Positions 1 through 64,000 of a stretch of 64,000 bases of DNA are shown here, piece by piece (the first letter of the stretch is position 1; each line of letters starts with the position of its first letter). The notes below the pieces were generated by a model. That model ran no database searches, was not told the origin of the DNA, and worked only from the letters and a program-made list of their open reading frames with translations. Position numbers and translations under genes: made by a program. This DNA is from Chlorobiota bacterium (GTDB taxonomy: Bacteria; Bacteroidota; Ignavibacteria; OLB7). The stretch is taken from NCBI GenBank assembly GCA_028287785.1, contig JAQBOZ010000002.1, positions 1 through 64,000 of the forward strand, in the 5' to 3' direction.

Positions 1-1722
1 TGGGGGCGGGGGGGGCGGTTTTAAAACCCGCCCCGACCGCCACAATCGCCGGTACTTCGAACTCCATCCGGTCAGCACTGCCGAATCGAGCGGCACCAAC
101 GTGACCGGCGCCGACGAAAAGCTCATCCCCCGTCGGATCGATTCCTCTTCGTCGGCGATATAGTCTATCCCCTGGTCATGGAGATATGCCGAGAAATTCC
201 CCGCCCTCCAGTAGGGAAGCACCGCATGATTCACCAACCCGTCCAGGTTCACAATCCGTCGAGGGCTGAAGTACGCCGGGATGCCGGCATTGAAACAGCC
301 GATCGGCTCCCCGGCCGGCACGCGCGCCTCGAACGCCGGCTGCGACGCGTGGACATCCCGCTGCCACGGATAAAGCTCGGGCGTCCTGATCGCCAGCTTT
401 ATGAAGATCGCCATCGCCCCCACCAGAATGATCGCCCGTAGCCAGCCGCCCTTCCGGTCCACCATTCCCCATCGCGAGAGCGCAATGATCCCCCATCCGG
501 TGAGAAGAAGAAAGAGCACAAGCCCCGGCTGCGTGCAGTGCCAGATCTGCGAGTCGGTGAAGAGGGCCCCGTAGATTCCCCCGGTCACGAGCGTGGCGGC
601 CGAGAGCCATGCCGTCATCCGCCGGAGAGGGCCCGTCCCGTCGACATGCCGGAAGCGGTGAATCATCCATGCCAGCCCGGCGCAGACCACCAGCGGCATC
701 ACCCCCTGAAGAATCCTCGGCAGACCGAAGAGCAATCCCACGGGGTTTCCCAGCCAGGTTCGATAGAGATACCAGCACAGATCGGCAAGCTGTGTTCCCG
801 CCCCCAGCCCGCTCCGCTCCGCGCTTCCCCAGAGCATCTTCATCCCCCCGCTATCCTGCCCGAAGCTCCCCACCGCGATGCGCGAAAAGATGAACCACGG
901 CATGGCGACCAGTGCAAACGCGCCGCCGGTGAGCAGCGCTGCGCGGAACAACGCCGACGGAGAATGCCCGCGCCGATGGAGCATCAGAACAATGAACATG
1001 ATGGTGATGACCGCGAGGACCCCCGCCTCGGTCCTCCCCCAGAAGGCGAGCCCGAGCACCGCGCCGAAGACGACAAGACGCCCGGCGGGAAGAGGCGACG
1101 GCGTGGCGGCAACATCGAGATGAGGATCGATATCGCGGAGATAGACCAGCACCAGCAAGGCCAGCGCGAGGAGATAGACCGGCGACTCCACCCCCTGCGT
1201 CATCAGAAAAAGAGGGAAGGGATTGACCAGCCAGAGCGCCCCCGCGATCCATCCCCATCGTTCGCTTCCGGGGCCCCCGGCCATCAGCCTGCGGATGATG
1301 GCGACGATGGCCGGACCGGTGGCGATGTGCAGGAGGAACCCGGCCGCCAGCCCGCAGCGGAACAGCGCCTCCGGGCCGGAGACGAAACCCGCGCAGAGGG
1401 TCATCAGCAGCATCCAGGCCGGGTGATAGCCGTTGGTGGGGTTGATGCCGTCGAACGTGGAGTGGCCGGAGGCGGCGATATGGCGGGCGATCTGAAGATA
1501 GTAGAAGGCATCATCGGGCACCACGCCGAGAAGCCACCCGAGCGGACGGGAGACAATCGCGACGGCAAACCCCGCGGCGGCCAGCATCGCGACAAGGAAG
1601 AGCGATCGTCCGGCGCGACGATCCGGTCCCGCGGCCATCGCGATGCGATCGTCCGGGTTGTCCCGTGAATGTTCACGCGAGGCTGTGCCGTGGGCCATAT
1701 GTTGACCGGAAAGGGGAGTCAT
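1..1722 (-). CDS. GT-C-type integral membrane glycosyltransferase-like protein (C-terminus cut by window edge)
   Basis: The minus-strand frame is open from 1722 to the window edge (at least 574 codons). Residues about 39-55 form a first membrane helix, followed by an acidic pair in VPDDAFYYLQIARHI (Asp about 70-71), the usual first-loop metal/donor site of GT-C fold enzymes. Many further hydrophobic helices follow. GT-C enzymes transfer sugars from polyprenyl-phosphate carriers on the outer face of the inner membrane; the substrate here is unknown. I chose the ATG at 1722 because it overlaps the stop of the upstream regulator (TGATG), suggesting translational coupling; ATGs at 1698 and 1638 are alternatives. 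The end of the frame reads through a palindromic repeat at 9-37, so the true stop is probably just outside the window. A second protein of the same general kind lies at 5646-7142. Confidence 0.75.
   Translation of the reverse strand, partial: MTPLSGQHMAHGTASREHSRDNPDDRIAMAAGPDRRAGRSLFLVAMLAAAGFAVAIVSRPLGWLLGVVPDDAFYYLQIARHIAASGHSTFDGINPTNGYHPAWMLLMTLCAGFVSGPEALFRCGLAAGFLLHIATGPAIVAIIRRLMAGGPGSERWGWIAGALWLVNPFPLFLMTQGVESPVYLLALALLVLVYLRDIDPHLDVAATPSPLPAGRLVVFGAVLGLAFWGRTEAGVLAVITIMFIVLMLHRRGHSPSALFRAALLTGGAFALVAMPWFIFSRIAVGSFGQDSGGMKMLWGSAERSGLGAGTQLADLCWYLYRTWLGNPVGLLFGLPRILQGVMPLVVCAGLAWMIHRFRHVDGTGPLRRMTAWLSAATLVTGGIYGALFTDSQIWHCTQPGLVLFLLLTGWGIIALSRWGMVDRKGGWLRAIILVGAMAIFIKLAIRTPELYPWQRDVHASQPAFEARVPAGEPIGCFNAGIPAYFSPRRIVNLDGLVNHAVLPYWRAGNFSAYLHDQGIDYIADEEESIRRGMSFSSAPVTLVPLDSAVLTGWSSKYRRLWRSGRVLKPPPPPP
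9..37. repeat. 29-bp palindromic repeat, family P29, copy 1
   Basis: An imperfect palindrome with a GC-rich arm, a central TTTTAAAA, and the complementary arm ending CCCGCCCCGAC. It matches copies at 7160-7188, 13114-13142 and 27207-27235. Here the open frame of the membrane glycosyltransferase runs through it, so it lies at or near the 3' end of that gene. Confidence 0.65.
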
Positions 1723-2339
1723 CAGAAGCTCACCGATGCGATCGTCATCGTTATCCGCGCGGCGTGGTCGGTGTAGTTGCGAAGCATGTGCGGCCGGGAG
1801 GCATCGTAATGGAGCGTTTCCCCCTCGTGCATCACATACTCGATCCCGCCGCAGACCAGGAGAAGCCGCCCCTGGGCGCACCAGCAGACGACGTTGCCGG
1901 GGAATGAGATCGGCCCCTCCGTCCACTCGGTGTGAGGGGGGAGGAATATCTCCACCACCTCGCTGGCGAGCGAGGGATGCAGCGGCGTCAGGATATAGGT
2001 GTAGCCCCTGGCGGGGGGCCAGGGAATCAGCCCGCGCTCATTCGGGCGCTCCCCGTCGATCAGAATCAGATCCTCCCGTCGCGTTCTGATCCCATCCTCC
2101 GGCGGCGGTATCGATTCGGCGCTCGTGAAAAACCCGCAGAGGGTTTCCCCCAGCGCATGCACGATCCGCATCACCACCGTCCAGTGCGGGGAGCGTTTGC
2201 CGGTCTCGATCATCGAGAGATATCCCTTCGAAAGCCCGACCGCGGCGGCCAGGCGTTCCACGGTATAATCGCGCGAGCGGCGAAGTCGCTTCAGGTTCTC
2301 CCCAAGGTAACGAGGCTGATGAATGATATGACGCGGCAT
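1722..2339 (-). CDS. XRE-family transcriptional regulator with C-terminal cupin domain
   Basis: 205 aa. Residues about 11-66 are a helix-turn-helix of the XRE/Cro type, with the recognition region around SKGYLSMIETGKRSP. Residues about 105-200 are a cupin beta-barrel that in this family (PuuR/SutR-like) usually senses a small molecule. It is therefore probably a ligand-responsive DNA-binding protein. Its TGA stop overlaps the ATG of the following membrane glycosyltransferase, so the two are probably co-transcribed and coupled. The YbbR gene starts 47 bp from its 3'-side neighbour on the same strand. The ligand cannot be told from sequence. Confidence 0.88.
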   Translation of the reverse strand: MPRHIIHQPRYLGENLKRLRRSRDYTVERLAAAVGLSKGYLSMIETGKRSPHWTVVMRIVHALGETLCGFFTSAESIPPPEDGIRTRREDLILIDGERPNERGLIPWPPARGYTYILTPLHPSLASEVVEIFLPPHTEWTEGPISFPGNVVCWCAQGRLLLVCGGIEYVMHEGETLHYDASRPHMLRNYTDHAARITMTIASVSF

Positions 2340-2386
2340 CGGATATGGTCTTCTGTTCGTGGCCGGGAAATCGTCGGCGGACCCCG

Positions 2387-3343
2387 TTACTCCTTGATCT
2401 CCCTCCGGAAGAAATAGCGAATCCGCGCCGGCCTGATGCTCACCACGGCCACGTTCAGCCCCGGAGGGAGGGAGAGCCGGGGATAGGCGACGCCGAGCGT
2501 ATCCACCCCCTCGATCACCTCCACATACGCATGGATGGTCGTGGGATCAAGCTGGCTCAGATCGGAGGCTCCCCCGCGGATCAGCACCTCCACGCGCTGC
2601 GGCTGGAGGATCAGCAGTTTGCTGGTATCGCTGATGGTCCCACGGTTGATCAGCGGGATATCGGGGAAGGAGCGCTCCGCCACCTCCTGCACATCGGCGA
2701 ACAACTGCGTCCGCCGCGTCTGCGGGGTGATGATCCCCCGGAGCGTATCGCTGACCCACACCCCCTGCGATACCGGCCGGTGAATATCGTTCAGCACCAC
2801 CGCCTCGGTCGGCCATGATGTGATATCCTGAAGCACCTTCTTGGCGCCGATCAGCGCAACCGAATCGGGCTCCAGCCGGAGCGATCCTATCACCTGAAAC
2901 CCCTTCCGCGTGTTGATCGTGACCTCGGGCGAGAGCGGAACCGTCTTGGTATCCACCGGGCCGATTGCGAGCGTGAGGGAATCGGGGGAGACGCTGATCT
3001 GCTGCGCGTCGGAGATATTGGTCCGGATCGAGGCAAGCAATCCCTTGCGGTTGATGCCGACCACCCGTTCACCCGCCGGAGCAACCGGGGGATAGACCAC
3101 GCACTCCACGCGACCGGTGGCAAGCATCTTCAGAAGCGACCAGCCGGTGGCGCGCGTCGTGATGGTGATCATCGCCGGGATCGGCTCGGTGAGCGCCTGA
3201 TTGGAGGGAAGCTCCACGCGGAGCGGGACTTCCAGGGTCGTGTTGAACTGATCGGAGAGGGCGACGATCGCCCAGAACACAACAGCGAAGAGGACCGCCC
3301 CGGCAGCGCGTCGTATGACCGAAGGTGTCGTCGATTGAGCCAT
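2387..3343 (-). CDS. YbbR-like domain protein
   Basis: 318 aa with one N-terminal membrane helix (about residues 12-29) followed by extracytoplasmic repeats of the YbbR type, each an all-beta unit of about 80 residues. In Firmicutes the YbbR protein CdaR regulates the diadenylate cyclase CdaA, but in Bacteroidetes relatives such proteins are found without a nearby cdaA, and none is visible here. The gene lies 98 bp downstream of gcvT on the same strand and 47 bp upstream of the XRE-cupin gene, so one leftward operon is likely. The role is inferred only from family membership. Confidence 0.8.
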   Translation of the reverse strand: MAQSTTPSVIRRAAGAVLFAVVFWAIVALSDQFNTTLEVPLRVELPSNQALTEPIPAMITITTRATGWSLLKMLATGRVECVVYPPVAPAGERVVGINRKGLLASIRTNISDAQQISVSPDSLTLAIGPVDTKTVPLSPEVTINTRKGFQVIGSLRLEPDSVALIGAKKVLQDITSWPTEAVVLNDIHRPVSQGVWVSDTLRGIITPQTRRTQLFADVQEVAERSFPDIPLINRGTISDTSKLLILQPQRVEVLIRGGASDLSQLDPTTIHAYVEVIEGVDTLGVAYPRLSLPPGLNVAVVSIRPARIRYFFRREIKE

Positions 3344-3441
3344 TCGCGGTTGAGCCTTTCGTCAGTGTCAGTTGATCCCGGAGGCCGGCGTCCGGCCGCC
3401 CGCACCGATGGCGGCGGCCGGAGTGATGGTTGGCGATATGC

Positions 3442-4569
3442 TTACTTCTTCACGAACGGCGGCTTCACCACCGTGGCGGGAATTTCCTTGTCGCGAATGA
3501 TGATGCTGATCGCGGTGCCGGGCTTCGCATAGGCGCTCTCGACATATCCCAGGCCCAGCCCCTTGCCGAGCGTCGGGGAGGATGTGCCGCTTGTCACCTC
3601 GCCGATCTCCCTTCCCTCCGCGACGATCCTGTAGTGCCCGCGCGGGACCGCCCGCTCGTTCATCTCGAACCCGACCAGCTTCCGCGATGGCTTCGCCTCC
3701 TTCACGGCGACGATGGCGTCCTTTCCGTTGAACTCCCCCTTGTTCGCCTTCGTGATCCAGCCGAGCCCCGCCTCGATCGGGTTCGTCGTCTCGTCGATAT
3801 CGTTGCCGTACAGGCAGTAGGCCATCTCCAGCCGGAGCGTGTCCCGCGCCCCCAGACCGGTCGGCTCGATGCCGAACTCCGCCCCGGCCTCCATCACGGC
3901 GTTCCACACCTTCTCGCTCTGCTCCTTCTGGCTCGACAGATAGAGCTCGAAGCCCACCTCGCCGGTGTAGCCGGTGCGGGAGATGATGGCATCGACGCCG
4001 GCCACCCTGCCGTCGACGAAATGATAGTACTCGATGGCGTCCAGATCGGTATCGGTCAGCTTCCTGAGCGTCTCGATCGCCTTCGGCCCCTGCACGGCAA
4101 GGAGCGAATAATCGTCGGAGACATTCCGCAGCTCGGCGCCGTCGATGGCGTTCTCCTCCATCCAGGCGAAGTCCTTTCCGATGTTCGATGCGTTGATCAC
4201 CAGCAGATAATCGTTCTCGGCGCGACGGTAGACCAGCAGATCGTCGATGATGCCGCCGTTCGGGAGGCACATCGCGCTGTACTGCGCGCCGCCGTCGGTC
4301 AGGACGGAGGCATCGTTGATGGTGATCTTCTGGATGAAGTCCAGCGCGCGCGCGCCCTTCACCGTGACCTCTCCCATGTGGGAGACATCGAAGATGCCGA
4401 CCCGCTCGCGGACGGCGGTATGCTCGGCGATGATCCCCTTGTAGAGAACCGGCATTTCGAACCCGGCGAACGGAACGATCTTCGCGCCGAGCGCGACGTG
4501 AACATCATAAAGGGCGGTCCGCTGAAGTTGAGCCGGCTCCGCGACGGACGAGTGCATCTGATCAGCCAT
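3442..4569 (-). CDS. gcvT: Aminomethyltransferase (glycine cleavage T protein)
   Basis: 375 aa, close to the usual ~365 aa of GcvT. It transfers the methylene group from the aminomethyl-lipoyl H protein to tetrahydrofolate, releasing ammonia, in the cytoplasmic glycine cleavage complex. Family motifs are clear: FDVSHMGEV near residue 60, SRTGYTGEVGFELY in the folate-binding region, NPIEAGLGWITK and the C-terminal GEVTSGTSSPTLGKGLGLGYV barrel. The ATG at 4569 is preceded by a region with no obvious glycine riboswitch. gcvH and gcvP are not in the window. It is the first gene of the leftward block 4569-1. Confidence 0.97.
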   Translation of the reverse strand: MADQMHSSVAEPAQLQRTALYDVHVALGAKIVPFAGFEMPVLYKGIIAEHTAVRERVGIFDVSHMGEVTVKGARALDFIQKITINDASVLTDGGAQYSAMCLPNGGIIDDLLVYRRAENDYLLVINASNIGKDFAWMEENAIDGAELRNVSDDYSLLAVQGPKAIETLRKLTDTDLDAIEYYHFVDGRVAGVDAIISRTGYTGEVGFELYLSSQKEQSEKVWNAVMEAGAEFGIEPTGLGARDTLRLEMAYCLYGNDIDETTNPIEAGLGWITKANKGEFNGKDAIVAVKEAKPSRKLVGFEMNERAVPRGHYRIVAEGREIGEVTSGTSSPTLGKGLGLGYVESAYAKPGTAISIIIRDKEIPATVVKPPFVKK

Positions 4570-5208
4570 AACGAGAGAAAGTAAAGCGATTGATTGTTTG
4601 TATTGAACGATGAACTTACGAAAGGCCGGGGGATTGTGCCGCGCGCCAGACTGTTGCGTAGTGACTCAGGTAACATCCAGCTCTCCGGTTGACAGCGCGA
4701 TGATCCATCAACGATCCTTCTATCACTCTTCAAGCTCCGCCAAGAGCGCGCCGGTTGTAGCAACGATGCCTCCGTTTCCCACACAAGCTCCATCGGAGCG
4801 TAGCATCGTCGCATACCGGCAGAATGGTACGCTCCGATGAGCCTGGAATCATGGGAGGCGTGGCGATGCTACAACCGGTACGCCCCGATGGGGCTGGGAA
4901 GACGGATGCCGGACATGACTCCGGGCATCATCCACAGCATCTCAACCTGAGTTACTGCTGACCGTTGAACAACGTCATCTGCGGCGCCGGCCTTCACCAT
5001 CGCTCACCGATGCGTCCGAACGGACGCCTCATTCGCCCAGGCTCGGCCACCCTGCATCTGCTCGTTGCTGAACAGTCTGAATGCCCACGATTGCCGGACA
5101 CGGTTTCAATCCACGCCGTACAACCGATATCAGTTATCTTCGCATCCGCGACCGCGGAGAGAATCTCCGCTTCCGAACCCGAACCTGATTTCCATAGGAG
5201 CTATCGCG
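4570..5208. other. Intergenic region with mobile-type repeats
   Basis: This 639-bp region separates divergent genes gcvT and the SRPBCC gene. It contains MITE-like copy A (4658-4957), a copy of the short dispersed motif GTTGAACAACGTCATCTGCG (from 4964), and a small hairpin at 5011-5027 (GCGTCC/GGACGC arms). Short reading frames across it lie inside the repeat and share translated residues with equivalent frames in the other repeat copies, so I do not call them genes. Confidence 0.7.
4658..4957 (+). mobile_element. MITE-like element, copy A (~300 bp)
   Basis: It starts GTAGTGACTCAGGTAACATC and ends CTCAACCTGAGTTACTGC, so its ends are imperfect terminal inverted repeats (consensus GTAGTGACTCAGGTT). 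Inner inverted sequences include CCGGTTGTAGCAACGATGCC and its complement GGCGATGCTACAACCGG. It matches, in inverted orientation, the elements at 46353-46648 and 49593-49890. There is no coding capacity for a transposase, so it would need one supplied elsewhere. No clear target duplication is visible. Confidence 0.75.
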
Positions 5209-5670
5209 ATGAACCCTGAGGGGGAACAGCATATCGACAGCGGACATTTTCACGCGGTGATCGTTTCGAGAATGGTCCACGTTCCCGCGGGGATCGTCTG
5301 GGACGCCTGGGCGGACCCGGCGAAGATGTCAGCCTGGTTCTCCGAGGATACCGTCCAGGATCTCAGCGTCGGCGGGCGGTACCGCAACGGCGATGGCGAT
5401 CAGGGGGAGTTTCTGGAGGTGACGCCGGGGAGCCATCTCAAATTCACATGGGAGCAGCCGGACTACGCCCCCGGAAGCTATGTGATGGTCGATATCCGGC
5501 CGGCCGGTGACGAGGCGGCGGAAATCCGCGTGGAGCATGCAAACGTGGCCTGCCAGGATGCGGACGATCTCGATCTCGGCTGGAACTGGTCGCTCGATTC
5601 CCTGATATCCTACCTGGAGACCGGCGCGCCGATCCCCTTCGAGGAGTGGGCCGCCGGACGGCAGTATTGA
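5209..5670 (+). CDS. SRPBCC (AHSA1/START-like) domain protein
   Basis: 153 aa, the full length of a single SRPBCC helix-grip domain, which binds hydrophobic ligands in a deep cavity. The N-terminal signature is VPAGIVWDAWADPAKMSAWF, followed by the GGRYRNGDGDQGEFLEV strand region and C-terminal helix ending near residue 153. I chose ATG 5209 because AGGAG lies at 5196-5200, 8 bases upstream; a longer frame from 5065 has no ribosome site. The last 25 bases overlap the start region of the following membrane protein gene, suggesting co-transcription. The ligand is unknown. Confidence 0.85.
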   Translation: MNPEGEQHIDSGHFHAVIVSRMVHVPAGIVWDAWADPAKMSAWFSEDTVQDLSVGGRYRNGDGDQGEFLEVTPGSHLKFTWEQPDYAPGSYVMVDIRPAGDEAAEIRVEHANVACQDADDLDLGWNWSLDSLISYLETGAPIPFEEWAAGRQY

Positions 5671-7142
5671 TCTTCATCGAAAGCCCCCCCTCGGCATTCA
5701 ATCAGACCGAGCGCCTCCGGAACCGATCGATCGCGTTCGCGCTCCTCTCCATACTTGCCGTCTGCTTCTTCATCAAGTTCCGCCGGTTCGGCATCGATGA
5801 CAGCTTTATCGTCCTCCGCTACGTGGACAACATCATCCACGGCAGGGGATGGACGTTCAATCCTGGAGAGGACTACAACGCCAGCACCTCGGTTCTCAAT
5901 ACGGTGGTGATCACCGTCATCGCGCTGGTGGCCGGTGATCCGCTGCGGGCGTCGACCATCGCGGGATGCCTCGCCATTCTCTGTTCCGGCATCTGCCTCT
6001 ATCTGCTGCTGGAGGAACGTTGTTCCGCCATCGTGGCGACCGTGGCGGCGGGAGCGCTCATGTACTTCCTCTCGGAGAATGGCACATGGGGGCTGGAGAC
6101 GAACATGTTTATCGGGCTGATTCTTCTGTTCGTGCTGATCGAGGAATGGAAGGGGGACAGCTGGTGGATACTGGGGCTGATCATGCTGGCGCGGCCGGAG
6201 GGGCTGGTGCTGGCGCTGTTCAAGATAGCGCGGGAGATCCTCCGCGACCGGAAGGCGCCGGTACGGGGGATGATAAAGCTCGCCGCCGTCTGCGCTCCGT
6301 GGGCTCTCTTCTCGTTTATCCGATTCGGTCAGCTTGCGCCGGCGACGTTACGGCAAAAGCTGTGGCAGGGACGTTCGGGGTTCTGGGGAACGGGGCATAT
6401 TTATGTAAACATGCTTATCCGCGCCGCCCGTGTCGATTTCCTGGAACATGGCAGGTGGGGGCTGCTCCTTATGATCCCTCTGGGCGTGGGCGCCGCGCGG
6501 GTTGTCAGGGAGCGATCCAGCCTGCTCTACTTCGTGGGCTTCGCCATCGTCCAGCAGATCGCCTATATCGTGATGAATATCCCGGGGTACAACTGGTACT
6601 TCGCTCCCGCCGAGGCAATCGGCTGCATTCTGGTCCTTATCGGCCTGATTCACCTGGGCTCCCTGATCCACCTGCGACTCCCTGCAACGCTCCGTCCGGC
6701 ATTGCCGTTCGTGGGGCCGGCCACCGCCGTCATCGGCGTTGTCGCGGCGGTGATCCTCTATCAACCCTATCTCGACAGCCCCATCGCGGACCCGCGGACC
6801 ACGGCCTATACAAGGCTGGCGTTCGATATCACCGGACGGATAAGCAATCCAAGCATCGCGGCCAGGGAGGTGGGGGTCGTGGGATATTACAGTCACGCGC
6901 GGATGGTGGATCTTACGGGGCTCACCAACCGGGAGCCGGAGTTTCTGACGAAGGATCATATGGATCGATTCTTCTCGATCGCCCCGGACGTTGTCATCGT
7001 TACCGATACCATCGACGCGATGGAGAAGAACGTCACCACGGACCCGAGGTTTGCCGCGAACTACAGGCTGGCGAACACGATCGTCACGCCGCGATACCGG
7101 ACGATGCATTACTACATCCGCTTTGTGGATTCAACGCCCTGA
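5646..7142 (+). CDS. GT-C-type integral membrane glycosyltransferase-like protein
   Basis: 498 aa with about ten hydrophobic helices. The first helix (about residues 28-45) is followed by FGIDDSFIVLRYVDNI, the acidic pair placed as in GT-C enzymes, then HGRGWTFNPGEDYNASTSVL, a loop common in arabinosyl/mannosyl transferase-like families. A soluble C-terminal segment of about 110 residues follows the last helix. The reading frame opens at GTG 5646, overlapping the SRPBCC gene by 25 bp; a TTG at 5667 overlapping that gene's TGA is an alternative start. It converges on the oligopeptidase gene, with palindrome P29 copy 2 between them. The acceptor and donor are unknown. Confidence 0.75.
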   Translation: MGRRTAVLIFIESPPSAFNQTERLRNRSIAFALLSILAVCFFIKFRRFGIDDSFIVLRYVDNIIHGRGWTFNPGEDYNASTSVLNTVVITVIALVAGDPLRASTIAGCLAILCSGICLYLLLEERCSAIVATVAAGALMYFLSENGTWGLETNMFIGLILLFVLIEEWKGDSWWILGLIMLARPEGLVLALFKIAREILRDRKAPVRGMIKLAAVCAPWALFSFIRFGQLAPATLRQKLWQGRSGFWGTGHIYVNMLIRAARVDFLEHGRWGLLLMIPLGVGAARVVRERSSLLYFVGFAIVQQIAYIVMNIPGYNWYFAPAEAIGCILVLIGLIHLGSLIHLRLPATLRPALPFVGPATAVIGVVAAVILYQPYLDSPIADPRTTAYTRLAFDITGRISNPSIAAREVGVVGYYSHARMVDLTGLTNREPEFLTKDHMDRFFSIAPDVVIVTDTIDAMEKNVTTDPRFAANYRLANTIVTPRYRTMHYYIRFVDSTP

Positions 7143-7159
7143 GAGCGAACGATGTTGTT

Positions 7160-7188
7160 GTCGGGGGATGTTTTAAACATCGCCCGAC
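7160..7188. terminator. P29 palindrome copy 2, likely bidirectional terminator
   Basis: Near-perfect palindrome: arms GTCGGGGGATGTTT and AAACATCGCCCGAC with one mismatch. It lies 18 bp past the stop of the rightward membrane protein gene and contains the TAA stop (complement of 7173-7175) of the leftward oligopeptidase at its centre. The position between convergent genes fits a bidirectional terminator or 3'-end stabiliser. Confidence 0.65.
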
Positions 7189-9242
7189 GGCGGCATCATG
7201 TTGTCGTAGGCGAACGCGAGGACATCGACATGCTCCTCGATCACCATCGCCGTCGGCTTGCCGCCGCCGTGCCCCGCCTTGGTATCGATCCGGATCAGCA
7301 CCGGGGCCGGTCCCCCCTGGCACTCCTGAAGCCGCGCCGCGAACTTGAAGGAGTGCGCCGGCACAACGCGATCGTCGTGGTCGGCCGTGGTGATCAGCGT
7401 GGCCGGATAGCGAACGCCGGGTCGGAGGTTGTGAAGCGGAGAATAGGCGAAGAGGCTCTCGAAGCCCGCCTGATCATCGCTGATCCCGTAATCCGCCCGC
7501 CACGCCATCCCGATCGTGAACCTGTGATAGCGGAGCATGTCCATCACCCCGACCGCCGGAAGCGCCACGGCGAAGAGATCGGGACGCTGGCACATCACCG
7601 CTCCCACCAGCAGCCCGCCGTTCGATCCCCCCTGCAACGCCAGCTTCCCCGGCGATGTATACCCGTTCCGGATCAGGTACTCCGCGGCCGAGATAAAATC
7701 ATCGAACACATTCTGCTTCCGCTCCAGCGTCCCGGCCCGATGCCACTCCTCGCCGAACTCCCCGCCGCCGCGCAGATTCGGTATCGCGTAGATCCCCCCC
7801 TGTTCCAGCCAGAGAAGCGCCGCCGATGAGAAGAACGGGGTCAGTGAGTTGTTGAACCCGCCGTAGCCGTAGAGAAGCGTGGGGTTGGAGCCGTCCAGCG
7901 CTATTCCCTTCCCATGCGTCAGGAAGATCGGCACCTGCGTCCCATCCTTGCTCGTGTACCATACCTGCCGGGTTTCGTAGGCATCGCGGTCGAACTTCAT
8001 ATCCGGGGTCCGGATCAGGGAATTCTCGCCGGTGATCATGTCGTACCGGAAGACGGAGGTGGGATAGAGGAACGAGGTGAACATGTAGAAGATCTCGGTA
8101 TCCCTCCGCTTCGTCTCCGACCCGATCACCGTGCCGTACGCGGGAAGAGGGATATCGCCGGTATGCACGCCGTGCATATCGAACATCCTGATTTTTCCGG
8201 CGGCATTGTGGAGATAGACCACCACGAACCGACCGCCGGCCAGCGAGACCGACTGGATCACGTCGTCACGCTCCGGGATGATCACCCGCCAGTTCTCCGG
8301 CTCCGGCGCGTTCAGGTCGATCGCGATCAGCCTGCCGTGCGGCGCGTCCCGGTCGGTCTGGACGTACAGGGTATCCCTGTCCTGGCCGATCACCTGATAA
8401 TACGCATCGAACTGACCGATCACCGTCCGCCTGGGGGATGTCAGCGATGGCCCCATCGGGTCCAGAAGGTCGACGTGATAGAGGAGATTGTTGACCCCCG
8501 ACTCGCCGACGTAGATATAGAGATGGCGGCCGTCCTCGGAGATATCGGCATAGATGCGCCAGCTTGGATGCTCGGGAAATTCGCACACCACCACATCCTC
8601 CGCCTGCGGCGTGCCAAGCCGGTGATAGTAGAGGCGGTGGTCCAGGTTTGCCCCGCTGTACGCGATCGATGCCTCCGGCTCGGGAAAGCGCGCGTAGAAG
8701 AACCCGGCGTTATCGTGCGTCCAGACGAGCGACGAGAATTTCACCCAGCGGATATCATCCTCCAGATCCTCCCCCGTCGCCAGCCGCCGCACCCGGAACT
8801 CCTGCCAGTCCGATCCGCTCCGGGAGATGCCGTAGCCCAGCAGGCTGCCGTCGTTGGTAAAGCTGATGGTGGAGAGGGAAACGGTGCCGTCCGGCGAAAG
8901 AGTGTTGGGGTCGAAGACCATGCGGGGCTCCGACGTGAGGGTGGCCTGCGCGTAGAGGACCCCCTGGTTCTGAAGGCCATCGTTCCTGAAGAAGAAATAC
9001 TCGTCGCCATGCCGGGTGGGGGCGCTGTAGCGGGTGTAGTTCCACAACTCCGTCAGCCGCGCCAGAAACGGCGCGCGATGCGGCAGCGCATGGAGATACT
9101 CGAACGTCAGATCGTTCTGTGCCCTGACCCATTCGGCTGTTTCCGGCGAGCGATCATCCTCCAGCCAGCGATAGGGATCGGCGATTTCGACGCCGTGATA
9201 GAGATCGATCTGATCGATCTTGAGCGTATTGGGGTATTGCAT
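7173..9242 (-). CDS. Prolyl oligopeptidase (S9A family serine peptidase)
   Basis: 689 aa, the normal length of S9A prolyl oligopeptidases, which cut short peptides after proline. Residues about 1-65 and 415-689 make the alpha/beta hydrolase domain; about 70-410 form the seven-bladed propeller that excludes large substrates. The catalytic serine is in LQGGSNGGLLVGA (about Ser540), the aspartate in ADHDDRVVP (about 621-624) and the histidine in KAGHGGGKP (about His658). No signal peptide is visible, so it is probably cytoplasmic. The TAA stop is encoded by the centre of a palindromic repeat. The M16 peptidase gene lies upstream on the same strand, 123 bp away. Confidence 0.95.
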   Translation of the reverse strand: MQYPNTLKIDQIDLYHGVEIADPYRWLEDDRSPETAEWVRAQNDLTFEYLHALPHRAPFLARLTELWNYTRYSAPTRHGDEYFFFRNDGLQNQGVLYAQATLTSEPRMVFDPNTLSPDGTVSLSTISFTNDGSLLGYGISRSGSDWQEFRVRRLATGEDLEDDIRWVKFSSLVWTHDNAGFFYARFPEPEASIAYSGANLDHRLYYHRLGTPQAEDVVVCEFPEHPSWRIYADISEDGRHLYIYVGESGVNNLLYHVDLLDPMGPSLTSPRRTVIGQFDAYYQVIGQDRDTLYVQTDRDAPHGRLIAIDLNAPEPENWRVIIPERDDVIQSVSLAGGRFVVVYLHNAAGKIRMFDMHGVHTGDIPLPAYGTVIGSETKRRDTEIFYMFTSFLYPTSVFRYDMITGENSLIRTPDMKFDRDAYETRQVWYTSKDGTQVPIFLTHGKGIALDGSNPTLLYGYGGFNNSLTPFFSSAALLWLEQGGIYAIPNLRGGGEFGEEWHRAGTLERKQNVFDDFISAAEYLIRNGYTSPGKLALQGGSNGGLLVGAVMCQRPDLFAVALPAVGVMDMLRYHRFTIGMAWRADYGISDDQAGFESLFAYSPLHNLRPGVRYPATLITTADHDDRVVPAHSFKFAARLQECQGGPAPVLIRIDTKAGHGGGKPTAMVIEEHVDVLAFAYDNMMPPSGDV

Positions 9243-9365
9243 CTATGCGAGATATTGAATTGAACGATCATCGATTGATCCGGCACGACGGAACTCCGAA
9301 TGTACGAAGAACGCCACCATCCCGGCCCCGCGCCGGAACGCCGGGCGACCCGTTTCCGCCCGGCG

Positions 9366-12300
9366 CTACTGTGTTCCCACCTGGCTGTTCGCTTCGCCGA
9401 CCATCCAGAAATCGCGCGGGTAGAGGCGGTAGAGCTTCGTATTCTTCCCATCCACCGTGTGGATGTAATCCTCGTACTGCGCCATCTGCTTCTCCGGCCC
9501 TATCACGAAATAATTCCCCCCCTTCACATCCGATGGCTTCGGCCCCAGGCCGGGGAGGACGGTCCCGCAGACCGAATCGAGCCTGCTGTAGAGCTGCTCG
9601 CTCAGCCCCGGAGTGTTCCGCAGCTCCAGAATTCCCTTCCTGAAACGGGTCACCACATCAGGGGTGAGCCCGTCGGCCAGATCGGCGGCGATCGCCTCCC
9701 CGCGCGACTCGTAGGTGTTGGCGGCGCGATACTCCGTGAACGCCTGCGCGATGGCGTAATCGACGAGCGTGGAATCGTGCGGGGCGTTCTTCAGCTCATC
9801 CACCACGAACCGGAGGGTCTGCGGGAGCGTGGGGCATCGCTCGGCGTAATACCGGATCTTTCCGCTCCGGGCTGAGACGCGGAGCCCGTTGCTGTAGGCC
9901 AGCCCCGCCCCCCATGTCTTCATAAAGATCCCGTGCGCGCCATGCCCGCTGTAGAGCATCGCCGCCAGAAAGTCGACAAGCGAATCGCGATTGGTGGTGC
10001 GATAGCCGGGGCCGGGGGCGCTGTTGAGAAACACGCCGCTTCCGGTGGAGGAGTTGACCAGCCCGACGTAGACGGGGGTATCGGAGGAGGGCATCCGCGA
10101 ACGGAGACGGGAGGCAACCAGCCCCGAGCCGGCATCGGCGGGGGCAGTGGCGGGATCGGTCACGGCCACCGCCGGTGATTTCTCCAGCCCGGCAACCAGC
10201 CCCGCAAGCCTCTCCTGCAATGCCTTGTTCGATGTTCCCGAACCGATAAGGAACGCCCTCGCGTTGCCGGTGGTCAGAATCCCCCGACGGAGCCTGTCGA
10301 GCGTCGCCAGAACCTTCGCCGGGGGAACCTGGAAGTCGCGACGGATCTGGAGCGCGAGATACGCCCAGTCCCCGGCCAGCGTCTCGTCCGGTATCTCCGA
10401 AAGGTTCACATCGAGATCGCGAGCCATGTCCGTCACCACCGCGCGTGCCGACGGGGAAAGCCGACGGCAGGCGTCCAGCAACGGCCGGAGAGCCATCGCG
10501 ACGGCGATGGTGCTGTCCCCCTGCAGAGCCCCCAGGAACCCGTGAAGCTCCGGGCGCGTCCTGTCGGTCGCGGCGCTCGCCAGCGTCTTCATGAAATCGA
10601 GAAGCGGCTCGCGACCCTGAACCTTGCCGGGATCGGCCAGCAGCCAGCGGAGCCGGAAGGCGTTGTGCTCCCGCGTCATGAAGGAGTTGGCGGCAAGGAA
10701 GACCGGATGCCCTTGCATCGCGTAGGCATCGGCCGGATCGTTGACCCACGACTCCTCCGATCCCTGCATGGTGGTGCGGAGGCCGCTCAGCGTGTGATCC
10801 ACCAGATCGCGGATGTGCGCGAGATTTTCCGGTCGCCAGTCGGCATTGAAGAGCGTCATCTTCATCCAGTCGATCGCCCGCTCGGACTCCTTCAGATTGT
10901 TCCCCGCCCCGCGCATCACCAGCTCGCACCGTCCGGTTCTATAATCCGACCGATAGTAGCAATCCAGGCTGAGGATATCCCGTCGCCGCTGCTCGCCCGC
11001 CTTTTCGTACGGGATGGGCGTGCCGTTCTCGATCACCCCGCTCTGGGTCAGCAGATCGGGGAGGAGGGAGAGGTAGGGGATTTCATCCTCCGGCACGCCG
11101 TCCAGACGGAAGGCAACGCCGGCGGTGGCGCTGGTCATGTTGTCGAACGTGGAGGTGACCAGCGGAATGGAGCCCGGCAGCGTGCCGACGTGATAATCGA
11201 GCTGGTCATCCAGCGTCAGCGGCGGGGTCTCGACAAATCGCGGGGTCGGGACCTTGCTGTAGGCCACGTCGATGGCGGTGGACGCCGAGTCGTAATCGTG
11301 CCGGAAGCGGCGGATGGCATCCTGGCCGCTGGTGATATGATATTTCTCCCGGAGCCGCTTCACCTCGGCGATAATCCGGTTCTGATGATCCGCCTCCTCG
11401 CGTTCCACCAGCTCGCTGCTGGGGCGGGCGGCGGCGGCATAGGGGACGGAGCCCACCAGCTTCCACTTCGCCAGATTCTCCCGCCAGATATTCTTGTCGG
11501 ACGATACCATCTGCTGGATCTCATCCAGCTCCGGCTTCAGCGTCACGAATCGTTTGAATCCGCTGGACCGCTCCAGCCTGCGGAGATGCTCCATCCATTC
11601 CGATCCGCTGTTGCGAAACCCGAATCGGGGAGGGGAGTTCACGAACTGGCTCAACGAGCGGCGCGTTGCCACCACCCGGTTCAGAATGCGCGTGTTGAAC
11701 TCCTTCAACTCCGGCGAGCCATCCCTCATGGCCGCGATCCGCGCCAGCTCATCGACGATCTCCTTTCGCACCTCGGCGATCTTCCCCTCCGTCATCGACG
11801 CCGGGTCGGCATCGCCGAACCCGATGTAGACCGGATGCCCCTGATCGCCGCTCACCCAGCCGAACACGGAGCTGGCGCCCACGTTCACCTTCCGGGTCGC
11901 CGGGTCGATCAGCCGCTTGTACAGGTTCGTGGTCGCGTCGTCGGCGATGTTCTGCACGAAGAGCTGGAGCAGCGTCTCGTCGCGCACGTCCAGCCGCAGC
12001 CGCGGCGCCCACGCGAAGAGCATAGGGCCGGGCTCCCCCACATTATGATTGGGATAATCGACGATGGAGATGGTCCCCTCGGGGGCCGGGACGGGGGTGG
12101 GAAGATTTGCCTCGGAGTGGATGCTGGCCGCTCCGGCGGCGCCGGGCTTTTCCAGGTCGTCGAGGATTCCGGCGGTGGAGCGGAGGATATCGGGGAGGGC
12201 CATCTCCTTTGGGAACGCCCCCACCATCCCCATGTTCGCCAGATGATAATTGTCATCGTGGAAGCGCCGGATATCGGACGGCTTCATCACCCTGATCTCC

Positions 12301-13007
12301 GACGGAAGGCCGCCGGAAACAAGTGCCAGCGGATGAGATGGGCCGTAGAGATTGCGATCGAGCGCGGTCTGCATGCGCGGCCATCCCTTCTCGAACGTGC
12401 TCAGCATCTCATTATAGACCGTCCCCTTCTCCTCCAGCCGGAGGATCGAATCGCCCGGGTTGTCCGCGACGCCGAAGTTGCAGACCTCGCGGCTTATCTC
12501 CTCATCGGTGTAATCGGGGTTGAGGAGCGCGTCGAGCTGGCCGCGAAGCTCGCGATAGTAGGCATCCCCGCCGGCGGATGTGTTGAAGTTGTAGCAGGTC
12601 CGCCATTGCTGCGTAAAGGCGTTGGACTGGCTGAGCGTCATATTCTCCAGGCTTCCCAGATAGCGCCCCTTGCTCCCCTTTCCCAGCAGCAGATGCTCCT
12701 GCGTATGCGGCTCCCCCATGTCCGATGTGGGAAAGGAGTTCACCCAGATGAAGCTCTGCGGCACCGACTGAATCCGTAGAAGGTCGAAGACGAAGCCGGT
12801 CCGTTGATGGATGAATCTGGCCCCCATCGGCGCGCCGGCATCATCCAGATAGAGGGCCTCGGCGCGGAAGCCCTCCACGACGCGACCGGGAGTGATATCG
12901 GTCAGGGGGATATCCCCTCCCTGCGCCATGGCCGCCGGAAGGCCGGCGCATGCCGCGACAAGCGCGGGAAGCAGCAATCGGAGCGCGGAACGGTAGAGTG
13001 TCTTCAT
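9366..13007 (-). CDS. Secreted M16 (insulinase/presequence protease-like) metallopeptidase
   Basis: 1213 aa. The inverted zinc motif HxxEH is HTQEH at about residues 101-105, with the third ligand expected in the GTVYNEMLSTFE segment. The overall length and the paired M16 half-domains resemble presequence peptidase (PreP/M16C), which degrades peptides inside a closable chamber. The N-terminus (MKTLYRSAL, then a leucine-rich stretch ending AAMAQG) is a signal peptide, so it acts in the periplasm or outside. I chose the ATG at 13007 because upstream codons of the frame come from palindromic repeat P29 copy 3, giving the spurious residues VGAGFKPTPT. Together with the oligopeptidase it makes a leftward peptidase pair. 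Confidence 0.9.
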   Translation of the reverse strand: MKTLYRSALRLLLPALVAACAGLPAAMAQGGDIPLTDITPGRVVEGFRAEALYLDDAGAPMGARFIHQRTGFVFDLLRIQSVPQSFIWVNSFPTSDMGEPHTQEHLLLGKGSKGRYLGSLENMTLSQSNAFTQQWRTCYNFNTSAGGDAYYRELRGQLDALLNPDYTDEEISREVCNFGVADNPGDSILRLEEKGTVYNEMLSTFEKGWPRMQTALDRNLYGPSHPLALVSGGLPSEIRVMKPSDIRRFHDDNYHLANMGMVGAFPKEMALPDILRSTAGILDDLEKPGAAGAASIHSEANLPTPVPAPEGTISIVDYPNHNVGEPGPMLFAWAPRLRLDVRDETLLQLFVQNIADDATTNLYKRLIDPATRKVNVGASSVFGWVSGDQGHPVYIGFGDADPASMTEGKIAEVRKEIVDELARIAAMRDGSPELKEFNTRILNRVVATRRSLSQFVNSPPRFGFRNSGSEWMEHLRRLERSSGFKRFVTLKPELDEIQQMVSSDKNIWRENLAKWKLVGSVPYAAAARPSSELVEREEADHQNRIIAEVKRLREKYHITSGQDAIRRFRHDYDSASTAIDVAYSKVPTPRFVETPPLTLDDQLDYHVGTLPGSIPLVTSTFDNMTSATAGVAFRLDGVPEDEIPYLSLLPDLLTQSGVIENGTPIPYEKAGEQRRRDILSLDCYYRSDYRTGRCELVMRGAGNNLKESERAIDWMKMTLFNADWRPENLAHIRDLVDHTLSGLRTTMQGSEESWVNDPADAYAMQGHPVFLAANSFMTREHNAFRLRWLLADPGKVQGREPLLDFMKTLASAATDRTRPELHGFLGALQGDSTIAVAMALRPLLDACRRLSPSARAVVTDMARDLDVNLSEIPDETLAGDWAYLALQIRRDFQVPPAKVLATLDRLRRGILTTGNARAFLIGSGTSNKALQERLAGLVAGLEKSPAVAVTDPATAPADAGSGLVASRLRSRMPSSDTPVYVGLVNSSTGSGVFLNSAPGPGYRTTNRDSLVDFLAAMLYSGHGAHGIFMKTWGAGLAYSNGLRVSARSGKIRYYAERCPTLPQTLRFVVDELKNAPHDSTLVDYAIAQAFTEYRAANTYESRGEAIAADLADGLTPDVVTRFRKGILELRNTPGLSEQLYSRLDSVCGTVLPGLGPKPSDVKGGNYFVIGPEKQMAQYEDYIHTVDGKNTKLYRLYPRDFWMVGEANSQVGTQ

Positions 13008-13113
13008 GAGGAATCCGGAACCTTTGGGGCATGGAACAAGGAGTTGATCCGCCTCTATTCGGGAGAAGCAACGAATTGTTGCGCGGCGGCGTTGCTGTTG
13101 GCGTACGTTATTG

Positions 13114-13142
13114 GTCGGGGTGGGTTTGAAACCCGCCCCGAC
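13114..13142. terminator. P29 palindrome copy 3, likely terminator
   Basis: Palindrome with arms GTCGGGGTGGGTTT and AAACCCGCCCCGAC, 31 bp downstream of the stop of the leftward DUF481 gene and upstream of the M16 gene start. The location is again just beyond a stop codon. Confidence 0.6.
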
Positions 13143-13173
13143 GGCATGTGATAATGACATAGCGACGACAGTA

Positions 13174-13998
13174 TTAAAACTGCACTGCCAGCCCGTTGGT
13201 GATCCCTAGATCGAATCTCCTGACACCGACCGGCGGCTCGTTATCGAAACGATAATGGACGTTGATTGTCAGCGCGAGCAGATCGGAGAGCGCCACGGCC
13301 AGCCCTCCCTCGCCAAGCAGACGATAATCTGCTCTTCTGGAAAGGGCCGGCTGATAGTATCCCACGGCATTCAGCCCCAGGCGACTGTTGATGCGCCAGA
13401 GGAACGATAGATAGTTCGTCGACCGGACAAGGCTGGTCCGTACCAGACCGGGATCATCGACAAGCTCGCTCTCGAACATCCCCCCCACCCCCACATTGAG
13501 CGATGCCAGCGCGCCGCTGTCCCCCACGGTCTGGAAAACCCGGAGACGGACGCCGGCGCCGGCAAGCTGGCGATCGTGCAGGAGGATGAAATCGTTGAAC
13601 TCCTTCTGCGCGAACAGCTCCAGCTTCACGGCGGAGTCGAGCGTATACACCAGGCGAAGATGGAGGAAGCCATCGTTCTGGAAGAGGTCGTTATCGTTCC
13701 TCCCCCGTTCGTAATTGGCGACCAGAAATGTGTAGAGCGCCCCGGCATGCCAGTCGATACGGCCGTTGGCGGCAAGGGTAAGGAAATTGCTGTTCCCCGA
13801 CTGATAGGCAAGGGTGAAGCCGAGCTGCCCGTGAAGCCCGTTTCTGACGGAATCGCGACGGAGGAACTCCGTGTTCACCTGCGCCGCCGCCGCCGTGGCA
13901 ACCAGCAGCAGCGCGACGAGAAGGCCGGAAAACCGCCCGCGGCCGATATGGAAAAAGCTGGCGCGCGTATCGGATGGATACGCTGGAGAGATGTTCAT
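13174..13998 (-). CDS. DUF481-like outer membrane beta-barrel protein
   Basis: 274 aa. After a signal sequence (hydrophobic segment GLLVALLLVATAAAAQ) come alternating amphipathic strands such as LHGQLGFTLAYQSGNSNF, typical of DUF481 (YdiY-like salt-induced outer membrane) barrels. The C-terminus ends in VQF, with a terminal aromatic residue as expected for outer-membrane barrels. I chose the ATG at 13998; an upstream in-frame ATG at 14127 would add 43 residues before the signal peptide. It is divergent from the DUF4175 gene. The function of this family is not established. Confidence 0.75.
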   Translation of the reverse strand: MNISPAYPSDTRASFFHIGRGRFSGLLVALLLVATAAAAQVNTEFLRRDSVRNGLHGQLGFTLAYQSGNSNFLTLAANGRIDWHAGALYTFLVANYERGRNDNDLFQNDGFLHLRLVYTLDSAVKLELFAQKEFNDFILLHDRQLAGAGVRLRVFQTVGDSGALASLNVGVGGMFESELVDDPGLVRTSLVRSTNYLSFLWRINSRLGLNAVGYYQPALSRRADYRLLGEGGLAVALSDLLALTINVHYRFDNEPPVGVRRFDLGITNGLAVQF

Positions 13999-14300
13999 GC
14001 AATGATAGTACGTGGTTGCCGTGACGGGCGCCGGCCGGGGGGTTGTGGGCCGAGTATCCTTGAAAATCGGATGGTTCGGAGCATCGGACCCGCAAGATAT
14101 CATTTGGCGGGCGATCCCCCTCCTCACCCTCGCAACGATCCCCGACCGCCCCGGAAGGCCGGATTATCCCGGATACTTTCCCATGTTCGCCTTACCCTTT
14201 TTGCGTAGCTTATCCGTTACTATCGGTGCCCCGGATCGTCACCAGATAGTCCGCGACAGGACGAACATACTTCGATGAACATTCCGGTAACGGACGCACG
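13999..14300. other. Divergent intergenic region
   Basis: About 300 bp between the leftward DUF481 gene and the rightward DUF4175 gene. It must carry both promoters, but I see no convincing -35/-10 pair, hairpin or repeat. Confidence 0.4.
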
Positions 14301-17300
14301 ATGAATACAGGATCCCTCTACTCGGAACTGACAGGCAAAATCAATCGCGTCCGCCGCAGAGAGCATGGCATTGCCCTCCAGGCGGGGATCATCAACGCGC
14401 TCGCCGCGGTTATCGCCGTCTGGACGCTCGCCATCTCCATCGAAGCAATCGGGGAGCTGGACGCGGGGGGAAGAACCGCCCTCTACTGGGGAGCCGTGGG
14501 GCTCAGCGGGGTGCTGGCCGCGCTTCTAGTGGCCGGTCGTGCGGGGCGATATCTGGGGCTCTTCAGGGGTCAGGATGACGATACGATCGCGCGCCGCGTC
14601 GGTCGCCGCATCCCGTCGGTGGGGGACCATCTGATCAACACCCTACAGCTTTACAGAACCGCCCATTCGGGCGCGCTGACGGCGGGATATTCGCCGGAGC
14701 TGGTGGAGGCGTCGATCGCCATCGAGGGGGAGCCTCTCCGCCATCACGACTACGCGGTGATCATCGAGGACGATGAACGGAAACGGGCGCTCCTCTTCCT
14801 GCTGGGGGCAACCATCATCATCAGCGGGCTTTTTCTCGCCTTCCCCGGCACGTACAACGCCGCCTTCTACCGGCTGAGCCATTATCGCCAGGAGTTTATC
14901 AAGCCCGCCCCCTTCTCGCTCCAGATCGCCCCCGGCGATCGGAAGCTGATGCGGGGGGATTCGGCCGCGATCACCGTGACCGCGGCCGGCATTCCCCCAC
15001 GCACCGTCACGCTGGTGCTGAAGAGCGGGGACGCCGCCGCCGAGGAGATCGAGCTGCGGAGCGATTCCTCCGGCAATTTCCATTACCTCCTCCCGAACCT
15101 GAAGGGGACCACTACGTATCGCGCATACTCCGGCCCCGTGAAGACGCCCGAGCATACGCTCACGGTGATGGAGCGCCCGGAGATCCGGCTCTTCAAGGCG
15201 GTCGTCACCGCGCCGGCATATACGGGACGGGGCGTGGAGCGGCTCCCCGATAACGTCGGCGATGTAAGCGGCATTCGCGGGACATCGGTCGCCATCAGGA
15301 TCACGACCAACATCGAACCGGCGAAGGCGACCATCGTCCAGCTCTTTCCGCGCGGCGCGCGTCTGGTGGCATCGGCCGATGCCGGCGTCTCCGCCCCGGC
15401 TTCCACATCGTTCGATACCCTCCGCATCCCGATGTCGGTCGAGGGAACGTCCGCATCGGGCGGGTTCCGGCTGGCGCGCGATGGCGAGTACTACATCTCC
15501 GTGGTCTCCGCCGACGGCATCGCCAGCACCTCGCCGGTCCACTACTCGATGTCCGCCTCCACCGATGCCCCTCCGGCGATCGCGCTGATCGAGCCGACCG
15601 GCGCGGCCGACATCAACGAGAAGATGCTGCTGCCGACCGAGGTACAGATCTCCGACGATTACGGCTTCTCCCGCCTCAGGGTCATGTATCGCCTGTCGGC
15701 CAGCAAGTACGCCCAGCCGATGAAGGAGTTCAAGGCGCACGACATCCCCATCCCGCACGGCTCCCCGGCATCGCTCGATGTCCCCTACATCTGGGATATG
15801 AGCGGAATGAACATGGTGCCGGAGGATGAAGTGGAGATCTACTTCGAAGTCTACGATAACGATGCCGTCAGCGGCCCCAAGATGGCCCGCACATCGACCA
15901 TCAAGGTCCGCTTCCCATCGCTCGATGATGTGCTGAAGCAGGCCGATCAGGCGCAGAATCAGGCCGGCGCCGATCTCGACAAGATGCTGAAGCAGGCGCA
16001 GGAGACGAAGAAGCAGATGGAGGAGATGAACCGCGAGCTGATGAAGGAGCTGGCGCAGAACAAGCAGCAGGCCAGCTGGCAGCAACAGCAGAAGCTTCAG
16101 GATATCATGAAGCAGCATCAGGAGATGGAGAAGAAGACGGAGGAGATCGCCCGGAACCTGAGGGACATGGCGGAAAAGCTCCAGGAGGCGAAGGCGATAT
16201 CCCCGGAGACCCTCCAGAAATATCAGGACCTGCAGAAACTCTTCCAGGAGTTGAAAAACCCGGAGATGATGGAGCAGATGCGGAAGATGCAGGAGGCGAT
16301 GGAGAAGATGACGCCGGAGCAGATGACCGAGGCGATGAAGAACTTCAAGTTCAACGAGGAGCAGTTCCGCAAATCGATCGAACGGACGATGAACATCCTG
16401 AAACGGATGCAGACCGAGCAGAAGGTGGATGAAATGGTCCGCCGCGCCGAGGAACTGGCGAAACAGCAGGAGAACCTGAACAAGCAGGCGGAAAACACGA
16501 ACCCGCAGGACAAGGCCACGCAGCAGCAGCTTGCCGAGCATCAGGATCAGCTCGCGAAACAGGCGGAGAAGATGAACAGGGAGGCGAAGGACCTGGAAAA
16601 GCAGATGGGCGAGCAGGAGGATATGCCGAACAAGGAGATGCAGGAGGCGCGGGAATCGCTGGAGCAGGAGAACCCTCAGCAGCAGATGGAGCAGGCCAGC
16701 CAGGAGATGCAGCAGGGGGAGATGCAGCAGGCGCAGCAGAAGGGGGAGAAGGCGCAGCAATCCGCCCGGAACTTCCAGAAGAAGATGGAGGGGGTGAAAA
16801 AGAAGATGCAGGAAAACTCCCAGCGCGCGGTGATGAACAAGATGAAGAAGTCCATGCAGGATCTTCTCGATCTCTCGAAGCGCGAGGAGGAGCTGAAGAA
16901 GCAGACCGACAAGACGCAGCAGAACAGCCAGCAGTTCCGCGATCAGGCGCGCCAGCAGCAGCAGATGCAGGAGGAGATGGAGAACATCGCCAACCAGATG
17001 ATGAGCCTGGGGCAGAAGAGCTTCGCGGTGACGCCGGAGATGGGACGGGAGCTGGGAGATGCCATGCGGCAGATGCAGGGGGCCACCGGACAGCTTGAAC
17101 AACGGGATGGACAGGGAGCCTCCAAACAGGAGGGGGGGGCGATGGGATCGATGAACAAGGCCGCCCAGATGATGGGGAACGCCATGGCGCAGATGCAGAA
17201 CGGCCAGCAGCAGGGGGGAGGAATGGGCGCCGGCATGTCCATGCAGCAGCGGCTCCAGCAGATGTCCGCCCAGCAGCAGATGATCAACCAGGCAATGGGC

Positions 17301-17903
17301 CAGCAGATGGGCCAGGGGCAAGGTCAGGGAGAGGGACAGGGTGAGGGAAAGGAAGGGAAGGGGAAGAATGGAAAGCAGGGGAAGGAGGGTGAAGGCGGCG
17401 ACGGAGAAGGCCAGGGACAGGGTGATGGCAAGAACGGCAAGAACCAGCGCGAGCTTCAGCGGCTGACCCAGCAGCAGGGGCAGGTGAAGAAATCGCTCGA
17501 TGATCTGAACAAGGAGATCCGTGAATCGGGAGGAACCAGGAAGAACACCGTTGGCGATCTGGAACGCGCCGCCAAAGAACTGGAGGAGGTGCTGACCGAT
17601 ATGCGGACGCAGCAGGTGACGCCGGAAACCATGCAGCGCCAGGAACGGATTCTGAGCCGACTTCTCGATGCCACGAAATCGAACCGCGAACGGGATTTCG
17701 AGAAGGAACGGGAGTCGAAGAGCGGGGTCGATGTGGTCCGCTCCAGCCCGCCGGACCTGAAGACATCCCCGCAGGAACAGGCCCGCAACCAGCGCGATCA
17801 GTTGCGCTCCCGCGAGCAGGGCTACAGCAAGGATTATGAATACATGATCCGCCGCTATTTTGAATCGATCGGCAGCCGCCCGGCAACCACGTCCGAACAA
17901 TGA
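14301..17903 (+). CDS. DUF4175-family membrane protein with very long Gln/Met/Glu/Lys-rich coiled coil
   Basis: 1200 aa. Hydrophobic helices lie at about residues 28-48, 58-76 and 155-175, as in DUF4175 proteins of Bacteroidetes and Proteobacteria. Beta-rich extracytoplasmic repeats fill about 180-540. From about 545 to 990 the protein is an almost uninterrupted coiled coil dominated by Q, M, E and K. A Gly/Gln/Lys low-complexity tract follows (about 1005-1050, repeats such as GQGQGEGQGEGKEGKGKN), then a final helical domain with RNQRDQLRSREQGYSKDYEY before the end. The function of the family is unknown; an envelope-spanning structural role is an inference. The skewed codon content also opens a 1114-codon frame on the opposite strand, which is not a gene. 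Confidence 0.85.
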   Translation: MNTGSLYSELTGKINRVRRREHGIALQAGIINALAAVIAVWTLAISIEAIGELDAGGRTALYWGAVGLSGVLAALLVAGRAGRYLGLFRGQDDDTIARRVGRRIPSVGDHLINTLQLYRTAHSGALTAGYSPELVEASIAIEGEPLRHHDYAVIIEDDERKRALLFLLGATIIISGLFLAFPGTYNAAFYRLSHYRQEFIKPAPFSLQIAPGDRKLMRGDSAAITVTAAGIPPRTVTLVLKSGDAAAEEIELRSDSSGNFHYLLPNLKGTTTYRAYSGPVKTPEHTLTVMERPEIRLFKAVVTAPAYTGRGVERLPDNVGDVSGIRGTSVAIRITTNIEPAKATIVQLFPRGARLVASADAGVSAPASTSFDTLRIPMSVEGTSASGGFRLARDGEYYISVVSADGIASTSPVHYSMSASTDAPPAIALIEPTGAADINEKMLLPTEVQISDDYGFSRLRVMYRLSASKYAQPMKEFKAHDIPIPHGSPASLDVPYIWDMSGMNMVPEDEVEIYFEVYDNDAVSGPKMARTSTIKVRFPSLDDVLKQADQAQNQAGADLDKMLKQAQETKKQMEEMNRELMKELAQNKQQASWQQQQKLQDIMKQHQEMEKKTEEIARNLRDMAEKLQEAKAISPETLQKYQDLQKLFQELKNPEMMEQMRKMQEAMEKMTPEQMTEAMKNFKFNEEQFRKSIERTMNILKRMQTEQKVDEMVRRAEELAKQQENLNKQAENTNPQDKATQQQLAEHQDQLAKQAEKMNREAKDLEKQMGEQEDMPNKEMQEARESLEQENPQQQMEQASQEMQQGEMQQAQQKGEKAQQSARNFQKKMEGVKKKMQENSQRAVMNKMKKSMQDLLDLSKREEELKKQTDKTQQNSQQFRDQARQQQQMQEEMENIANQMMSLGQKSFAVTPEMGRELGDAMRQMQGATGQLEQRDGQGASKQEGGAMGSMNKAAQMMGNAMAQMQNGQQQGGGMGAGMSMQQRLQQMSAQQQMINQAMGQQMGQGQGQGEGQGEGKEGKGKNGKQGKEGEGGDGEGQGQGDGKNGKNQRELQRLTQQQGQVKKSLDDLNKEIRESGGTRKNTVGDLERAAKELEEVLTDMRTQQVTPETMQRQERILSRLLDATKSNRERDFEKERESKSGVDVVRSSPPDLKTSPQEQARNQRDQLRSREQGYSKDYEYMIRRYFESIGSRPATTSEQ

Positions 17904-18290
17904 GCGATGGGTGTTCCGCGTCGTGATTGTTCGGATGTCCGCTTCGGTCAGACTTCCATCCTCAGGCGCGCATGAATTGTCCGGCAACCGGGCCTGTGCG
18001 CGCTCCCTCGATATCGGCGGGATATCCTCCGGCCACGCCTCTCTTCCGCCGGTTCAGCCTTCTCGAACGGCTCAGCCCGCCTCGAAAAAGTTGGGCTCGT
18101 TGACGCAAAATTGATATCCGATTGATTTCTCTTCTTTGTATTATTGGTTCCGAGGTTCTATCCACTGTCGTGAAGTAATGTCCAGTTCTTCCCGACACCA
18201 TCGTCCAGCGTTACGACTGAGACTACCCCGTTGTGCCTTCGCGGCATTGAGTCCAGACAATTCGTCCATACCCCCAAACGGGAGGCGAGC
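17904..18290. other. Intergenic region, nothing definite
   Basis: 387 bp between the DUF4175 and TPR genes. The stretch 18100-18150 is AT-rich and has a TTGACG hexamer at 18100-18105 without a well-placed -10 box, so a promoter for the TPR gene is possible but not shown. GGAGG at 18281-18285 is the ribosome site of the TPR gene. Confidence 0.35.
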
Positions 18291-19028
18291 ATGAAATTTC
18301 TATTGCTTGCGCTTCTTCTCATCCCCCTGCGTGGCATCGCTCAAGGTTCACCCGACCCTACGATGCAGAATGTGGTGGCTAAAATCCAGGCGCGCAATTA
18401 TGTCGGCGCGGTCGAGGATTGCAATCGGGCCATCGCCGGAGGAAGAGGCCCCAATCTCTACATGTACTACGTGAACCGTGGCATCGCCAAGGCGCATCTG
18501 CGCGATATTCCGGGTGCCAGAAATGACTACGACCGCGCGATTGCTCTGAAGCCGGACGCCGAGGACGCGTTTCTTCAGCGGGCCATGCTCTTCCGGCAGA
18601 TGAACATGAACGACAGCGCGTTTCTCGATTTCTCCCAGGCAATCCACGTCAACCCGCGCAACAGCGCCACATACGAACAGCGTGCCGAGCTTGATTTCGA
18701 CATGCACAAGTATCCCGAGGCGCTGAGCGATTACGATCAGGCGGTGCTCCGCGATCCCCAGAACGTGGTTCTCTACGGAAAGCGGGGAAGGCTGAAGTAT
18801 CTCCTGAAGGATTTCGACGCGGCCATCGAGGATTATACCCGCGCCCTTCAGATTCAGCCGGACGGGGGGGAGTGGTACTTCTTCCGCGGGCTCTGCAAAT
18901 CGCTCAAGACGCCGGCGGAGTTCGTGGCCGACGCATGCTACGATTTCAACAAGGCCAAGGAAATGGGCTATAACCTCGAGCGCACGGGGGTTGACAGCTA
19001 CTGCGATTTCGACCATTACGAGCGCTGA
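18291..19028 (+). CDS. Secreted tetratricopeptide-repeat protein
   Basis: 245 aa with signal peptide MKFLLLALLLIPLRGIAQG and five or so TPR units between residues about 25 and 215; for example YVNRGIAKAHLRDIPGARND and LYGKRGRLKYLLKDFDAAIE each carry the Gly/Ala/Tyr/Pro TPR pattern. TPR units form a superhelical scaffold for protein binding, here in the periplasm. The start at 18291 has GGAGG 5 bp upstream. It converges on ogt with about 100 bp between. Partner unknown. Confidence 0.85.
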   Translation: MKFLLLALLLIPLRGIAQGSPDPTMQNVVAKIQARNYVGAVEDCNRAIAGGRGPNLYMYYVNRGIAKAHLRDIPGARNDYDRAIALKPDAEDAFLQRAMLFRQMNMNDSAFLDFSQAIHVNPRNSATYEQRAELDFDMHKYPEALSDYDQAVLRDPQNVVLYGKRGRLKYLLKDFDAAIEDYTRALQIQPDGGEWYFFRGLCKSLKTPAEFVADACYDFNKAKEMGYNLERTGVDSYCDFDHYER

Positions 19029-19132
19029 CGACTGGGATCTCCTCCGAAGACACCGCCAATCGACCTCCAACTATCACCTTTACGGCCTCCCGACCAGCTA
19101 TCCCCATGCCCGGTATCACCGGCAATCCCCCA

Positions 19133-19663
19133 TCACGCGGAAAAAAGGCTCGTCTGCGCCTCCGGGATCATCCCCACATTCCCCCGCTCCAGCTCCAGAA
19201 GCGCCCTTTTGATATCGAGCCCGAAGGCATATCCGGTCAGCTCCCCGCCGCTGCCGATCACCCGGTGACACGGCACCACGATCGACAGCGGATTCCGCCC
19301 GTTGGCCCCCCCCACCGCCCTCGACGCCGCATTGGTCCGCCCGATCCGCCTGGCAAGCTCGCCATAGGTTATCGTCTCCCCGTACGGAATCCTCCGAAGC
19401 TCCCCCCATACCTCCCTCTGAAATGCCGTCCCGTTCATCACCAGCGGCAGATCGAACTCCCGCCGGTCGCCGCTGAAATACTCGCCAAGCTGCACGGCGA
19501 TATCATCCCGCACCTCGTTCCGCGGTCGCCATGCCGGGTCGGGATGGACGGGATGCGGGGCGTTCTGAAATGCGAGCGAGGTGATTCCCTCCTCGCTCCA
19601 GGCGACGATGATCCCGCCGACCGGGCTTTCGATGATGCCATAGTTGATCTGATTCATCTTCAT
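19133..19663 (-). CDS. ogt: Methylated-DNA--protein-cysteine methyltransferase
   Basis: 176 aa. It removes alkyl groups from O6-alkylguanine by irreversible transfer to its own cysteine. The active site is VVPCHRVIGSGG near residue 132, preceded by the conserved helix-turn-helix IPYGETITYGELARRIGRTN. The N-terminal domain is present. Its ATG overlaps the stop of the Ada-AlkA gene by 4 bp (19660-19663), so both repair proteins come from one transcript and are translationally coupled. Confidence 0.95.
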   Translation of the reverse strand: MKMNQINYGIIESPVGGIIVAWSEEGITSLAFQNAPHPVHPDPAWRPRNEVRDDIAVQLGEYFSGDRREFDLPLVMNGTAFQREVWGELRRIPYGETITYGELARRIGRTNAASRAVGGANGRNPLSIVVPCHRVIGSGGELTGYAFGLDIKRALLELERGNVGMIPEAQTSLFSA

Positions 19664-21126
19664 TCATGCTCCTCTTGTTCGTGATCCGCGCCGTTGCCGG
19701 CCCAGAGATACATTGTGGCATATGCCCGCCACGGGCTCCAGAGTTCCCCCCGCACCAGCAATTCCCGCTCGCTCAGCGCCGTCCCGCCGAAGGCCGCCTC
19801 CCGTCGCAGCACCAGATCGCCGGAGGGGAATGCGTCGGGCTCCCCGAACGCCCGCATGGCGATATAATGCGCGGTCCAGGGACCGATGCCGGGAAGCGCC
19901 AGGAGCTGCGCGATGATATCGTCAAGCTCCGCCCCCTTCCCAAAATCCAGCCTTCCATCGGATACGGCCGCCGCAAGCTCGCGTATCGCCCCTGCCCGCT
20001 TTCCCGGCAGCCCTATCGTCTCGATCGGCGCGGCGCGGAGATCCTCCGGCAATGGAAACAGCATCCCCGGCTCCTCGACGACGGAAGGAATCGGCCTGCC
20101 GAACGCGGAGACGAGGCGGCCGGCAAGGGTCGTGGCTCCCTTCACGCTCACCTGCTGGCCGAGAATCGCCCGGACGGCCAGCTCGAAGCCGGACCATGCG
20201 CCTGGAACGCGAAGCCCGGGATGGGCGCTCAGACGGGGGGCCATCATCGGATCGCGCGCCAGATGGGAGGCGATTGCCTCAGGATCGGCACGAAGATCGA
20301 AGAGACGGCGCACCCCTTCGAGAATCGGATCGACGTTCCGCGCCAGCTCCCACGGAATCGACACGAGCAGATTCGGCTCCCCCGCGACCGGGCTTACATC
20401 GATCACACCGGCAATCTCCCCGGCGGCAACCGTGCGACGGTAATGGCCGGCGGCGACCATCTCAACGCCGGGGATGGCCCGCGCCCCGAGGAAGCGGATC
20501 ATCGCATCCCAGTCGAACGGCGGCCGATAGGCGAGCTTTACGGTCAGCGTGGCGCGATGGACTCCGGGAGCGCACCTCCGGAACTCTCCCGGAGCCCGGC
20601 CGAACGAAGCGCGAAAAGCCGCGTTGAACCGTCGCGTGCTGGCAAAGCCGGCACAGAAGGCAACATCCGCCAGAGGGAGCGGCGTCTGCTCGATAAGCGT
20701 CCGTGCCAGATGGACGCGGCGCGTCACGGCGATGGCGTTCGGGGAGGCACCGAGATGCTCCCGGAACAGGCGCCGCAGGTGGCGCGAGCCAACGCCCATC
20801 CGCGTGGCGAGATCATCCACCCCGCCACGATCGAGCGCTCCCTCCGCGATCAGCCGGAGCGCGCGCGACACGGTGGCGGCTGTGCCGGACCAGGCAGGCG
20901 TTCCGGGAGAGCTTTCGGGATGGCATCGTATGCAGGGTCGGAAGCCCGATTCCTCGGCGGCGGCCGGGCAGGAGAAGAAGCGGACATTCCGCAGCAGCGG
21001 CGTTCTGGCCGGGCAGATCGGGCGACAGTAGATGCCGGTGGTTGTGACGGCGGTGAAGAAACGCCCATCGAATCGCCGGTCACGGGCGATCACGGCGCGA
21101 TAGCAGGCTTCCGGATCGAGTTTCAT
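19660..21126 (-). CDS. alkA: Ada-type sensor fused to AlkA DNA-3-methyladenine glycosylase
   Basis: 488 aa with three parts. Residues 1-75 form the Ada N-terminal zinc domain, with four cysteines C34, C38 (YCRPIC) and C65, C68 (PCIRC); in Ada, the first takes a methyl group from phosphotriesters. Residues about 85-185 are an AraC-type double helix-turn-helix (GFASTRRFNAAFRASFGRAP). The C-terminal part is AlkA: LPGIGPWTAHYIAMRAFGEP is the helix-hairpin-helix, and the Asp in FPSGDL is the catalytic aspartate. It thus probably senses methylation, activates the operon and excises alkylated bases. Such Ada-AlkA fusions are known from Actinobacteria and others. The downstream ogt supplies the transferase function. 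Confidence 0.92.
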   Translation of the reverse strand: MKLDPEACYRAVIARDRRFDGRFFTAVTTTGIYCRPICPARTPLLRNVRFFSCPAAAEESGFRPCIRCHPESSPGTPAWSGTAATVSRALRLIAEGALDRGGVDDLATRMGVGSRHLRRLFREHLGASPNAIAVTRRVHLARTLIEQTPLPLADVAFCAGFASTRRFNAAFRASFGRAPGEFRRCAPGVHRATLTVKLAYRPPFDWDAMIRFLGARAIPGVEMVAAGHYRRTVAAGEIAGVIDVSPVAGEPNLLVSIPWELARNVDPILEGVRRLFDLRADPEAIASHLARDPMMAPRLSAHPGLRVPGAWSGFELAVRAILGQQVSVKGATTLAGRLVSAFGRPIPSVVEEPGMLFPLPEDLRAAPIETIGLPGKRAGAIRELAAAVSDGRLDFGKGAELDDIIAQLLALPGIGPWTAHYIAMRAFGEPDAFPSGDLVLRREAAFGGTALSERELLVRGELWSPWRAYATMYLWAGNGADHEQEEHE

Positions 21127-21447
21127 GATGGCAACTTAAGGAGATCGGGAAGGTCCCGCTGGCCGTTTTCGGACATCAATGCGGGAACCAACCGAATTGC
21201 CCCGTCTCTAACGGCGTTACAGGTGGCGTGTTCTGTGCGGAGGAACATCACTATCATAAAAATTAATACCCTGGGCCTGCGTCTTTGACGCGTATCCGCT
21301 GTAGATTACTTTCTTGTACTGGTAGTTGGATGGGCCTCAGGCCCGTTCGCCGATGCCCTTCCGGGGCATTTCAGTATATGCTCTCAATAGCTGTTCTCTC
21401 GATATAGCTGTTCTCTCTATCTCATCCCCGATAGCAGGAAACGCAAC
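21127..21447. other. Divergent intergenic region with small hairpins
   Basis: 321 bp between the divergent Ada-AlkA and RND adaptor genes. Two short hairpins lie close together: GGGCCT/AGGCCC near 21331-21343 and ATGCCC/GGGGCAT near 21351-21368. The latter resembles the GC-rich hairpins at 25730-25785 and 41911-41970. No clear promoter is seen. Confidence 0.4.
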
Positions 21448-22551
21448 ATGACGACTCGCACGAAACGAATTGTCCTTTGGGGCATCGCGGCGCTTGCACT
21501 GGTTGGGCTTGCAATCCCCAAGATGACCTATCTCAAAGGCAACCAACCATCCGCGGATGCAAAGCAGGCAACCGGCGCGCGTGGCGCCGGCGGCGGAAAA
21601 AGCGCTCCGGTCGCCGTCAACGCTTATGTGGTAGCCCCATCCCGGCTGGCCGACAGGATCTTCGTAACTGGAACGGTTTCAGCCAACGAACAGGTGGATA
21701 TCCAGAGCGAGGTCCCCGGAAAAATCACCAGAATCTTCTTCAAGGAGGGAACGGCCGTCGCGAAAGGGACGCTGCTGGCGAAGATCAACGACGCGGATCT
21801 TCAGGCGCAGCTTGTCCGGGCAAACTACCGGAAGGAGCTGACAGTGCTGAAGGAGGCCCGCCAGCGCCAGCTTCGCGAGAAGGACGCCGTAAGCCAGTCG
21901 GAATACGATGTGGCGCTCAACGATCTGAACACCTCGAGCGCCGATATCGCGCTGATCAAGGCGCAGATTGCAAAGACCGATATCCGCGCTCCATTCTCCG
22001 GCGTGGTCGGCCTCCGGAACGTCAGCGAGGGGAGCTACATCTCCCCGACCACCAAGATCGTCTCGCTCAGCAACACCAACCCGGTGAAGATCGATTTCTC
22101 GGTGCCGGAGAAATACTACAGCGTGGTTCGTCCGGGCAGCACCATCACCTTTACGATTCAGGGGTCCGGCGGAACATATACCGGCCGCGTCTATGCCGTC
22201 GAGCCGAAGATCGACCAGGCAACCCGCACGCTTCTCGTCCGCGCGGTCTGCTCGAACGGCAATGGAAAGATCTTTCCGGGCGCCTTCGCGGAGATCGAGC
22301 TGACGCTGAAGCAGATCGAGAACACGTTGATGGTCCCGACCGAGGCCGTGATCCCGGAAGCTGAAGGGAAGAAGGTCTTCGTCTCGAAGGAGGGAAAGGC
22401 GGAATCGCGCAAGGTGGAGGTCGGCATCAGAACCGATAAGAATGTGCAGGTGCTCAGCGGTCTGGCCCCCGGCGATACCGTGATCACCTCCGGCATCCTC
22501 CAGGTGAAGCCTGGAACGGCTCTGAAGATTTCAACGATCCAGCCACTGTAA
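21448..22551 (+). CDS. RND efflux system periplasmic adaptor (membrane fusion protein)
   Basis: 367 aa with an N-terminal membrane anchor (IVLWGIAALALVGLAIP, residues about 10-26). The lipoyl half-motifs (DIQSEVPGKITRIFFKEGTA and DIRAPFSGVVGLRNVSEGSY) flank a short alpha-hairpin that docks to the TolC-like channel, and a beta-barrel with the C-terminal membrane-proximal domain follows. It bridges the inner-membrane pump and outer-membrane channel. The pump gene begins 12 bp after its stop, so the adaptor, pump and channel genes form one operon. Substrates cannot be inferred. Confidence 0.95.
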   Translation: MTTRTKRIVLWGIAALALVGLAIPKMTYLKGNQPSADAKQATGARGAGGGKSAPVAVNAYVVAPSRLADRIFVTGTVSANEQVDIQSEVPGKITRIFFKEGTAVAKGTLLAKINDADLQAQLVRANYRKELTVLKEARQRQLREKDAVSQSEYDVALNDLNTSSADIALIKAQIAKTDIRAPFSGVVGLRNVSEGSYISPTTKIVSLSNTNPVKIDFSVPEKYYSVVRPGSTITFTIQGSGGTYTGRVYAVEPKIDQATRTLLVRAVCSNGNGKIFPGAFAEIELTLKQIENTLMVPTEAVIPEAEGKKVFVSKEGKAESRKVEVGIRTDKNVQVLSGLAPGDTVITSGILQVKPGTALKISTIQPL

Positions 22552-22563
22552 CCGGAGCGCGTC

Positions 22564-25500
22564 ATGAGCCTATCCACACTCAGCATCCAGCGCCCGGTGC
22601 TGGCGGTCGTCATGTCGATCGTCATCCTCCTCTTCGGCGCCATCGGCTTCGTCTCGCTCGGCGTTCGCGAATACCCGGCGGTCGATCCCCCGATCATCAC
22701 CGTGACCACGAACTACGCCGGCGCCAACGCCGACGTGATCGAATCGCAGATCACCGAGCCGCTGGAGGAATCGATCAACGGCATCGCCGGCATCCGCACG
22801 CTCACCTCGGTCAGCCGCGAGCAGCGGAGCACCGTTACCGTTGAGTTCACCCTCGATGTCGATCTGGAAACCGCCGCCAACGACGTTCGCGACCGCGTTT
22901 CCCGCGCCATCAAGAATATCCCCGCCGATGCCGATCCCCCCGTTGTGGCGAAAGCCGATGCCGACGCCAACCCGATCGTCTTTCTGACGGTGGAGAGCGC
23001 CACGCGCAATCAGCTCGAAGTGAACGATATCGCCACGAACTTCTTCAAGGAGCGGCTGCAGAATATCCCCGGCGTCAGCGAAGTAACGCTGAACGGTGAA
23101 AAGAAATACTCGATGCGGCTCTGGCTGGACCCCGCCAAGCTCGCGGCCTATCAGCTTACCCCCGCCGATATCCGCAACGCCCTCAAGAATGAGAACGTGG
23201 AGCTCCCCTCCGGCAAGATCGAGGGGAACAACACGGAGCTGACCGTGAACACGATCGGGCGGCTGAATGACGCGGAGGACTTCAACAACGCGATCATCAA
23301 GGAGGATAACGGGAGGACGGTCAAGGTGCGCGATATCGGCAACGCGACGCTCGATGCCGAGAACGTCAACAACATCCTGAAGCGGAACGGCGTGCCGATG
23401 ATCGGCGTCGGCATCCTGCCGCAGCCGGGGGCCAACAACGTCGCCATCTCCAAGGAAGTCTACAAGCGGGTGGACCAGATCAAGAAGGATCTGCCGCCGG
23501 ATATCAAGGTCGGGGTGGCGTACGATACCACGATCGGCATCCAGCATTCGATCACCGAGGTGCTCGAGACGATCGCCATCGCGTTCGGGCTGGTGGTGAT
23601 GATCATCTTCCTCTTCCTCCGCGACTGGCGCACCACGCTGATCCCTGTGCTGGCGATTCCCGTCTCGCTGATCGGCACCTTCTTCGTCATGTACCTGGCG
23701 AACTTCTCCATCAACATCCTCACGCTCCTCGGCATCGTGCTGGCGATCGGCCTGGTGGTGGATGACGCCATCGTGGTGCTGGAGAACATCTACACAAAGA
23801 TCGAGGAGGGGATGACGCCGCTCCAGGCGGGGCTCGATGGCTCGAAGGAGATCTTCTTCGCGGTCATCTCCACGACGCTCGCGCTGGTTGCCGTGTTCCT
23901 TCCGGTCGTCTTCCTTCAGGGCCTTACCGGGCGCCTTTTCCGCGAGTTCGGCATCGTGGTGGCCGGCTCGGTGGCGATCTCCGCGTTCGTGGCGCTCACG
24001 CTTACGCCGATGCTCAGCACAAAGCTGATCAAGCAGCGCAGCCATAGCTGGTTCTATCTGAAGACCGAGGTCTTCTTCGAAAAGCTGACGGCGGGCTACA
24101 GAAATTCTCTCACCACATTCATGCGGTGGCGGTGGCTGGCGTTCCCGATCATGCTGGCGGCCGGCGGCATGATCTACTTCTTCGGCTCCAATGTTCAGTC
24201 GGAGCTGGCGCCGCTGGAGGATCGCAGCAGAATGCGTATCAACTCCACGGCGCCGGAGGGTTCCACCTTCGCGTACATGGACCGTTACATGGATGACCTC
24301 TCCAGGCTGGTGCAGAAGTCCGTGCCGGAGAACGACGGGGTGCTGGATATCGTGGGGGCGGGAGGGGGCGTCAACGCCGGCATCATCATCCTCTCGCTGA
24401 AGCAGCCGGAGGATCGCGAGAGCAAACGATCGCAGCAGCAGATCGCCGACGCGCTTTCCAGGGAGATCACATCGCTCACCGGCGCCCGCTCGTTCGTCAC
24501 GCAGGAGCCGACCATCGGCGACCGGCGCGCCGGGCTTCCGGTGCAGTATGTTCTTCAGGCGCCCAATATCGACAAGCTCCGCGAGGCGCTTCCGAAGTTC
24601 ATCGAGGCGGCCCAGAAGGACCCGGCATTCGGCGCTGTCGACTTCAATCTGAAGTTCAACAAGCCGGAGATGGAGGTGCGGATCGACCGCGAGAAGGCGA
24701 AGGTGATGGGGGTATCGGTGCTCGATATCGCGCAGACGCTCCAGCTTGCGTTCAGCGAGCAGCGGCTTGGCTACTTCATCAAGAACGGCAAGCAGTATCA
24801 GGTGCTCGGGGAATTCATCAGGGAGGACCGGAATGACCCGAAGGATCTTCTCTCCGCATCGGTGCGGACCAAGAGCGGAACGCTGGTGCAGCTGGACAAC
24901 CTGGTGACGCTCTCCGACCAGAGCAATCCCCCGCAGCTCTACCGGTTCAACCGCTACGTCTCCGCCACGGTTTCGGCGAGCCTTTCTCCCGGAAGGACGC
25001 TTGGCGACGGCATCAAGGCGATGGACGCGATAGCGGCGAAGACGCTCGATCCTTCGTTCACGACCGCGCTCTCCGGCTCATCGCGTGATTACGCGGAAAG
25101 CTCATCGAGCCTGCTGTTCGCCTTCCTCTTCGCGCTGACGCTGATCTATCTGGTGCTGGCGGCGCAGTTCGAGAGCTTCCGCGACCCGATCATCATCCTG
25201 CTGACCGTGCCGCTGGCGCTGGCCGGCGCGCTCCTCTCGCTCTGGTACTTCAACCAGACGCTGAACATCTTCAGCCAGATCGGCATCATCATGCTGATCG
25301 GCCTGGTCACCAAGAACGGCATCCTGATCGTGGAGTTCGCGAATCATCGAAAGGAGGAGGGGCTCCCGATAGGCCAGGCAATTGTCGAGGCGAGCGTTTC
25401 CCGCTTCCGGCCGATCCTGATGACCAGCCTTGCCACGATGCTCGGAACGCTGCCGATCGCGCTGGCGCTCGGCTCCGGGGCACAGAGCCGTGTCTCGATG

Positions 25501-25683
25501 GGAATCGCCGTGATCGGCGGACTCCTCTTCTCGGGCGGGCTGACCCTCTACGTGATCCCGGCGATCTACTCCTACTTCTCCAAGGAACTGAAGCACGACA
25601 ACGCTCATGACATCGGCCCCGCGCCGGCCCTCAACGGCGAAGCGCATGCGCCGGCGGTGCATGGAGTAAAGGAAGCTGTTTAG
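22564..25683 (+). CDS. RND family efflux pump, inner membrane permease
   Basis: 1039 aa, standard for AcrB/MexB-type HAE-1 pumps, with twelve membrane helices and two large periplasmic loops. The proton-relay aspartate pair is in AIGLVVDDAIVVLENI (near residues 400-401), and the partner lysine region is LVTKNGILIVEFANHRKEEG (near 925). It exports drugs or other amphipathic compounds using the proton gradient, as a trimer. It is the middle gene of the efflux operon. The protein is intact, with no missing key residue seen. Confidence 0.96.
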   Translation: MSLSTLSIQRPVLAVVMSIVILLFGAIGFVSLGVREYPAVDPPIITVTTNYAGANADVIESQITEPLEESINGIAGIRTLTSVSREQRSTVTVEFTLDVDLETAANDVRDRVSRAIKNIPADADPPVVAKADADANPIVFLTVESATRNQLEVNDIATNFFKERLQNIPGVSEVTLNGEKKYSMRLWLDPAKLAAYQLTPADIRNALKNENVELPSGKIEGNNTELTVNTIGRLNDAEDFNNAIIKEDNGRTVKVRDIGNATLDAENVNNILKRNGVPMIGVGILPQPGANNVAISKEVYKRVDQIKKDLPPDIKVGVAYDTTIGIQHSITEVLETIAIAFGLVVMIIFLFLRDWRTTLIPVLAIPVSLIGTFFVMYLANFSINILTLLGIVLAIGLVVDDAIVVLENIYTKIEEGMTPLQAGLDGSKEIFFAVISTTLALVAVFLPVVFLQGLTGRLFREFGIVVAGSVAISAFVALTLTPMLSTKLIKQRSHSWFYLKTEVFFEKLTAGYRNSLTTFMRWRWLAFPIMLAAGGMIYFFGSNVQSELAPLEDRSRMRINSTAPEGSTFAYMDRYMDDLSRLVQKSVPENDGVLDIVGAGGGVNAGIIILSLKQPEDRESKRSQQQIADALSREITSLTGARSFVTQEPTIGDRRAGLPVQYVLQAPNIDKLREALPKFIEAAQKDPAFGAVDFNLKFNKPEMEVRIDREKAKVMGVSVLDIAQTLQLAFSEQRLGYFIKNGKQYQVLGEFIREDRNDPKDLLSASVRTKSGTLVQLDNLVTLSDQSNPPQLYRFNRYVSATVSASLSPGRTLGDGIKAMDAIAAKTLDPSFTTALSGSSRDYAESSSSLLFAFLFALTLIYLVLAAQFESFRDPIIILLTVPLALAGALLSLWYFNQTLNIFSQIGIIMLIGLVTKNGILIVEFANHRKEEGLPIGQAIVEASVSRFRPILMTSLATMLGTLPIALALGSGAQSRVSMGIAVIGGLLFSGGLTLYVIPAIYSYFSKELKHDNAHDIGPAPALNGEAHAPAVHGVKEAV

Positions 25684-25729
25684 CAGGCTATTGAACAACG
25701 TCATCCGCTGCGTTGGCGGAAAAATCCTC

Positions 25730-25785
25730 TCAATCCCCGGAGGGGCGTAATCCCTGGTGCGCGGGGCAGCGCCCCACGCGCGGAT
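25730..25785 (+). repeat. Double-hairpin element, copy 1
   Basis: Two GC-rich hairpins in tandem: CCCC-gga-GGGG at about 25735-25745 and GCGCGGGGC-agc-GCCCC-a-CGCGC at about 25759-25780. The reverse complement of 41911-41970 aligns with it over roughly 56 bases. It sits between the pump gene and the channel gene, where it could lower downstream expression or protect the upstream mRNA. Confidence 0.6.
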
Positions 25786-25809
25786 ATTCAATTCGATATT
25801 ATTTCAATC

Positions 25810-27180
25810 ATGGCGATTCCTCCATCAATCGGTCGGGCTGTCGTATCGGATCAACGCCGGGTTATTCGATCCGCCGGGATGATGGCATGCTGCGCGGCGC
25901 TGGCGCTGATATCGGCCGGCATTTCCCTGCACGCGCAGGAGGTGCTGACGCTGGAACGCGCCATCGAGCTGGCACGGAAAAGCAACTACGCCAACCGCCG
26001 CGCCGATAACGATCTTGCCATCGCCAGAAACAACAACACCCTCGGCAACGCCGGCTACCTGCCGAAGCTGGATATCAACGCGGGATATACCGGGGGCATC
26101 AGCAATATCAACCAGCGGCTGAGCACCGGCGAGATCGTGGACAAGAGCGGCGCAAGCAACGGCTCCGCGACGGCCGGCCTGGGGGTGACATGGACGGCGT
26201 TCGACGGGTTCAGGATGGGGGCGCTGCGCGATCGGCTTACCGGGCAGGTGGCGCTGGTGGAGGCAAACCAGCGCGGGACCGATGAGACCACGACATCGCA
26301 GGTGATCAAGGCATATTATGATATCGTGCAGCAGCAGAAGGTGCTGGGGGTGCTCCAGCGCGGGGTGGCGCTGTCGGAGGAGAGGGTGAAGAACGTCGAG
26401 CTGAAATATCAGGTGGGGGAGAACTCGAAGCGCGAGCTGCTTCAGGCCAAGGTGGATCTGAACGCCGATCGCTCCGCGATGCTGAAGCAGGAGGCAACGC
26501 TCGCCAACTCCAGGACCACGCTCAACCAGGTGCTGGCGCGGAACGAGGATCAGAATTTCTCCGTGACCGACACGATACCGCTGACTGAGAATTTCGATTA
26601 CGCATCGCTCCGCCTGGAGGCGATCGCCGCCAACAGCAGGATTCAGGCGGCACGTGTTGGGAGGGATCTGGCGCAGACCGATCTCCGCATCGCCAATGCG
26701 GCGCGCTATCCGAAGGTGGGGCTGCTGCTGGGATACAATCTTCTTCAGGCGAACACGCAGACCGGATCGGTCGCCAGCAACACCAACTTCGGGCTGACCT
26801 ACGGGCTGACGGCATCGATGAACCTGTATGACGGGTTGAACACGGAACGGGAGGCCGAGAACGCGCGCATCGCGATTGCCAGCTCCGATATCACCTACGA
26901 TGAGGCTGTAAAGTCGCTGGATGCCGATCTGGCGCGGGCGTACAAGAACTACACGAACCGGCTCCAGGTGGTGGCGCTGGAACGCGATAATCTGGGGATC
27001 GCGCGGGAAAATCTCGATCTGGCGATGGAACGCTACAAGGTCGGCGTATTGATACCGCTGGAACTGCGGGAGGCACAGGCCGCCTACATAAGCGCTGAAA
27101 GCAGGCTGGTCTCAGCGCAATACGATGCAAAACAGGCGGAGACCGATCTTCTGCGTCTGAGCGGACGGCTGGCGAAATAA
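25810..27180 (+). CDS. TolC-family outer membrane efflux channel
   Basis: 456 aa. Two outer-membrane-efflux repeats give the long periplasmic helices and the barrel; typical elements are VLTLERAIELARKSNYANRR after the signal peptide and the second-repeat segment ELREAQAAYISAESRLVSAQ. The true start may be the ATG at 25879, which directly begins the signal peptide MMACCAALALISAGISLHAQ; the ATG at 25810 would add 23 residues. It is the last gene of the efflux operon, 126 bp after the pump gene, with repeats in the gap. P29 copy 4 follows its stop. Confidence 0.93.
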   Translation: MAIPPSIGRAVVSDQRRVIRSAGMMACCAALALISAGISLHAQEVLTLERAIELARKSNYANRRADNDLAIARNNNTLGNAGYLPKLDINAGYTGGISNINQRLSTGEIVDKSGASNGSATAGLGVTWTAFDGFRMGALRDRLTGQVALVEANQRGTDETTTSQVIKAYYDIVQQQKVLGVLQRGVALSEERVKNVELKYQVGENSKRELLQAKVDLNADRSAMLKQEATLANSRTTLNQVLARNEDQNFSVTDTIPLTENFDYASLRLEAIAANSRIQAARVGRDLAQTDLRIANAARYPKVGLLLGYNLLQANTQTGSVASNTNFGLTYGLTASMNLYDGLNTEREAENARIAIASSDITYDEAVKSLDADLARAYKNYTNRLQVVALERDNLGIARENLDLAMERYKVGVLIPLELREAQAAYISAESRLVSAQYDAKQAETDLLRLSGRLAK

Positions 27181-27206
27181 TGCAGTTGCGACAGTTGTCG
27201 GAAACA

Positions 27207-27235
27207 GTCGGGGCAGGTTTCAAACCTGCCCCGAC
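27207..27235. terminator. P29 palindrome copy 4, likely bidirectional terminator
   Basis: Perfect palindrome with 14-base arms GTCGGGGCAGGTTT and AAACCTGCCCCGAC around one C. It lies 26 bp after the channel gene stop and 31 bp after the stop of the convergent YceI gene, an ideal site for a shared terminator. Confidence 0.7.
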
Positions 27236-27266
27236 GCACAACGCGACGACAACGCGCCGCAATCAT

Positions 27267-27887
27267 CTATTTCTTCGTCGTGATATCGAACACTATCCGC
27301 ACGTCGTCGCTGATCAGATCATCCGGCTTGCCGGGATAGACGATCTTCCAATCCTTCCGGTTGATCTTGAAATCCGCCTTCGCGGTTACAACGCCATTGC
27401 TCACCTGAATATTCGCCGGGAACGTGACGCCGTGGGTGATGCCGCGCATCGTGAGGTTTCCCGTCACCATATGGGTGACGCCCGGAGAATCGGCCTTCAC
27501 GAACTGGCTGGCCTGAAAGGTCGCGGTTGGGAATTCCTTGACCGAGAAGAAATCCGGGCTCTTCAGATGGTTCACCAGGTTGCTGTCGTCGGTATAGAGC
27601 GAGGCGGCATCCACGGTGATGTTGACCGCCGTCACCTTGTCGCCATCCAGCGTAACCGTGCCGTCGAACTTGTGAAATCCCCCATCATGCCTTCTCGTGA
27701 TCTTGGCGCCGATCCAGCTTACCTTGCTCCTGGCGGTATCGATCTGAAGCACGGTCCCGCCGGTATTCTTCTGAACGTCCACGGCGGCCGAATCCGTTGT
27801 TGCGCGTGGAGCATCGCCCACCTTTCCACAGCCGATCGCGGCCATCATCAGCAGCGCGGCAAGCGTTCCAACCTTCATGTTTCTCAT
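27267..27887 (-). CDS. YceI-family lipoprotein
   Basis: 206 aa. The N-terminus MRNMKVGTLAALLMMAAIGC ends in a lipobox with the cysteine at about residue 20, so it is probably lipid-anchored. Residues about 45-205 are a YceI lipocalin-like barrel, which in known members binds polyisoprenoid (amphiphilic) ligands: DTARSKVSWIGAKI, KFDGTVTLDGDKVTAVNITV and LTMRGITHGVTFPANI are characteristic. It converges on the efflux operon and is divergent from the AEC transporter gene. Confidence 0.92.
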   Translation of the reverse strand: MRNMKVGTLAALLMMAAIGCGKVGDAPRATTDSAAVDVQKNTGGTVLQIDTARSKVSWIGAKITRRHDGGFHKFDGTVTLDGDKVTAVNITVDAASLYTDDSNLVNHLKSPDFFSVKEFPTATFQASQFVKADSPGVTHMVTGNLTMRGITHGVTFPANIQVSNGVVTAKADFKINRKDWKIVYPGKPDDLISDDVRIVFDITTKK

Positions 27888-28112
27888 GCGTTCTCCCTTT
27901 GTTGAGTGATATGTCCTGAATCTCCTGATGATCTCTCCACGCTACCCGGACGCTGATGTCCGCGGGAGAAGTTTCGTGTGGCAACAATAATCGCGAAAAT
28001 CCCTCCCAAATGCCAGAGGGTATGGGAGAGGAGGGGCTATCTTGCGTTGTTCCAGGGGAAATCCCTCCGGCTCCAGCACGTTTTCCGAACAGCCCGTCCC
28101 GGCACGATCCCG

Positions 28113-29012
28113 ATGGATTCACTCCTTCTGCTCTGCGTCTGTTTTTTCCTCGGCATCATCCTGGGCCGCACCGGGCGGTTTCCCGCGGAGGCGCCCGCGA
28201 CGCTCAACGCATTTATCATCAATATATCACTGCCGGCCCTGGCGCTTGTTCATATCCACGAACTGCGGCTCAACACGGGTCTTATCCTTCCGGCGATCGC
28301 CCCGTGGATATTATTTCTCGGCGGCGCGCTGATCATCCCGCCGATCGGAAGGAGGATGCGACTGCCGGAACGAACGATCGGCTGCCTCGTCTTGATGGCG
28401 GGGCTTGGGAATACTTCGTTCGTGGGAATACCGATGATTCAGGCGTTCTACGGTCGCGATGCGATCGGCACCGGGATGCTCGTGGATCAGCTCGGGAGCT
28501 TTCTGGCGCTGGCGACCGTGGGGCTGATAACGGCCGCCCGCTACTCCGGCGGGACCGGCGGCCGAAGGGCGACGATGGCGCGGGTGTTCCGTTTCGTCCC
28601 GTTCTGGGGGATGGTCGCCGGGTTCATGCTGATGCCGGTGACATTCCCGGAGCCTCTCGTCCTCTTTCTGCAAAAGCTTGGAGACACGCTGACCCCCCTG
28701 GCGCTCGTCTCCGTAGGGCTTCAGTTGCGGCCGGGGGGAATCTCCGGAAGGGGGCGACCGCTGGCGATGGGCCTTCTCTGGAAAATGCTCGTCGGCCCGC
28801 TGCTGATTCTCCTGATCGTTGCGCTGATGCCGGGGGCGTGGGAGATCACCCGGAGCGTATCGGTCTTCGAGATCGCGATGCCCCCCATGATCACCGCCGG
28901 GATCATCGCCATCGAGCATGATCTGGACCCGCAGCTCGCGATGCTGATGCTCGGCGTGGGGATTCCCCTCTCGTTTATCACGCTGCCGCTCTGGTGGTAT
29001 CTGATGCGATGA
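28113..29012 (+). CDS. AEC-family transporter
   Basis: 299 aa with about ten membrane helices in two inverted halves, as in the auxin efflux carrier family (PF03547), which moves organic anions such as malate or malonate. It begins MDSLLLLCVCFFLGIILGRT and includes the family-typical FIINISLPALALVHI and PPMITAGIIAIEHDLDPQLA segments. I chose the ATG at 28113, which starts directly at the first helix; an ATG at 27978 would add a charged, unrelated leader. The substrate is unknown. Confidence 0.88.
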   Translation: MDSLLLLCVCFFLGIILGRTGRFPAEAPATLNAFIINISLPALALVHIHELRLNTGLILPAIAPWILFLGGALIIPPIGRRMRLPERTIGCLVLMAGLGNTSFVGIPMIQAFYGRDAIGTGMLVDQLGSFLALATVGLITAARYSGGTGGRRATMARVFRFVPFWGMVAGFMLMPVTFPEPLVLFLQKLGDTLTPLALVSVGLQLRPGGISGRGRPLAMGLLWKMLVGPLLILLIVALMPGAWEITRSVSVFEIAMPPMITAGIIAIEHDLDPQLAMLMLGVGIPLSFITLPLWWYLMR

Positions 29013-29079
29013 ATTCTCCCGGCACCGCATCCTTCAACGCGCGTTGCGCGTAGCCGGTCCGGGTGGAGGCTTCCGGCTC

Positions 29080-29113
29080 CGGGGCCGCAGATGACGTCCT
29101 TCAACAGTCTGTT
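29080..29113 (-). repeat. Short dispersed motif (GTTGAANNACGTCATC), inverted copy
   Basis: On the minus strand this reads AACAGACTGTTGAAGGACGT followed by CATCTGCGGC. It matches 4964 onward, 25684 onward and, more weakly, 52741 onward. All four sites are intergenic and three directly follow a stop codon or repeat. Confidence 0.5.
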
Positions 29114-29130
29114 AAGTAGATTGCATCACG

Positions 29131-29171
29131 AACCATCGGGATACTCCGGGACGATCGCGGTTCCGATGGTT
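29131..29171. promoter_or_regulatory. Hairpin in the leader of the PorE-like gene
   Basis: Inverted repeat AACCATCGG (29132-29140) and CCGATGGTT (29163-29171), perfect over 9 bases with a 22-base loop, about 55 bp before the gene start. It may be an operator or mRNA structure; no partner is known. Confidence 0.35.
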
Positions 29172-29224
29172 TCGCGCATGAACCCCAAGCAACCATGGCA
29201 TTGTCTCTTTCGCAACAACATTCG

Positions 29225-31786
29225 ATGATAACAGGCACCCTCAGGGGACTACGGGCCGCAATAGCGGGAGCCCTCTGCGGGGCGATCCTTTTCAGCGGCT
29301 GTACATCCCTCTCTCCGGCCCTCTCCACCCCTCCGAGGAACACAAGCAACGGCATCGTGGAGATAGACCGGCCGGAGTTTCAGAAGAAGATCAACACCAC
29401 CGGCTGGCTGGTGATACTGGGAACAACGGCCGCCGGTGGAGCGGCCGGATATGCCTGGAACGGGCTGTCGGTCACCGGCGATAACGGCGCCCCCAGGAAA
29501 CTCCCCGGCGTGAGCGGCGCCATCGCCGGCGTGGCGTCCGGGCTGATCGCCTATCTGCTGATGCACGACTCCAAGGTGTATCCGGTGCCGGACGATGGAG
29601 CGCGGCAGTGGCTGGCGGAGTACAACAACAGGCTCGTCTACGTCTCCCATGTCAGCTCCAGCGCGGGCGTGCAGCGGCTGACCGCCGTTCCGGCGTCGAT
29701 CGAGCCCACTTTCACCCCGAAGAACTCCTCCGATATCCAGCTCTTCGCCCAGGCGTTTCCCAACAGCCGCTATACCGACAGCGTTATCTACCGCGCAATC
29801 CCGAAGCTCGCGTGGACGGAGCTTCCATCGCTTGCCAGCACCTTCCCGAAAAGCTCCGCCGTGGCGGATGTGAAGCGCGCCTATGTGATGCAGAGCCTCA
29901 GCGTGGCGGAGGCGGCGGAGGCGGCATCCCGTTATCCGGAGCTTCGCGCCGAGGCCGAGGAGCAGGCGATTCTGCTGGTGAAGAACCTGGACGATATCAA
30001 GACGTTCAGCCAGGCGTTCCCCGAAAGCCGGCATGTGGACAGCCTGCTGCGCGTGGGAGCATCGCGGATGAAGCGGAATGAGGTGGCCGATATGATCGCA
30101 TCATTCCCCAACTCGACGGCGCTTCCGGAATTGAAGAGGCAATATCTGGCGCAGAGCGCCACCACGGAGGAAGTGGTGGAAGCGGGCTCGCGTTTCCCCG
30201 AGTTGAAGGATGATGCCGAGCCGAAAGCCGCATCGCTCGCCACAAACTCCCGGAGCTTTCGCGCCTATCTCTCCGCCTACCCGAAGGGAGGCTCCGCCGC
30301 CGCGATCCGCCAGAAGCTGGAACAGCAGATGCTGAAGCCGGAGAACCTGGGACGGAACATCAACAGCCAGCTCAGCGAGGTTGCCCCGATCATCTCGCCG
30401 GACGGCAAGACGCTCTACTACACGCGCGATCACGGCCAGAATGTCTTCGGCCAGAGCTATCAGGATATCTGGTACTCCACCATCGACTCGGTGGGGGACT
30501 GGCTCCCCGCCAGGCGGATGGATGCCCCGCTCAACAACGATGATTACAGCTCGTTCGTCTGCTCCGCCACGCCCGACGGCAATACGCTCCTGCTCGGCGG
30601 GGCATTTGTCGTCAACCGGACGGTGCAGGGGGGCGTGTTCCTGACGCATCGGACGGACAAGGGATGGAGCTACCCGGAGAAGGTGCAGATCAAGGATTTC
30701 TATACGAACGGTCGCTACCTGAACTACTTTATGGCGAACGACGGCAAGACCATCCTGATGTCGCTGGAGCGGAAGGAAGGGCTGGGGGAGAACGATCTCT
30801 ACGTCAGCTTCCTTCAGAACGATGGAACGTGGTCCGCGCCGCTGAGCCTGGGGAAGACCATCAACACCACCGGCATGGAGGCATCGCCGTTTCTGGCGGC
30901 GGATGGGGCCACGCTCTACTTTTCGAGCAACGGTCACGGAGGCTATGGTGGAAACGATATCTTCGTCACGCGAAGGCTGGATAACACGTGGCAGAAATGG
31001 TCGAAGCCGGAGAACCTGGGGGCGATCATCAACTCACCCGAATGGGACGCATACTACACCATCCCCGCCTCCGGCGATTACGCCTATTTCGTATCGCACA
31101 AAAGCTCGCTGGGGCTGGGGGATATCATGAGGATCGGCCTGCCGGAATCGGCGCGACCGAAGCCCGTGGTGCTGGTCTCCGGCCATGTGCTGGACGCGAA
31201 GACCGGCCGGCCGGTGGCGGCGCAGATCTTCTACGAGATCCTGCCTGAAGGGAAGGAAATCGGCATCGCCCGCTCAGGGCCGACCACCGGCGACTACAAG
31301 ATCACCCTGCCGGCCGGAAGCCGCTATGCCTTCCGCGCGGAAGCCCCCGGCTATATCCCGGTGAACGATAATATCGATGTCACCAACCTGAAGGAATACA
31401 AGGAGCTGACGCGCGATCTGAAGCTGGTGCCGATCGAGGTGGGACAGACCGTCCGACTCAACAACATCTTCTTCGATTTCGCGAAGACGGCCCTGCGCGA
31501 TGAGTCGTTCCCGGAGCTGAACCGGATGGTGACCACGCTCCAGGCAAATCCGGCGATGGTGATAGAGATCGCGGGGCATACCGACAACGTCGGCTCGGAT
31601 GAGAGCAATGTGGCCCTCTCGCAGAACAGAGCCGCCGCGGTGGAAAGCTATCTGGAGTCGAAGGGAATCGCCCGAAGCAGGATGAGCGTTCACGGCTACG
31701 GCAAGACAAAGCCGCTCGCCACCAACGATACCGAGGATGGCCGCCAGCAGAACCGCCGCGTGGAGTTCACGATCATCAAACGGTAG
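29225..31786 (+). CDS. PorE-like lipoprotein: repeats, PD40 propeller, regulatory beta-domain and OmpA domain
   Basis: 853 aa. A lipobox (GALCGAILFSGC) marks a lipoprotein. Residues about 125-370 hold degenerate ~45-residue helical repeats (AQAFPNSRYTDS, SQAFPESRHVDS, IASFPNSTALPE). About 390-640 is a beta-propeller of PD40 type (ISPDGKTLYYTRDHG, LAADGATLYFSSNGHGGYGG). About 650-740 is a carboxypeptidase-regulatory-like domain (GHVLDAKTGRPVAAQIFY). The C-terminal 110 residues are an OmpA peptidoglycan-binding domain (EIAGHTDNVGSDESN). This order matches PorE of the type IX secretion system, which links the secretion machine to peptidoglycan. Three T9SS cargo proteins in the window fit. The start at ATG 29225 begins the signal peptide; 29195 is an alternative. 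Assignment to PorE is an inference. Confidence 0.82.
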   Translation: MITGTLRGLRAAIAGALCGAILFSGCTSLSPALSTPPRNTSNGIVEIDRPEFQKKINTTGWLVILGTTAAGGAAGYAWNGLSVTGDNGAPRKLPGVSGAIAGVASGLIAYLLMHDSKVYPVPDDGARQWLAEYNNRLVYVSHVSSSAGVQRLTAVPASIEPTFTPKNSSDIQLFAQAFPNSRYTDSVIYRAIPKLAWTELPSLASTFPKSSAVADVKRAYVMQSLSVAEAAEAASRYPELRAEAEEQAILLVKNLDDIKTFSQAFPESRHVDSLLRVGASRMKRNEVADMIASFPNSTALPELKRQYLAQSATTEEVVEAGSRFPELKDDAEPKAASLATNSRSFRAYLSAYPKGGSAAAIRQKLEQQMLKPENLGRNINSQLSEVAPIISPDGKTLYYTRDHGQNVFGQSYQDIWYSTIDSVGDWLPARRMDAPLNNDDYSSFVCSATPDGNTLLLGGAFVVNRTVQGGVFLTHRTDKGWSYPEKVQIKDFYTNGRYLNYFMANDGKTILMSLERKEGLGENDLYVSFLQNDGTWSAPLSLGKTINTTGMEASPFLAADGATLYFSSNGHGGYGGNDIFVTRRLDNTWQKWSKPENLGAIINSPEWDAYYTIPASGDYAYFVSHKSSLGLGDIMRIGLPESARPKPVVLVSGHVLDAKTGRPVAAQIFYEILPEGKEIGIARSGPTTGDYKITLPAGSRYAFRAEAPGYIPVNDNIDVTNLKEYKELTRDLKLVPIEVGQTVRLNNIFFDFAKTALRDESFPELNRMVTTLQANPAMVIEIAGHTDNVGSDESNVALSQNRAAAVESYLESKGIARSRMSVHGYGKTKPLATNDTEDGRQQNRRVEFTIIKR

Positions 31787-31814
31787 ATCCGCGCTCCACG
31801 ATGCCTGATATGCA

Positions 31815-31848
31815 AGTGCCGGCCCCTGCTGATGCGGGAGCCGGCACT
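31815..31848. terminator. Bidirectional terminator hairpin
   Basis: Perfect 9-base arms AGTGCCGGC and GCCGGCACT, with extra pairing CCC/GGG inside the loop, between the convergent PorE-like gene (stop 31786) and the small lipoprotein gene (stop 31868). Confidence 0.65.
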
Positions 31849-31867
31849 GCTGCGTTGTGGACAGCTT

Positions 31868-32380
31868 CTACTTCACCTTGTAGCCGAAGCTGTCGATCAA
31901 TGTTCCCTTGTCATCGTAGATCCTCGCGGTGTCCGGCGTGCTGTTGTTCCAGATCCATGTGCCGGGGGAGAGATTCAGCGACAGAGCCAGCATCGAGGGG
32001 GTCGGCGCCTTGTGCGTGTAGATCGTCAGGGTCTTGTAGAGACTATCGTGGAGAGAGTATACCTGGCCGATATCATCCGCATCCAGCTTCCATCCCTCTA
32101 TCGAGACATTCCTGTCCGATTGCAGAAGCAACCACTCATCCATCACACCAAAACGAGTGCTGTCGAACGCCTGGTCGTAGTGGATCGTTGTGATCTGCAC
32201 GCCGCCACGGCTCACATTATAGCCCTTGCCCACCGCGTGCTGCTTCGCCAGCGAGTCGCTCAGCCCCGTGGTATCCGTCAGATGCGTCGTGTCCTGCGTG
32301 CCCGGCGATGCCGGATCGGTCTTCGAACAGCCAACCATGATTGCCATGAGAAGAAGAAGGGGAGCGATAAGAGATTTCAT
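31868..32380 (-). CDS. Small lipoprotein of unknown function
   Basis: 170 aa. MKSLIAPLLLLMAIMVGC is a lipoprotein signal peptide with lipobox cysteine at about residue 18, followed by a Thr/Asp/Ser-rich linker. The rest is predicted beta-rich (GWKLDADDIGQVYSLHDSLY, TPSMLALSLNLSPGTWIWNN). The C-terminal fragment DTARIYDDKGTLIDSFGYKV resembles the ends of lamin-tail-like beta domains (NDTVRLYDANGNLVD pattern), so a lamin-tail-like fold is possible. It shares a terminator with the PorE-like gene. Confidence 0.65.
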   Translation of the reverse strand: MKSLIAPLLLLMAIMVGCSKTDPASPGTQDTTHLTDTTGLSDSLAKQHAVGKGYNVSRGGVQITTIHYDQAFDSTRFGVMDEWLLLQSDRNVSIEGWKLDADDIGQVYSLHDSLYKTLTIYTHKAPTPSMLALSLNLSPGTWIWNNSTPDTARIYDDKGTLIDSFGYKVK

Positions 32381-32603
32381 GCCGATGGTTTTGAATGCTT
32401 GATGGAAATGGAAGAGAGAGCATCAGAGGATTATGGCGGGGGCCGCACAAACATAGCATCCGGGAGGGAAAGAATCCCCTCGCCGCCAGCCGGAAATTCG
32501 TGATGATGATATTGCCGTGGCGGAATGCCGGGGTAACTTGGGGAAGTGTATAACGTCGACCGCGGGTGACGAAATAAATCAGCTCGCTCCGATTATCAAC
32601 AGC

Positions 32604-33044
32604 ATGACCATGAAACTCCTACAGATGTTTGCGGCAATCGCGCTCCTCGCCATCCCGGCCTCCGTCGCCAGCGCGGGCGTTTATGCGCCGTTCCCTCCGG
32701 CAACCGCTACCGCGCCGGCAAAGCCCAACCCGCACAACGCGGAGCTGAAGGCGTTGATCGACTCCGGCATCAGGATGCTCACCGCGGGGGAATACGTCCC
32801 GTTTCTGAAGCGCTTCGTGGACCCCGCAAAGGCTCATGAGGGGAAGGATGTGGCGGAGATGGCGGAATCGTTCAAGGAGGAGAAGGCCGCGGTTCTCCTC
32901 AATGTCCTGACGGAGATACGGAACAAGAAGCCGAAGTACAGCAGGAAAGGGACCAGGGCCACCTACAAGCTGAAGGAGAATGTGAAAGTGCATGGGGAGA
33001 TCAGCTTCGATCTGGTCGATGGGCTCTGGTATATCGTCAACTGA
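32604..33044 (+). CDS. Small secreted protein of unknown function
   Basis: 146 aa. A signal peptide (MTMKLLQMFAAIALLAIPAS to about residue 24) is followed by a Pro/Ala-rich linker and a compact alpha+beta domain: ALIDSGIRMLTAGEYVPFLK, a charged helix, then strands ATYKLKENVKVHGEISFDLV and the end GLWYIVN. This layout resembles small NTF2-like/DUF4878 folds, but I cannot name the family. I chose the ATG at 32604 because it begins the signal peptide. A strong hairpin follows the stop. Confidence 0.65.
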   Translation: MTMKLLQMFAAIALLAIPASVASAGVYAPFPPATATAPAKPNPHNAELKALIDSGIRMLTAGEYVPFLKRFVDPAKAHEGKDVAEMAESFKEEKAAVLLNVLTEIRNKKPKYSRKGTRATYKLKENVKVHGEISFDLVDGLWYIVN

Positions 33045-33051
33045 CCGGATT

Positions 33052-33074
33052 GGCGCGGGACCGATGCCCGCGCC
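33052..33074. terminator. Bidirectional terminator hairpin
   Basis: Arms GGCGCGGG and CCCGCGCC (8 bp, perfect) around a 7-base loop, 8 bp after the stop at 33044 and 14 bp after the stop of the leftward gene fragment at 33088. Confidence 0.6.
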
Positions 33075-33087
33075 GTGATCGGTGCCT

Positions 33088-33205
33088 CTACTCGTCCGCC
33101 CGCGCCGACCGGAGGGTGAACGTCCCGTTATCGATATTGAGCGTGTCGCCGCGCGCGTTGATCAGCCCTCCCACCATCGTCCCGGTCAGCTCATCGCCGC
33201 CCGGC
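33088..33205 (-). pseudogene. 3' fragment of a leftward lipoprotein-type gene
   Basis: Reading leftward, the frame encodes GGDELTGTMVGGLINARGDT and then LNIDNGTFTLRSARADE and TAG. This is the closing beta-strand pattern of small Bacteroidetes lipoproteins of the DUF6252 kind, in which a target is 'TGT...GDTxxITNGTF'. Upstream codons (Pro/Ala/Thr-rich, up to 33285) lie inside the sigma-factor gene on the opposite strand, so the 5' part of this gene is missing. The break is near 33205-33210. A terminator hairpin follows the stop. The family assignment is tentative; the truncation is the main point. Confidence 0.5.
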
Positions 33206-33207
33206 AG

Positions 33208-33622
33208 CGTTGTTGGTGGGGGAGCGGGATCAGGCGGAGGATCTGACGCAGGAGTTGTGGGAACGGGTGCTGCGGCTCCGCGCACACCGTCAGAAGATCC
33301 TCACCCTGTCGGCTTCTTCCTGAAGATCGCCCGCAATCTCTCCATCAATCATCTGAAATCCCGTCGCCATCACACCCCGCTGGCACTGCTGCCGGAGTCC
33401 GCCCATCCGGTGGCACAGGGGGAAAGGGCATCGGAGCTGGAGGAGCGGATTCTCACCTCGCTGGAACATCTCTCGTTCGAACATCGGGAGGTGCTGATCC
33501 TGAACATCTACTGCGGCTACAGGATGGAGGAGATCGCGGTGATGCTGGGAAAGTCGCCGGAGGCCATATGGAAACGGGCTTCCCGCGCGCGAACGGAGTT
33601 GCGGCGGATGGTGACACGATAA
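33208..33622 (+). pseudogene. ECF sigma factor, 5'-truncated and frameshifted
   Basis: In one frame from 33210 the codons give LLVGERDQAEDLTQELWERV then LRLRAHRQKILTLS, the signature of sigma region 2. A stop follows at 33321. The downstream frame, one base off, gives GFFLKIARNLSINHLKSRR (end of region 2) from 33311, then region 4 with LEHLSFEHREVLILNIYCGY and MLGKSPEAIWKRASRARTEL, ending at 33622. The switch needs one base restored near 33308-33312. The N-terminal ~40 residues usually present before this point are missing; sequence upstream of 33208 belongs to another gene on the opposite strand. So the gene is both truncated and frameshifted. The anti-sigma remnant follows 3 bp later. Confidence 0.7.
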
Positions 33623-33625
33623 CCG

Positions 33626-34349
33626 ATGAACGTATTCCGAAAGGTTCGGGAGGCCACGAAACCGATGGATCGTGATATGATGGTGGAGCGATATCTGAGC
33701 CGCAGGATGAGCGGCGCGGAGGAGGTCGAGTTCCGGCGACGGCTTGGCACCGACCCGGAGCTGCGGGCGATTCTGGAGACCGAGCAGACGATTCAGCGCA
33801 CGCTCTACAGGGACCGCGACGCCCTTCCGGCGGTATCGGCGGAGTCGCGATACAACGTCCTGACGATGCTCGGCAGGCTGGCCCCGGCTGAGAGCAGCGT
33901 GGCCTCCGGCGCCGCCGGATGAGTTGCGAAGGGAATTATCATCGCGGTGGCGGGGATTGGAATCGCAATGGGAGGGATCTGCATTTCGCGTGGCGGGCTT
34001 CAGGCTCCTGTCGATCATCCCGCGGAGCGCCCGGCGGCAACGCATCAGGCTCCCGCGCCGGATCATATCGCCGCAACCCGTCCCGGCATCTCCGACGATA
34101 TCCGACGTTGAACCGCAGCCGACCGCGGAACCGACCGGAACAACCGCGGTTGCGAGAAGACCGGCAGCACCACCCCTCACAACATCCCCAGTCATCCTGA
34201 AGCCGGAGGGGGTCGGACACGATCCCGCTCCAGCCGAAACTCCCGTTCAAAAGCCGGCGCAACCCCGTGCCGACTCCGCCGCGCCTCGCGATACATCGAT
34301 GCCTGTCAAGGTGACGATCGACATGAACAAGCTCCGGCAGCATCCCTGA
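33626..34349 (+). pseudogene. Anti-sigma factor, interrupted by a stop codon and a frameshift
   Basis: MNVFRKVREATKPMDRDMMV begins an anti-sigma-like cytoplasmic helix domain with VERYLSRRMSGAEEVEFRRR, a zf-HC2-type layout without cysteines. TGA at 33920-33922 stops it after 98 residues, but the same frame continues at once with VAKGIIIAVAGIGIAMGG, the expected membrane helix, up to a stop near 34108. The periplasmic Pro/Thr-rich tail then continues in another frame (SPTISDVEPQPTAEPTGTTA) to KVTIDMNKLRQHP and a stop at 34349. An intact version would be a single-pass protein of about 240 residues. The sigma gene just upstream is also damaged, so the pair is probably decayed. Read-through of the TGA is a less likely alternative. 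Confidence 0.65.
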
Positions 34350-34355
34350 GCAGCA

Positions 34356-35333
34356 TCATCTCCGCTTCGTCAGCCCCAGCCGGCGCGCGCGTTCAGCCAC
34401 CGCCACCGGTGTCCGCGAGATCTTTTCGGCGATCTCCGCGCGCGTCATCCCGCTGTAGAGACGGCGCAGTTCCTGATCGTCGTCGGCGGTCCAGGGTCGC
34501 TTGGTGGGAGGGGGAGTGTAGGATCGGGTAAGCCCCAGCTCGCTTGCGCGCGCGGCGATCGCGGTCCACGTCCGGTCCAGCCGCGAGGCCACCTCCTTGC
34601 GGGTCATCGTGCCATAGATCCGCCGCAGATGCAGATCATCCTCCGCTGTCCAGGCCCGGGATGTCGGCCTGTCGCGGTATCCGTTCTGCGTGGCGATCTT
34701 CGTGACGGTGTAGACGGTTGTTCCGAGAGTGGAGGCGATGCGGGTGTAGGGGATGGCTCCGAGGTTACTTACGATATACTTTACATCGTCGGGGGTGAGT
34801 CGTGAATTCGGTTTGCTCAATCCCAGGCGGCCGGCCTTGATCTCCACCGCGTTTTCAGTCCTGTCAAGCTCCTTCGCAATCTCCGCCTTGCTCTTCTTTC
34901 CGTAGTGCGTCCTGAGGAACTTGATCTCCCGGCTGGTCCATCGCTCCGGATCGTAGCTTCCAAGCTTCAGCCGGTGGATCTGCCCTCGCACGCTCTGCTC
35001 GGTGCGTTGCAACGTCCGGGCGATCTGCGATGCCGAGTGTTTTCCGTAGGCTTTCCGCAGATAGCGCAGTTCCATCTCCGTCCAGGGCTGGAGCCCGTTT
35101 CCGGGGATCCCCAGCTTCAGCACGCGCGATTGAACGCTGGTGATGGTCCGCTTGAGCAGCGCGGCGGTATACCGCGAACCATGCTTTGTGTAGTTGAGCC
35201 GGAGAACCCGGTCCTCATCCTTCGTCCATGCCTTCCCGGAACGGCTGGCCGTGACGGATTGTGGTGGTTCCGGCTGCGACCATCTCCCTCCAGGGGCATC
35301 GGTCGTGATGAATCGTTTAATGTCCTTCTTCAT
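34356..35333 (-). CDS. Six-repeat Myb/SANT-like DNA-binding protein
   Basis: 325 aa. After a ~35-residue basic leader come six tandem repeats of 42-50 residues. Their openings are WTKDEDRVLRLNYTKHGSRY (about 36), WTEMELRYLRKAYGKHSASQ (about 84), WTSREIKFLRTHYGKKSKAE (about 132), LTPDDVKYIVSNLGAIPYTR (about 178), WTAEDDLHLRRIYGTMTRKE (about 229) and WTADDDQELRRLYSGMTRAE (about 283). Each then has an IAxxLxRT turn and a third helix ending RxxxLGL. The Trp start, the acidic first helix and the third helix are the Myb/SANT trihelical pattern; repeat 4 lacks the Trp. The protein is basic and has no signal peptide, so it is probably cytoplasmic and DNA-binding. Its targets are unknown. It ends 6 bp from the anti-sigma remnant. 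Confidence 0.8.
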   Translation of the reverse strand: MKKDIKRFITTDAPGGRWSQPEPPQSVTASRSGKAWTKDEDRVLRLNYTKHGSRYTAALLKRTITSVQSRVLKLGIPGNGLQPWTEMELRYLRKAYGKHSASQIARTLQRTEQSVRGQIHRLKLGSYDPERWTSREIKFLRTHYGKKSKAEIAKELDRTENAVEIKAGRLGLSKPNSRLTPDDVKYIVSNLGAIPYTRIASTLGTTVYTVTKIATQNGYRDRPTSRAWTAEDDLHLRRIYGTMTRKEVASRLDRTWTAIAARASELGLTRSYTPPPTKRPWTADDDQELRRLYSGMTRAEIAEKISRTPVAVAERARRLGLTKRR

Positions 35334-35441
35334 TGCGAATCCCGTTGTACCATAGGCTTTCCTCCATGCCGCGGTCGTGATGTGGACCGCCCTCCGTCAC
35401 CGAAAGGCGATCCACCCGTGCATGGCGTTATGCTCGCCGGC

Positions 35442-37283
35442 CTAGGTTGCGCGCTCCTCTTCAGCGCCGATCCAGCCGGCGAATTTCGATTCGACCTCCT
35501 CGAAGCTATCCCCCGCACCGGTCGATGCTATCACCTCATCACCATTGATCACGGTGATCGTCGCGTCCAGATCGATCGGCCCGCTCCGCCGTGGAATATC
35601 CCGTTCCGCGGCAACCGAGCGCTCCGCCTCATCGAACATGTCCTCCAGCGATCTGTTGACAAGCTCCACCGTGGCGCGCGCCGAGAACGGCTCCCCGGTC
35701 AGATCGTTCACCATCTCCAGGAATGTTCTGGAGTTCCCCGGCGCCCAGTACTTCGCGGCCAGATCGCGACCGATATTCGGGTTGTCCATGATGTGCCCAT
35801 CGCGCTTCAGGAAGTAATCGCGCGTCTGGAACACCGCCATCTGCGCCAGCGTGTAGCCATGATAGTAGGCCGATGATTCCCCCGAAAGAAGATGAGGGAT
35901 GCTGAGGATCGGGCGGCCGCTCCCCTCCTGGAAGAGCATGTCGCGCTCCACACGGCGCAGCACGTTCAGAATGTTTTCGGGGGTAAGCTGATCGTCCGGC
36001 ATCTCGTAGATCGCCTTTTCCGCGTAGGAGACGCCGAGCATTTTCCTGAGCCCGTACGCGCGGTAGCGGCTGTTCTTCTCAAGGAGCTTCCGGATCAGGT
36101 CGAGCGGCATCGGCTCCCCGGCCTCGTTCCGCGCATAGCGGGTCAGCCAGTCGGGATCGCTCATCAGGCTGTCCAGGAACATGGACTGCGTTTCGGCGAA
36201 GGCGACGGAGGTGGGCGCGAACTCCTGCGCGAAGCAGGGGGCCGGCATCCTGATATTGCTGAAGTGGGCCGCGTGGCCTCCCTCATGCAGAAGCGTTGTG
36301 ATGGCCCTGTTGCCGCTTCCGATCTTCCCCGGAACCGCGTTCGCCGTGAAGTTGATCCGCGCCGGATGATAGACTCCCCCCTCCACGTAGCCCGGCACCG
36401 GCCCATGCATGAAGCCGTTCTCGTACTTGCCGGGACGGTCCACCAGATCGAGCGTGAGCGTGGCGTTGTTGTAGCGGATGCCCATCGCCGCGAACGATTC
36501 TCCCCAGCGTGCCAGGGCCGACTCGAACCTGTGATACGGATCGATCTGCGCCGTGAGATCCCCGGCCGTGCAGTAATCGAAGTTCCAGGGCTCCGCCGCG
36601 GAATCCCCCTTCTCCCGTTTCAGGCTCTCCACCGAATCGCGGCAGGCATCGCCGGTGTTCGCCGCCAGATCATCCAGCAGCTCGAAGAGCTTCCCCTTGT
36701 TGAAGCCCTCGTTGATCGTCACCTTGTAATCGTAGTAGTCCTCGTAGCCCAGCGACCGCGCCAGGTTGTTCCGTTCCCTGACGATGTCGATAAACCCGTG
36801 ATCCAGCACATACCGCTCGATGGCGCGCAGCCCTTCCCACGCCGCCTTCCGCATCCTCTCATCCTGCGATGTCGTGATCTGCAACGCCAGCGCGTTGGAG
36901 CTTGCCCGGACCAGCTCTCCGCTCTCCGGATCGATATACCCGAGCGCCATGTCCCGGCGCACCCGCTCAAGCTCCCCCTCCATCTCGATGATCCTTCCCT
37001 GAAGCCTTTTTCCCTCCTCGCTCTCAATCGCGTTCACCTGGAAGAAGCGGAGCCACCCCTCAAGCCCCACCCGTTCCTCCGGCGTCAGATCCTCCCGATC
37101 CAGCCCGGCGCGAACGCGGGCGATATTGGCGGCGTCCGATATGTATGACTGAAGGCGAATCTCCTTCTGCTCGAAATCCCCCGGCACCAGGCCGGCCAGC
37201 CCCATCTTCGCGACCCAGAAGGCATCCTCCTTCGCGGTGTGAAGCCGGAGATACTCCTGATTGAGTTCCTGTAACAGCGACAT
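35442..37283 (-). CDS. M3-family oligoendopeptidase-like metallopeptidase
   Basis: 613 aa. The zinc site is LLHEGGHAAHF (HExxH variant HEGGH), with the downstream glutamate expected in FAETQSMFLDSLM about 25 residues later, as in M3 peptidases (thimet oligopeptidase/PepF group). The N-terminal half is helical and is expected to cap the groove that limits substrates to short peptides. No signal peptide is visible, so it is probably cytoplasmic. The C-terminal ~60 residues are charged and may be lineage-specific. It lies 108 bp upstream of the Myb-repeat gene on the same strand and is preceded by a long AT-rich gap. Confidence 0.9.
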   Translation of the reverse strand: MSLLQELNQEYLRLHTAKEDAFWVAKMGLAGLVPGDFEQKEIRLQSYISDAANIARVRAGLDREDLTPEERVGLEGWLRFFQVNAIESEEGKRLQGRIIEMEGELERVRRDMALGYIDPESGELVRASSNALALQITTSQDERMRKAAWEGLRAIERYVLDHGFIDIVRERNNLARSLGYEDYYDYKVTINEGFNKGKLFELLDDLAANTGDACRDSVESLKREKGDSAAEPWNFDYCTAGDLTAQIDPYHRFESALARWGESFAAMGIRYNNATLTLDLVDRPGKYENGFMHGPVPGYVEGGVYHPARINFTANAVPGKIGSGNRAITTLLHEGGHAAHFSNIRMPAPCFAQEFAPTSVAFAETQSMFLDSLMSDPDWLTRYARNEAGEPMPLDLIRKLLEKNSRYRAYGLRKMLGVSYAEKAIYEMPDDQLTPENILNVLRRVERDMLFQEGSGRPILSIPHLLSGESSAYYHGYTLAQMAVFQTRDYFLKRDGHIMDNPNIGRDLAAKYWAPGNSRTFLEMVNDLTGEPFSARATVELVNRSLEDMFDEAERSVAAERDIPRRSGPIDLDATITVINGDEVIASTGAGDSFEEVESKFAGWIGAEEERAT

Positions 37284-38077
37284 ATTGCTCCCGTTTCTGA
37301 TTCTTCAGCAAAGCGTTGGCATCCCCACACGGAGATGCGCGAAAGAGCAATGATAGGAAATTGAAGAGAGATGATAGCTGATTACCGATAGCCGTCCATG
37401 AAAGGTCGCAGTGGGTTGAATCCGGGAGATATTCAACAGGGAGGATGCGATCGCCGGCGGCGCGGCGTGATTAAAATAGCAATGCTAAAACCGAGAAGAC
37501 AAGCGGAAAACCGATAATCGTAGAAAATTCCGGGAATTGTACGAGATCGTTTTCCAACAGACGGTAAAAAAAGTCCGCCACGCATCGCACCATCGTGTCA
37601 TCGCTCCACGATCATGCGATATCATTCCACATGGTTGTCGATCTTCGTGGCCGGCACTGAACGGGCTTGCGAAAGCGCCTTCATCATGCCGATGTTTTTC
37701 GAGCGAATCCCCGAACGCCTTGCGTGATGCGGCTTCCAGGACAACGCCGGACCCGGATGAAACAATCGACCCGCGGGCTGATAATATTCTTGAATGGATG
37801 ATGATGAAATCAATACTGAGCAATTTTCAATAAATGCTTTCGGGAGATTATCCTGAGATTATTGTTGGGGTAGTTCGATTTCGATGAAGCATAAATGTCG
37901 GCGATGGAAACGGGGCGGATTTATTTCTTTTTTTCGCGATGATGACATTTTTTTCGGAGCATGGAGGATATCGCCCCATTCCCGGGTTTCGCGTCGCGGA
38001 AATGATGTCGTCGGGGGGAGAGCCAGGGGGGTCGCGCGATCCGGAATCGTTCCGGTCCCGGATCGCGCGGATGGAGA
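37284..38077. other. 794-bp AT-rich gap
   Basis: This gap is clearly richer in A and T than the rest of the window, particularly 37470-37560 and 37790-37960. It has A and T runs and no convincing coding frame. A small inverted repeat GTTGAAT/ATTCAAC lies at about 37413-37436. The rightmost part holds the terminator at 38033-38069. The promoter for the M3 gene should lie near 37290-37350. The composition could mark recent acquisition, a promoter-rich spacer or a decayed gene. Confidence 0.5.
38033..38069. terminator. Strong hairpin after the TraB/GumN gene
   Basis: Perfect 12-base arms CGCGCGATCCGG and CCGGATCGCGCG around a 13-base loop, 9 bp past the TGA of the leftward gene. It has no T run, so termination may need a factor, or the hairpin may protect the 3' end. 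Confidence 0.6.
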
Positions 38078-41000
38078 TCAGTTCGTCGTGGCTTCCATCA
38101 GGGTCTTGTAGTGCTCATCGATGCTTTTCTTTTCCAGGAGATCGTACCGGCTGCCGACCAGGTTCTCCTTCGTGCTGATCCGATCCCCCGCCTTCGGCTG
38201 GAGGCCGCTGATCCCCACGTACCACCGCGGCTTCTCCGACGAGCCGGCGAAACGGAATTTGAAGAGAAATGCCCGGCCGGTCTCGCCGCCATGCGTCACG
38301 ATCCGCTCATCGATCACCGCGCTGGAATCGACGGGATCACCATCTTCCTCCTGATCGTTGTTCACCCATTCCGCCAGCGCGCTCCAGGCAATGCTCCGCT
38401 GGTCGCGATATCTCGCCGGAAAAACATCCAGCCGGTTGATCTCCTCCAGTTTCCGGTACAGCCGGATACGGAGGATATCGTCGGCGGCGATATTCTGAAG
38501 CACCTCCGGGTCCACCTGTTCCCGCAACCGCAGCATCGATATCGCCGCCGAAAACGCCACATCCTTGTCCCGGTCCACCACCACTTTTCGGAGAAACGCC
38601 GTCACCTCGGAGTCGCCGGGGAAATATCCCAGCAGATGGCACACCAGCCCGAGCTGCCCCGTATTAAGCCAGTAGTCCTGGTCATCCTGACTCAGGTCAC
38701 GCCGGAGCATCAGCAGACCGATGCCGTCCCAGAGGAAGGCATGCTTCTCCTCCGCGATGGCCGCCGGCGTAAGCACGCCGCTGTCGAGCGCGGTGATCGT
38801 CAGATCGTAGATCGAGGAGCGGAGGCTCTTTGTGTCGAGAAGGGAGAAAACCCTCGGGAAGACGAGGGGAGCGGCGTTCCGTATATCGCTCTGAAAGGGG
38901 TCGAGAAGCCCGGACCGGGTCATCCTGGAGAGCATCGGCTCCTTTGCGACAAGGTCGAAGAAGAGGTTGACCGACGTATCGGTGCCGATGCCTGCCAGCG
39001 CCGCGAGCGCGGAGCCACGGAGATCGGCGCTGGCCGGAAGCGATGGATAGACCTCTCTGATAAAGCGTATGGCGGATGTATCGCGGATCTTCCCCAGGAA
39101 ATCGAACAGTATGCTCCGCACGCCGTACACTTTGCCCATATCGTCGGGCTGCGCGTGACGGAGAGAGGCATAAACAGCCGGCAGATCCCCTTTGGTGAAA
39201 TCGTGGAACCGCGCGGCATTGAGCGCATGCTCCCTCCGCACGGCGCTGGCGGACCCGATATCGCGGAGGATGGCCGCGCCCTTGTCGGTCAGAAGCCGGG
39301 ATGTGGCCGTATCCCCCTGTACTTTGAGGGAATTGAGGAACGCCAGCGGGGCGGCCGAATCCGCCGTGCGATCGATGACGGCGGATAGTTCGTACAACCT
39401 TTCCCCGCACAGCACCCGCCGATTGCGCTTGAACGTGGTTTCCGTCAGCGGCTCATCGAACTCCACGGCCGGAGAACCGTCAAGCATAAACACGCGACGG
39501 TTGGTGGCGAATTCCGAATCGGTGAGGCCACGCATCAGAATGCTGGTGATGGAGGAATCCTGATAGTATTCCGAAAATTCGGTGCGCTCCAGACGATAGG
39601 ACATCCCGGAATACTTATCGACGGCGACATAGAATGTTTTATCCCCCTGCTCCCAGTATCCGTAGCCGGCACGATAGATTTTCGGCGCGGCGGGGAATTT
39701 CACGGAAAACCCGCTATCTCCCGGCGCGAAATCAGTCCAGACGAGCGGCGCGGGAGGATCGAGATGGAAGGATGCGAAAAACCGCTCGGCGCGTGGCGAA
39801 CGCACAAGCTCGGGAACAGTGAGGACCTTGAGCCGATACAACCGATTCCCCCTGAGAAAGTATCGCGTCCGCTGGTGCGATTCATCCTCGACGGTTTCCA
39901 CTTCGCCTCCGCGCAGGCCGCCGGCATAGACCGTTGCAACCGAATCGGGGGCTTGCCCATTCCCGTAGATGCTTTTCACCCAGTCTTTGAAATCATCGGG
40001 CGTTTCGATGCCCGGAGGCCACTGATAATCGGTGTATCCCGCGAAATATTCGATCCCCGTCCCAATATCCGGCCAGCCATACAGCATCGTTTCCGAGCCG
40101 GGCGACCTGGTGGTATCGATCCTGCCGCCGTTGGCAATCAGGGAGATATCGATCGGCTCCGTCGGGAACTCCACCGAAAACCCACCATCGCGCGGTGTAA
40201 AGAGCGTCCACTCCTCGCGCGGCTCCGGCGGCTGATATTTCGCCGCGAGGCCCGTGCGCGACGTCGTGACCGGGCGCACGGTATATCCCTTCTGACGGAG
40301 AAGCTCGATCACCCCCTCACGACCGGGAAGATGCCCCGCTCCCACGGCGATAAATGTCGGCCCTTCCTCCATGTACTTCACGGCGCGATCCGCCATGTTG
40401 TGGTTCCGGTCGGTCAGCAGCCGCTTGAAATAATCGGGAGGAAAGGATTCACGCATGATGGCGAGAAGCTGGTTGAGATCCCCCTCGTGGTAATAGCGGA
40501 GCATCTCCTCCTGACCTTCCTCTTTCCCCCTGATGATTCTGTGCTTCCCCTTCCTGCTCCGGTTGAAGTAGAAGTTCCAGAAGTCCGTCAGCGACGGCTC
40601 ACCCAGATCGAGCTGCTCGGCAACCCTCTCCAGCCCGATGATCTTCTTCCCCTCCTGTTTCGCAAGTTGATAGAAATACGCATCGAGAAATACCGGACGA
40701 TCGCCCGGACGCCGGCGCGCGCGCTGCGTCTTGAACAGATCGGAACTGAAGGTGGAATGATGTTTCTCCCGCGTTCCGCCATCATCCTCCGCCACCGTCA
40801 CGCCGCTCTCGCCGGACCCCGGATCATCGGCGGGCTCCGACTGATCGTCCACCACATCCGGCATTGCAGGCGGCACATCGCCGTTCGCCGAATCATCATG
40901 ATGCCCCAGGTGGAATTTCGCCAGGGAATCGACGACCGCGGCAAGCGTATCGTACCGGGGATCGCCCGGCTCCATGGCGTCGCCGGCCGGCGTGACGACG

Positions 41001-41308
41001 GCCTCATCGTTCTCCTCATCAATCATCTTTTCCAGCGACCGGCGGAACACCTCGCGCACGGCGGAATCCAGCACGATCTCCGAGGCGAAGGCTGTGCATT
41101 CGTGAAACTTCAGAAGAACGGAATCGGTGAAATCGAACACCCGCTTGTCCTCGACGTGGAACGTCCCGTAGAGGTAGGAGGGGTGCGCCAGCCCCTTGCC
41201 GGAGATCTCCCAGAGGAGCGAGCGGTCCGCCTTTTTCTGCTGCGCGAGAAGACCGGAGGAGGCAATGAGAAGAAGGACGGGGAGGCGGAGGAGGGAAAGA
41301 GGTTTCAT
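38078..41308 (-). CDS. TraB/GumN-domain giant secreted protein with repeated C-terminal modules
   Basis: 1076 aa. A signal peptide (MKPLSLLRLPVLLLIASSGL) precedes a TraB/GumN domain in about residues 30-350, with LWEISGKGLAHPSYLYGTFH at its start and TFIAVGAGHLPGREGVIELL at its end. The domain is interrupted near 140-200 by an acidic Asp/Glu/Ser tract. Two similar ~170-residue modules follow, opening WTLFTPRDGGFSVEFPTEP and WTDFAPGDSGFSVKFPAAP, then a ~400-residue helical C-terminal part that may be HEAT-like. The TraB/GumN family is of uncertain, possibly metallopeptidase, function. I chose the ATG at 41308, which starts the signal peptide. The fused architecture is far longer than the usual ~300 aa. 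Confidence 0.8.
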   Translation of the reverse strand: MKPLSLLRLPVLLLIASSGLLAQQKKADRSLLWEISGKGLAHPSYLYGTFHVEDKRVFDFTDSVLLKFHECTAFASEIVLDSAVREVFRRSLEKMIDEENDEAVVTPAGDAMEPGDPRYDTLAAVVDSLAKFHLGHHDDSANGDVPPAMPDVVDDQSEPADDPGSGESGVTVAEDDGGTREKHHSTFSSDLFKTQRARRRPGDRPVFLDAYFYQLAKQEGKKIIGLERVAEQLDLGEPSLTDFWNFYFNRSRKGKHRIIRGKEEGQEEMLRYYHEGDLNQLLAIMRESFPPDYFKRLLTDRNHNMADRAVKYMEEGPTFIAVGAGHLPGREGVIELLRQKGYTVRPVTTSRTGLAAKYQPPEPREEWTLFTPRDGGFSVEFPTEPIDISLIANGGRIDTTRSPGSETMLYGWPDIGTGIEYFAGYTDYQWPPGIETPDDFKDWVKSIYGNGQAPDSVATVYAGGLRGGEVETVEDESHQRTRYFLRGNRLYRLKVLTVPELVRSPRAERFFASFHLDPPAPLVWTDFAPGDSGFSVKFPAAPKIYRAGYGYWEQGDKTFYVAVDKYSGMSYRLERTEFSEYYQDSSITSILMRGLTDSEFATNRRVFMLDGSPAVEFDEPLTETTFKRNRRVLCGERLYELSAVIDRTADSAAPLAFLNSLKVQGDTATSRLLTDKGAAILRDIGSASAVRREHALNAARFHDFTKGDLPAVYASLRHAQPDDMGKVYGVRSILFDFLGKIRDTSAIRFIREVYPSLPASADLRGSALAALAGIGTDTSVNLFFDLVAKEPMLSRMTRSGLLDPFQSDIRNAAPLVFPRVFSLLDTKSLRSSIYDLTITALDSGVLTPAAIAEEKHAFLWDGIGLLMLRRDLSQDDQDYWLNTGQLGLVCHLLGYFPGDSEVTAFLRKVVVDRDKDVAFSAAISMLRLREQVDPEVLQNIAADDILRIRLYRKLEEINRLDVFPARYRDQRSIAWSALAEWVNNDQEEDGDPVDSSAVIDERIVTHGGETGRAFLFKFRFAGSSEKPRWYVGISGLQPKAGDRISTKENLVGSRYDLLEKKSIDEHYKTLMEATTN

Positions 41309-41451
41309 AACAGCATCATCGTTGGCGTAACGGCGCCTTCGGAGATCCTCCCGGCGCACGGGACGCGGGATGATTCAGCCGTATCGGCCGGGGGTCGGCG
41401 TGAAATTAGGAAAGTATCGGAGGAGAATCAGGGTGAATGGCGGGTGTAAAG

Positions 41452-41476
41452 GAAAAAAGGGCGATACGATATCGCC
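41452..41476 (-). terminator. Rho-independent terminator of the DUF3293 gene
   Basis: On the minus strand, arms GGCGATA and TATCGCC with a 3-base loop are followed by CCTTTTTTCC, about 20 bp after the stop at 41496. Confidence 0.6.
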
Positions 41477-41495
41477 GGATCACCCACCACCGATC

Positions 41496-41909
41496 TCAGC
41501 AGAATATCAGCTCCGGCGGCTCACCCGCCGTGCCGACCACGATCGCGCGCTGTCGGTAGAATCTTCCAAGAGCCAGCGCCTTCGCCTGATCGATCCCGAG
41601 CACGAGGAAGCTCCGTTCCGGCGCCCATGCGCCATCGTCGCCGACCCCTTCGCCCGGAAGAAACCTGTATCCACCCTTGCCGATCCGCATCTCCAGATCG
41701 GCATTGTTCCGAGCGTTTTCAGCGGGGGGGAGCTTGAACGATCCGGGATTCCATGCGGTGATAAACGCCCATTCGCGCACGCCGCTCCCGGCAAGCAGAT
41801 CATCGAGAGCGCCATTCCGCTCGCCGATGCGAAGGCGGATCGGTCCCGCGGGCGCCTCCACGATATAGGTGGTGCGGAAATAGGCATGGGCAAGCTGATC
41901 GTGGTTCAT
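41496..41909 (-). CDS. DUF3293-domain protein
   Basis: 137 aa, single domain. The central WAFITAWNPGSFKLPPAENA, the ERSFLVLGIDQAKALALGRF segment and the end QRAIVVGTAGEPPELIFC match the DUF3293 pattern of 'ITAxNP...N...L' and 'W.ERSFLVxG'. The function of this family is not known. It has no signal peptide. Upstream lies the double-hairpin element copy 2, which begins 2 bp from its start codon; downstream is a clear terminator, so it seems to be a single-gene unit. Confidence 0.75.
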   Translation of the reverse strand: MNHDQLAHAYFRTTYIVEAPAGPIRLRIGERNGALDDLLAGSGVREWAFITAWNPGSFKLPPAENARNNADLEMRIGKGGYRFLPGEGVGDDGAWAPERSFLVLGIDQAKALALGRFYRQRAIVVGTAGEPPELIFC

Positions 41910-41910
41910 G

Positions 41911-41970
41911 TTCCTCCTGCGCGGGGCGATGCCCCGCGCAGGAGGAATTGCGCCCCTCCGGGGCTTGACA
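41911..41970 (-). repeat. Double-hairpin element, copy 2
   Basis: It has a perfect hairpin with 17-base arms TTCCTCCTGCGCGGGGC and GCCCCGCGCAGGAGGAA around a 3-base loop (41911-41947) and a second hairpin GCCCCTCCGGGGC (about 41951-41964). Read on the minus strand it aligns with 25730-25785. It lies directly before the DUF3293 ATG, so the larger hairpin would fall in the 5' leader; its inner arm carries an AGGAGGAA ribosome-site-like sequence. Confidence 0.65.
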
Positions 41971-42002
41971 GCGCCGATGATGTGGTTCGACAGATTGATA
42001 AC

Positions 42003-42030
42003 AAAAAGGGCGGGATCATCTCCCGCCCTT
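42003..42030 (-). terminator. Rho-independent terminator of the FKBP gene
   Basis: On the minus strand, arms AAGGGCGGGA and TCCCGCCCTT with a 5-base loop are followed by TTTGT. It lies 43 bp after the stop at 42073. Confidence 0.75.
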
Positions 42031-42072
42031 GCAAATCATCGTGGCGCCGTTATCCGGCAATCGGGCGGCTTA

Positions 42073-42768
42073 TCAGCCCGGCATCACGTCCAGCAGCTCG
42101 ACCTCGAAGACCAGGGCCGCATTCGGCCCGATCTTTCCACCGGCGCCCTGCGGGCCGTATGCGAGATCGGCGGGGATGAAGAGCTTCCACTTGGAGCCGA
42201 CCTTCATAAGCTGAAGCGCCTCGGTCCACCCCTTGATCACACCGTTCACCGGGATCTCCAGCGGCTGGCCGCGCTCCACCGAGCTGTCGAACACCGTGCC
42301 GTCGATCAATGTGCCGGTATAGTGGACCTTCACCTTGTCGGTGAGCTTCGGCGTTGCGCCTGTCCCGTTCTTGAGCACCTCGTACTGAAGTCCGCTCGGC
42401 AGCGTGATAACGCCCTTGCGGGTCTTGTTCTTGGCGAGGAAGTCCTGCCCTTCCTTACCGTTCTTGTCGCCGGCCTTGGCGGCAAGGGCCTGCTGCCTGG
42501 CCTGCATCTCCGTCTTGAAGGCGGCCATCACCCTCTGGATATCCTGCGGGCTGAGAGCTTTGGCTCCATTCCCCATGGCGTCGTTGAGCCCCCTGGCGAG
42601 CGCCGCCACGTTGACGTCGATCGACTGGTCCTTGAGGTTGCTGCCGATATCGAGACCGATGCTATAGCTGACGCTGTCGACCGTGGTTTTCAATGGAACG
42701 TTCTGCTGTGCGCTCGCAGCCACCGACATAAAGCCGAGGCAGAGCACTGAACTGATCAGCAATTTCAT
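42073..42768 (-). CDS. FKBP-type peptidyl-prolyl isomerase (Mip/FkpA-like), paralogue 1
   Basis: 231 aa. A signal peptide (MKLLISSVLCLGFMSVAASA) is followed by the dimerising helical domain (about 25-125), then the FKBP domain (about 130-231) with VKVHYTGTLIDGTVFDSSVE and VIKGWTEALQLMKVGSKWKL. It is predicted to speed proline isomerisation in periplasmic and outer-membrane proteins. AAGGAG is about 11 bases upstream of the start. It is a close paralogue of the next gene, 201 bp upstream on the same strand, and the two leaders share the string AGGAGAATCATCG. Confidence 0.93.
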   Translation of the reverse strand: MKLLISSVLCLGFMSVAASAQQNVPLKTTVDSVSYSIGLDIGSNLKDQSIDVNVAALARGLNDAMGNGAKALSPQDIQRVMAAFKTEMQARQQALAAKAGDKNGKEGQDFLAKNKTRKGVITLPSGLQYEVLKNGTGATPKLTDKVKVHYTGTLIDGTVFDSSVERGQPLEIPVNGVIKGWTEALQLMKVGSKWKLFIPADLAYGPQGAGGKIGPNAALVFEVELLDVMPG

Positions 42769-42969
42769 TGCGATGATTCTCCTTGATGGAATGTATGTAT
42801 CGTTCGTGTTTGTCGTTCGATTTCACTCAGCTCGATGATGCTCTGCTCGCGCGTCGCGGAACCGTTCACGCTGTTGACGGGCTTCCGGCTCGGGTAGTGC
42901 GCCCCCCCTCCGTATCTCCCCCGGCACCATATCGGGCCGGGGGAGAGCCCACGCGCTCATCGCGAAGGG

Positions 42970-43743
42970 TTACTTGCCGGGATGCCCCATCATCGGGTTG
43001 GCGCCGGCCGGATTCTCGGACTTGTCGTTGATCTTGACAAGCTCTATCTCGAAGACCAGCACGGCATCCGGGCCGATCTTCCCGCCGGGAGGAGGATTGT
43101 GGCCGTAGGCGAGGGCCGACGGGATGTAGAGCTTCCACTTGGAGCCGACCTTCATCATCTTGAGCGCCTCTGTCCACCCTGGGATCACGCCGCGCACCGC
43201 GAAGGTGGCCGGCTGCTTGCGGTCATACGAGCTGTCGAAAACTGTTCCGTCCAGCAGCGTTCCCTTGTAGTTCACCGTCACCTGGGCGTTGGAGTCGGGG
43301 ATAGCGCCGGTGCCTTCGGTGATCACCTCGTACTGAAGCCCGCTCGCCGTGGTCTTCACCCCCGGCTTCTTGGCGTTATCCGCCAGGAACTTCTCTCCCT
43401 CCGCCTTGTTCTTCTCCCCCTGCTTCGCGGCCGTCTCCTGCTGCTTCTTGATCATCTGCTCCTGGAAGGCGCTCATCACCTTCTGCGCCTGCGTGTCGGT
43501 CAACTGCACTTTCTTGTTGTTGAGCGCATCGTTGAAGCCGGTCTCCAGCAGATCCACCTTGATCCCCAGCGTGGTATCCTGCTTGAGCTGCGTGCGGAGC
43601 CCGTTGCCGAAATTCATGCCGATGCTGTAGCTCACGCTATCGATCTGCGTCTTGAGCGTAGTGCTCCCGCTGCTGCTCCCTCCCGGACCATTCTGGCATG
43701 ATACGACCGTGAGGCAGAGCGCTGCCATTGCTAGAAACTTCAT
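42970..43743 (-). CDS. FKBP-type peptidyl-prolyl isomerase lipoprotein, paralogue 2
   Basis: 257 aa. The signal MKFLAMAALCLTVVSC ends in a lipobox cysteine (about residue 16), so this copy is probably lipid-anchored, unlike paralogue 1. A Gly/Ser linker, the helical dimerisation domain (about 30-130) and the FKBP domain (VTVNYKGTLLDGTVFDSSYD, VIPGWTEALKMMKVGSKWKL) follow. The C-terminus has a short extension ending MMGHPGK. The two genes look like a tandem duplication that later diverged in localisation. Confidence 0.93.
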   Translation of the reverse strand: MKFLAMAALCLTVVSCQNGPGGSSSGSTTLKTQIDSVSYSIGMNFGNGLRTQLKQDTTLGIKVDLLETGFNDALNNKKVQLTDTQAQKVMSAFQEQMIKKQQETAAKQGEKNKAEGEKFLADNAKKPGVKTTASGLQYEVITEGTGAIPDSNAQVTVNYKGTLLDGTVFDSSYDRKQPATFAVRGVIPGWTEALKMMKVGSKWKLYIPSALAYGHNPPPGGKIGPDAVLVFEIELVKINDKSENPAGANPMMGHPGK

Positions 43744-43987
43744 TACGATGATTCTCCTACGATTTGTATTGAATGAACAAGTAGTTATGGAAGTCGCATG
43801 CTATCCAATGCCCGGCAGACCATTTCCGGTGAATGGGGGATCAGCCGACGTGAGCGAACGGGCTTTGAAAACGGCTCAGGAGCTCGAACCGATGATGAAT
43901 CGAACCACCCGGCCCGCGAAGATCGCTCGCGGCGGCGGCCCGTAATTCCGCAAGATAATGATTCGGCGCGGTGTAGAGCGGGGGGGA

Positions 43988-43993
43988 TATAAT
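43988..43993 (+). promoter_or_regulatory. Possible -10 box (TATAAT)
   Basis: A perfect TATAAT sits 129 bp before the small ORF. The upstream -35 match (TTCGGC at 43962, spacing 20) is weak, and Bacteroidetes-type sigma factors often prefer TAnnTTTG, so this is only a candidate. Confidence 0.3.
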
Positions 43994-44021
43994 TATCATT
44001 CCGGACCGTTTTTCCGGAGAG

Positions 44022-44059
44022 CGCCTCCGGTAACACCCCTATCCGGGAGGCGTGTTACC
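44022..44059 (+). promoter_or_regulatory. Interlocking inverted repeats (alternative hairpins) in the decarboxylase leader
   Basis: CGCCTCC (44022-44028) pairs with GGAGGCG (44046-44052), and GGTAACAC (44029-44036) pairs with GTGTTACC (44052-44059). The order of arms is 1-2-1'-2', so only one hairpin can form at a time, or the two form a tight pseudoknot. Such an arrangement is typical of attenuators, but no switch family is recognised. Confidence 0.4.
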
Positions 44060-44116
44060 CCCGGACAGCGGACCCGACGGCCCCGGCAAAGCCCTTTCAT
44101 TCATCAGGATCACCCC

Positions 44117-44272
44117 GTGATTCCCGTTATCCTCTTCCTCGGTGCAATGATCGGAAGGCGGGATGATATTGAGGTGATGGAGTCTGAAAAAGGAGTGAAG
44201 CCCCGTCTTCGCATATTTGACCCGCAGAGCGGAACATACGAGGAGACCATCGATCTGAAGGATAGCGAATGA
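44117..44272 (+). CDS. Small ORF overlapping the decarboxylase gene
   Basis: 51 codons from GTG 44117 (or 41 from ATG 44147). The peptide starts with a hydrophobic stretch VIPVILFLGAMIG, then RRDDIEVMESEKGVKPRLRI and ends EETIDLKDSE. Its TGA overlaps the ATG of the PLP decarboxylase (ATGA, 44269-44272), which supports real translation and coupling. It could be a small membrane-associated protein or a leader peptide controlling the decarboxylase. No family is recognised. Confidence 0.5.
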   Translation: MIPVILFLGAMIGRRDDIEVMESEKGVKPRLRIFDPQSGTYEETIDLKDSE

Positions 44273-45708
44273 ACGACGGGAATGATGTCAGCCATGAGCG
44301 GCTTACCCTTTCAGCCGACGAGATGCGGCGGATGGGATATCGGGTGATCGATATGCTGGTGGAACACTTCGAGCAACTGGGCGATCTCCCGGTCGCCGGC
44401 GGAACGGGACGCCGGGAGCTGGAGCGCCTCCTTCGCGAGCCACCGCCGGAAGAGGGGAGGCCGCCGGGAGATGTGCTGGACCGGGTCGGCCGCGATGTCT
44501 TCGGCAATATGAGCCATGTCGATCATCCCCGCTTCTTCGCCTACGTTCCGGGGCCGGGGAACTTCGTCGGCGCCATGGCGAACGCGCTGGTCGCCGGCTT
44601 CAACCCGTTCGCGGGGGCGTGGGCCACGGCCTCCGGCGCGGCGGAAATAGAGCTGGTGACGGTGGACTGGCTGCGCGATATCTGCGGGCTGCCGGCATCG
44701 GCCGGAGGGACGTTTGTCAGCGGGGGATCGATGGCGAACCTGACGGCGCTCGCGGCGGCGCGGCATGCGCTGCCGGAGGGGGATATTCCGCGCGCGGTGA
44801 TCTACGCCTCCGATCAGACCCATTCATCGATCGATCGCGGCGCCCGTCTCCTCGGCTTCCGCCGCGATCAGCTCCGCACCCTCCCGACCGACGAGGATTT
44901 CCGCCTTCCGATCGAGACGCTTCGCAACGCCATCGCGGCCGATCGCGCGGCGGGGAAGAGGCCGTTCGCGCTTGTCGCCAATGGCGGCACCACCAACACC
45001 GGCGCGGTCGATCCGCTGCCGGAGCTTGCCGCGCTCCGCGATCGCGAAGGGCTCTGGATGCATGTCGATGGCGCATACGGCGCGGCGGCTGCCCTTACCG
45101 AACGGGGACGGCGGGCGCTGGCGGGAATGGAGCTGGCGGATTCCGTGTCGCTCGATCCACATAAATGGCTCTTCCAGCCGTTCGAATGCGGCTGCATCCT
45201 CCTCCGCGACGCACAGTTGCTGAAGGAGACCTTCCGCCTGGTCCCGGAATATCTGAGGGATTCCGATCTGGCGGCCGAGGAGGTGAACTTCCGCGACTGG
45301 GGCGTGCAGCTTACGCGCGGCTTCCGCGGCCTCGATCTCTGGATGTCGGTTCAGGTGTTCGGCCTTGAGGCGTTCCGCGCGGCAGTCGACCGGGGAATCG
45401 ATCTGGCGCTGCTTGCCGAACGCCGCCTTCACGGGTCGCCGGCGTGGCGGGTGATCACATCGGCGGGGCTCGGCATCGTCACCTTCCGGTTTACCCCGGA
45501 CAATCGGGCGGAGAGGGAACTTGACGAGATCAACAGAAGGATTGCCGGGGAATGCGTCGCCGGCCGCCACGCGATGCTCAGCACAACCGTCCTCCGCGGG
45601 CGAACCGTGCTCCGACTCTGCACCATCAACCCCCGCACGTCCGATGATGATATCCTTGGGACCATCGAGCGCCTGGAGATCATCGGCCGGAGGATCGCGG
45701 AGGGATGA
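44269..45708 (+). CDS. PLP-dependent group II amino-acid decarboxylase
   Basis: 479 aa, the usual length of the aromatic-L-amino-acid/glutamate decarboxylase family. The cofactor lysine is in SLDPHKWLFQPFECGCILLR (near residue 304); HVDGAYGAAAALTERG supplies the Asp that contacts the pyridine nitrogen, and NMSHVDHPRFFAYVPGPGNF near residue 82 binds substrate. It probably decarboxylates an aromatic or related amino acid to an amine; the exact substrate cannot be read. It starts by a 4-bp overlap with the small ORF, and a GNAT gene follows 102 bp later. Confidence 0.93.
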   Translation: MNDGNDVSHERLTLSADEMRRMGYRVIDMLVEHFEQLGDLPVAGGTGRRELERLLREPPPEEGRPPGDVLDRVGRDVFGNMSHVDHPRFFAYVPGPGNFVGAMANALVAGFNPFAGAWATASGAAEIELVTVDWLRDICGLPASAGGTFVSGGSMANLTALAAARHALPEGDIPRAVIYASDQTHSSIDRGARLLGFRRDQLRTLPTDEDFRLPIETLRNAIAADRAAGKRPFALVANGGTTNTGAVDPLPELAALRDREGLWMHVDGAYGAAAALTERGRRALAGMELADSVSLDPHKWLFQPFECGCILLRDAQLLKETFRLVPEYLRDSDLAAEEVNFRDWGVQLTRGFRGLDLWMSVQVFGLEAFRAAVDRGIDLALLAERRLHGSPAWRVITSAGLGIVTFRFTPDNRAERELDEINRRIAGECVAGRHAMLSTTVLRGRTVLRLCTINPRTSDDDILGTIERLEIIGRRIAEG

Positions 45709-45810
45709 TGAGAGATCCGATATCATCAGGTGTTCATCAGGCAACAGCGGGTCGCACCGCTGCAGGCATCGCCTGGCCCGGATCATTCCATTATACAGCA
45801 TCTATCCGTC

Positions 45811-46326
45811 ATGGCTCCCGAAACGATCACAATCCGCCGTCTCGACGAGACGCACGATTCCATCCCCCGGCTTACCGCGCTTCTCCACCGCGCCTACAAG
45901 CGACTGGCGGATATGGGGCTCCGCTTCCTTGCCACTCACCAGACCGACGAACAGACGCTGGAGCGGGCTCGCGACGGTGAGTGCTATCTGGCGATCGAGG
46001 ATGGAGAGATCATCGGCACCATCACCTACTATCCTCCCGCGATGGCGCATGGAACCCCGTGGTACGACCGGCCCGATGTGGCGTCGCTGGGGCAGTTCGC
46101 GGTGGAGCCGGCGTTGCAGGGGAGAGGGATCGGTAATATGCTGCTCGATCATGTGGAGTCGCTGGCGCGGCGGGATGGCGCGGCGGAGATGGCGCTGGAC
46201 ACATCGGAGAAGGCGCACCACCTGATTGAGTACTACGGCCGCCACGGCTACCGTTTCGTGGAGCACACGCAGTGGTCCGTGGTCAACTATCGAAGCGTGG
46301 TGATGAGCAGATCCCTCATCGAATAA
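45811..46326 (+). CDS. GNAT-family N-acetyltransferase
   Basis: 171 aa, single GNAT domain. The acetyl-CoA pyrophosphate-binding motif A is FAVEPALQGRGIGNMLLDHV (Q/R-x-x-G-x-G/A), near residue 105, and the motif B end is YYGRHGYRFVEHT. The start at ATG 45811 gives a complete domain; an in-frame ATG at 45730 would add 27 unrelated residues. It probably forms a unit with the preceding decarboxylase, so the amine product could be the substrate, but this is only an inference from position. Confidence 0.85.
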   Translation: MAPETITIRRLDETHDSIPRLTALLHRAYKRLADMGLRFLATHQTDEQTLERARDGECYLAIEDGEIIGTITYYPPAMAHGTPWYDRPDVASLGQFAVEPALQGRGIGNMLLDHVESLARRDGAAEMALDTSEKAHHLIEYYGRHGYRFVEHTQWSVVNYRSVVMSRSLIE

Positions 46327-46761
46327 GGGCCACGCATTCCCGCGGAGCGATCGTAGTGACTCAGGTTGAGATGGCGTGGACGATGCCCGGAGTCAATATC
46401 CGGCATCCGTCTTCCCAGCCCCATCGGGGCGTGCCGGTTGTAGCAGCGCCACGCCTTTCTTGATTCCAAGCTCCATCGGAGCGTACCATCCTCATATGCC
46501 GGCAGAATGGTACGCTCCTCTGGAGCTTGAGCGGGGAACGGGAACATCATTGCTACTACCGGCACGCTCCTGACGGAGCTTGACGAGAGGATCGTCGATG
46601 GATCATTGCGCCGTCAACCCGAGGGCCGGATGTAACCTGCGTCACTACCGGAGCGATTCGATGATTTGATTCGGCGGAGCCGCGACGTAGATTCGTCCCG
46701 CCGGTTCCGTGATATCACACCCCTTGCAGTTGTCCTCTTCCGATCAACATCTCATGCCGTT
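46327..46761. other. Intergenic region mostly filled by a MITE-like element
   Basis: 435 bp. MITE-like copy B fills 46353-46648; the remaining ~110 bp before the GH20 gene have no evident promoter. Confidence 0.6.
46353..46648 (-). mobile_element. MITE-like element, copy B (~296 bp)
   Basis: It begins GTAGTGACTCAGGTTGAGAT and ends AACCTGCGTCACTAC. Its reverse complement aligns with copy A along the whole length, including the inner segment CAAGCTCC...GGAGCGTACCAT. It has the same orientation as copy C, 2.9 kb downstream, and the GH20 gene lies between them. Confidence 0.75.
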
Positions 46762-49554
46762 ATGAACGCTCGGTTTGCTACCATCCTTACCGTTCTCCTT
46801 ATCGCCGCCGCGGCTCGGGCCAGCGCGCAACGGAGCATCCTCACGCTGATGCCCCGTCCGAAAGCGGCGTTCGAGCGCCCCGGCCAGTTTGTCTTCAGCA
46901 ACCAGACGGTGATACTGTCGCCCGATCTCCCTGAGGCTCAAGGTGTGATGCAGGAGGAGTATCTGGCCCGGCAGATCAAAGAGCGATTCGGCATCACGAT
47001 CAGTTCGACAATCGAGGACAAACCGATCTACTACCAGGGGAAATCGGCCATCCGTATCTGCTTCAACACCGTGGATGAACGCCCCCTCCTTCAGATTCCC
47101 CCCGGTGAAACGATACCGGATTCCAACGGCTATATCCTGAATATCGCGCCCGACCGGATCGCGATCAGCAGCAGGAGCCGGGAGGGCGCCTATAACGCCA
47201 TCGCCACGCTGATGCAGCTTATCAACAACAACGGGGGAATCATCTCGGCCCACTGCGCGCACATCTACGACTACCCCGATTATCCCGACCGGTGGGTCTT
47301 CTCGCAGCATAATCTCCGCGGCCCCGGAAGCCTCCAGGCCCTCAGGAAGATCGAGGACACGATGGCCGCCTACAAGCTGAACGGCATGCAGCAGAACGAC
47401 TGGAAGTACAACGTGCTGGATCAGCAGCCCCGATACTATTTCGACAGCGTCCGCGCGTTCCGGAAATACTCCGAGGAACGGGGCATCGACATCATCCCCG
47501 GCGTTGCGCCGATCGGCTACTCGGACGGCATCCTCTACAACGATCCGGAGCTGGCCGAGGGATTTCCCGCCACGGCGACCTTCGTGATCGAGGGGGATAC
47601 CGGCCGCCTTGTGCGCGACCCGAACATCACGCTGCCGAACGGCTCGTTCGAGAGCCTGGGCGCCAACGGGAAGTTCTCCGGCTGGAGCTTCTACGACGAG
47701 CCCCCCGTCACGCAGGATGCCGAGCATCACGGCGGAAGCCACAGCGCCCTCTGCCAGAACTTCACCAACGGGAACACCTCCGGCAACTGCCGCTTCAGCC
47801 GGAAGCTGACATGCAAGCCGTTCCACTCCTACCGGATGTCCGCGTGGGTCAAAACCGAGTCGCTGAAAGCCGATGATGTGCGGCTGCTCGCGATCGGCAC
47901 CGACGACGCCAACGCATCCCGCACGCTTACCTATACCGCCTACTCCATCCGCGGCACCAACGGGTGGACCCGCGTTCAGGTCTCCTTCAACTCCCTTCAA
48001 TTCCCCTACGCGCAGGTCTATGCCGGCGTCTGGGGAGGGGAGTCTGGGAAGATCTGGTGGGATGATTTCACTGTCGAGGAGTCGGGGCTCGGCAATATCA
48101 TCCGTCGCGATGGAACGCCGGTCACCGTCCGGAACAGGCGGACCGGGGCGCTCTGCGTCGAGGGGACGGATTTCGCCCCCATCAGCGATTCGCTCACCGT
48201 GACGAACTATCTCCAGACCCAGCGCTTCGCCCCCGATGCCCCCGCCCCAACGTTCCGTCGCCGTCCGGGAGGCGCCATCGCCAACGGCGATACCGTCACC
48301 ATCTCCTACTTCCACCCGCTGACCACCGTCGCCGATGAACAGGGGGGAGGCTCGGTGATGGTCTGCCCGGCCGAGGAGAAGCTCTACCCGGTCCTCAACA
48401 GGCAGATCCGCGGCGTGGACAGCCTCTACAACACGTTGCTCTCGTTTCCTTTGGGAAGGGCGAGGTTCTTCATGGGACACGATGAAATCCGCGCGATGAA
48501 CTGGGATTCCTCCTGCCAGCGTCAGCATCTGCCGCCGTCCGCGCTCCTGGCGAACAACCTGAAACGCTGCCAGAGCATCATCCAGGGAATCAGTCCGGGG
48601 GCCGAGACATTCGTCTGGAGCGATATGTTCGACTCGCTCCACAACGCCTATAACAACTACTACCTGATCAACGGGGATCTCACCGGCGACTGGGATTCGA
48701 TCCCGACCACGCCGGTGATCGTCAACTGGAACGGCGGCAACATGGACAGGAGCCTCGGCTTCTTCGCCGATCACGGGTTCCGCCAGATCACCTCCCCCTA
48801 CTACGACGCCGGCAGCCCGGACGGCATCCGCGCGTGGCGCCTGGCGATGCAGGGAAAAGAGGGAATGCTCGGGATGATGTACACCACCTGGTCAAACGAC
48901 TACAACGTTCTGGTCCCCTTCTCCTACTACGCCTGGGGGGCCGGCCCGTATATCATTCACGTTCCGTACGACAGCACCATCGTCGAACGCTTCGGCAAGC
49001 CCTTCTGCTTCAGCGCGATCGTCCTTCCCGATCCGTACGACAAGAACGATACAATCCGGACGGTGACGGCCACGCTGATCGTCAATCCGGGGAGCACTCC
49101 GCCGGTCGTCGTCACCGTCCCGATGCACCGCGATACCGGCAACGTCTTCATCGGCTGCCTGGATCAGGCGTACGACCACGGGTTTCTCTACTCGATCGAG
49201 GCAACCAACGCGCAGGGCATCTCCCGCACCACTCCCCTCTACAACGCCCATATCGGCCCGGTCAGCGGCGCCCCGCTCGACCGCGAAACGGGAGCCGGCC
49301 TGACGATGAGCATCGCTCCCAACCCGGCGAAGTCGGTGGTGGGCGTGCGCTTTATCGCGCCGGCGGCGGGGAAATGGCGGGCCACCCTGCGCGATCTTCT
49401 CGGCCGCCCCGTCACAAGCCGCGATGGAGAGACGGACGGGCCGGGAGAGAAGAATCTGAAGATCGATCTCGCCTCGGTTCCCAACGGGCTCTATCGCGTG
49501 GAGATGGAGATGAACGGCCGGAGGGCCGTTGAAACGGTGGTGATCGTCCGATAA
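46762..49554 (+). CDS. Secreted GH20-like glycosidase with inserted carbohydrate-binding domain and T9SS sorting domain
   Basis: 930 aa. A signal peptide (MNARFATILTVLLIAAAARA) leads to a GH20 N-terminal domain (about 25-165: QIKERFGITISSTIEDKPIY). The TIM barrel starts near 180 (WVFSQHNLRGPGSLQALRKI), is interrupted at about 290-440 by a CBM_4_9-like jelly roll (LPNGSFESLGANGKFSGWSF ... GKIWWDDFTVEE), and resumes near 510, where FMGHDEIRAMNWD carries the Asp-Glu pair expected of GH20. A T9SS type-A sorting domain ends the protein (MSIAPNPAKSVVGVRF ... NGLYRVEM ... ETVVIVR). It probably cleaves N-acetylhexosamines from glycans at the cell surface. It lies between two MITE-like elements. Confidence 0.82.
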   Translation: MNARFATILTVLLIAAAARASAQRSILTLMPRPKAAFERPGQFVFSNQTVILSPDLPEAQGVMQEEYLARQIKERFGITISSTIEDKPIYYQGKSAIRICFNTVDERPLLQIPPGETIPDSNGYILNIAPDRIAISSRSREGAYNAIATLMQLINNNGGIISAHCAHIYDYPDYPDRWVFSQHNLRGPGSLQALRKIEDTMAAYKLNGMQQNDWKYNVLDQQPRYYFDSVRAFRKYSEERGIDIIPGVAPIGYSDGILYNDPELAEGFPATATFVIEGDTGRLVRDPNITLPNGSFESLGANGKFSGWSFYDEPPVTQDAEHHGGSHSALCQNFTNGNTSGNCRFSRKLTCKPFHSYRMSAWVKTESLKADDVRLLAIGTDDANASRTLTYTAYSIRGTNGWTRVQVSFNSLQFPYAQVYAGVWGGESGKIWWDDFTVEESGLGNIIRRDGTPVTVRNRRTGALCVEGTDFAPISDSLTVTNYLQTQRFAPDAPAPTFRRRPGGAIANGDTVTISYFHPLTTVADEQGGGSVMVCPAEEKLYPVLNRQIRGVDSLYNTLLSFPLGRARFFMGHDEIRAMNWDSSCQRQHLPPSALLANNLKRCQSIIQGISPGAETFVWSDMFDSLHNAYNNYYLINGDLTGDWDSIPTTPVIVNWNGGNMDRSLGFFADHGFRQITSPYYDAGSPDGIRAWRLAMQGKEGMLGMMYTTWSNDYNVLVPFSYYAWGAGPYIIHVPYDSTIVERFGKPFCFSAIVLPDPYDKNDTIRTVTATLIVNPGSTPPVVVTVPMHRDTGNVFIGCLDQAYDHGFLYSIEATNAQGISRTTPLYNAHIGPVSGAPLDRETGAGLTMSIAPNPAKSVVGVRFIAPAAGKWRATLRDLLGRPVTSRDGETDGPGEKNLKIDLASVPNGLYRVEMEMNGRRAVETVVIVR

Positions 49555-49566
49555 GCCGCCATGCGG

Positions 49567-49591
49567 CGCGGGCTCCCCGGCGGAACCCGCG
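49567..49591 (+). terminator. Hairpin after the GH20 gene
   Basis: CGCGGG pairs with CCCGCG around a 13-base loop, 13 bp past the stop. It has no T run and abuts repeat copy C. Confidence 0.4.
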
Positions 49592-49592
49592 G

Positions 49593-49890
49593 GTAGTGAC
49601 TCATCTGGGATGCTCGGAATCATGTACAGCATCCAGCATCTGCCGTTCCAGCCCCATCGGGGCGAACCGGTTGTAGTAATGTCACATTTTCCATGATCTC
49701 AAGCTCCATCGGGGCGAACCCTCCCCGCATCCATGAAGGATGGCACGCTCCGATGGAGCTTGAGGGAGCAATGGGAGCGTTGCCGCTACAACCGGTGCGC
49801 TCCCACGGAGCTTGAAGGAAGAGTGATGACGGAATCACCGATCGATGATCGTTCAGCAGGCCGGGGGATGGATTCAACATGAGTCACTAC
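49593..49890 (-). mobile_element. MITE-like element, copy C (~298 bp)
   Basis: It begins GTAGTGACTCATCTGGGATG and ends AACATGAGTCACTAC, again with matching termini. Internal blocks shared with copy B include CAGCCCCATCGGGGCG and CGGTTGTAGTAATG. It is the most diverged copy. Confidence 0.7.
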
Positions 49891-50065
49891 TACCCCGCGC
49901 CGCAGATCTTGACTTCCCCGGCCGATATGGTATTTTCGCGCCGCGTCCCCCGCCCCCGCGCACGCTCCTGACAGAGCAGGCCATCAGGCCGCTCCTGCCG
50001 GGGCATCTGGCTGTCAGTGCTTACCCCCGTGACCGCGTCTTCATTTCATTAAAACCCCAGGCGTC

Positions 50066-51262
50066 ATGATGCGAAGACATCTCCTTCTCGGTGCCCTGCT
50101 CGGCACAATGACATGCTTCACCGCCTCCGCGCAGACCCATCGCGCAGGCGACATTCCAAACGCCCCCCTCCGCTCCCACGGGCAGGTTCCGGTTGCACGG
50201 AGCGTCTCCCGCGTTGCAACGGACGGGGTGCCGCGTCGGTTTCTGCTGGAGGAGAATACCGGAGCGTGGTGCGGATACTGCATCGAGGGGGTTGTCAGGA
50301 TTCACGAGCTGCTTGACGCCTATCCCGAGGCGATCGTCGTCGCGATCCATGACGACGACCAGATGCAGGTGGCCGAGGGGGATAGCATCGTCCGTTCCTA
50401 CACCACGTCCTATCCCGAGGGATTGCTCGATCGTTTGAAGTGGCCCGGCCACGCAACCGTCACCATCGGCCGCGATTACTGGCAGTTTCTCGGCGGCAAT
50501 CGTCGCGACGAGCCAAGCCCGGTTTCGGTGGGGATCGACCATCATTATGCCCCGGCAACGCGGATGCTTACCGCGAACATCTCCGCGACCTTCAACGATA
50601 TCCCGGACGCGGCCGACCTGCGGATAAACCTCTATCTGGTCGAGGACAGCGTCAGCGGATCGGGGACGGGATGGGATCAGGCCAACGCGCTCGACAACGT
50701 CCCGGAAAGCCCCTATTACGGAAAGGGGGGATATATCCCCAGCTTCGTTCACGATCACGTTCTCCGCGCGGTCCTCTCGGGAACCTGGGGAACAGCCGGG
50801 GTGATCCCCTCATCGCCGGAGACGGGAAAGGCATATACAAAATCATACTCGTTCGCGCTCCCGGCCAGCTTCAACCCCGATCACGTCAGCCTTGTGGCGT
50901 TCATGGCATCGCACGATGCCGATGCGGAATCGCGCGAGGTGTTCAACGCCGAAAAGGTTCCGCTGCTGACCGCGCCGAGCGGCGTGGATGACAAGGCCGT
51001 GGCCGATTTCTCCGCCGTCATCGCCCCATCGCCCGTGCGGAATGCCGGCACGCTTTCGCTCTCGCTGCCGGCCGCCGGGAACGTCGGCATCGCCCTCTAC
51101 GATCAGCTCGGCCGGAACATCCGCGCCATCTTCAACGGCCCAATGGAACAGGGCGCCCACACCATCGGGTTCGATCTCGCAGGGCTGGCGAACGGCGTCT
51201 ACTGGATGGCGATCGACCGCGACGGAGCGCGCACCGCCCGCAGAGTCATCATCCAGCGATAA
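50066..51262 (+). CDS. Omp28-like secreted thioredoxin-fold protein with T9SS sorting domain
   Basis: 398 aa. A signal peptide (MMRRHLLLGALLGTMTCFTA) is followed by a thioredoxin-like fold whose TGAWCGYCIEGVVRIHELLD carries a CxxC pair, as in Omp28 family proteins of Bacteroidetes. A beta-sandwich follows (about 175-300). The C-terminal ~85 residues are a T9SS type-A sorting domain: VIAPSPVRNAGTLSLSLPAA ... IALYDQLGRNIRAIF ... ANGVYWMAID ... RRVIIQR. It is probably exported by T9SS and anchored or released outside. Whether the CxxC is redox-active outside the cell is not known. Confidence 0.83.
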   Translation: MMRRHLLLGALLGTMTCFTASAQTHRAGDIPNAPLRSHGQVPVARSVSRVATDGVPRRFLLEENTGAWCGYCIEGVVRIHELLDAYPEAIVVAIHDDDQMQVAEGDSIVRSYTTSYPEGLLDRLKWPGHATVTIGRDYWQFLGGNRRDEPSPVSVGIDHHYAPATRMLTANISATFNDIPDAADLRINLYLVEDSVSGSGTGWDQANALDNVPESPYYGKGGYIPSFVHDHVLRAVLSGTWGTAGVIPSSPETGKAYTKSYSFALPASFNPDHVSLVAFMASHDADAESREVFNAEKVPLLTAPSGVDDKAVADFSAVIAPSPVRNAGTLSLSLPAAGNVGIALYDQLGRNIRAIFNGPMEQGAHTIGFDLAGLANGVYWMAIDRDGARTARRVIIQR

Positions 51263-51295
51263 TCTCCTCCCCATGAGAGCAAACGGAACCAGCCG

Positions 51296-52276
51296 ATGAC
51301 CGACATCTCCGACGCAAACCGGAGCGGGTTCAGCATCGGCAGCGCGATGATCGGCGGCGCCATATGGCTGGCGATCCTTGTGGCGGCGCTCTTCGGAGCC
51401 CCCGCCATCGGCCCGATCGAGCTTCTGCTGATGCTGGGGATTCTCGTCTTCATCCCGCTCGCGATCGATCTCCTCGCCGTCTCCGACCGCGAGGGGGGAA
51501 ACCCGCTTCCGTACAGGATCGCGCGGCTTCTCCAGCCGATTGCGGCGGTGCCCGCATGCGTCTCGTTCTTTCTTCCCGCCGGAACTCCCGCGGGGATTCT
51601 CGCCTCGGCGTGGCTGCTCCTCACGGGGATCATCGCGCTCTTCGGCATGCTCCGCCTTATCCGCGGGGAACGTCGTCTGGAGGAGCTGTGCATCAATGCC
51701 GCGCTCCTCTATCTGCCGATCGGCGGGGTGTGGCTGGTGGCAGCCCGGCTGGGGATATCGCTGGCGGGGTTCGGCGGGGTGATTGCTCTGCTGACCGCGG
51801 TCCATTTCCATTTCGCCGGCTTTATCGCCCCCATGCTCGCCGGGATGACCGGCAGAAGGCTGGCAGCCATCGGGGCGCCGATGAAGCTCCTCTATCGCAT
51901 CGCCGCCTGCGGGATCATCGCCGGGCCTCCGCTCGTGGCGCTCGGCATCACCTTCTCCGGCCCGCTCGAAGTCGTCGCCGCGGTGGTGCTTGCCACCAGC
52001 ATGACCATGCACGGCTTCCTGGTGCTGGTTCCGGTACGCCGCTCGCTTCCGGGCACGCGGCCGGCCATGTTCCTGGGCATATCGGCCACCGCCTCGGTGC
52101 TGGCGATGCTCTTCGCGGCGCAGTACGCCGTGGGGGTCTTCATGCAGGGGCCACGGCTGACGATCCCGCAGATGGCGCTGGTCCACGGTTCATGCAACGC
52201 GATATTCGCGCTCGGGGGCCTTCTCGGCTGGGGGTTCGTCCGCCCGCGAAGCGTCCATATCAAGAGAGATGCATGA
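51296..52276 (+). CDS. YndJ-like integral membrane protein
   Basis: 326 aa with about nine hydrophobic helices. The segment LLTAVHFHFAGFIAPMLAGM and the end IPQMALVHGSCNAIFALGGL resemble the conserved histidine-rich motifs of the YndJ family (PF14158), whose function is unknown. Its stop overlaps the ATG of trmO by 4 bp (52273-52276), so the two are translationally coupled. The histidines hint at metal or ligand binding, but this is speculation. Confidence 0.7.
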   Translation: MTDISDANRSGFSIGSAMIGGAIWLAILVAALFGAPAIGPIELLLMLGILVFIPLAIDLLAVSDREGGNPLPYRIARLLQPIAAVPACVSFFLPAGTPAGILASAWLLLTGIIALFGMLRLIRGERRLEELCINAALLYLPIGGVWLVAARLGISLAGFGGVIALLTAVHFHFAGFIAPMLAGMTGRRLAAIGAPMKLLYRIAACGIIAGPPLVALGITFSGPLEVVAAVVLATSMTMHGFLVLVPVRRSLPGTRPAMFLGISATASVLAMLFAAQYAVGVFMQGPRLTIPQMALVHGSCNAIFALGGLLGWGFVRPRSVHIKRDA

Positions 52277-52746
52277 TGGGAGATAAACGAAGCAGCGGCG
52301 ATATCCGCCCGATCGGCGTGGTCCGCACAACGGTGACCGATGGAATCGATGAGGGGTGGGGAGATGTGGAATCGCGGATAGAGATCGATCCGGAGCTTGC
52401 CGACGGGCTTCGGGGTCTCGATGAATTCTCCCACGCGCTGGTGATCTTTCTGATGGACCGGTCGACCTTCCAGCCCGCCTCGGATCTGGTTCGCCGGCCG
52501 CAGGGGAGGGAGGATATGCCGCTGGTCGGGATATTCGCGCAGCGGGCGAAACATCGTCCCAACCCCATCGGCGTCACCGCTGTCAGGATCATCGGCATGC
52601 AGGGAAACATCCTTCGGGTCATCGGCCTGGATGCAATCGACGGCACGCCGGTGCTCGACATCAAGCCGTACTTCCCGCAGTTCGATGCCCCCGCCGATCC
52701 GCGAACGCCGGAGTGGGTGGTTACGCTGATGGAACGATATTTCTGA
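52273..52746 (+). CDS. trmO: tRNA (adenine(37)-N6)-methyltransferase TrmO
   Basis: 157 aa. TrmO (formerly TsaA/YaeB) adds a methyl group to N6-threonylcarbamoyladenosine at position 37 of certain tRNAs, using S-adenosylmethionine. Motifs are IRPIGVVRT at the start, RAKHRPNPIGVTAVRI at about residue 95, and IDGTPVLDIKPYFPQFD in the C-terminal part. Its ATG overlaps the stop of the YndJ-like gene. This is a single-domain form without the ~80-residue C-terminal domain of E. coli TrmO. Its last 26 bp overlap the convergent OmpA-like remnant. Confidence 0.92.
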   Translation: MMGDKRSSGDIRPIGVVRTTVTDGIDEGWGDVESRIEIDPELADGLRGLDEFSHALVIFLMDRSTFQPASDLVRRPQGREDMPLVGIFAQRAKHRPNPIGVTAVRIIGMQGNILRVIGLDAIDGTPVLDIKPYFPQFDAPADPRTPEWVVTLMERYF

Positions 52747-53518
52747 CGGACTGCCGGGCAACGTCATCCACGACGTTGAAGGAATTCAGCAGCTCCCCGG
52801 TCACAGGCCGCGCTCCACGATCAGATCCACGCCGGAGAGGAGGCGGTTCTCGGGAAGATCCCGGCACGGGAGCGGGAAACGCCACGGTTACCGAGCGCGC
52901 GTACCGATCATCATCGGAAGCGACCGCGGCCCCTCCACCCCTCACGCCGATACGCGAACGCTCTATCCCCCAGCGCTCCGTCAGATACTCGCGGACGGCA
53001 TCGGCCCGCGCCGCTGCAAGCCGCGCCGGTTCATCCGCTGATACCGAGCCGGTGAGCCGTATCGTGAGCTTCCGATCCGACCGGAGCCGGAGGCCGATGA
53101 TGGTCAGCTCATTGGCGTACAGGCCGCGCGCATCGAGCCGGGCAAGGGTGATCCCCGCGCCGCCGCTGATCGATCGAAGCCCCATGCCATCGCGGAGGGA
53201 GCGGAGATCGAGTCGCGCATTGAGCGCCGGGAGCAGGGAGAACCGCCGGGGGATCGGCAGGCTGAAGGAGATCCCCGCAAGCAGGCTGATGGCGGCCGGC
53301 GATGTGGCAATCTGGGGCCCGCTGGCAACGGTCCGCTCGGAACGGCCATTGGAGGCAAAGACCACGGTATCGGGAAAGACGATGATCTCCCTCTGCACAA
53401 AATCCCCGGCCACCCTGTAGCGCAGCGATGTCCCCAGCTCCCCCCACCAGTTCCCGCCAAGCCTGTAGCGTCCCTGAAGATCGAGCGTGACGGCCTTCGA
53501 CCCATCGACGCCCGAGGG
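52721..53518 (-). pseudogene. OmpA-like outer membrane protein, 5'-truncated
   Basis: The leftward frame is open from 53536 and ends at 52721. Its first part encodes barrel strands VTLDLQGRYRLGGNWWGELG then TSLRYRVAGDFVQREIIVFP; the middle is barrel-like, and the C-terminal part is OmpA-like (LRSDRKLTIRLTGSVSADEP, AARADAVREYLTERWGIERS, RIGVRGGGAAVASDDDRYAR). There is no ATG, only an internal GTG at 53413. The signal peptide and first strands are missing; upstream of about 53520 the sequence belongs to a rightward gene. So the gene lost its 5' end. Its stop lies inside the trmO 3' end, 26 bp overlap. Confidence 0.65.
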
Positions 53519-53522
53519 GACG

Positions 53523-53633
53523 CGCCCGGCCGCGCATCAGGATGCATTGCAGCCGGCGGCGCACACCCCGCCGGTCTACCGTACCAACATCGTGAAGACG
53601 AAAGCGCGGATCGGCGCGCCGCAAAAGCAGTAG
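53523..53633 (+). pseudogene. 3' fragment of an unidentified rightward gene
   Basis: The plus frame reads RPAAHQDALQPAAHTPPVYR then TNIVKTKARIGAPQKQ and TAG at 53631-53633. A good terminator follows at 53673-53701, so this looks like the end of a real gene whose 5' part is missing. Upstream of 53520 the sequence belongs to the OmpA-like gene on the other strand. Family unknown. Confidence 0.4.
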
Positions 53634-53672
53634 CAGTCCCCCTTCCAGAAGAATGACAATGTCGGCAGAGAC

Positions 53673-53701
53673 CGGGCTCCGAACGGATCGGGGCCCGTTT
53701 T
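53673..53701 (+). terminator. Rho-independent terminator
   Basis: CGGGCTCCG and CGGGGCCCG pair around a 7-base loop, followed by TTTT. It sits about 40 bp past the stop of the rightward fragment. Confidence 0.65.
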
Positions 53702-53834
53702 CCCATATCCGCCACCGCAGCGCAACAACCTTCCCGAATCGCCGATATATCCCCCGATCTTCAACTGATGATGGAATGGGCCCCTGGCGCGCTAATCGAA
53801 GCCTTCCAGGGCATTTTGTTATTGGCCCTTAGAA

Positions 53835-53852
53835 ACATCCCGGCCGGGATGT
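53835..53852. promoter_or_regulatory. Perfect 18-bp palindrome upstream of the S9 peptidase gene
   Basis: ACATCCCGG followed directly by CCGGGATGT, perfect with no loop. An uninterrupted palindrome is more like a dimeric repressor operator than a terminator. It lies about 143 bp upstream of the S9 peptidase start. Confidence 0.4.
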
Positions 53853-53994
53853 ATTTTCGCAGGCAGTGGGATACGATTTCATGATGGTGCCAGCGTTTCC
53901 GATCGGCCTCGGTGACCCGCCATTAACAGCAGCATCGGCTCCATTCCGCGTCGTCATCGTCTTTGGAACAATTCACCAATCACGTGGTCAGCAC

Positions 53995-55839
53995 ATGGCA
54001 AGCACAACCGAACCGAAACTTATCCCGAAGAGCGTCATCTTCGGTAATCCTGTAAAGGCCAACCCCCAGATCTCCCCCGATGGAACCATGATGGCATATC
54101 TGGCGCCGGTGGATGGGGTGTTGAATATATGGGTGGGAGCCATCGAGGGGGAGGATTACCGCCCCATTACGCACGATCGCGATCAGGGGATCCAGGACTA
54201 TCTCTGGGCCGGGGACAACAGCGGGATACTCTACATTCAGGATGTCGGCGGAAACGAGAACTACCACTTCTACTCGGTGGACCTGCAATCGGAGGAGGTG
54301 CGGGATCTGACGCCGTTTGAGAACATCCGCGTCCGCATGGTATCGCACAACAAGGATTTTCCGAACGATCTGTTGATTGGCCTCAATCGCGATAATCCGC
54401 AGATCCACGATGTCTATAATCTTCACGTTCCCTCGGGCGAGCTTCGGCTGGTGGCGCGCAACCCCGGAAATTTCCTGGGCTGGGTGGCGGACTCCCATTT
54501 CAAGGTGCGCGGGGCGCTGGCAATCAGGCCGGACGGAGGATACGATCTGCTGGTGCGCGACAGCGAAGAGGATGAGTGGCGCGTGCTGATATCCTGGTCG
54601 CCGGAGGATTCGCGGGGGAGCGGGCCGGGACATTTCTCGAACGATGGCCGGCATATCCTGATTCAGGATACGCGCGGCGTAAACGCGATCCGCCTGGCGA
54701 AGGTGGACGTGGCTACCGGGGAGATGGAGGTGATCGTGGAGGACCCGCAGTACGATGTGACCGATATCAATGAGGACCCGGATACGCGCGAAGTGCGGAT
54801 GGTGGCATTCACAAGGGCGCGGCAGGAATGGGTGGTGCTGGATGACGCGATCCGCAAGGATATCGATGCCGTCCGCAGGCTCCATCATGGCGATTTCACC
54901 ATCATCAGCCAGGACAATGCCGACTCCATCTGGGTGGTGATGTTCCTTGCCGACGACGGGCCCGTGGCATTCTTCGCGTACGACCGGAAGGCAGGCCAGG
55001 GAAAACATCTCTTCGACTCCCGTCCCGAGCTGAAGAATTACAGGCTGGCGCCGATGGAGCCCATCTCCTTCCAGTCGCGCGATGGCCTGACCATTCATGG
55101 CTATATCATGTTTCCTCCCGGCGCCGAGCGGAAAAATCTTCCGATGGTGCTCAATGTTCATGGCGGCCCCTGGACACGGGACAACTGGGGATACGATCAT
55201 GAAGCGCAGTGGCTTGCCAACCGTGGGTATATCTGCCTCCAGGTGAACTATCGCGGCTCCACCGGCTACGGCAAGGATTTCGTCACCGCCGGGGACAAGG
55301 AGTGGGGCGGGAAGATGCACGATGATCTTGTGGATGCCGTGAACTGGGCAATCGGGTTGGGCTATGTCGATCCGGAGCGGGTGGCGATCTACGGCGGCTC
55401 CTATGGGGGATACGCCGCGCTGGTCGGGGCCACATTCACCCCCGATCTCTTCTGCTGTGCCGTGGATATCGTGGGGCCGAGCAACCTGATCTCCTTCATC
55501 GAAACCATCCCGCCGTACTGGCAGCCGATGATCACGCAGTTCCATCAGCAGGTGGGGAACCCGGAAACCGAGGCGGAGTTTCTCCGCTCCCGCTCCCCGC
55601 TCTTCAAGGTCGATCAGATCAAGATCCCGATGCTCATCGCCCAGGGAGCCAACGATCCCCGCATAAAGCAGGCGGAGTCCGAGCAGATCGTGGAGGCGAT
55701 GCGGTCGCGCGGGATCGAGCATCAGTATCTCCTCTTCCCGGATGAAGGGCATGGATTCGCCAAGCCGGAGAACCGGATGAAGTTCTACTCCGTGGCCGAG
55801 CAGTTCCTCGCCGAACATCTCGGCGGCCGGTTCGAGTAG
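53995..55839 (+). CDS. S9-family serine peptidase (acylaminoacyl/dipeptidyl peptidase-like)
   Basis: 614 aa. An N-terminal propeller (about 30-350; NPQISPDGTMMAYLAPVDGV) precedes an alpha/beta hydrolase domain with the nucleophile in AIYGGSYGGYAALVGATFTP (about Ser470), the aspartate in LIAQGANDPRI and the histidine in FPDEGHGFAKPENR. These match S9C-type peptidases, which trim blocked or short peptides. No signal peptide is visible with the ATG at 53995; an in-frame GTG at 53866 would add 43 residues. A hairpin follows its stop. The PD40 lipoprotein gene follows 56 bp later. Confidence 0.93.
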   Translation: MASTTEPKLIPKSVIFGNPVKANPQISPDGTMMAYLAPVDGVLNIWVGAIEGEDYRPITHDRDQGIQDYLWAGDNSGILYIQDVGGNENYHFYSVDLQSEEVRDLTPFENIRVRMVSHNKDFPNDLLIGLNRDNPQIHDVYNLHVPSGELRLVARNPGNFLGWVADSHFKVRGALAIRPDGGYDLLVRDSEEDEWRVLISWSPEDSRGSGPGHFSNDGRHILIQDTRGVNAIRLAKVDVATGEMEVIVEDPQYDVTDINEDPDTREVRMVAFTRARQEWVVLDDAIRKDIDAVRRLHHGDFTIISQDNADSIWVVMFLADDGPVAFFAYDRKAGQGKHLFDSRPELKNYRLAPMEPISFQSRDGLTIHGYIMFPPGAERKNLPMVLNVHGGPWTRDNWGYDHEAQWLANRGYICLQVNYRGSTGYGKDFVTAGDKEWGGKMHDDLVDAVNWAIGLGYVDPERVAIYGGSYGGYAALVGATFTPDLFCCAVDIVGPSNLISFIETIPPYWQPMITQFHQQVGNPETEAEFLRSRSPLFKVDQIKIPMLIAQGANDPRIKQAESEQIVEAMRSRGIEHQYLLFPDEGHGFAKPENRMKFYSVAEQFLAEHLGGRFE

Positions 55840-55861
55840 GGGCGGTTCCTGAACGCCCCTA
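55837..55861. terminator. Hairpin after the S9 peptidase gene
   Basis: TAGGGGCG and CGCCCCTA pair around a short loop whose GTTC/GAAC bases extend the stem. It includes the TAG stop codon. There is no T run. Confidence 0.5.
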
Positions 55862-55895
55862 ACGTTACGTTCACGCATTCGTTCGATTCATACAG

Positions 55896-56981
55896 ATGAT
55901 CCTCTCCCGATCGATTCCGCGGCCGGTTCGCGTGGTGGCCCTGGCCGCGCTCTTCTCAACGCTGGTCGCATCCTGCGCGCCCAGGGATCTTGTCCTGCCG
56001 GAGGAACGGAGCTACCTCTCCAACCTCCGGCAGCTCACGTTCGGCGGGGAGAACGCGGAGGGATATTTCGGCTCCAATGAGCAGCGGTTCGTCTACCAGC
56101 GGACGCACGCGGGGAAGGAGGGATGCGATCAGATCTACATGTACGATCTGGCAACCGGCGCCGAGAAACGGATCTCCACCGGCTACGGCCGCACCACCTG
56201 CAGCTACTTCCTGCCGGGGGATTCGCTCGTCCTCTTCGCATCCACGCACCTGGCCGATTCCACCTGCCCGCCACCGCCGGATTTCTCGCAGGGATATACC
56301 TGGGCGCTCTACCCCGGCTACGATATCTTCGTGGCCGATACCAACGGAAACCTCCGCGGCCGGCTGACCAACTCCCCCGGCTACGACGCCGAGGCGACGG
56401 TCTCGCCGGTCGGCGACAGAATCGTCTTCACATCCACCCGCACCGGCGATATCGAGCTGTTCTCGATGAAGATCGATGGTTCCGATCTCCGGCAGTTGAC
56501 CAACATCCCCGGCTACGACGGCGGCGCCTTCTATTCGTGGGAGGGCAGGAAGCTCATCTTCCGCGCCAGCCGACCGGAAGGGGAGGAGCTGAAACGGTAT
56601 CGATCGCTCCTGGCGCAGAATCTTGTGCGACCCTCCCGCATGGAGCTTTATGTGATGAACGCGGATGGAAGCGGGATGCGACAGGTGACCAACAACGGCG
56701 CGGCGAACTTCGGCCCGTTCTGGCATCCCGACAACCAGCATATCATCTTCGCGAGCAATGTGGCCGATCCGCAGGGGAGGAACTTCGATCTCTACATGAT
56801 CCGGGAGGATGGGACCGATATGCGGCGGATTACCTTCAACGATACCTTCGATGGCTTCCCGATGTTCACCCGCGACGGCAGACATCTGATCTTCGCGTCC
56901 AACCGCCACTCGGCAAAGCCCGGCGAAACGAACCTCTTCATCTGCGATTTCCATTATCCGGCGGCGGGCGGCGATTACTGA
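55896..56981 (+). CDS. PD40/TolB-like beta-propeller lipoprotein
   Basis: 361 aa. The signal ends in a lipobox (ALFSTLVASC), so it is probably lipid-anchored. At least five PD40 (WD40-like) blades follow, for example VSPVGDRIVFTSTRTGDIEL, WHPDNQHIIFASNVADPQGR and FTRDGRHLIFASNRHSAKPG. This resembles the propeller of TolB and of many Bacteroidetes envelope proteins. Such propellers usually bind proteins or peptides; the partner is unknown. It lies just after the S9 peptidase gene and may be co-transcribed. Confidence 0.85.
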   Translation: MILSRSIPRPVRVVALAALFSTLVASCAPRDLVLPEERSYLSNLRQLTFGGENAEGYFGSNEQRFVYQRTHAGKEGCDQIYMYDLATGAEKRISTGYGRTTCSYFLPGDSLVLFASTHLADSTCPPPPDFSQGYTWALYPGYDIFVADTNGNLRGRLTNSPGYDAEATVSPVGDRIVFTSTRTGDIELFSMKIDGSDLRQLTNIPGYDGGAFYSWEGRKLIFRASRPEGEELKRYRSLLAQNLVRPSRMELYVMNADGSGMRQVTNNGAANFGPFWHPDNQHIIFASNVADPQGRNFDLYMIREDGTDMRRITFNDTFDGFPMFTRDGRHLIFASNRHSAKPGETNLFICDFHYPAAGGDY

Positions 56982-57102
56982 GGCGATGAAACCACGTGAT
57001 GCAATGAATTCCGTCGTCGCGATAACCGGATCATCGGCAGCGGTGCTATGATGCAACCGGGGAGACAGCCCGCGCAGTTCACGCATTCCCTGGCATGGAA
57101 AC

Positions 57103-57142
57103 GCGACCGGAGAGGCGCGCAATGGCCGCCATCCCCGGTCGC
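57103..57142. terminator. Possible terminator of the sugar epimerase gene
   Basis: GCGACCGG (57103-57110) pairs with CCGGTCGC (57135-57142) around a 24-base loop, 15 bp past the leftward stop at 57157. Confidence 0.35.
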
Positions 57143-57156
57143 TCTTCAACGTCGGC

Positions 57157-58128
57157 TCAGGAACCCGCCCCCTCTGCGGCCCCTCCCACCATTCCCTTCA
57201 GCTTCTCGCGAAAATAATCGAACGTCTTACGCAGCCCCTCGTGCCTGTCCACCGAAGGCTCCCAGTGGAGCAACTGGCGGGCGCGCGTGCTGTCGGGACG
57301 GCGCACCTGCGGATCATCCTTCGGCAGCGGCCTGAAGACGATCTCGCTCTGCGAGCCGGCCAGCTCCTTGATCTCCACCGCAAGCTCCAGCATGGTAAGC
57401 TCATCCGGGTTGCCGATGTTCACCGGGTCCACCACATCGGACATCAGCAGTTTGAAGATGCCATCGACGAGATCGGAGACGTAGCAGACCGAGCGGGTCT
57501 GCTTGCCGGCGCCGAAGACGGTGATCGGCTGGCCGGTAAGCGCCTGTGACATGAAGGCGGGGATGGCGCGGCCATCATCCACGCGCATCCGCGGGCCGTA
57601 GGTGTTGAAGATCCTGACGATGCGGGTATCGACGTTGTGATAGCGATGGTAGGCCATCGTCAGCGCCTCGGCGAACCGTTTCGCCTCGTCGTACACGCCA
57701 CGCACCCCGATCGGGTTCACATTTCCCCAGTATTCCTCGTGCTGCGGATGGATAAGCGGGTCGCCATAGACCTCCGATGTGGAGGCAAGGAGGAAGCGGG
57801 CTCCCTTGGCCTTTGCCAGCCCAAGCGCCTTATGCGTGCCGAGCGATCCCACTTTCAGCGTCTGAATGGGGAGTTTGAGATAATCGATGGGGGATGCGGG
57901 GCTGGCGAAATGAAGGATATAGTCCAGATCACCCTCCACATAGATGTAGTTGGTGACATCATGCTGGATGAAATGGAAATGCGGGTTGCCGAACAGATGC
58001 GCGATGTTCTCCGCCGATCCGGTGACAAGATTATCCATGCAGATCACCTCATGTCCCTCGGCGATCAATCGCTCGCACAGATGCGATCCCAGGAACCCGG
58101 CGCCGCCGGTAATTAACGAACGTGGCAT
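57157..58128 (-). CDS. UDP-glucuronate decarboxylase-like NAD-dependent sugar dehydratase
   Basis: 323 aa, extended short-chain dehydrogenase fold. The NAD-binding Rossmann motif is [17 protein letters not shown] at the N-terminus. The catalytic residues are the Ser/Thr in [20 protein letters not shown] and the YxxxK of [14 protein letters not shown]. The [16 protein letters not shown] run and [20 protein letters not shown] are typical of UDP-xylose synthase (UXS), which oxidises and decarboxylates UDP-glucuronate. It supplies pentose sugars for surface glycans, fitting the two GT-C proteins, though they are far away. dTDP-glucose dehydratase-like specificity is a less likely alternative. Confidence 0.88.
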
Positions 58129-58501
58129 TATATCTACCTTGAATTGGTACTACTGACGATTCCGTATCCGAATTGAAAAAGCCTCTCAACGCGTTTCATG
58201 GTCCGATCATATACGTAAGGATTCATATCAGTATCATCGCGCATATCCGCCACGAACGACAAAAACCCGCCAGGATCCACTCATTTCCACGAAAAACTTA
58301 TCGCCGCGTTCCTCATTTCGCCAGATGCGGGCCAATGGCACAACGAATGGCATGGAGTTTGATCATAGCTCAGACACAACTCTTCGTCACTGTTGTGATC
58401 CTCAAGGGAGGTTGAAGAGAAGGGGTTTTGGGGGGCAGACACAAACAGGCAGGATGATAGAGAAAAATACTTTGTCTCAATAATCACTTGGAGTCAAGAC
58501 C
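58129..58501. other. Divergent intergenic region, relatively AT-rich
   Basis: 373 bp between the sugar decarboxylase gene and the small barrel gene. AT-rich stretches at 58165-58260 and 58460-58490 could hold both promoters; the box AATACTTTG at about 58470 is close to, but not exactly, the Bacteroidetes TAnnTTTG pattern. A GGAG precedes the barrel gene start. Confidence 0.4.
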
Positions 58502-59047
58502 ATGCGTTTCACAAAATTTATCGCGCTCGCAGCCTTCGTGGCAGCAGCATTGTTCTCGGTTCAGTCAGTACATGCACAGGCGGTCGTCGACAAGAACCGC
58601 TCGTACTTCAGCCCTGATCAGCAGTTCGGTATCGGTTTCAACAGCAAGGGGGGCACGATCCAGTATGCCCTTGGACCCGCGTTTCATATTGGTATCAACC
58701 TGAACCTGGATTTCCACAAGGACTCGGCGGCATCGAACACCTATTATAACTTCGGCCCGTATGCGAAGTTCATCTTCTCCGGCGACGTTATCAAGCCTTA
58801 TGTGTATGCAGCACTTGGCCTGGTTCAGCCGAGCACCGGAAGCGTCACGATTGGCAGCACGACTGCTGTTGATCTTCCGAAGGCCGAAGTCCGCATCATC
58901 CTTGCCGCAGGTGCGGAGCACTTCTTCAACCAGAACGTGGGCCTCTACGGCCACGTGAACCTCGTCGACGCGAAGCTGTCACCAACGCCTTCCACCACTG
59001 AGTTCGGTCTCCAGGGTGCGGCTGTCGGTGTCGAGTTCTTCTTCTAG
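58502..59047 (+). CDS. Small outer membrane beta-barrel protein
   Basis: 181 aa. A signal peptide (MRFTKFIALAAFVAAALFSV to about residue 26) is followed by amphipathic strands such as QFGIGFNSKGGTIQYALGPA, VYAALGLVQPSTGSVTIGST and AAGAEHFFNQNVGLYGHVNL, ending VGVEFFF with terminal aromatic residues as expected for BAM-dependent barrels. It resembles eight-stranded OmpW/OmpX-sized barrels but I cannot name a family. It has its own promoter region and a strong terminator, and its codon use is less GC-biased than the neighbours, consistent with high expression. Confidence 0.8.
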   Translation: MRFTKFIALAAFVAAALFSVQSVHAQAVVDKNRSYFSPDQQFGIGFNSKGGTIQYALGPAFHIGINLNLDFHKDSAASNTYYNFGPYAKFIFSGDVIKPYVYAALGLVQPSTGSVTIGSTTAVDLPKAEVRIILAAGAEHFFNQNVGLYGHVNLVDAKLSPTPSTTEFGLQGAAVGVEFFF

Positions 59048-59117
59048 GGAACAACTGGTAGAGTCGTGTAGAGAACGTTCTACATGGAACTCTGCATGGT
59101 CGGTTCTATGTAAATGG

Positions 59118-59156
59118 CGTCCCGGTAATCCCGCAAGGGTTGCCGGGGCGTTTTTT
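59118..59156 (+). terminator. Strong rho-independent terminator
   Basis: CGTCCCGGTAATCCC pairs imperfectly with GGGTTGCCGGGGCG around GCAA and is followed by TTTTTT. It lies about 70 bp after the barrel gene stop. Confidence 0.85.
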
Positions 59157-59195
59157 ATTGGTGGGAAATTCGACCATGATTCGCTCCGCGATACT

Positions 59196-59609
59196 TCATG
59201 TACGCGATCGAGCCGGGTTCTTTTCGGATTTCTTTTTCTGCCGTCCGGGTTTTGTCGGCGTCTCCATCTCCGCGTCGGGATTTTCCGGGTCCCAGAAATG
59301 CCGGCTCATCACCACCCGCTCGCCGTTGAATTCCACCCCCTCCGATTCCAGCAGCTCCCGCATCAGCCCCGGCATCGGGAAATGATGGCTTCCTGAAAGC
59401 TCCCCCACGCGATTTACCACGCGATGGCAGGGAAGGGCCATATCATCCGCGACCGCCATCAGCGCATAGCCCACAAGCCGGGAGGAGCTTCGCGCTCCAA
59501 GGAACGCGGCAATCGTCCCGTAGGTGGTCACACGGCCAACCGGGATCTCCGCGACCACGCTGTAGACACGGGAGTAAAAATCGCTGCTCTGTTTTGGTTC
59601 GGCGCGCAT
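59196..59609 (-). CDS. MGMT-family alkyltransferase-like protein
   Basis: 137 aa from ATG 59609 (153 from ATG 59657). It is a single DNA-binding alkyltransferase domain without the N-terminal domain of Ogt: IPVGRVTTYGTIAAFLGARS is the helix-turn-helix, and MALPCHRVVNRVGELSG is the active-site loop. The cysteine is retained, whereas many alkyltransferase-like (ATL) proteins have Trp there. It could be a methyltransferase or a lesion sensor feeding nucleotide excision repair. The C-terminus is Lys/Arg/Pro-rich. With ogt and Ada-AlkA it is the third alkylation-repair gene in the window. Confidence 0.88.
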   Translation of the reverse strand: MRAEPKQSSDFYSRVYSVVAEIPVGRVTTYGTIAAFLGARSSSRLVGYALMAVADDMALPCHRVVNRVGELSGSHHFPMPGLMRELLESEGVEFNGERVVMSRHFWDPENPDAEMETPTKPGRQKKKSEKNPARSRT

Positions 59610-59745
59610 GAATTTCAGAATGCACGGTTCATACATACATGAATCAACCGATTTCATGTATCCGGTTGAATATGATCGGGCTGGAAATACCGTCGTTACG
59701 CCATTTCCAGCGTATTGAAAAAAACAGCCTGTCCGATATTATCCG

Positions 59746-59773
59746 AAAAAATAATATCATCGGATGATATTAT
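59746..59773 (-). terminator. Terminator of the GH18-like gene
   Basis: On the minus strand a perfect 10-base hairpin ATAATATCAT/ATGATATTAT with a 3-base loop is followed by TTTTTC. It overlaps the stop codon (59770-59772). Confidence 0.75.
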
Positions 59774-61569
59774 CTGATTACTATCGGCCTCCGGCCCGAA
59801 ATTCCTCCGGCCGTGATGACAACCATATACCAGCCGGCGGGAATATCGGAAGCGACCTGATATTGTACTCTGTACCGGCCCGCAACATCGTGGCGACGGA
59901 CGATTGTGGCAACCCGCTCGCCAAGAGCATCCACCAGCGATAGCTCGATATCAGCCTCCCTCGCCAGCCGGTATTCAATCACGGCTGCACGGCTGAACGG
60001 GTTGGGATACGCCTCGATATCCGGCCGCCGGACTTCATCAGCTCGCGCAACGCCGGCAGCGGCCGGAGCGCAGTTCCAGTTGGCAATCCATCCCCACGAG
60101 GTCCCTCCACTGTCCGAGACGAACTTCAACGTCAGCGCGCCGCTTGTCGCCACCACCGATCCCGGAGAAGCGGTCCCCGTGAACCGGCCTATCACCGGCG
60201 CCAGCGTATCCCGGCCATCGTAGATCGTCAGGAGATCGTTGGCGATGCTGAAGCTGAAGAAATCGAGCGTCACGGAGCCCGCTCTCTCCGGGGCTATCGT
60301 AAAGGAATATCGATCATTATCGTAGTACCCTCCCGCGGGCCCTCCCATGTCGGTAAATGTCCCGGCACATTCCGAATGAGCGCAGCTTGTGAAGGTATTA
60401 CGAATGGTGTTCCAGAGGTCGGGGGATGATCCATCGTAGCTCAATGCCCAGATCCCGATGCCGGCGAGGTTCTTCATCATCACCAGATCGTATTTCGCGC
60501 GCAGGCTCACCGAATCATCGTACCAGCATTGCCGCCAGACGGAATCCTTTCGATAGATGTAATAGGGGGTGGATGACTGCGGCTCCCAGCGTCGGCCATG
60601 GGTTGCCGCGTTCCGCGCGGCGGCGGAATACACGACCGATTCCCCACCACCCAGCGTCGCGGCGCCGGGCGTGCTGTCGGCCGCGGGCCAGTCGTAGCCG
60701 TAATAGGGAACGCCCAGCGAAAGCCGGCCGGCAGGGATGCCGCGCTTCAGATACGTATTCACGGAGCGGGTGACATCGTAGGGGGTCCAGAGCGTGCCGT
60801 TGTTCTTCGGCGCCACGGGGCCGGCATCGGGAGCGCCTCCCCAGTGGTAATCGTAGCCCATGATGATGAACAGATCGACGTACGGGGCCATCGCGGCCAC
60901 GTCGTAGACATTGTCCCAGTCAACGCTTGGAAGCGCGATCGAAAGAGTGGAGGAGGGAACCTTCGCATGAAGCCGCGCCGCCAGATCCCGCATAAACGCG
61001 GTCACGGCGGCACGTTGCGAGGCGGGAACCCCCTCGAAATCGATATTGACGCCATCGGCATCGCGGAGCCGCACCAGCGCCACCAGGCTGTCGATCAGGT
61101 TTGCGACGCTGGCCGGGTTTCCGAGGAGAGTGGCGTGCCCCTCGAAGAGCGTGGCGCAGAGGTGAACGCGGGTGCCGGCCGCCTTCGCCAGCGGGACCAT
61201 GTCGGTGGTTTTCCAGTCATGGAGCGTGGTATAACCGCCGGTGGCGGGATCGACCTCATAGGAGAAATAGCAGATATCGGAGAGAAGCCGGTAATCGTAG
61301 GTTCGATACGCGGTCCCGGCCCAGTACGGATGCCATCCAAAGACGATTCTGTTCAACGAACAACCATCCGCGCGGACAGCCGGCGGCGCCTGAACGCCCG
61401 TCCGACCGTTCAGGCTGTCCCACATCTCCTCGCGCTGAAGGCCGTACCGTCCATATCGGTCGGCATCCTCCCGCACTATCGACCGACCCGCCTGCTGCGC
61501 GGGAAGCGGGAAACAGAGAATGATCGACGAAAGAAACCAGACTATGGCAACCGGAGTAAAGCCCCGCAT
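59770..61569 (-). CDS. Secreted GH18-like glycosidase with CUB-like and T9SS sorting domains
   Basis: 599 aa. A signal peptide ([20 protein letters not shown]) precedes a GH18 TIM barrel (about 65-400). The catalytic motif DxxDxDxE is present as [15 protein letters not shown], with the acid/base glutamate at its end, and [15 protein letters not shown] is the usual downstream strand. This layout is like YaaH/chitinase-type enzymes. Residues about 425-510 are CUB-like ([20 protein letters not shown]). The last ~80 residues are a T9SS type-A sorting domain ([18 protein letters not shown] ... GRRPIVIR). I chose the ATG at 61569; earlier in-frame codons overlap the pta gene on the other strand. 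It probably acts on chitin- or peptidoglycan-type chains. Confidence 0.85.
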
Positions 61570-61599
61570 CGTAATTTCGGCCCACTGTTGAACGGGAGA

Positions 61600-62655
61600 A
61601 TGGCTCAATCTACAACAACGAAGGCTGCTACCCACATGGATCAAAACTCGACCGATTCGGGATATCCTGAAATTCTCCTCCATTTCCGCCATGTCGCCGC
61701 CGAGCGACCCCGTCGCATCGCCCTCCCCGATTCGCTGGATGAGAGGATGATCGTGGCGGCGCGACGGCTGCGGGACGAGGGGATTGCCGTGCCGGTTCTG
61801 GTGGGAACGCCGGAGAAGATCGCGGAGCTGGCCGCAACGCTGGCCGTAAAGGTTGATGATATCGAGATCGTCGATCCCTCGGGGGATAGTCTTGAGCGCC
61901 ATGCGGCGGAGCTGTACCGGCTTCGACGTGGAAAGGGAATGGATCTCGACGCCGCAACCGTGGCCATGCGATCGTCTCTTTACGCGGCCGGAATGATGGT
62001 CCGCCTTGGAGCGTGCGACGGCTGTGTGGCGGGATCGCTCTCCACCACCGGCGATGTTCTCCGCGCCGCGATCCACACAATCGGCCTGGAGCCGGGGATC
62101 TCCGTGGTATCATCATTCTTTCTGATCGTCTTCCCCTCCACCATCTACGCCTTTGCCGATGGCGCCGTCATCCCGAACCCGACCGATATCCAGCTTGCTG
62201 ATATAGCACTTGCCACGGCCAGGAATTTCGAGATACTGACCGGCCGGGAACCGCGCGTGGCGTTCCTCTCCTTCAGCACGAAAGGGAGCGCGGAGCATCC
62301 GGATGTGGCGAAGGTTCGCAGCGCCTTCGAGATCGCCAGGGAAAAGGCGCCGGCGGGGCTCCTGATCGATGGGGAGTTGCAGCTTGACGCAGCCATTGTT
62401 CCCGGCGTGGCGGCCCGGAAAGCCCCCGGCTCGCCGATCGCCGGGAGCGCAAACGTGCTGATCTTTCCCGATCTGGATGCCGGCAACATCGCGTACAAGC
62501 TGGCGCAGCGGATGGGGGGGGCGCTCGCCGTCGGCCCGATCGTTCAGGGGCTTGCCCGGCCGATGTTCGATCTCTCCCGTGGCTGCTCCGTTGATGACAT
62601 CGTGGATGTCGCGGCCATCTGCGCGCTCACCGCCGGATCCGCCCCTGTGGCATAA
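61600..62655 (+). CDS. pta: Phosphate acetyltransferase
   Basis: 351 aa from ATG 61600, or 339 from ATG 61636. The single catalytic domain is Pta (about 330 aa), which interconverts acetyl-CoA and acetyl phosphate. Motifs are [20 protein letters not shown] at the start, [20 protein letters not shown] in the middle and the diagnostic [20 protein letters not shown] near the end. A GGGAG lies just before 61600 at a short spacing. Divergent from the GH18-like gene by 30 bp. No ackA is adjacent. A phosphate butyryltransferase is less likely given the [10 protein letters not shown] box. Confidence 0.92.
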
Positions 62656-62785
62656 TTCATGCCGTTCCGTAAGCGTGGAGACGGAAACCGCTATCGATTC
62701 GGCTGGTTGCTCCGTTTCTCAGCAGAGTCATCCACGGCCCCACTGGGCATGACCGGGCGACCTTTCCATTTTTCTCTGACGGACC

Positions 62786-63301
62786 ATGCGTATACGAACA
62801 CTGTTATTCACTCTGGCGGCGGCAGCGAGCCTGTTGCCGGCCTGCTTCACCCCATCGGTGGCACAGCCGAGAATCAAGAGCTTCGGGTTCGGCATCATGC
62901 TGGGCGATCCGCTTGCCATTACACTGAAAGGCTCGCTCGGCGGGAGCAATTCCTGGGATGCGGCGATCGGCTCATCGTGGTTCGGCAGCCCGCGCCTGCA
63001 TGCCGACTATCTCTGGGCGGCGAACGTTTTCAACTCGCAGAAGGCGGGAATGTATTTCGGGCTGGGGGGAGCGCTGGGGTTCGGGCCCGGCAGGGGAGTC
63101 CTCTACAAGGGCGACCGGGGGAACTGGTATTATCGCGAGGGGAGCAGTGTGGCCGTGGGGGCGCGGGTGGTTGGCGGATTGAACTTCACTCCATTCTCGG
63201 CCCCCGTCGAGTTCTTCGTCGAAGTGGCGCCGATCATCGGGCTGGTGCCGGCGTTCGGCGTTGGCACCGATCTGGCGTTCGGCGTCCGGTACTATCCCTG
63301 A
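62786..63301 (+). CDS. Small outer membrane protein of unknown function
   Basis: 171 aa. A signal peptide (MRIRTLLFTLAAAASLLPAC) precedes a beta-rich chain: FGFGIMLGDPLAITLKGSLG, HADYLWAANVFNSQKAGMYF, YFGLGGALGFGPGRG and the end DLAFGVRYYP. This is the pattern of short conserved Bacteroidetes barrels in which an initial 'GIxLGDPxGIxxK' strand is typical. The Cys at about position 20 could be a lipobox, though the surrounding residues fit less well. A convergent terminator follows. Confidence 0.75.
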   Translation: MRIRTLLFTLAAAASLLPACFTPSVAQPRIKSFGFGIMLGDPLAITLKGSLGGSNSWDAAIGSSWFGSPRLHADYLWAANVFNSQKAGMYFGLGGALGFGPGRGVLYKGDRGNWYYREGSSVAVGARVVGGLNFTPFSAPVEFFVEVAPIIGLVPAFGVGTDLAFGVRYYP

Positions 63302-63307
63302 AACGAA

Positions 63308-63342
63308 ACAGGCGTGACGGAAATCCATTCCGCCACGCCTGT
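63308..63342. terminator. Bidirectional terminator hairpin
   Basis: ACAGGCGTG and CACGCCTGT pair, with an inner CGGAA/TTCCG stem, giving about 14 paired bases. It separates the convergent barrel gene and the Pro/Thr-rich membrane protein gene. Confidence 0.75.
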
Positions 63343-63363
63343 ACACATTCGACTGGAACAACC

Positions 63364-64000
63364 TTACGGGTTCTTCCTGGTGCTGTCCTGGCTCTTGCGA
63401 CCGCCGCCGGTATCGACGATAATGCCGTTGTTGGGGCCGGATTCCGCCCCCGATCCATGCTGTTCGGAGACCGAATCGATTCTGGTCGGATAGGCATGTC
63501 CCAGAGACTCAGGCTGAGACGTCGGAATCTGCGGCACCGTTGGCTTTGCCTGGCTGGCAATGCCGCCGTCGCTATCGTCAACGGGAGGCGCTCCGGCCGG
63601 GGTGATGCTAGCCGTCCGGGTGACGGTCGGGACGCTCAACTCCGCGGGCGGTTCAACTGAAGCTCGCTGATGATGCGCGGGAGCGACCGAGACAGGATTG
63701 ATATCGGGCTGCTGCACTCCCGTCACCGGCCCTGATCCCCTGACAACCGAAGGGGATACGGTTCTGATCCGGGCATCGTCCGGGGAGACACGGGGAGCCG
63801 GAGAAGTAAGTTCCGGGGTTTCGGCTGATGCTTTCGGGGCAGTGCCTGTGGAGACGGGAACCGGCGCCGTATGCGATGCCCCCTCGGTCTCCACCATATC
63901 ACCGGAGTGATTGAGGAAGAAGAGAAGACCGGCCGCAGCGATCACGCCACCAACCCAGCCCGGAATATTGGTAAACCAGCCCGGGGAAGGCCCGCCAACG
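63364..64000 (-). CDS. Membrane protein with Pro/Thr/Ser-rich tail (N-terminus cut by window edge)
   Basis: At least 212 codons are open up to the window edge. The visible N-terminal part is GWFTNIPGWVGGVIAAAGLL FFLNHSGD, one membrane helix, then a ~190-residue low-complexity tail rich in Pro, Thr, Ser and Ala, ending NNGIIVDTGGGRKSQDSTRK. The composition suggests a periplasmic or extracellular spacer. The start lies outside the window; an internal GTG at 63945 is not a convincing start. No family is recognised, so I infer only a single-pass membrane protein. Confidence 0.55.
   Translation of the reverse strand, partial: VGGPSPGWFTNIPGWVGGVIAAAGLLFFLNHSGDMVETEGASHTAPVPVSTGTAPKASAETPELTSPAPRVSPDDARIRTVSPSVVRGSGPVTGVQQPDINPVSVAPAHHQRASVEPPAELSVPTVTRTASITPAGAPPVDDSDGGIASQAKPTVPQIPTSQPESLGHAYPTRIDSVSEQHGSGAESGPNNGIIVDTGGGRKSQDSTRKNP

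Follow-up and report, generated by a model that had tools for sequence, protein, structure and literature searches.

A chromosomal array of six Myb/GcrA-like repeats as a candidate DNA-binding protein in Chlorobiota

What a bacterium does with a chromosomally encoded protein composed of almost nothing but small helix-turn-helix (HTH) units in tandem is the question raised by one gene in the window, the whole stretch of 64,000 nucleotides from a Chlorobiota bacterium that was analysed here. The tandem small HTH design is best known from eukaryotes, and it is of interest to learn whether the stretch of DNA that is read grows with every added repeat. The gene is an open reading frame on the minus strand at 34356-35333 (stop codon included), with an ATG start and a product of 325 amino acids, P0001; an ORF check returned exactly the limits given by an earlier, sequence-only reading, which had proposed an undescribed protein built of six Myb/SANT-like repeats.

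Six tandem trihelical units

Residues 34-324 of P0001 consist of six tandem units of about 45 residues each, with a start-to-start spacing of 46-54 residues. All six were recovered by a repeat HMM trained on repeats from other genomes only, P0001 being left out, which gave the protein a total of 289.6 bits against a maximum of 13.5 for shuffled sequences (1,256 of 2,000 shuffled copies were reported at all). On the minus strand these are repeat 1 (R1; residues 34-77, positions 35103-35234, 47.8 bits), R2 (residues 82-125, 34959-35090, 54.1 bits), R3 (residues 129-175, 34809-34949, 67.6 bits), R4 (residues 178-222, 34668-34802, 28.5 bits), R5 (residues 225-270, 34524-34661, 48.5 bits) and R6 (residues 279-324, 34362-34499, 57.3 bits). 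R1, R2, R3, R5 and R6 are similar to one another above all 500 shuffles in every pair.

When P0001 was modelled with AlphaFold2 from an alignment with five relatives, three helices were predicted in each of the six units (residues 38-51, 53-60 and 64-74 in R1; 86-95, 101-108 and 112-121 in R2; 134-143, 149-155 and 160-169 in R3; 181-189, 196-203 and 207-216 in R4; 230-239, 245-251 and 256-265 in R5; 283-292, 298-304 and 309-318 in R6), with a mean pLDDT of 74.8 and a low pTM of 0.25, so that the mutual placement of the units is not predicted. R3 modelled alone and without an alignment gave a poor structure, for which the fold search was uninformative. The six repeats of the sequence-only reading, and the trihelical fold that it wished to see checked by structure prediction, are both borne out. 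The N-terminal tail (residues 1-33, positions 35235-35333, minus strand) is predicted to be disordered, with pLDDT below 50 over residues 1-32, and no signal peptide was apparent on inspection by eye. The protein has a pI of 10.6 and a net charge of about +31, each of the six units being basic, in keeping with the stand-alone basic array that had been described.

Similarity to Myb and GcrA DNA-binding domains

A Myb/SANT-like repeat domain is expected to be a trihelical unit with spaced aromatic core residues (W at the start, Y/F and A/W later); all six units are predicted to be trihelical, and five of them keep the first Trp. In Pfam, P0001 matched the N-terminal part of GcrA (7.5e-13), Myb_DNA-bind_6 (2.3e-10), Myb (1.4e-7) and Sigma70_r4_2 (1.5e-7), and it passed the Myb cut-offs of both PF13921 (40.9 bits, cut-off 22.9) and PF00249 (31.9 bits, cut-off 24.4). 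A family profile compared with the PDB matched the crystal structure of c-Myb R1R2R3 (1h88, 6.5e-7), further Myb proteins, SNAPC4 (0.007) and the GcrA DNA-binding domain (0.06). The top Foldseek matches were likewise multi-Myb DNA binders, namely SNAPc (1.5e-3), c-Myb-DNA (0.03) and Reb1-Ter (0.04), with TM-scores kept low by the flexible linkage of the units; 2lvs also appeared, and the D5 protein of a Vibrio phage was among the matches to viral models. The Myb-like identity first assigned to the repeats thus stands as regards the fold and the c-Myb matches, with the qualification that the GcrA N-terminal domain is at least as close in Pfam. A sigma factor was considered and rejected, given that the matches are limited to a region-4-like HTH and sigma region 2 is absent.

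Like c-Myb R1R2R3, SNAPC4/SNAP190 and Reb1, P0001 has several trihelical units of DNA-binding type following one another in a single polypeptide. However, no clear orthology to the eukaryotic Mybs was found: the third helix ends in A-x-x-L-G-L instead of carrying the Myb Trp, and the activation and partner-binding domains of the eukaryotic multi-repeat proteins are absent. The archaeal Cbp1-type CRISPR-repeat-binding protein (2lvs) offers another case of tandem small HTH units, binding a defined DNA repeat, although its match to P0001 is weak (profile E 0.0095, fold E 0.29). Some SANT domains bind proteins instead of DNA, which would allow a role for P0001 in contacting, for example, histone-like or transcription proteins; we find this hardly credible, since the SANT domains that bind proteins are typically not basic, whereas every unit of P0001 is, and since the units match DNA-binding profiles.

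The N-terminal DNA-binding domain of GcrA resembles each repeat (PF07750 positions 2-55, 49.6 bits, cut-off 26.9). GcrA, the Caulobacter cell-cycle sigma70 cofactor, has one such unit plus a C-terminal sigma-interacting domain, and it brings RNA polymerase to promoters that carry m6A (PMC7403470). This activity, together with the fact that the best Pfam match of P0001 is the DNA-binding part of GcrA, raises the possibility that P0001 senses DNA methylation in the manner of GcrA, or that it controls restriction-modification and defence genes, a reading that we consider doubtful. P0001 has six units where GcrA has one and lacks the sigma-binding C-terminal domain. As a GcrA equivalog it was rejected (NF050816, 29 bits against a cut-off of 280, with the match limited to residues 84-125).

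A conserved divergent repeat and the putative base contacts

R4 departs from the other units. As the sequence-only reading had stated, its first Trp is missing (SRLTPDD), and it has a signature of its own (RLT...NLG...LG...GYRxRP, with a tail of the GYRxRP type). Its similarity to the other units of P0001 is weak in pairwise shuffle tests; scored alone with the repeat HMM, it reached 34.5 bits against at most 7.1 for shuffles. An orthologous R4 is present in all relatives of the same family, each of them closest to R4, and only one residue differs in R4 between two close orthologues. Predicted as trihelical and kept in every same-family relative, R4 is a conserved special unit and not a decaying one, and no other part of P0001 hints as clearly at a function of its own. 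Instead of being a standard reading head, it would serve as a spacer or as a surface that contacts RNA polymerase or some other protein.

In R3 the putative base contacts E164, I165, G168 and R169, the first of them acidic, are mostly kept in relatives, and in R5 the corresponding positions differ between relatives. Conservation at the putative contacts of R1-R4 is no higher than at other variable positions, and as proof of sequence reading it is not significant for R1-R4 or R6. R5 alone has unusually variable contacts (nominal P 0.001, about 0.01 after correction for six repeats and two tails, with some uncertainty in the register of the last repeat), which could reflect either changing specificity or relaxed constraint.

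Relation to phage T5 D5

P0001 matched PHROG 323, 'transcriptional regulator, D5-like', in three stretches with an E-value of 7.1e-61, a figure inflated by the repeated use of short stretches of the profile. T5 D5 itself matches this family colinearly over its full length (profile positions 3-270, E 1.2e-71). No colinear match of P0001 over most of the profile was found: its best stretch is confined to profile positions 93-191 and is reused along the protein, indicating shared repeats and not a D5 orthologue. Direct BLASTP between P0001 and T5 D5 gave a weak match (21% over 155 residues, E 0.012), and in an hhalign profile comparison D5 residues 17-175 aligned with R4-R6 (81.6%, E 1.1e-5). The two proteins are alike in being stand-alone arrays of HTH units with a common PHROG family; they differ in that P0001 is chromosomal and has six regular, mostly W-bearing repeats, compared with about four degenerate ones in D5. 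The name 'D5-like' is also used in two papers for the D5 primase-helicase, which is unrelated to the T5 regulator.

The annotation of T5 D5 describes a protein that binds DNA and is required both for replication and for late transcription. P0001 might accordingly be thought a replication or termination factor, comparable to D5 in its second role or to Reb1, acting at one or a few sites, at forks or at a plasmid-type origin and not at promoters; Reb1-Ter is among the top structural matches, and plasmid and phage relatives are frequent. We hold this to be improbable, because the structural matches reflect the common Myb fold and the gene lies at a chromosomal site between the ECF sigma and M3 peptidase genes, with no replication genes nearby. 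The HTH fold of T5 D5 has been reported from structure prediction to engage a DNA stem-loop, and the protein is reported to trigger retron-Kva2 (PMC13405049).

Distribution and selection

A sample of 294 genomes (152 genera) from the class to which the P0001 genome belongs contained matches in 33 genomes and 18 genera, including all five sampled genomes of its family. The four members of genus g15 among those listed have one copy each, and this single copy in the family and genus lines suggests a host role. In a same-genus MAG labelled Bacteroidetes SZAS-92, seven matches fall in six genes, whose repeat numbers are 5, 5, 5, 5, 6 and 9. Relatives as a whole have 4-9 repeats (4-7 scored outside the family), the variation by which the sequence-only reading had proposed to judge its interpretation. 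The order of R1-R4 is kept across the family, in which these units are orthologous, and R6 is missing from the five-repeat relatives. With dN/dS values of 0.10 (L032-L034) and 0.13 (the paralogues L014-L015), sequence comparison indicates that the relatives are under purifying selection.

These data bear on a nucleoid-associated role, in which a basic array would coat or bridge DNA with little sequence preference and compact or insulate regions of the chromosome. Such a role agrees with the pI of 10.6, the charge of about +31, the basic character of all units and the absence of a conserved neighbour gene; on the other hand, presence in 33 of 294 genomes is patchy for a general nucleoid protein, up to seven paralogues in one genome are more regulator-like than coat-like, and the putative, mostly kept R3 contact E164 is acidic. 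We regard it as unlikely, though deserving to be taken seriously.

The Chlorobiota MAG locus L034 encodes a repeat protein 90% identical to that of L032 (JADZEY010000135.1), which is labelled Armatimonadetes; with this identity, and with the matching genome placed in the family of the P0001 genome, the label is probably wrong. In one MAG, a block of a repeat protein and FG-GAP-repeat secreted proteins occurs twice (L014, 487-3413; L015, 5741-10262), and the two repeat proteins are 94% identical, in line with a recent duplication.

Genomic context

Upstream of the P0001 gene, on the same strand and separated by 108 bp, lies an M3 peptidase gene (35442-37283), and an ECF sigma-factor gene (33050-33622, plus strand) with a follower ORF of anti-sigma size (to 33922) converges on it. 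The five proteins around P0001 are the M3 peptidase, the ECF sigma factor, an LTD lipoprotein-like protein, an OmpA-like protein and a large one. These neighbours are not kept at other loci, and a chromosomal operon partner was rejected because the neighbours differ among loci, close relatives excepted; chromosomal relatives are mostly stand-alone, without conserved neighbours.

A gene of a mobile element was likewise rejected, there being no mobile genes around P0001 and phage families matching only the sigma and OmpA-like parts, as was recent horizontal gain, with a local G+C content of 61-64% like that of the surroundings and no mobile genes. PADLOC gave a single weak match (0.006), and a defence system was not retained. 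The repeats around the gene were short and chance-like, and an autoregulatory site was dismissed. No promoter was found around the gene, where one plus-strand terminator-like site was seen, and the window has no tRNA.

The neighbourhood also bears on the reading of P0001 as a sensor of methylation or controller of restriction and defence genes. Two relatives from two families (L046, 1768-8481; L049, 872-8401) lie beside an SNF2 helicase/NOV_C pair and a DNA methyltransferase recognised by eye, L049 additionally with a Vsr-like gene, and this gene set is probably a restriction or defence system; an N-6 DNA methylase also lies downstream on a Sphingobium plasmid, and relatives in mycobacteriophages are likewise found near methyltransferase or helicase/NOV_C genes. 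However, inspection by eye showed no methyltransferase among the ORFs up to about 5 kb from the P0001 gene, nor was one seen at most other loci. Islands often carry genes of this sort, and the two cases may be due to chance.

Proposed function

On balance, and with moderate confidence, we favour the view that P0001 is a six-unit DNA-binding array that recognises particular sites on the chromosome and is a transcriptional regulator in its own right. The analysis turned up neither a binding site nor a target, and no conserved partner gene. DNA binding is established for Myb, GcrA and T5 D5, and by analogy with them it is very likely for P0001. Myb repeats cover about 3-4 bp per unit, from which we infer a footprint of about 20-25 bp for an array of six. 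The short linkers would let the units follow the major groove, with the array lying along the DNA and each third helix placed in the groove, and the protein could then act at its sites as a repressor, an activator or an architectural factor; both footprint and regulatory role are inferred by analogy with other Myb proteins. Sequence reading is favoured over coating by the patchy distribution, the expansion of paralogues and the acidic, mostly kept R3 contact, although an array of six basic units would also bind to DNA of any sequence, which counts against a sequence-reading regulator.

R1-R3 might represent an older constant core, with the C-terminal repeats as the part in which specificity and number change. 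More speculatively, and with little confidence on our part, P0001 could be a modular reader in which the R1-R3 core and a Trp-less docking R4 form an anchor and the C-terminal heads vary in residues and copy number, so that paralogues address different long sites, as a natural programmable binder would.

Stand-alone arrays in plasmids, phages and other genomes

Similar stand-alone proteins occur on plasmids (67 records) and in phages (24 records). Genome contigs scanned with P0001 alone gave no match and viral contigs one short match; the contig profile search succeeded with a four-member alignment of relatives. Plasmid proteins of sphingomonads, Priestia and Pseudomonas are, like P0001, stand-alone arrays of the same repeats (4-7 scored), with 27-31% identity to it. 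Those of the sphingomonads differ in following a HerA-type (DUF87) ATPase gene, absent beside P0001; on Sphingobium and Sphingomonas plasmids (L021, 2739-5200; L025, 2613-5152) the array gene overlaps the end of the ATPase gene, and the two form a conserved pair on sphingomonad plasmids. A protein like the sphingomonad one is encoded by L023 (MT836346) and MT835519, records labelled 'Bacteriophage sp.' that may be plasmid fragments.

The array architecture is therefore already present in databases, as the D5-like PHROG and the plasmid proteins, and T5 D5 has been studied; with PHROG 323 and so many plasmid multi-repeat proteins, the supposition that single copies are the rule elsewhere in bacteria and phages is not supported. 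Of the claim that the protein was undescribed, what stands is that this array, which is chromosomal, vertically kept and longer and has a conserved odd repeat, is a new form of a poorly studied type. No literature on chromosomal arrays of this kind was found in a search that left most subscription journals outside, and among stand-alone Myb/GcrA-type arrays a described activity was found for T5 D5 only. Phages, plasmids and bacterial chromosomes all carry such arrays, and a chromosomal family with 4-9 repeats, a conserved odd repeat and seven paralogues in one genome offers a workable model for the bacterial use of tandem small HTH units; should each repeat read DNA independently of the others, the array would be a modular binder that occurs in nature.

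PHROG 323 also matched in Methanocaldococcus jannaschii, used as a control genome, suggesting that archaeal arrays may exist. At another locus (L052), two array genes with 7 and 6 repeats stand in tandem (7024-8052 and 8097-9035) behind a prolyl-tRNA-synthetase-like gene.
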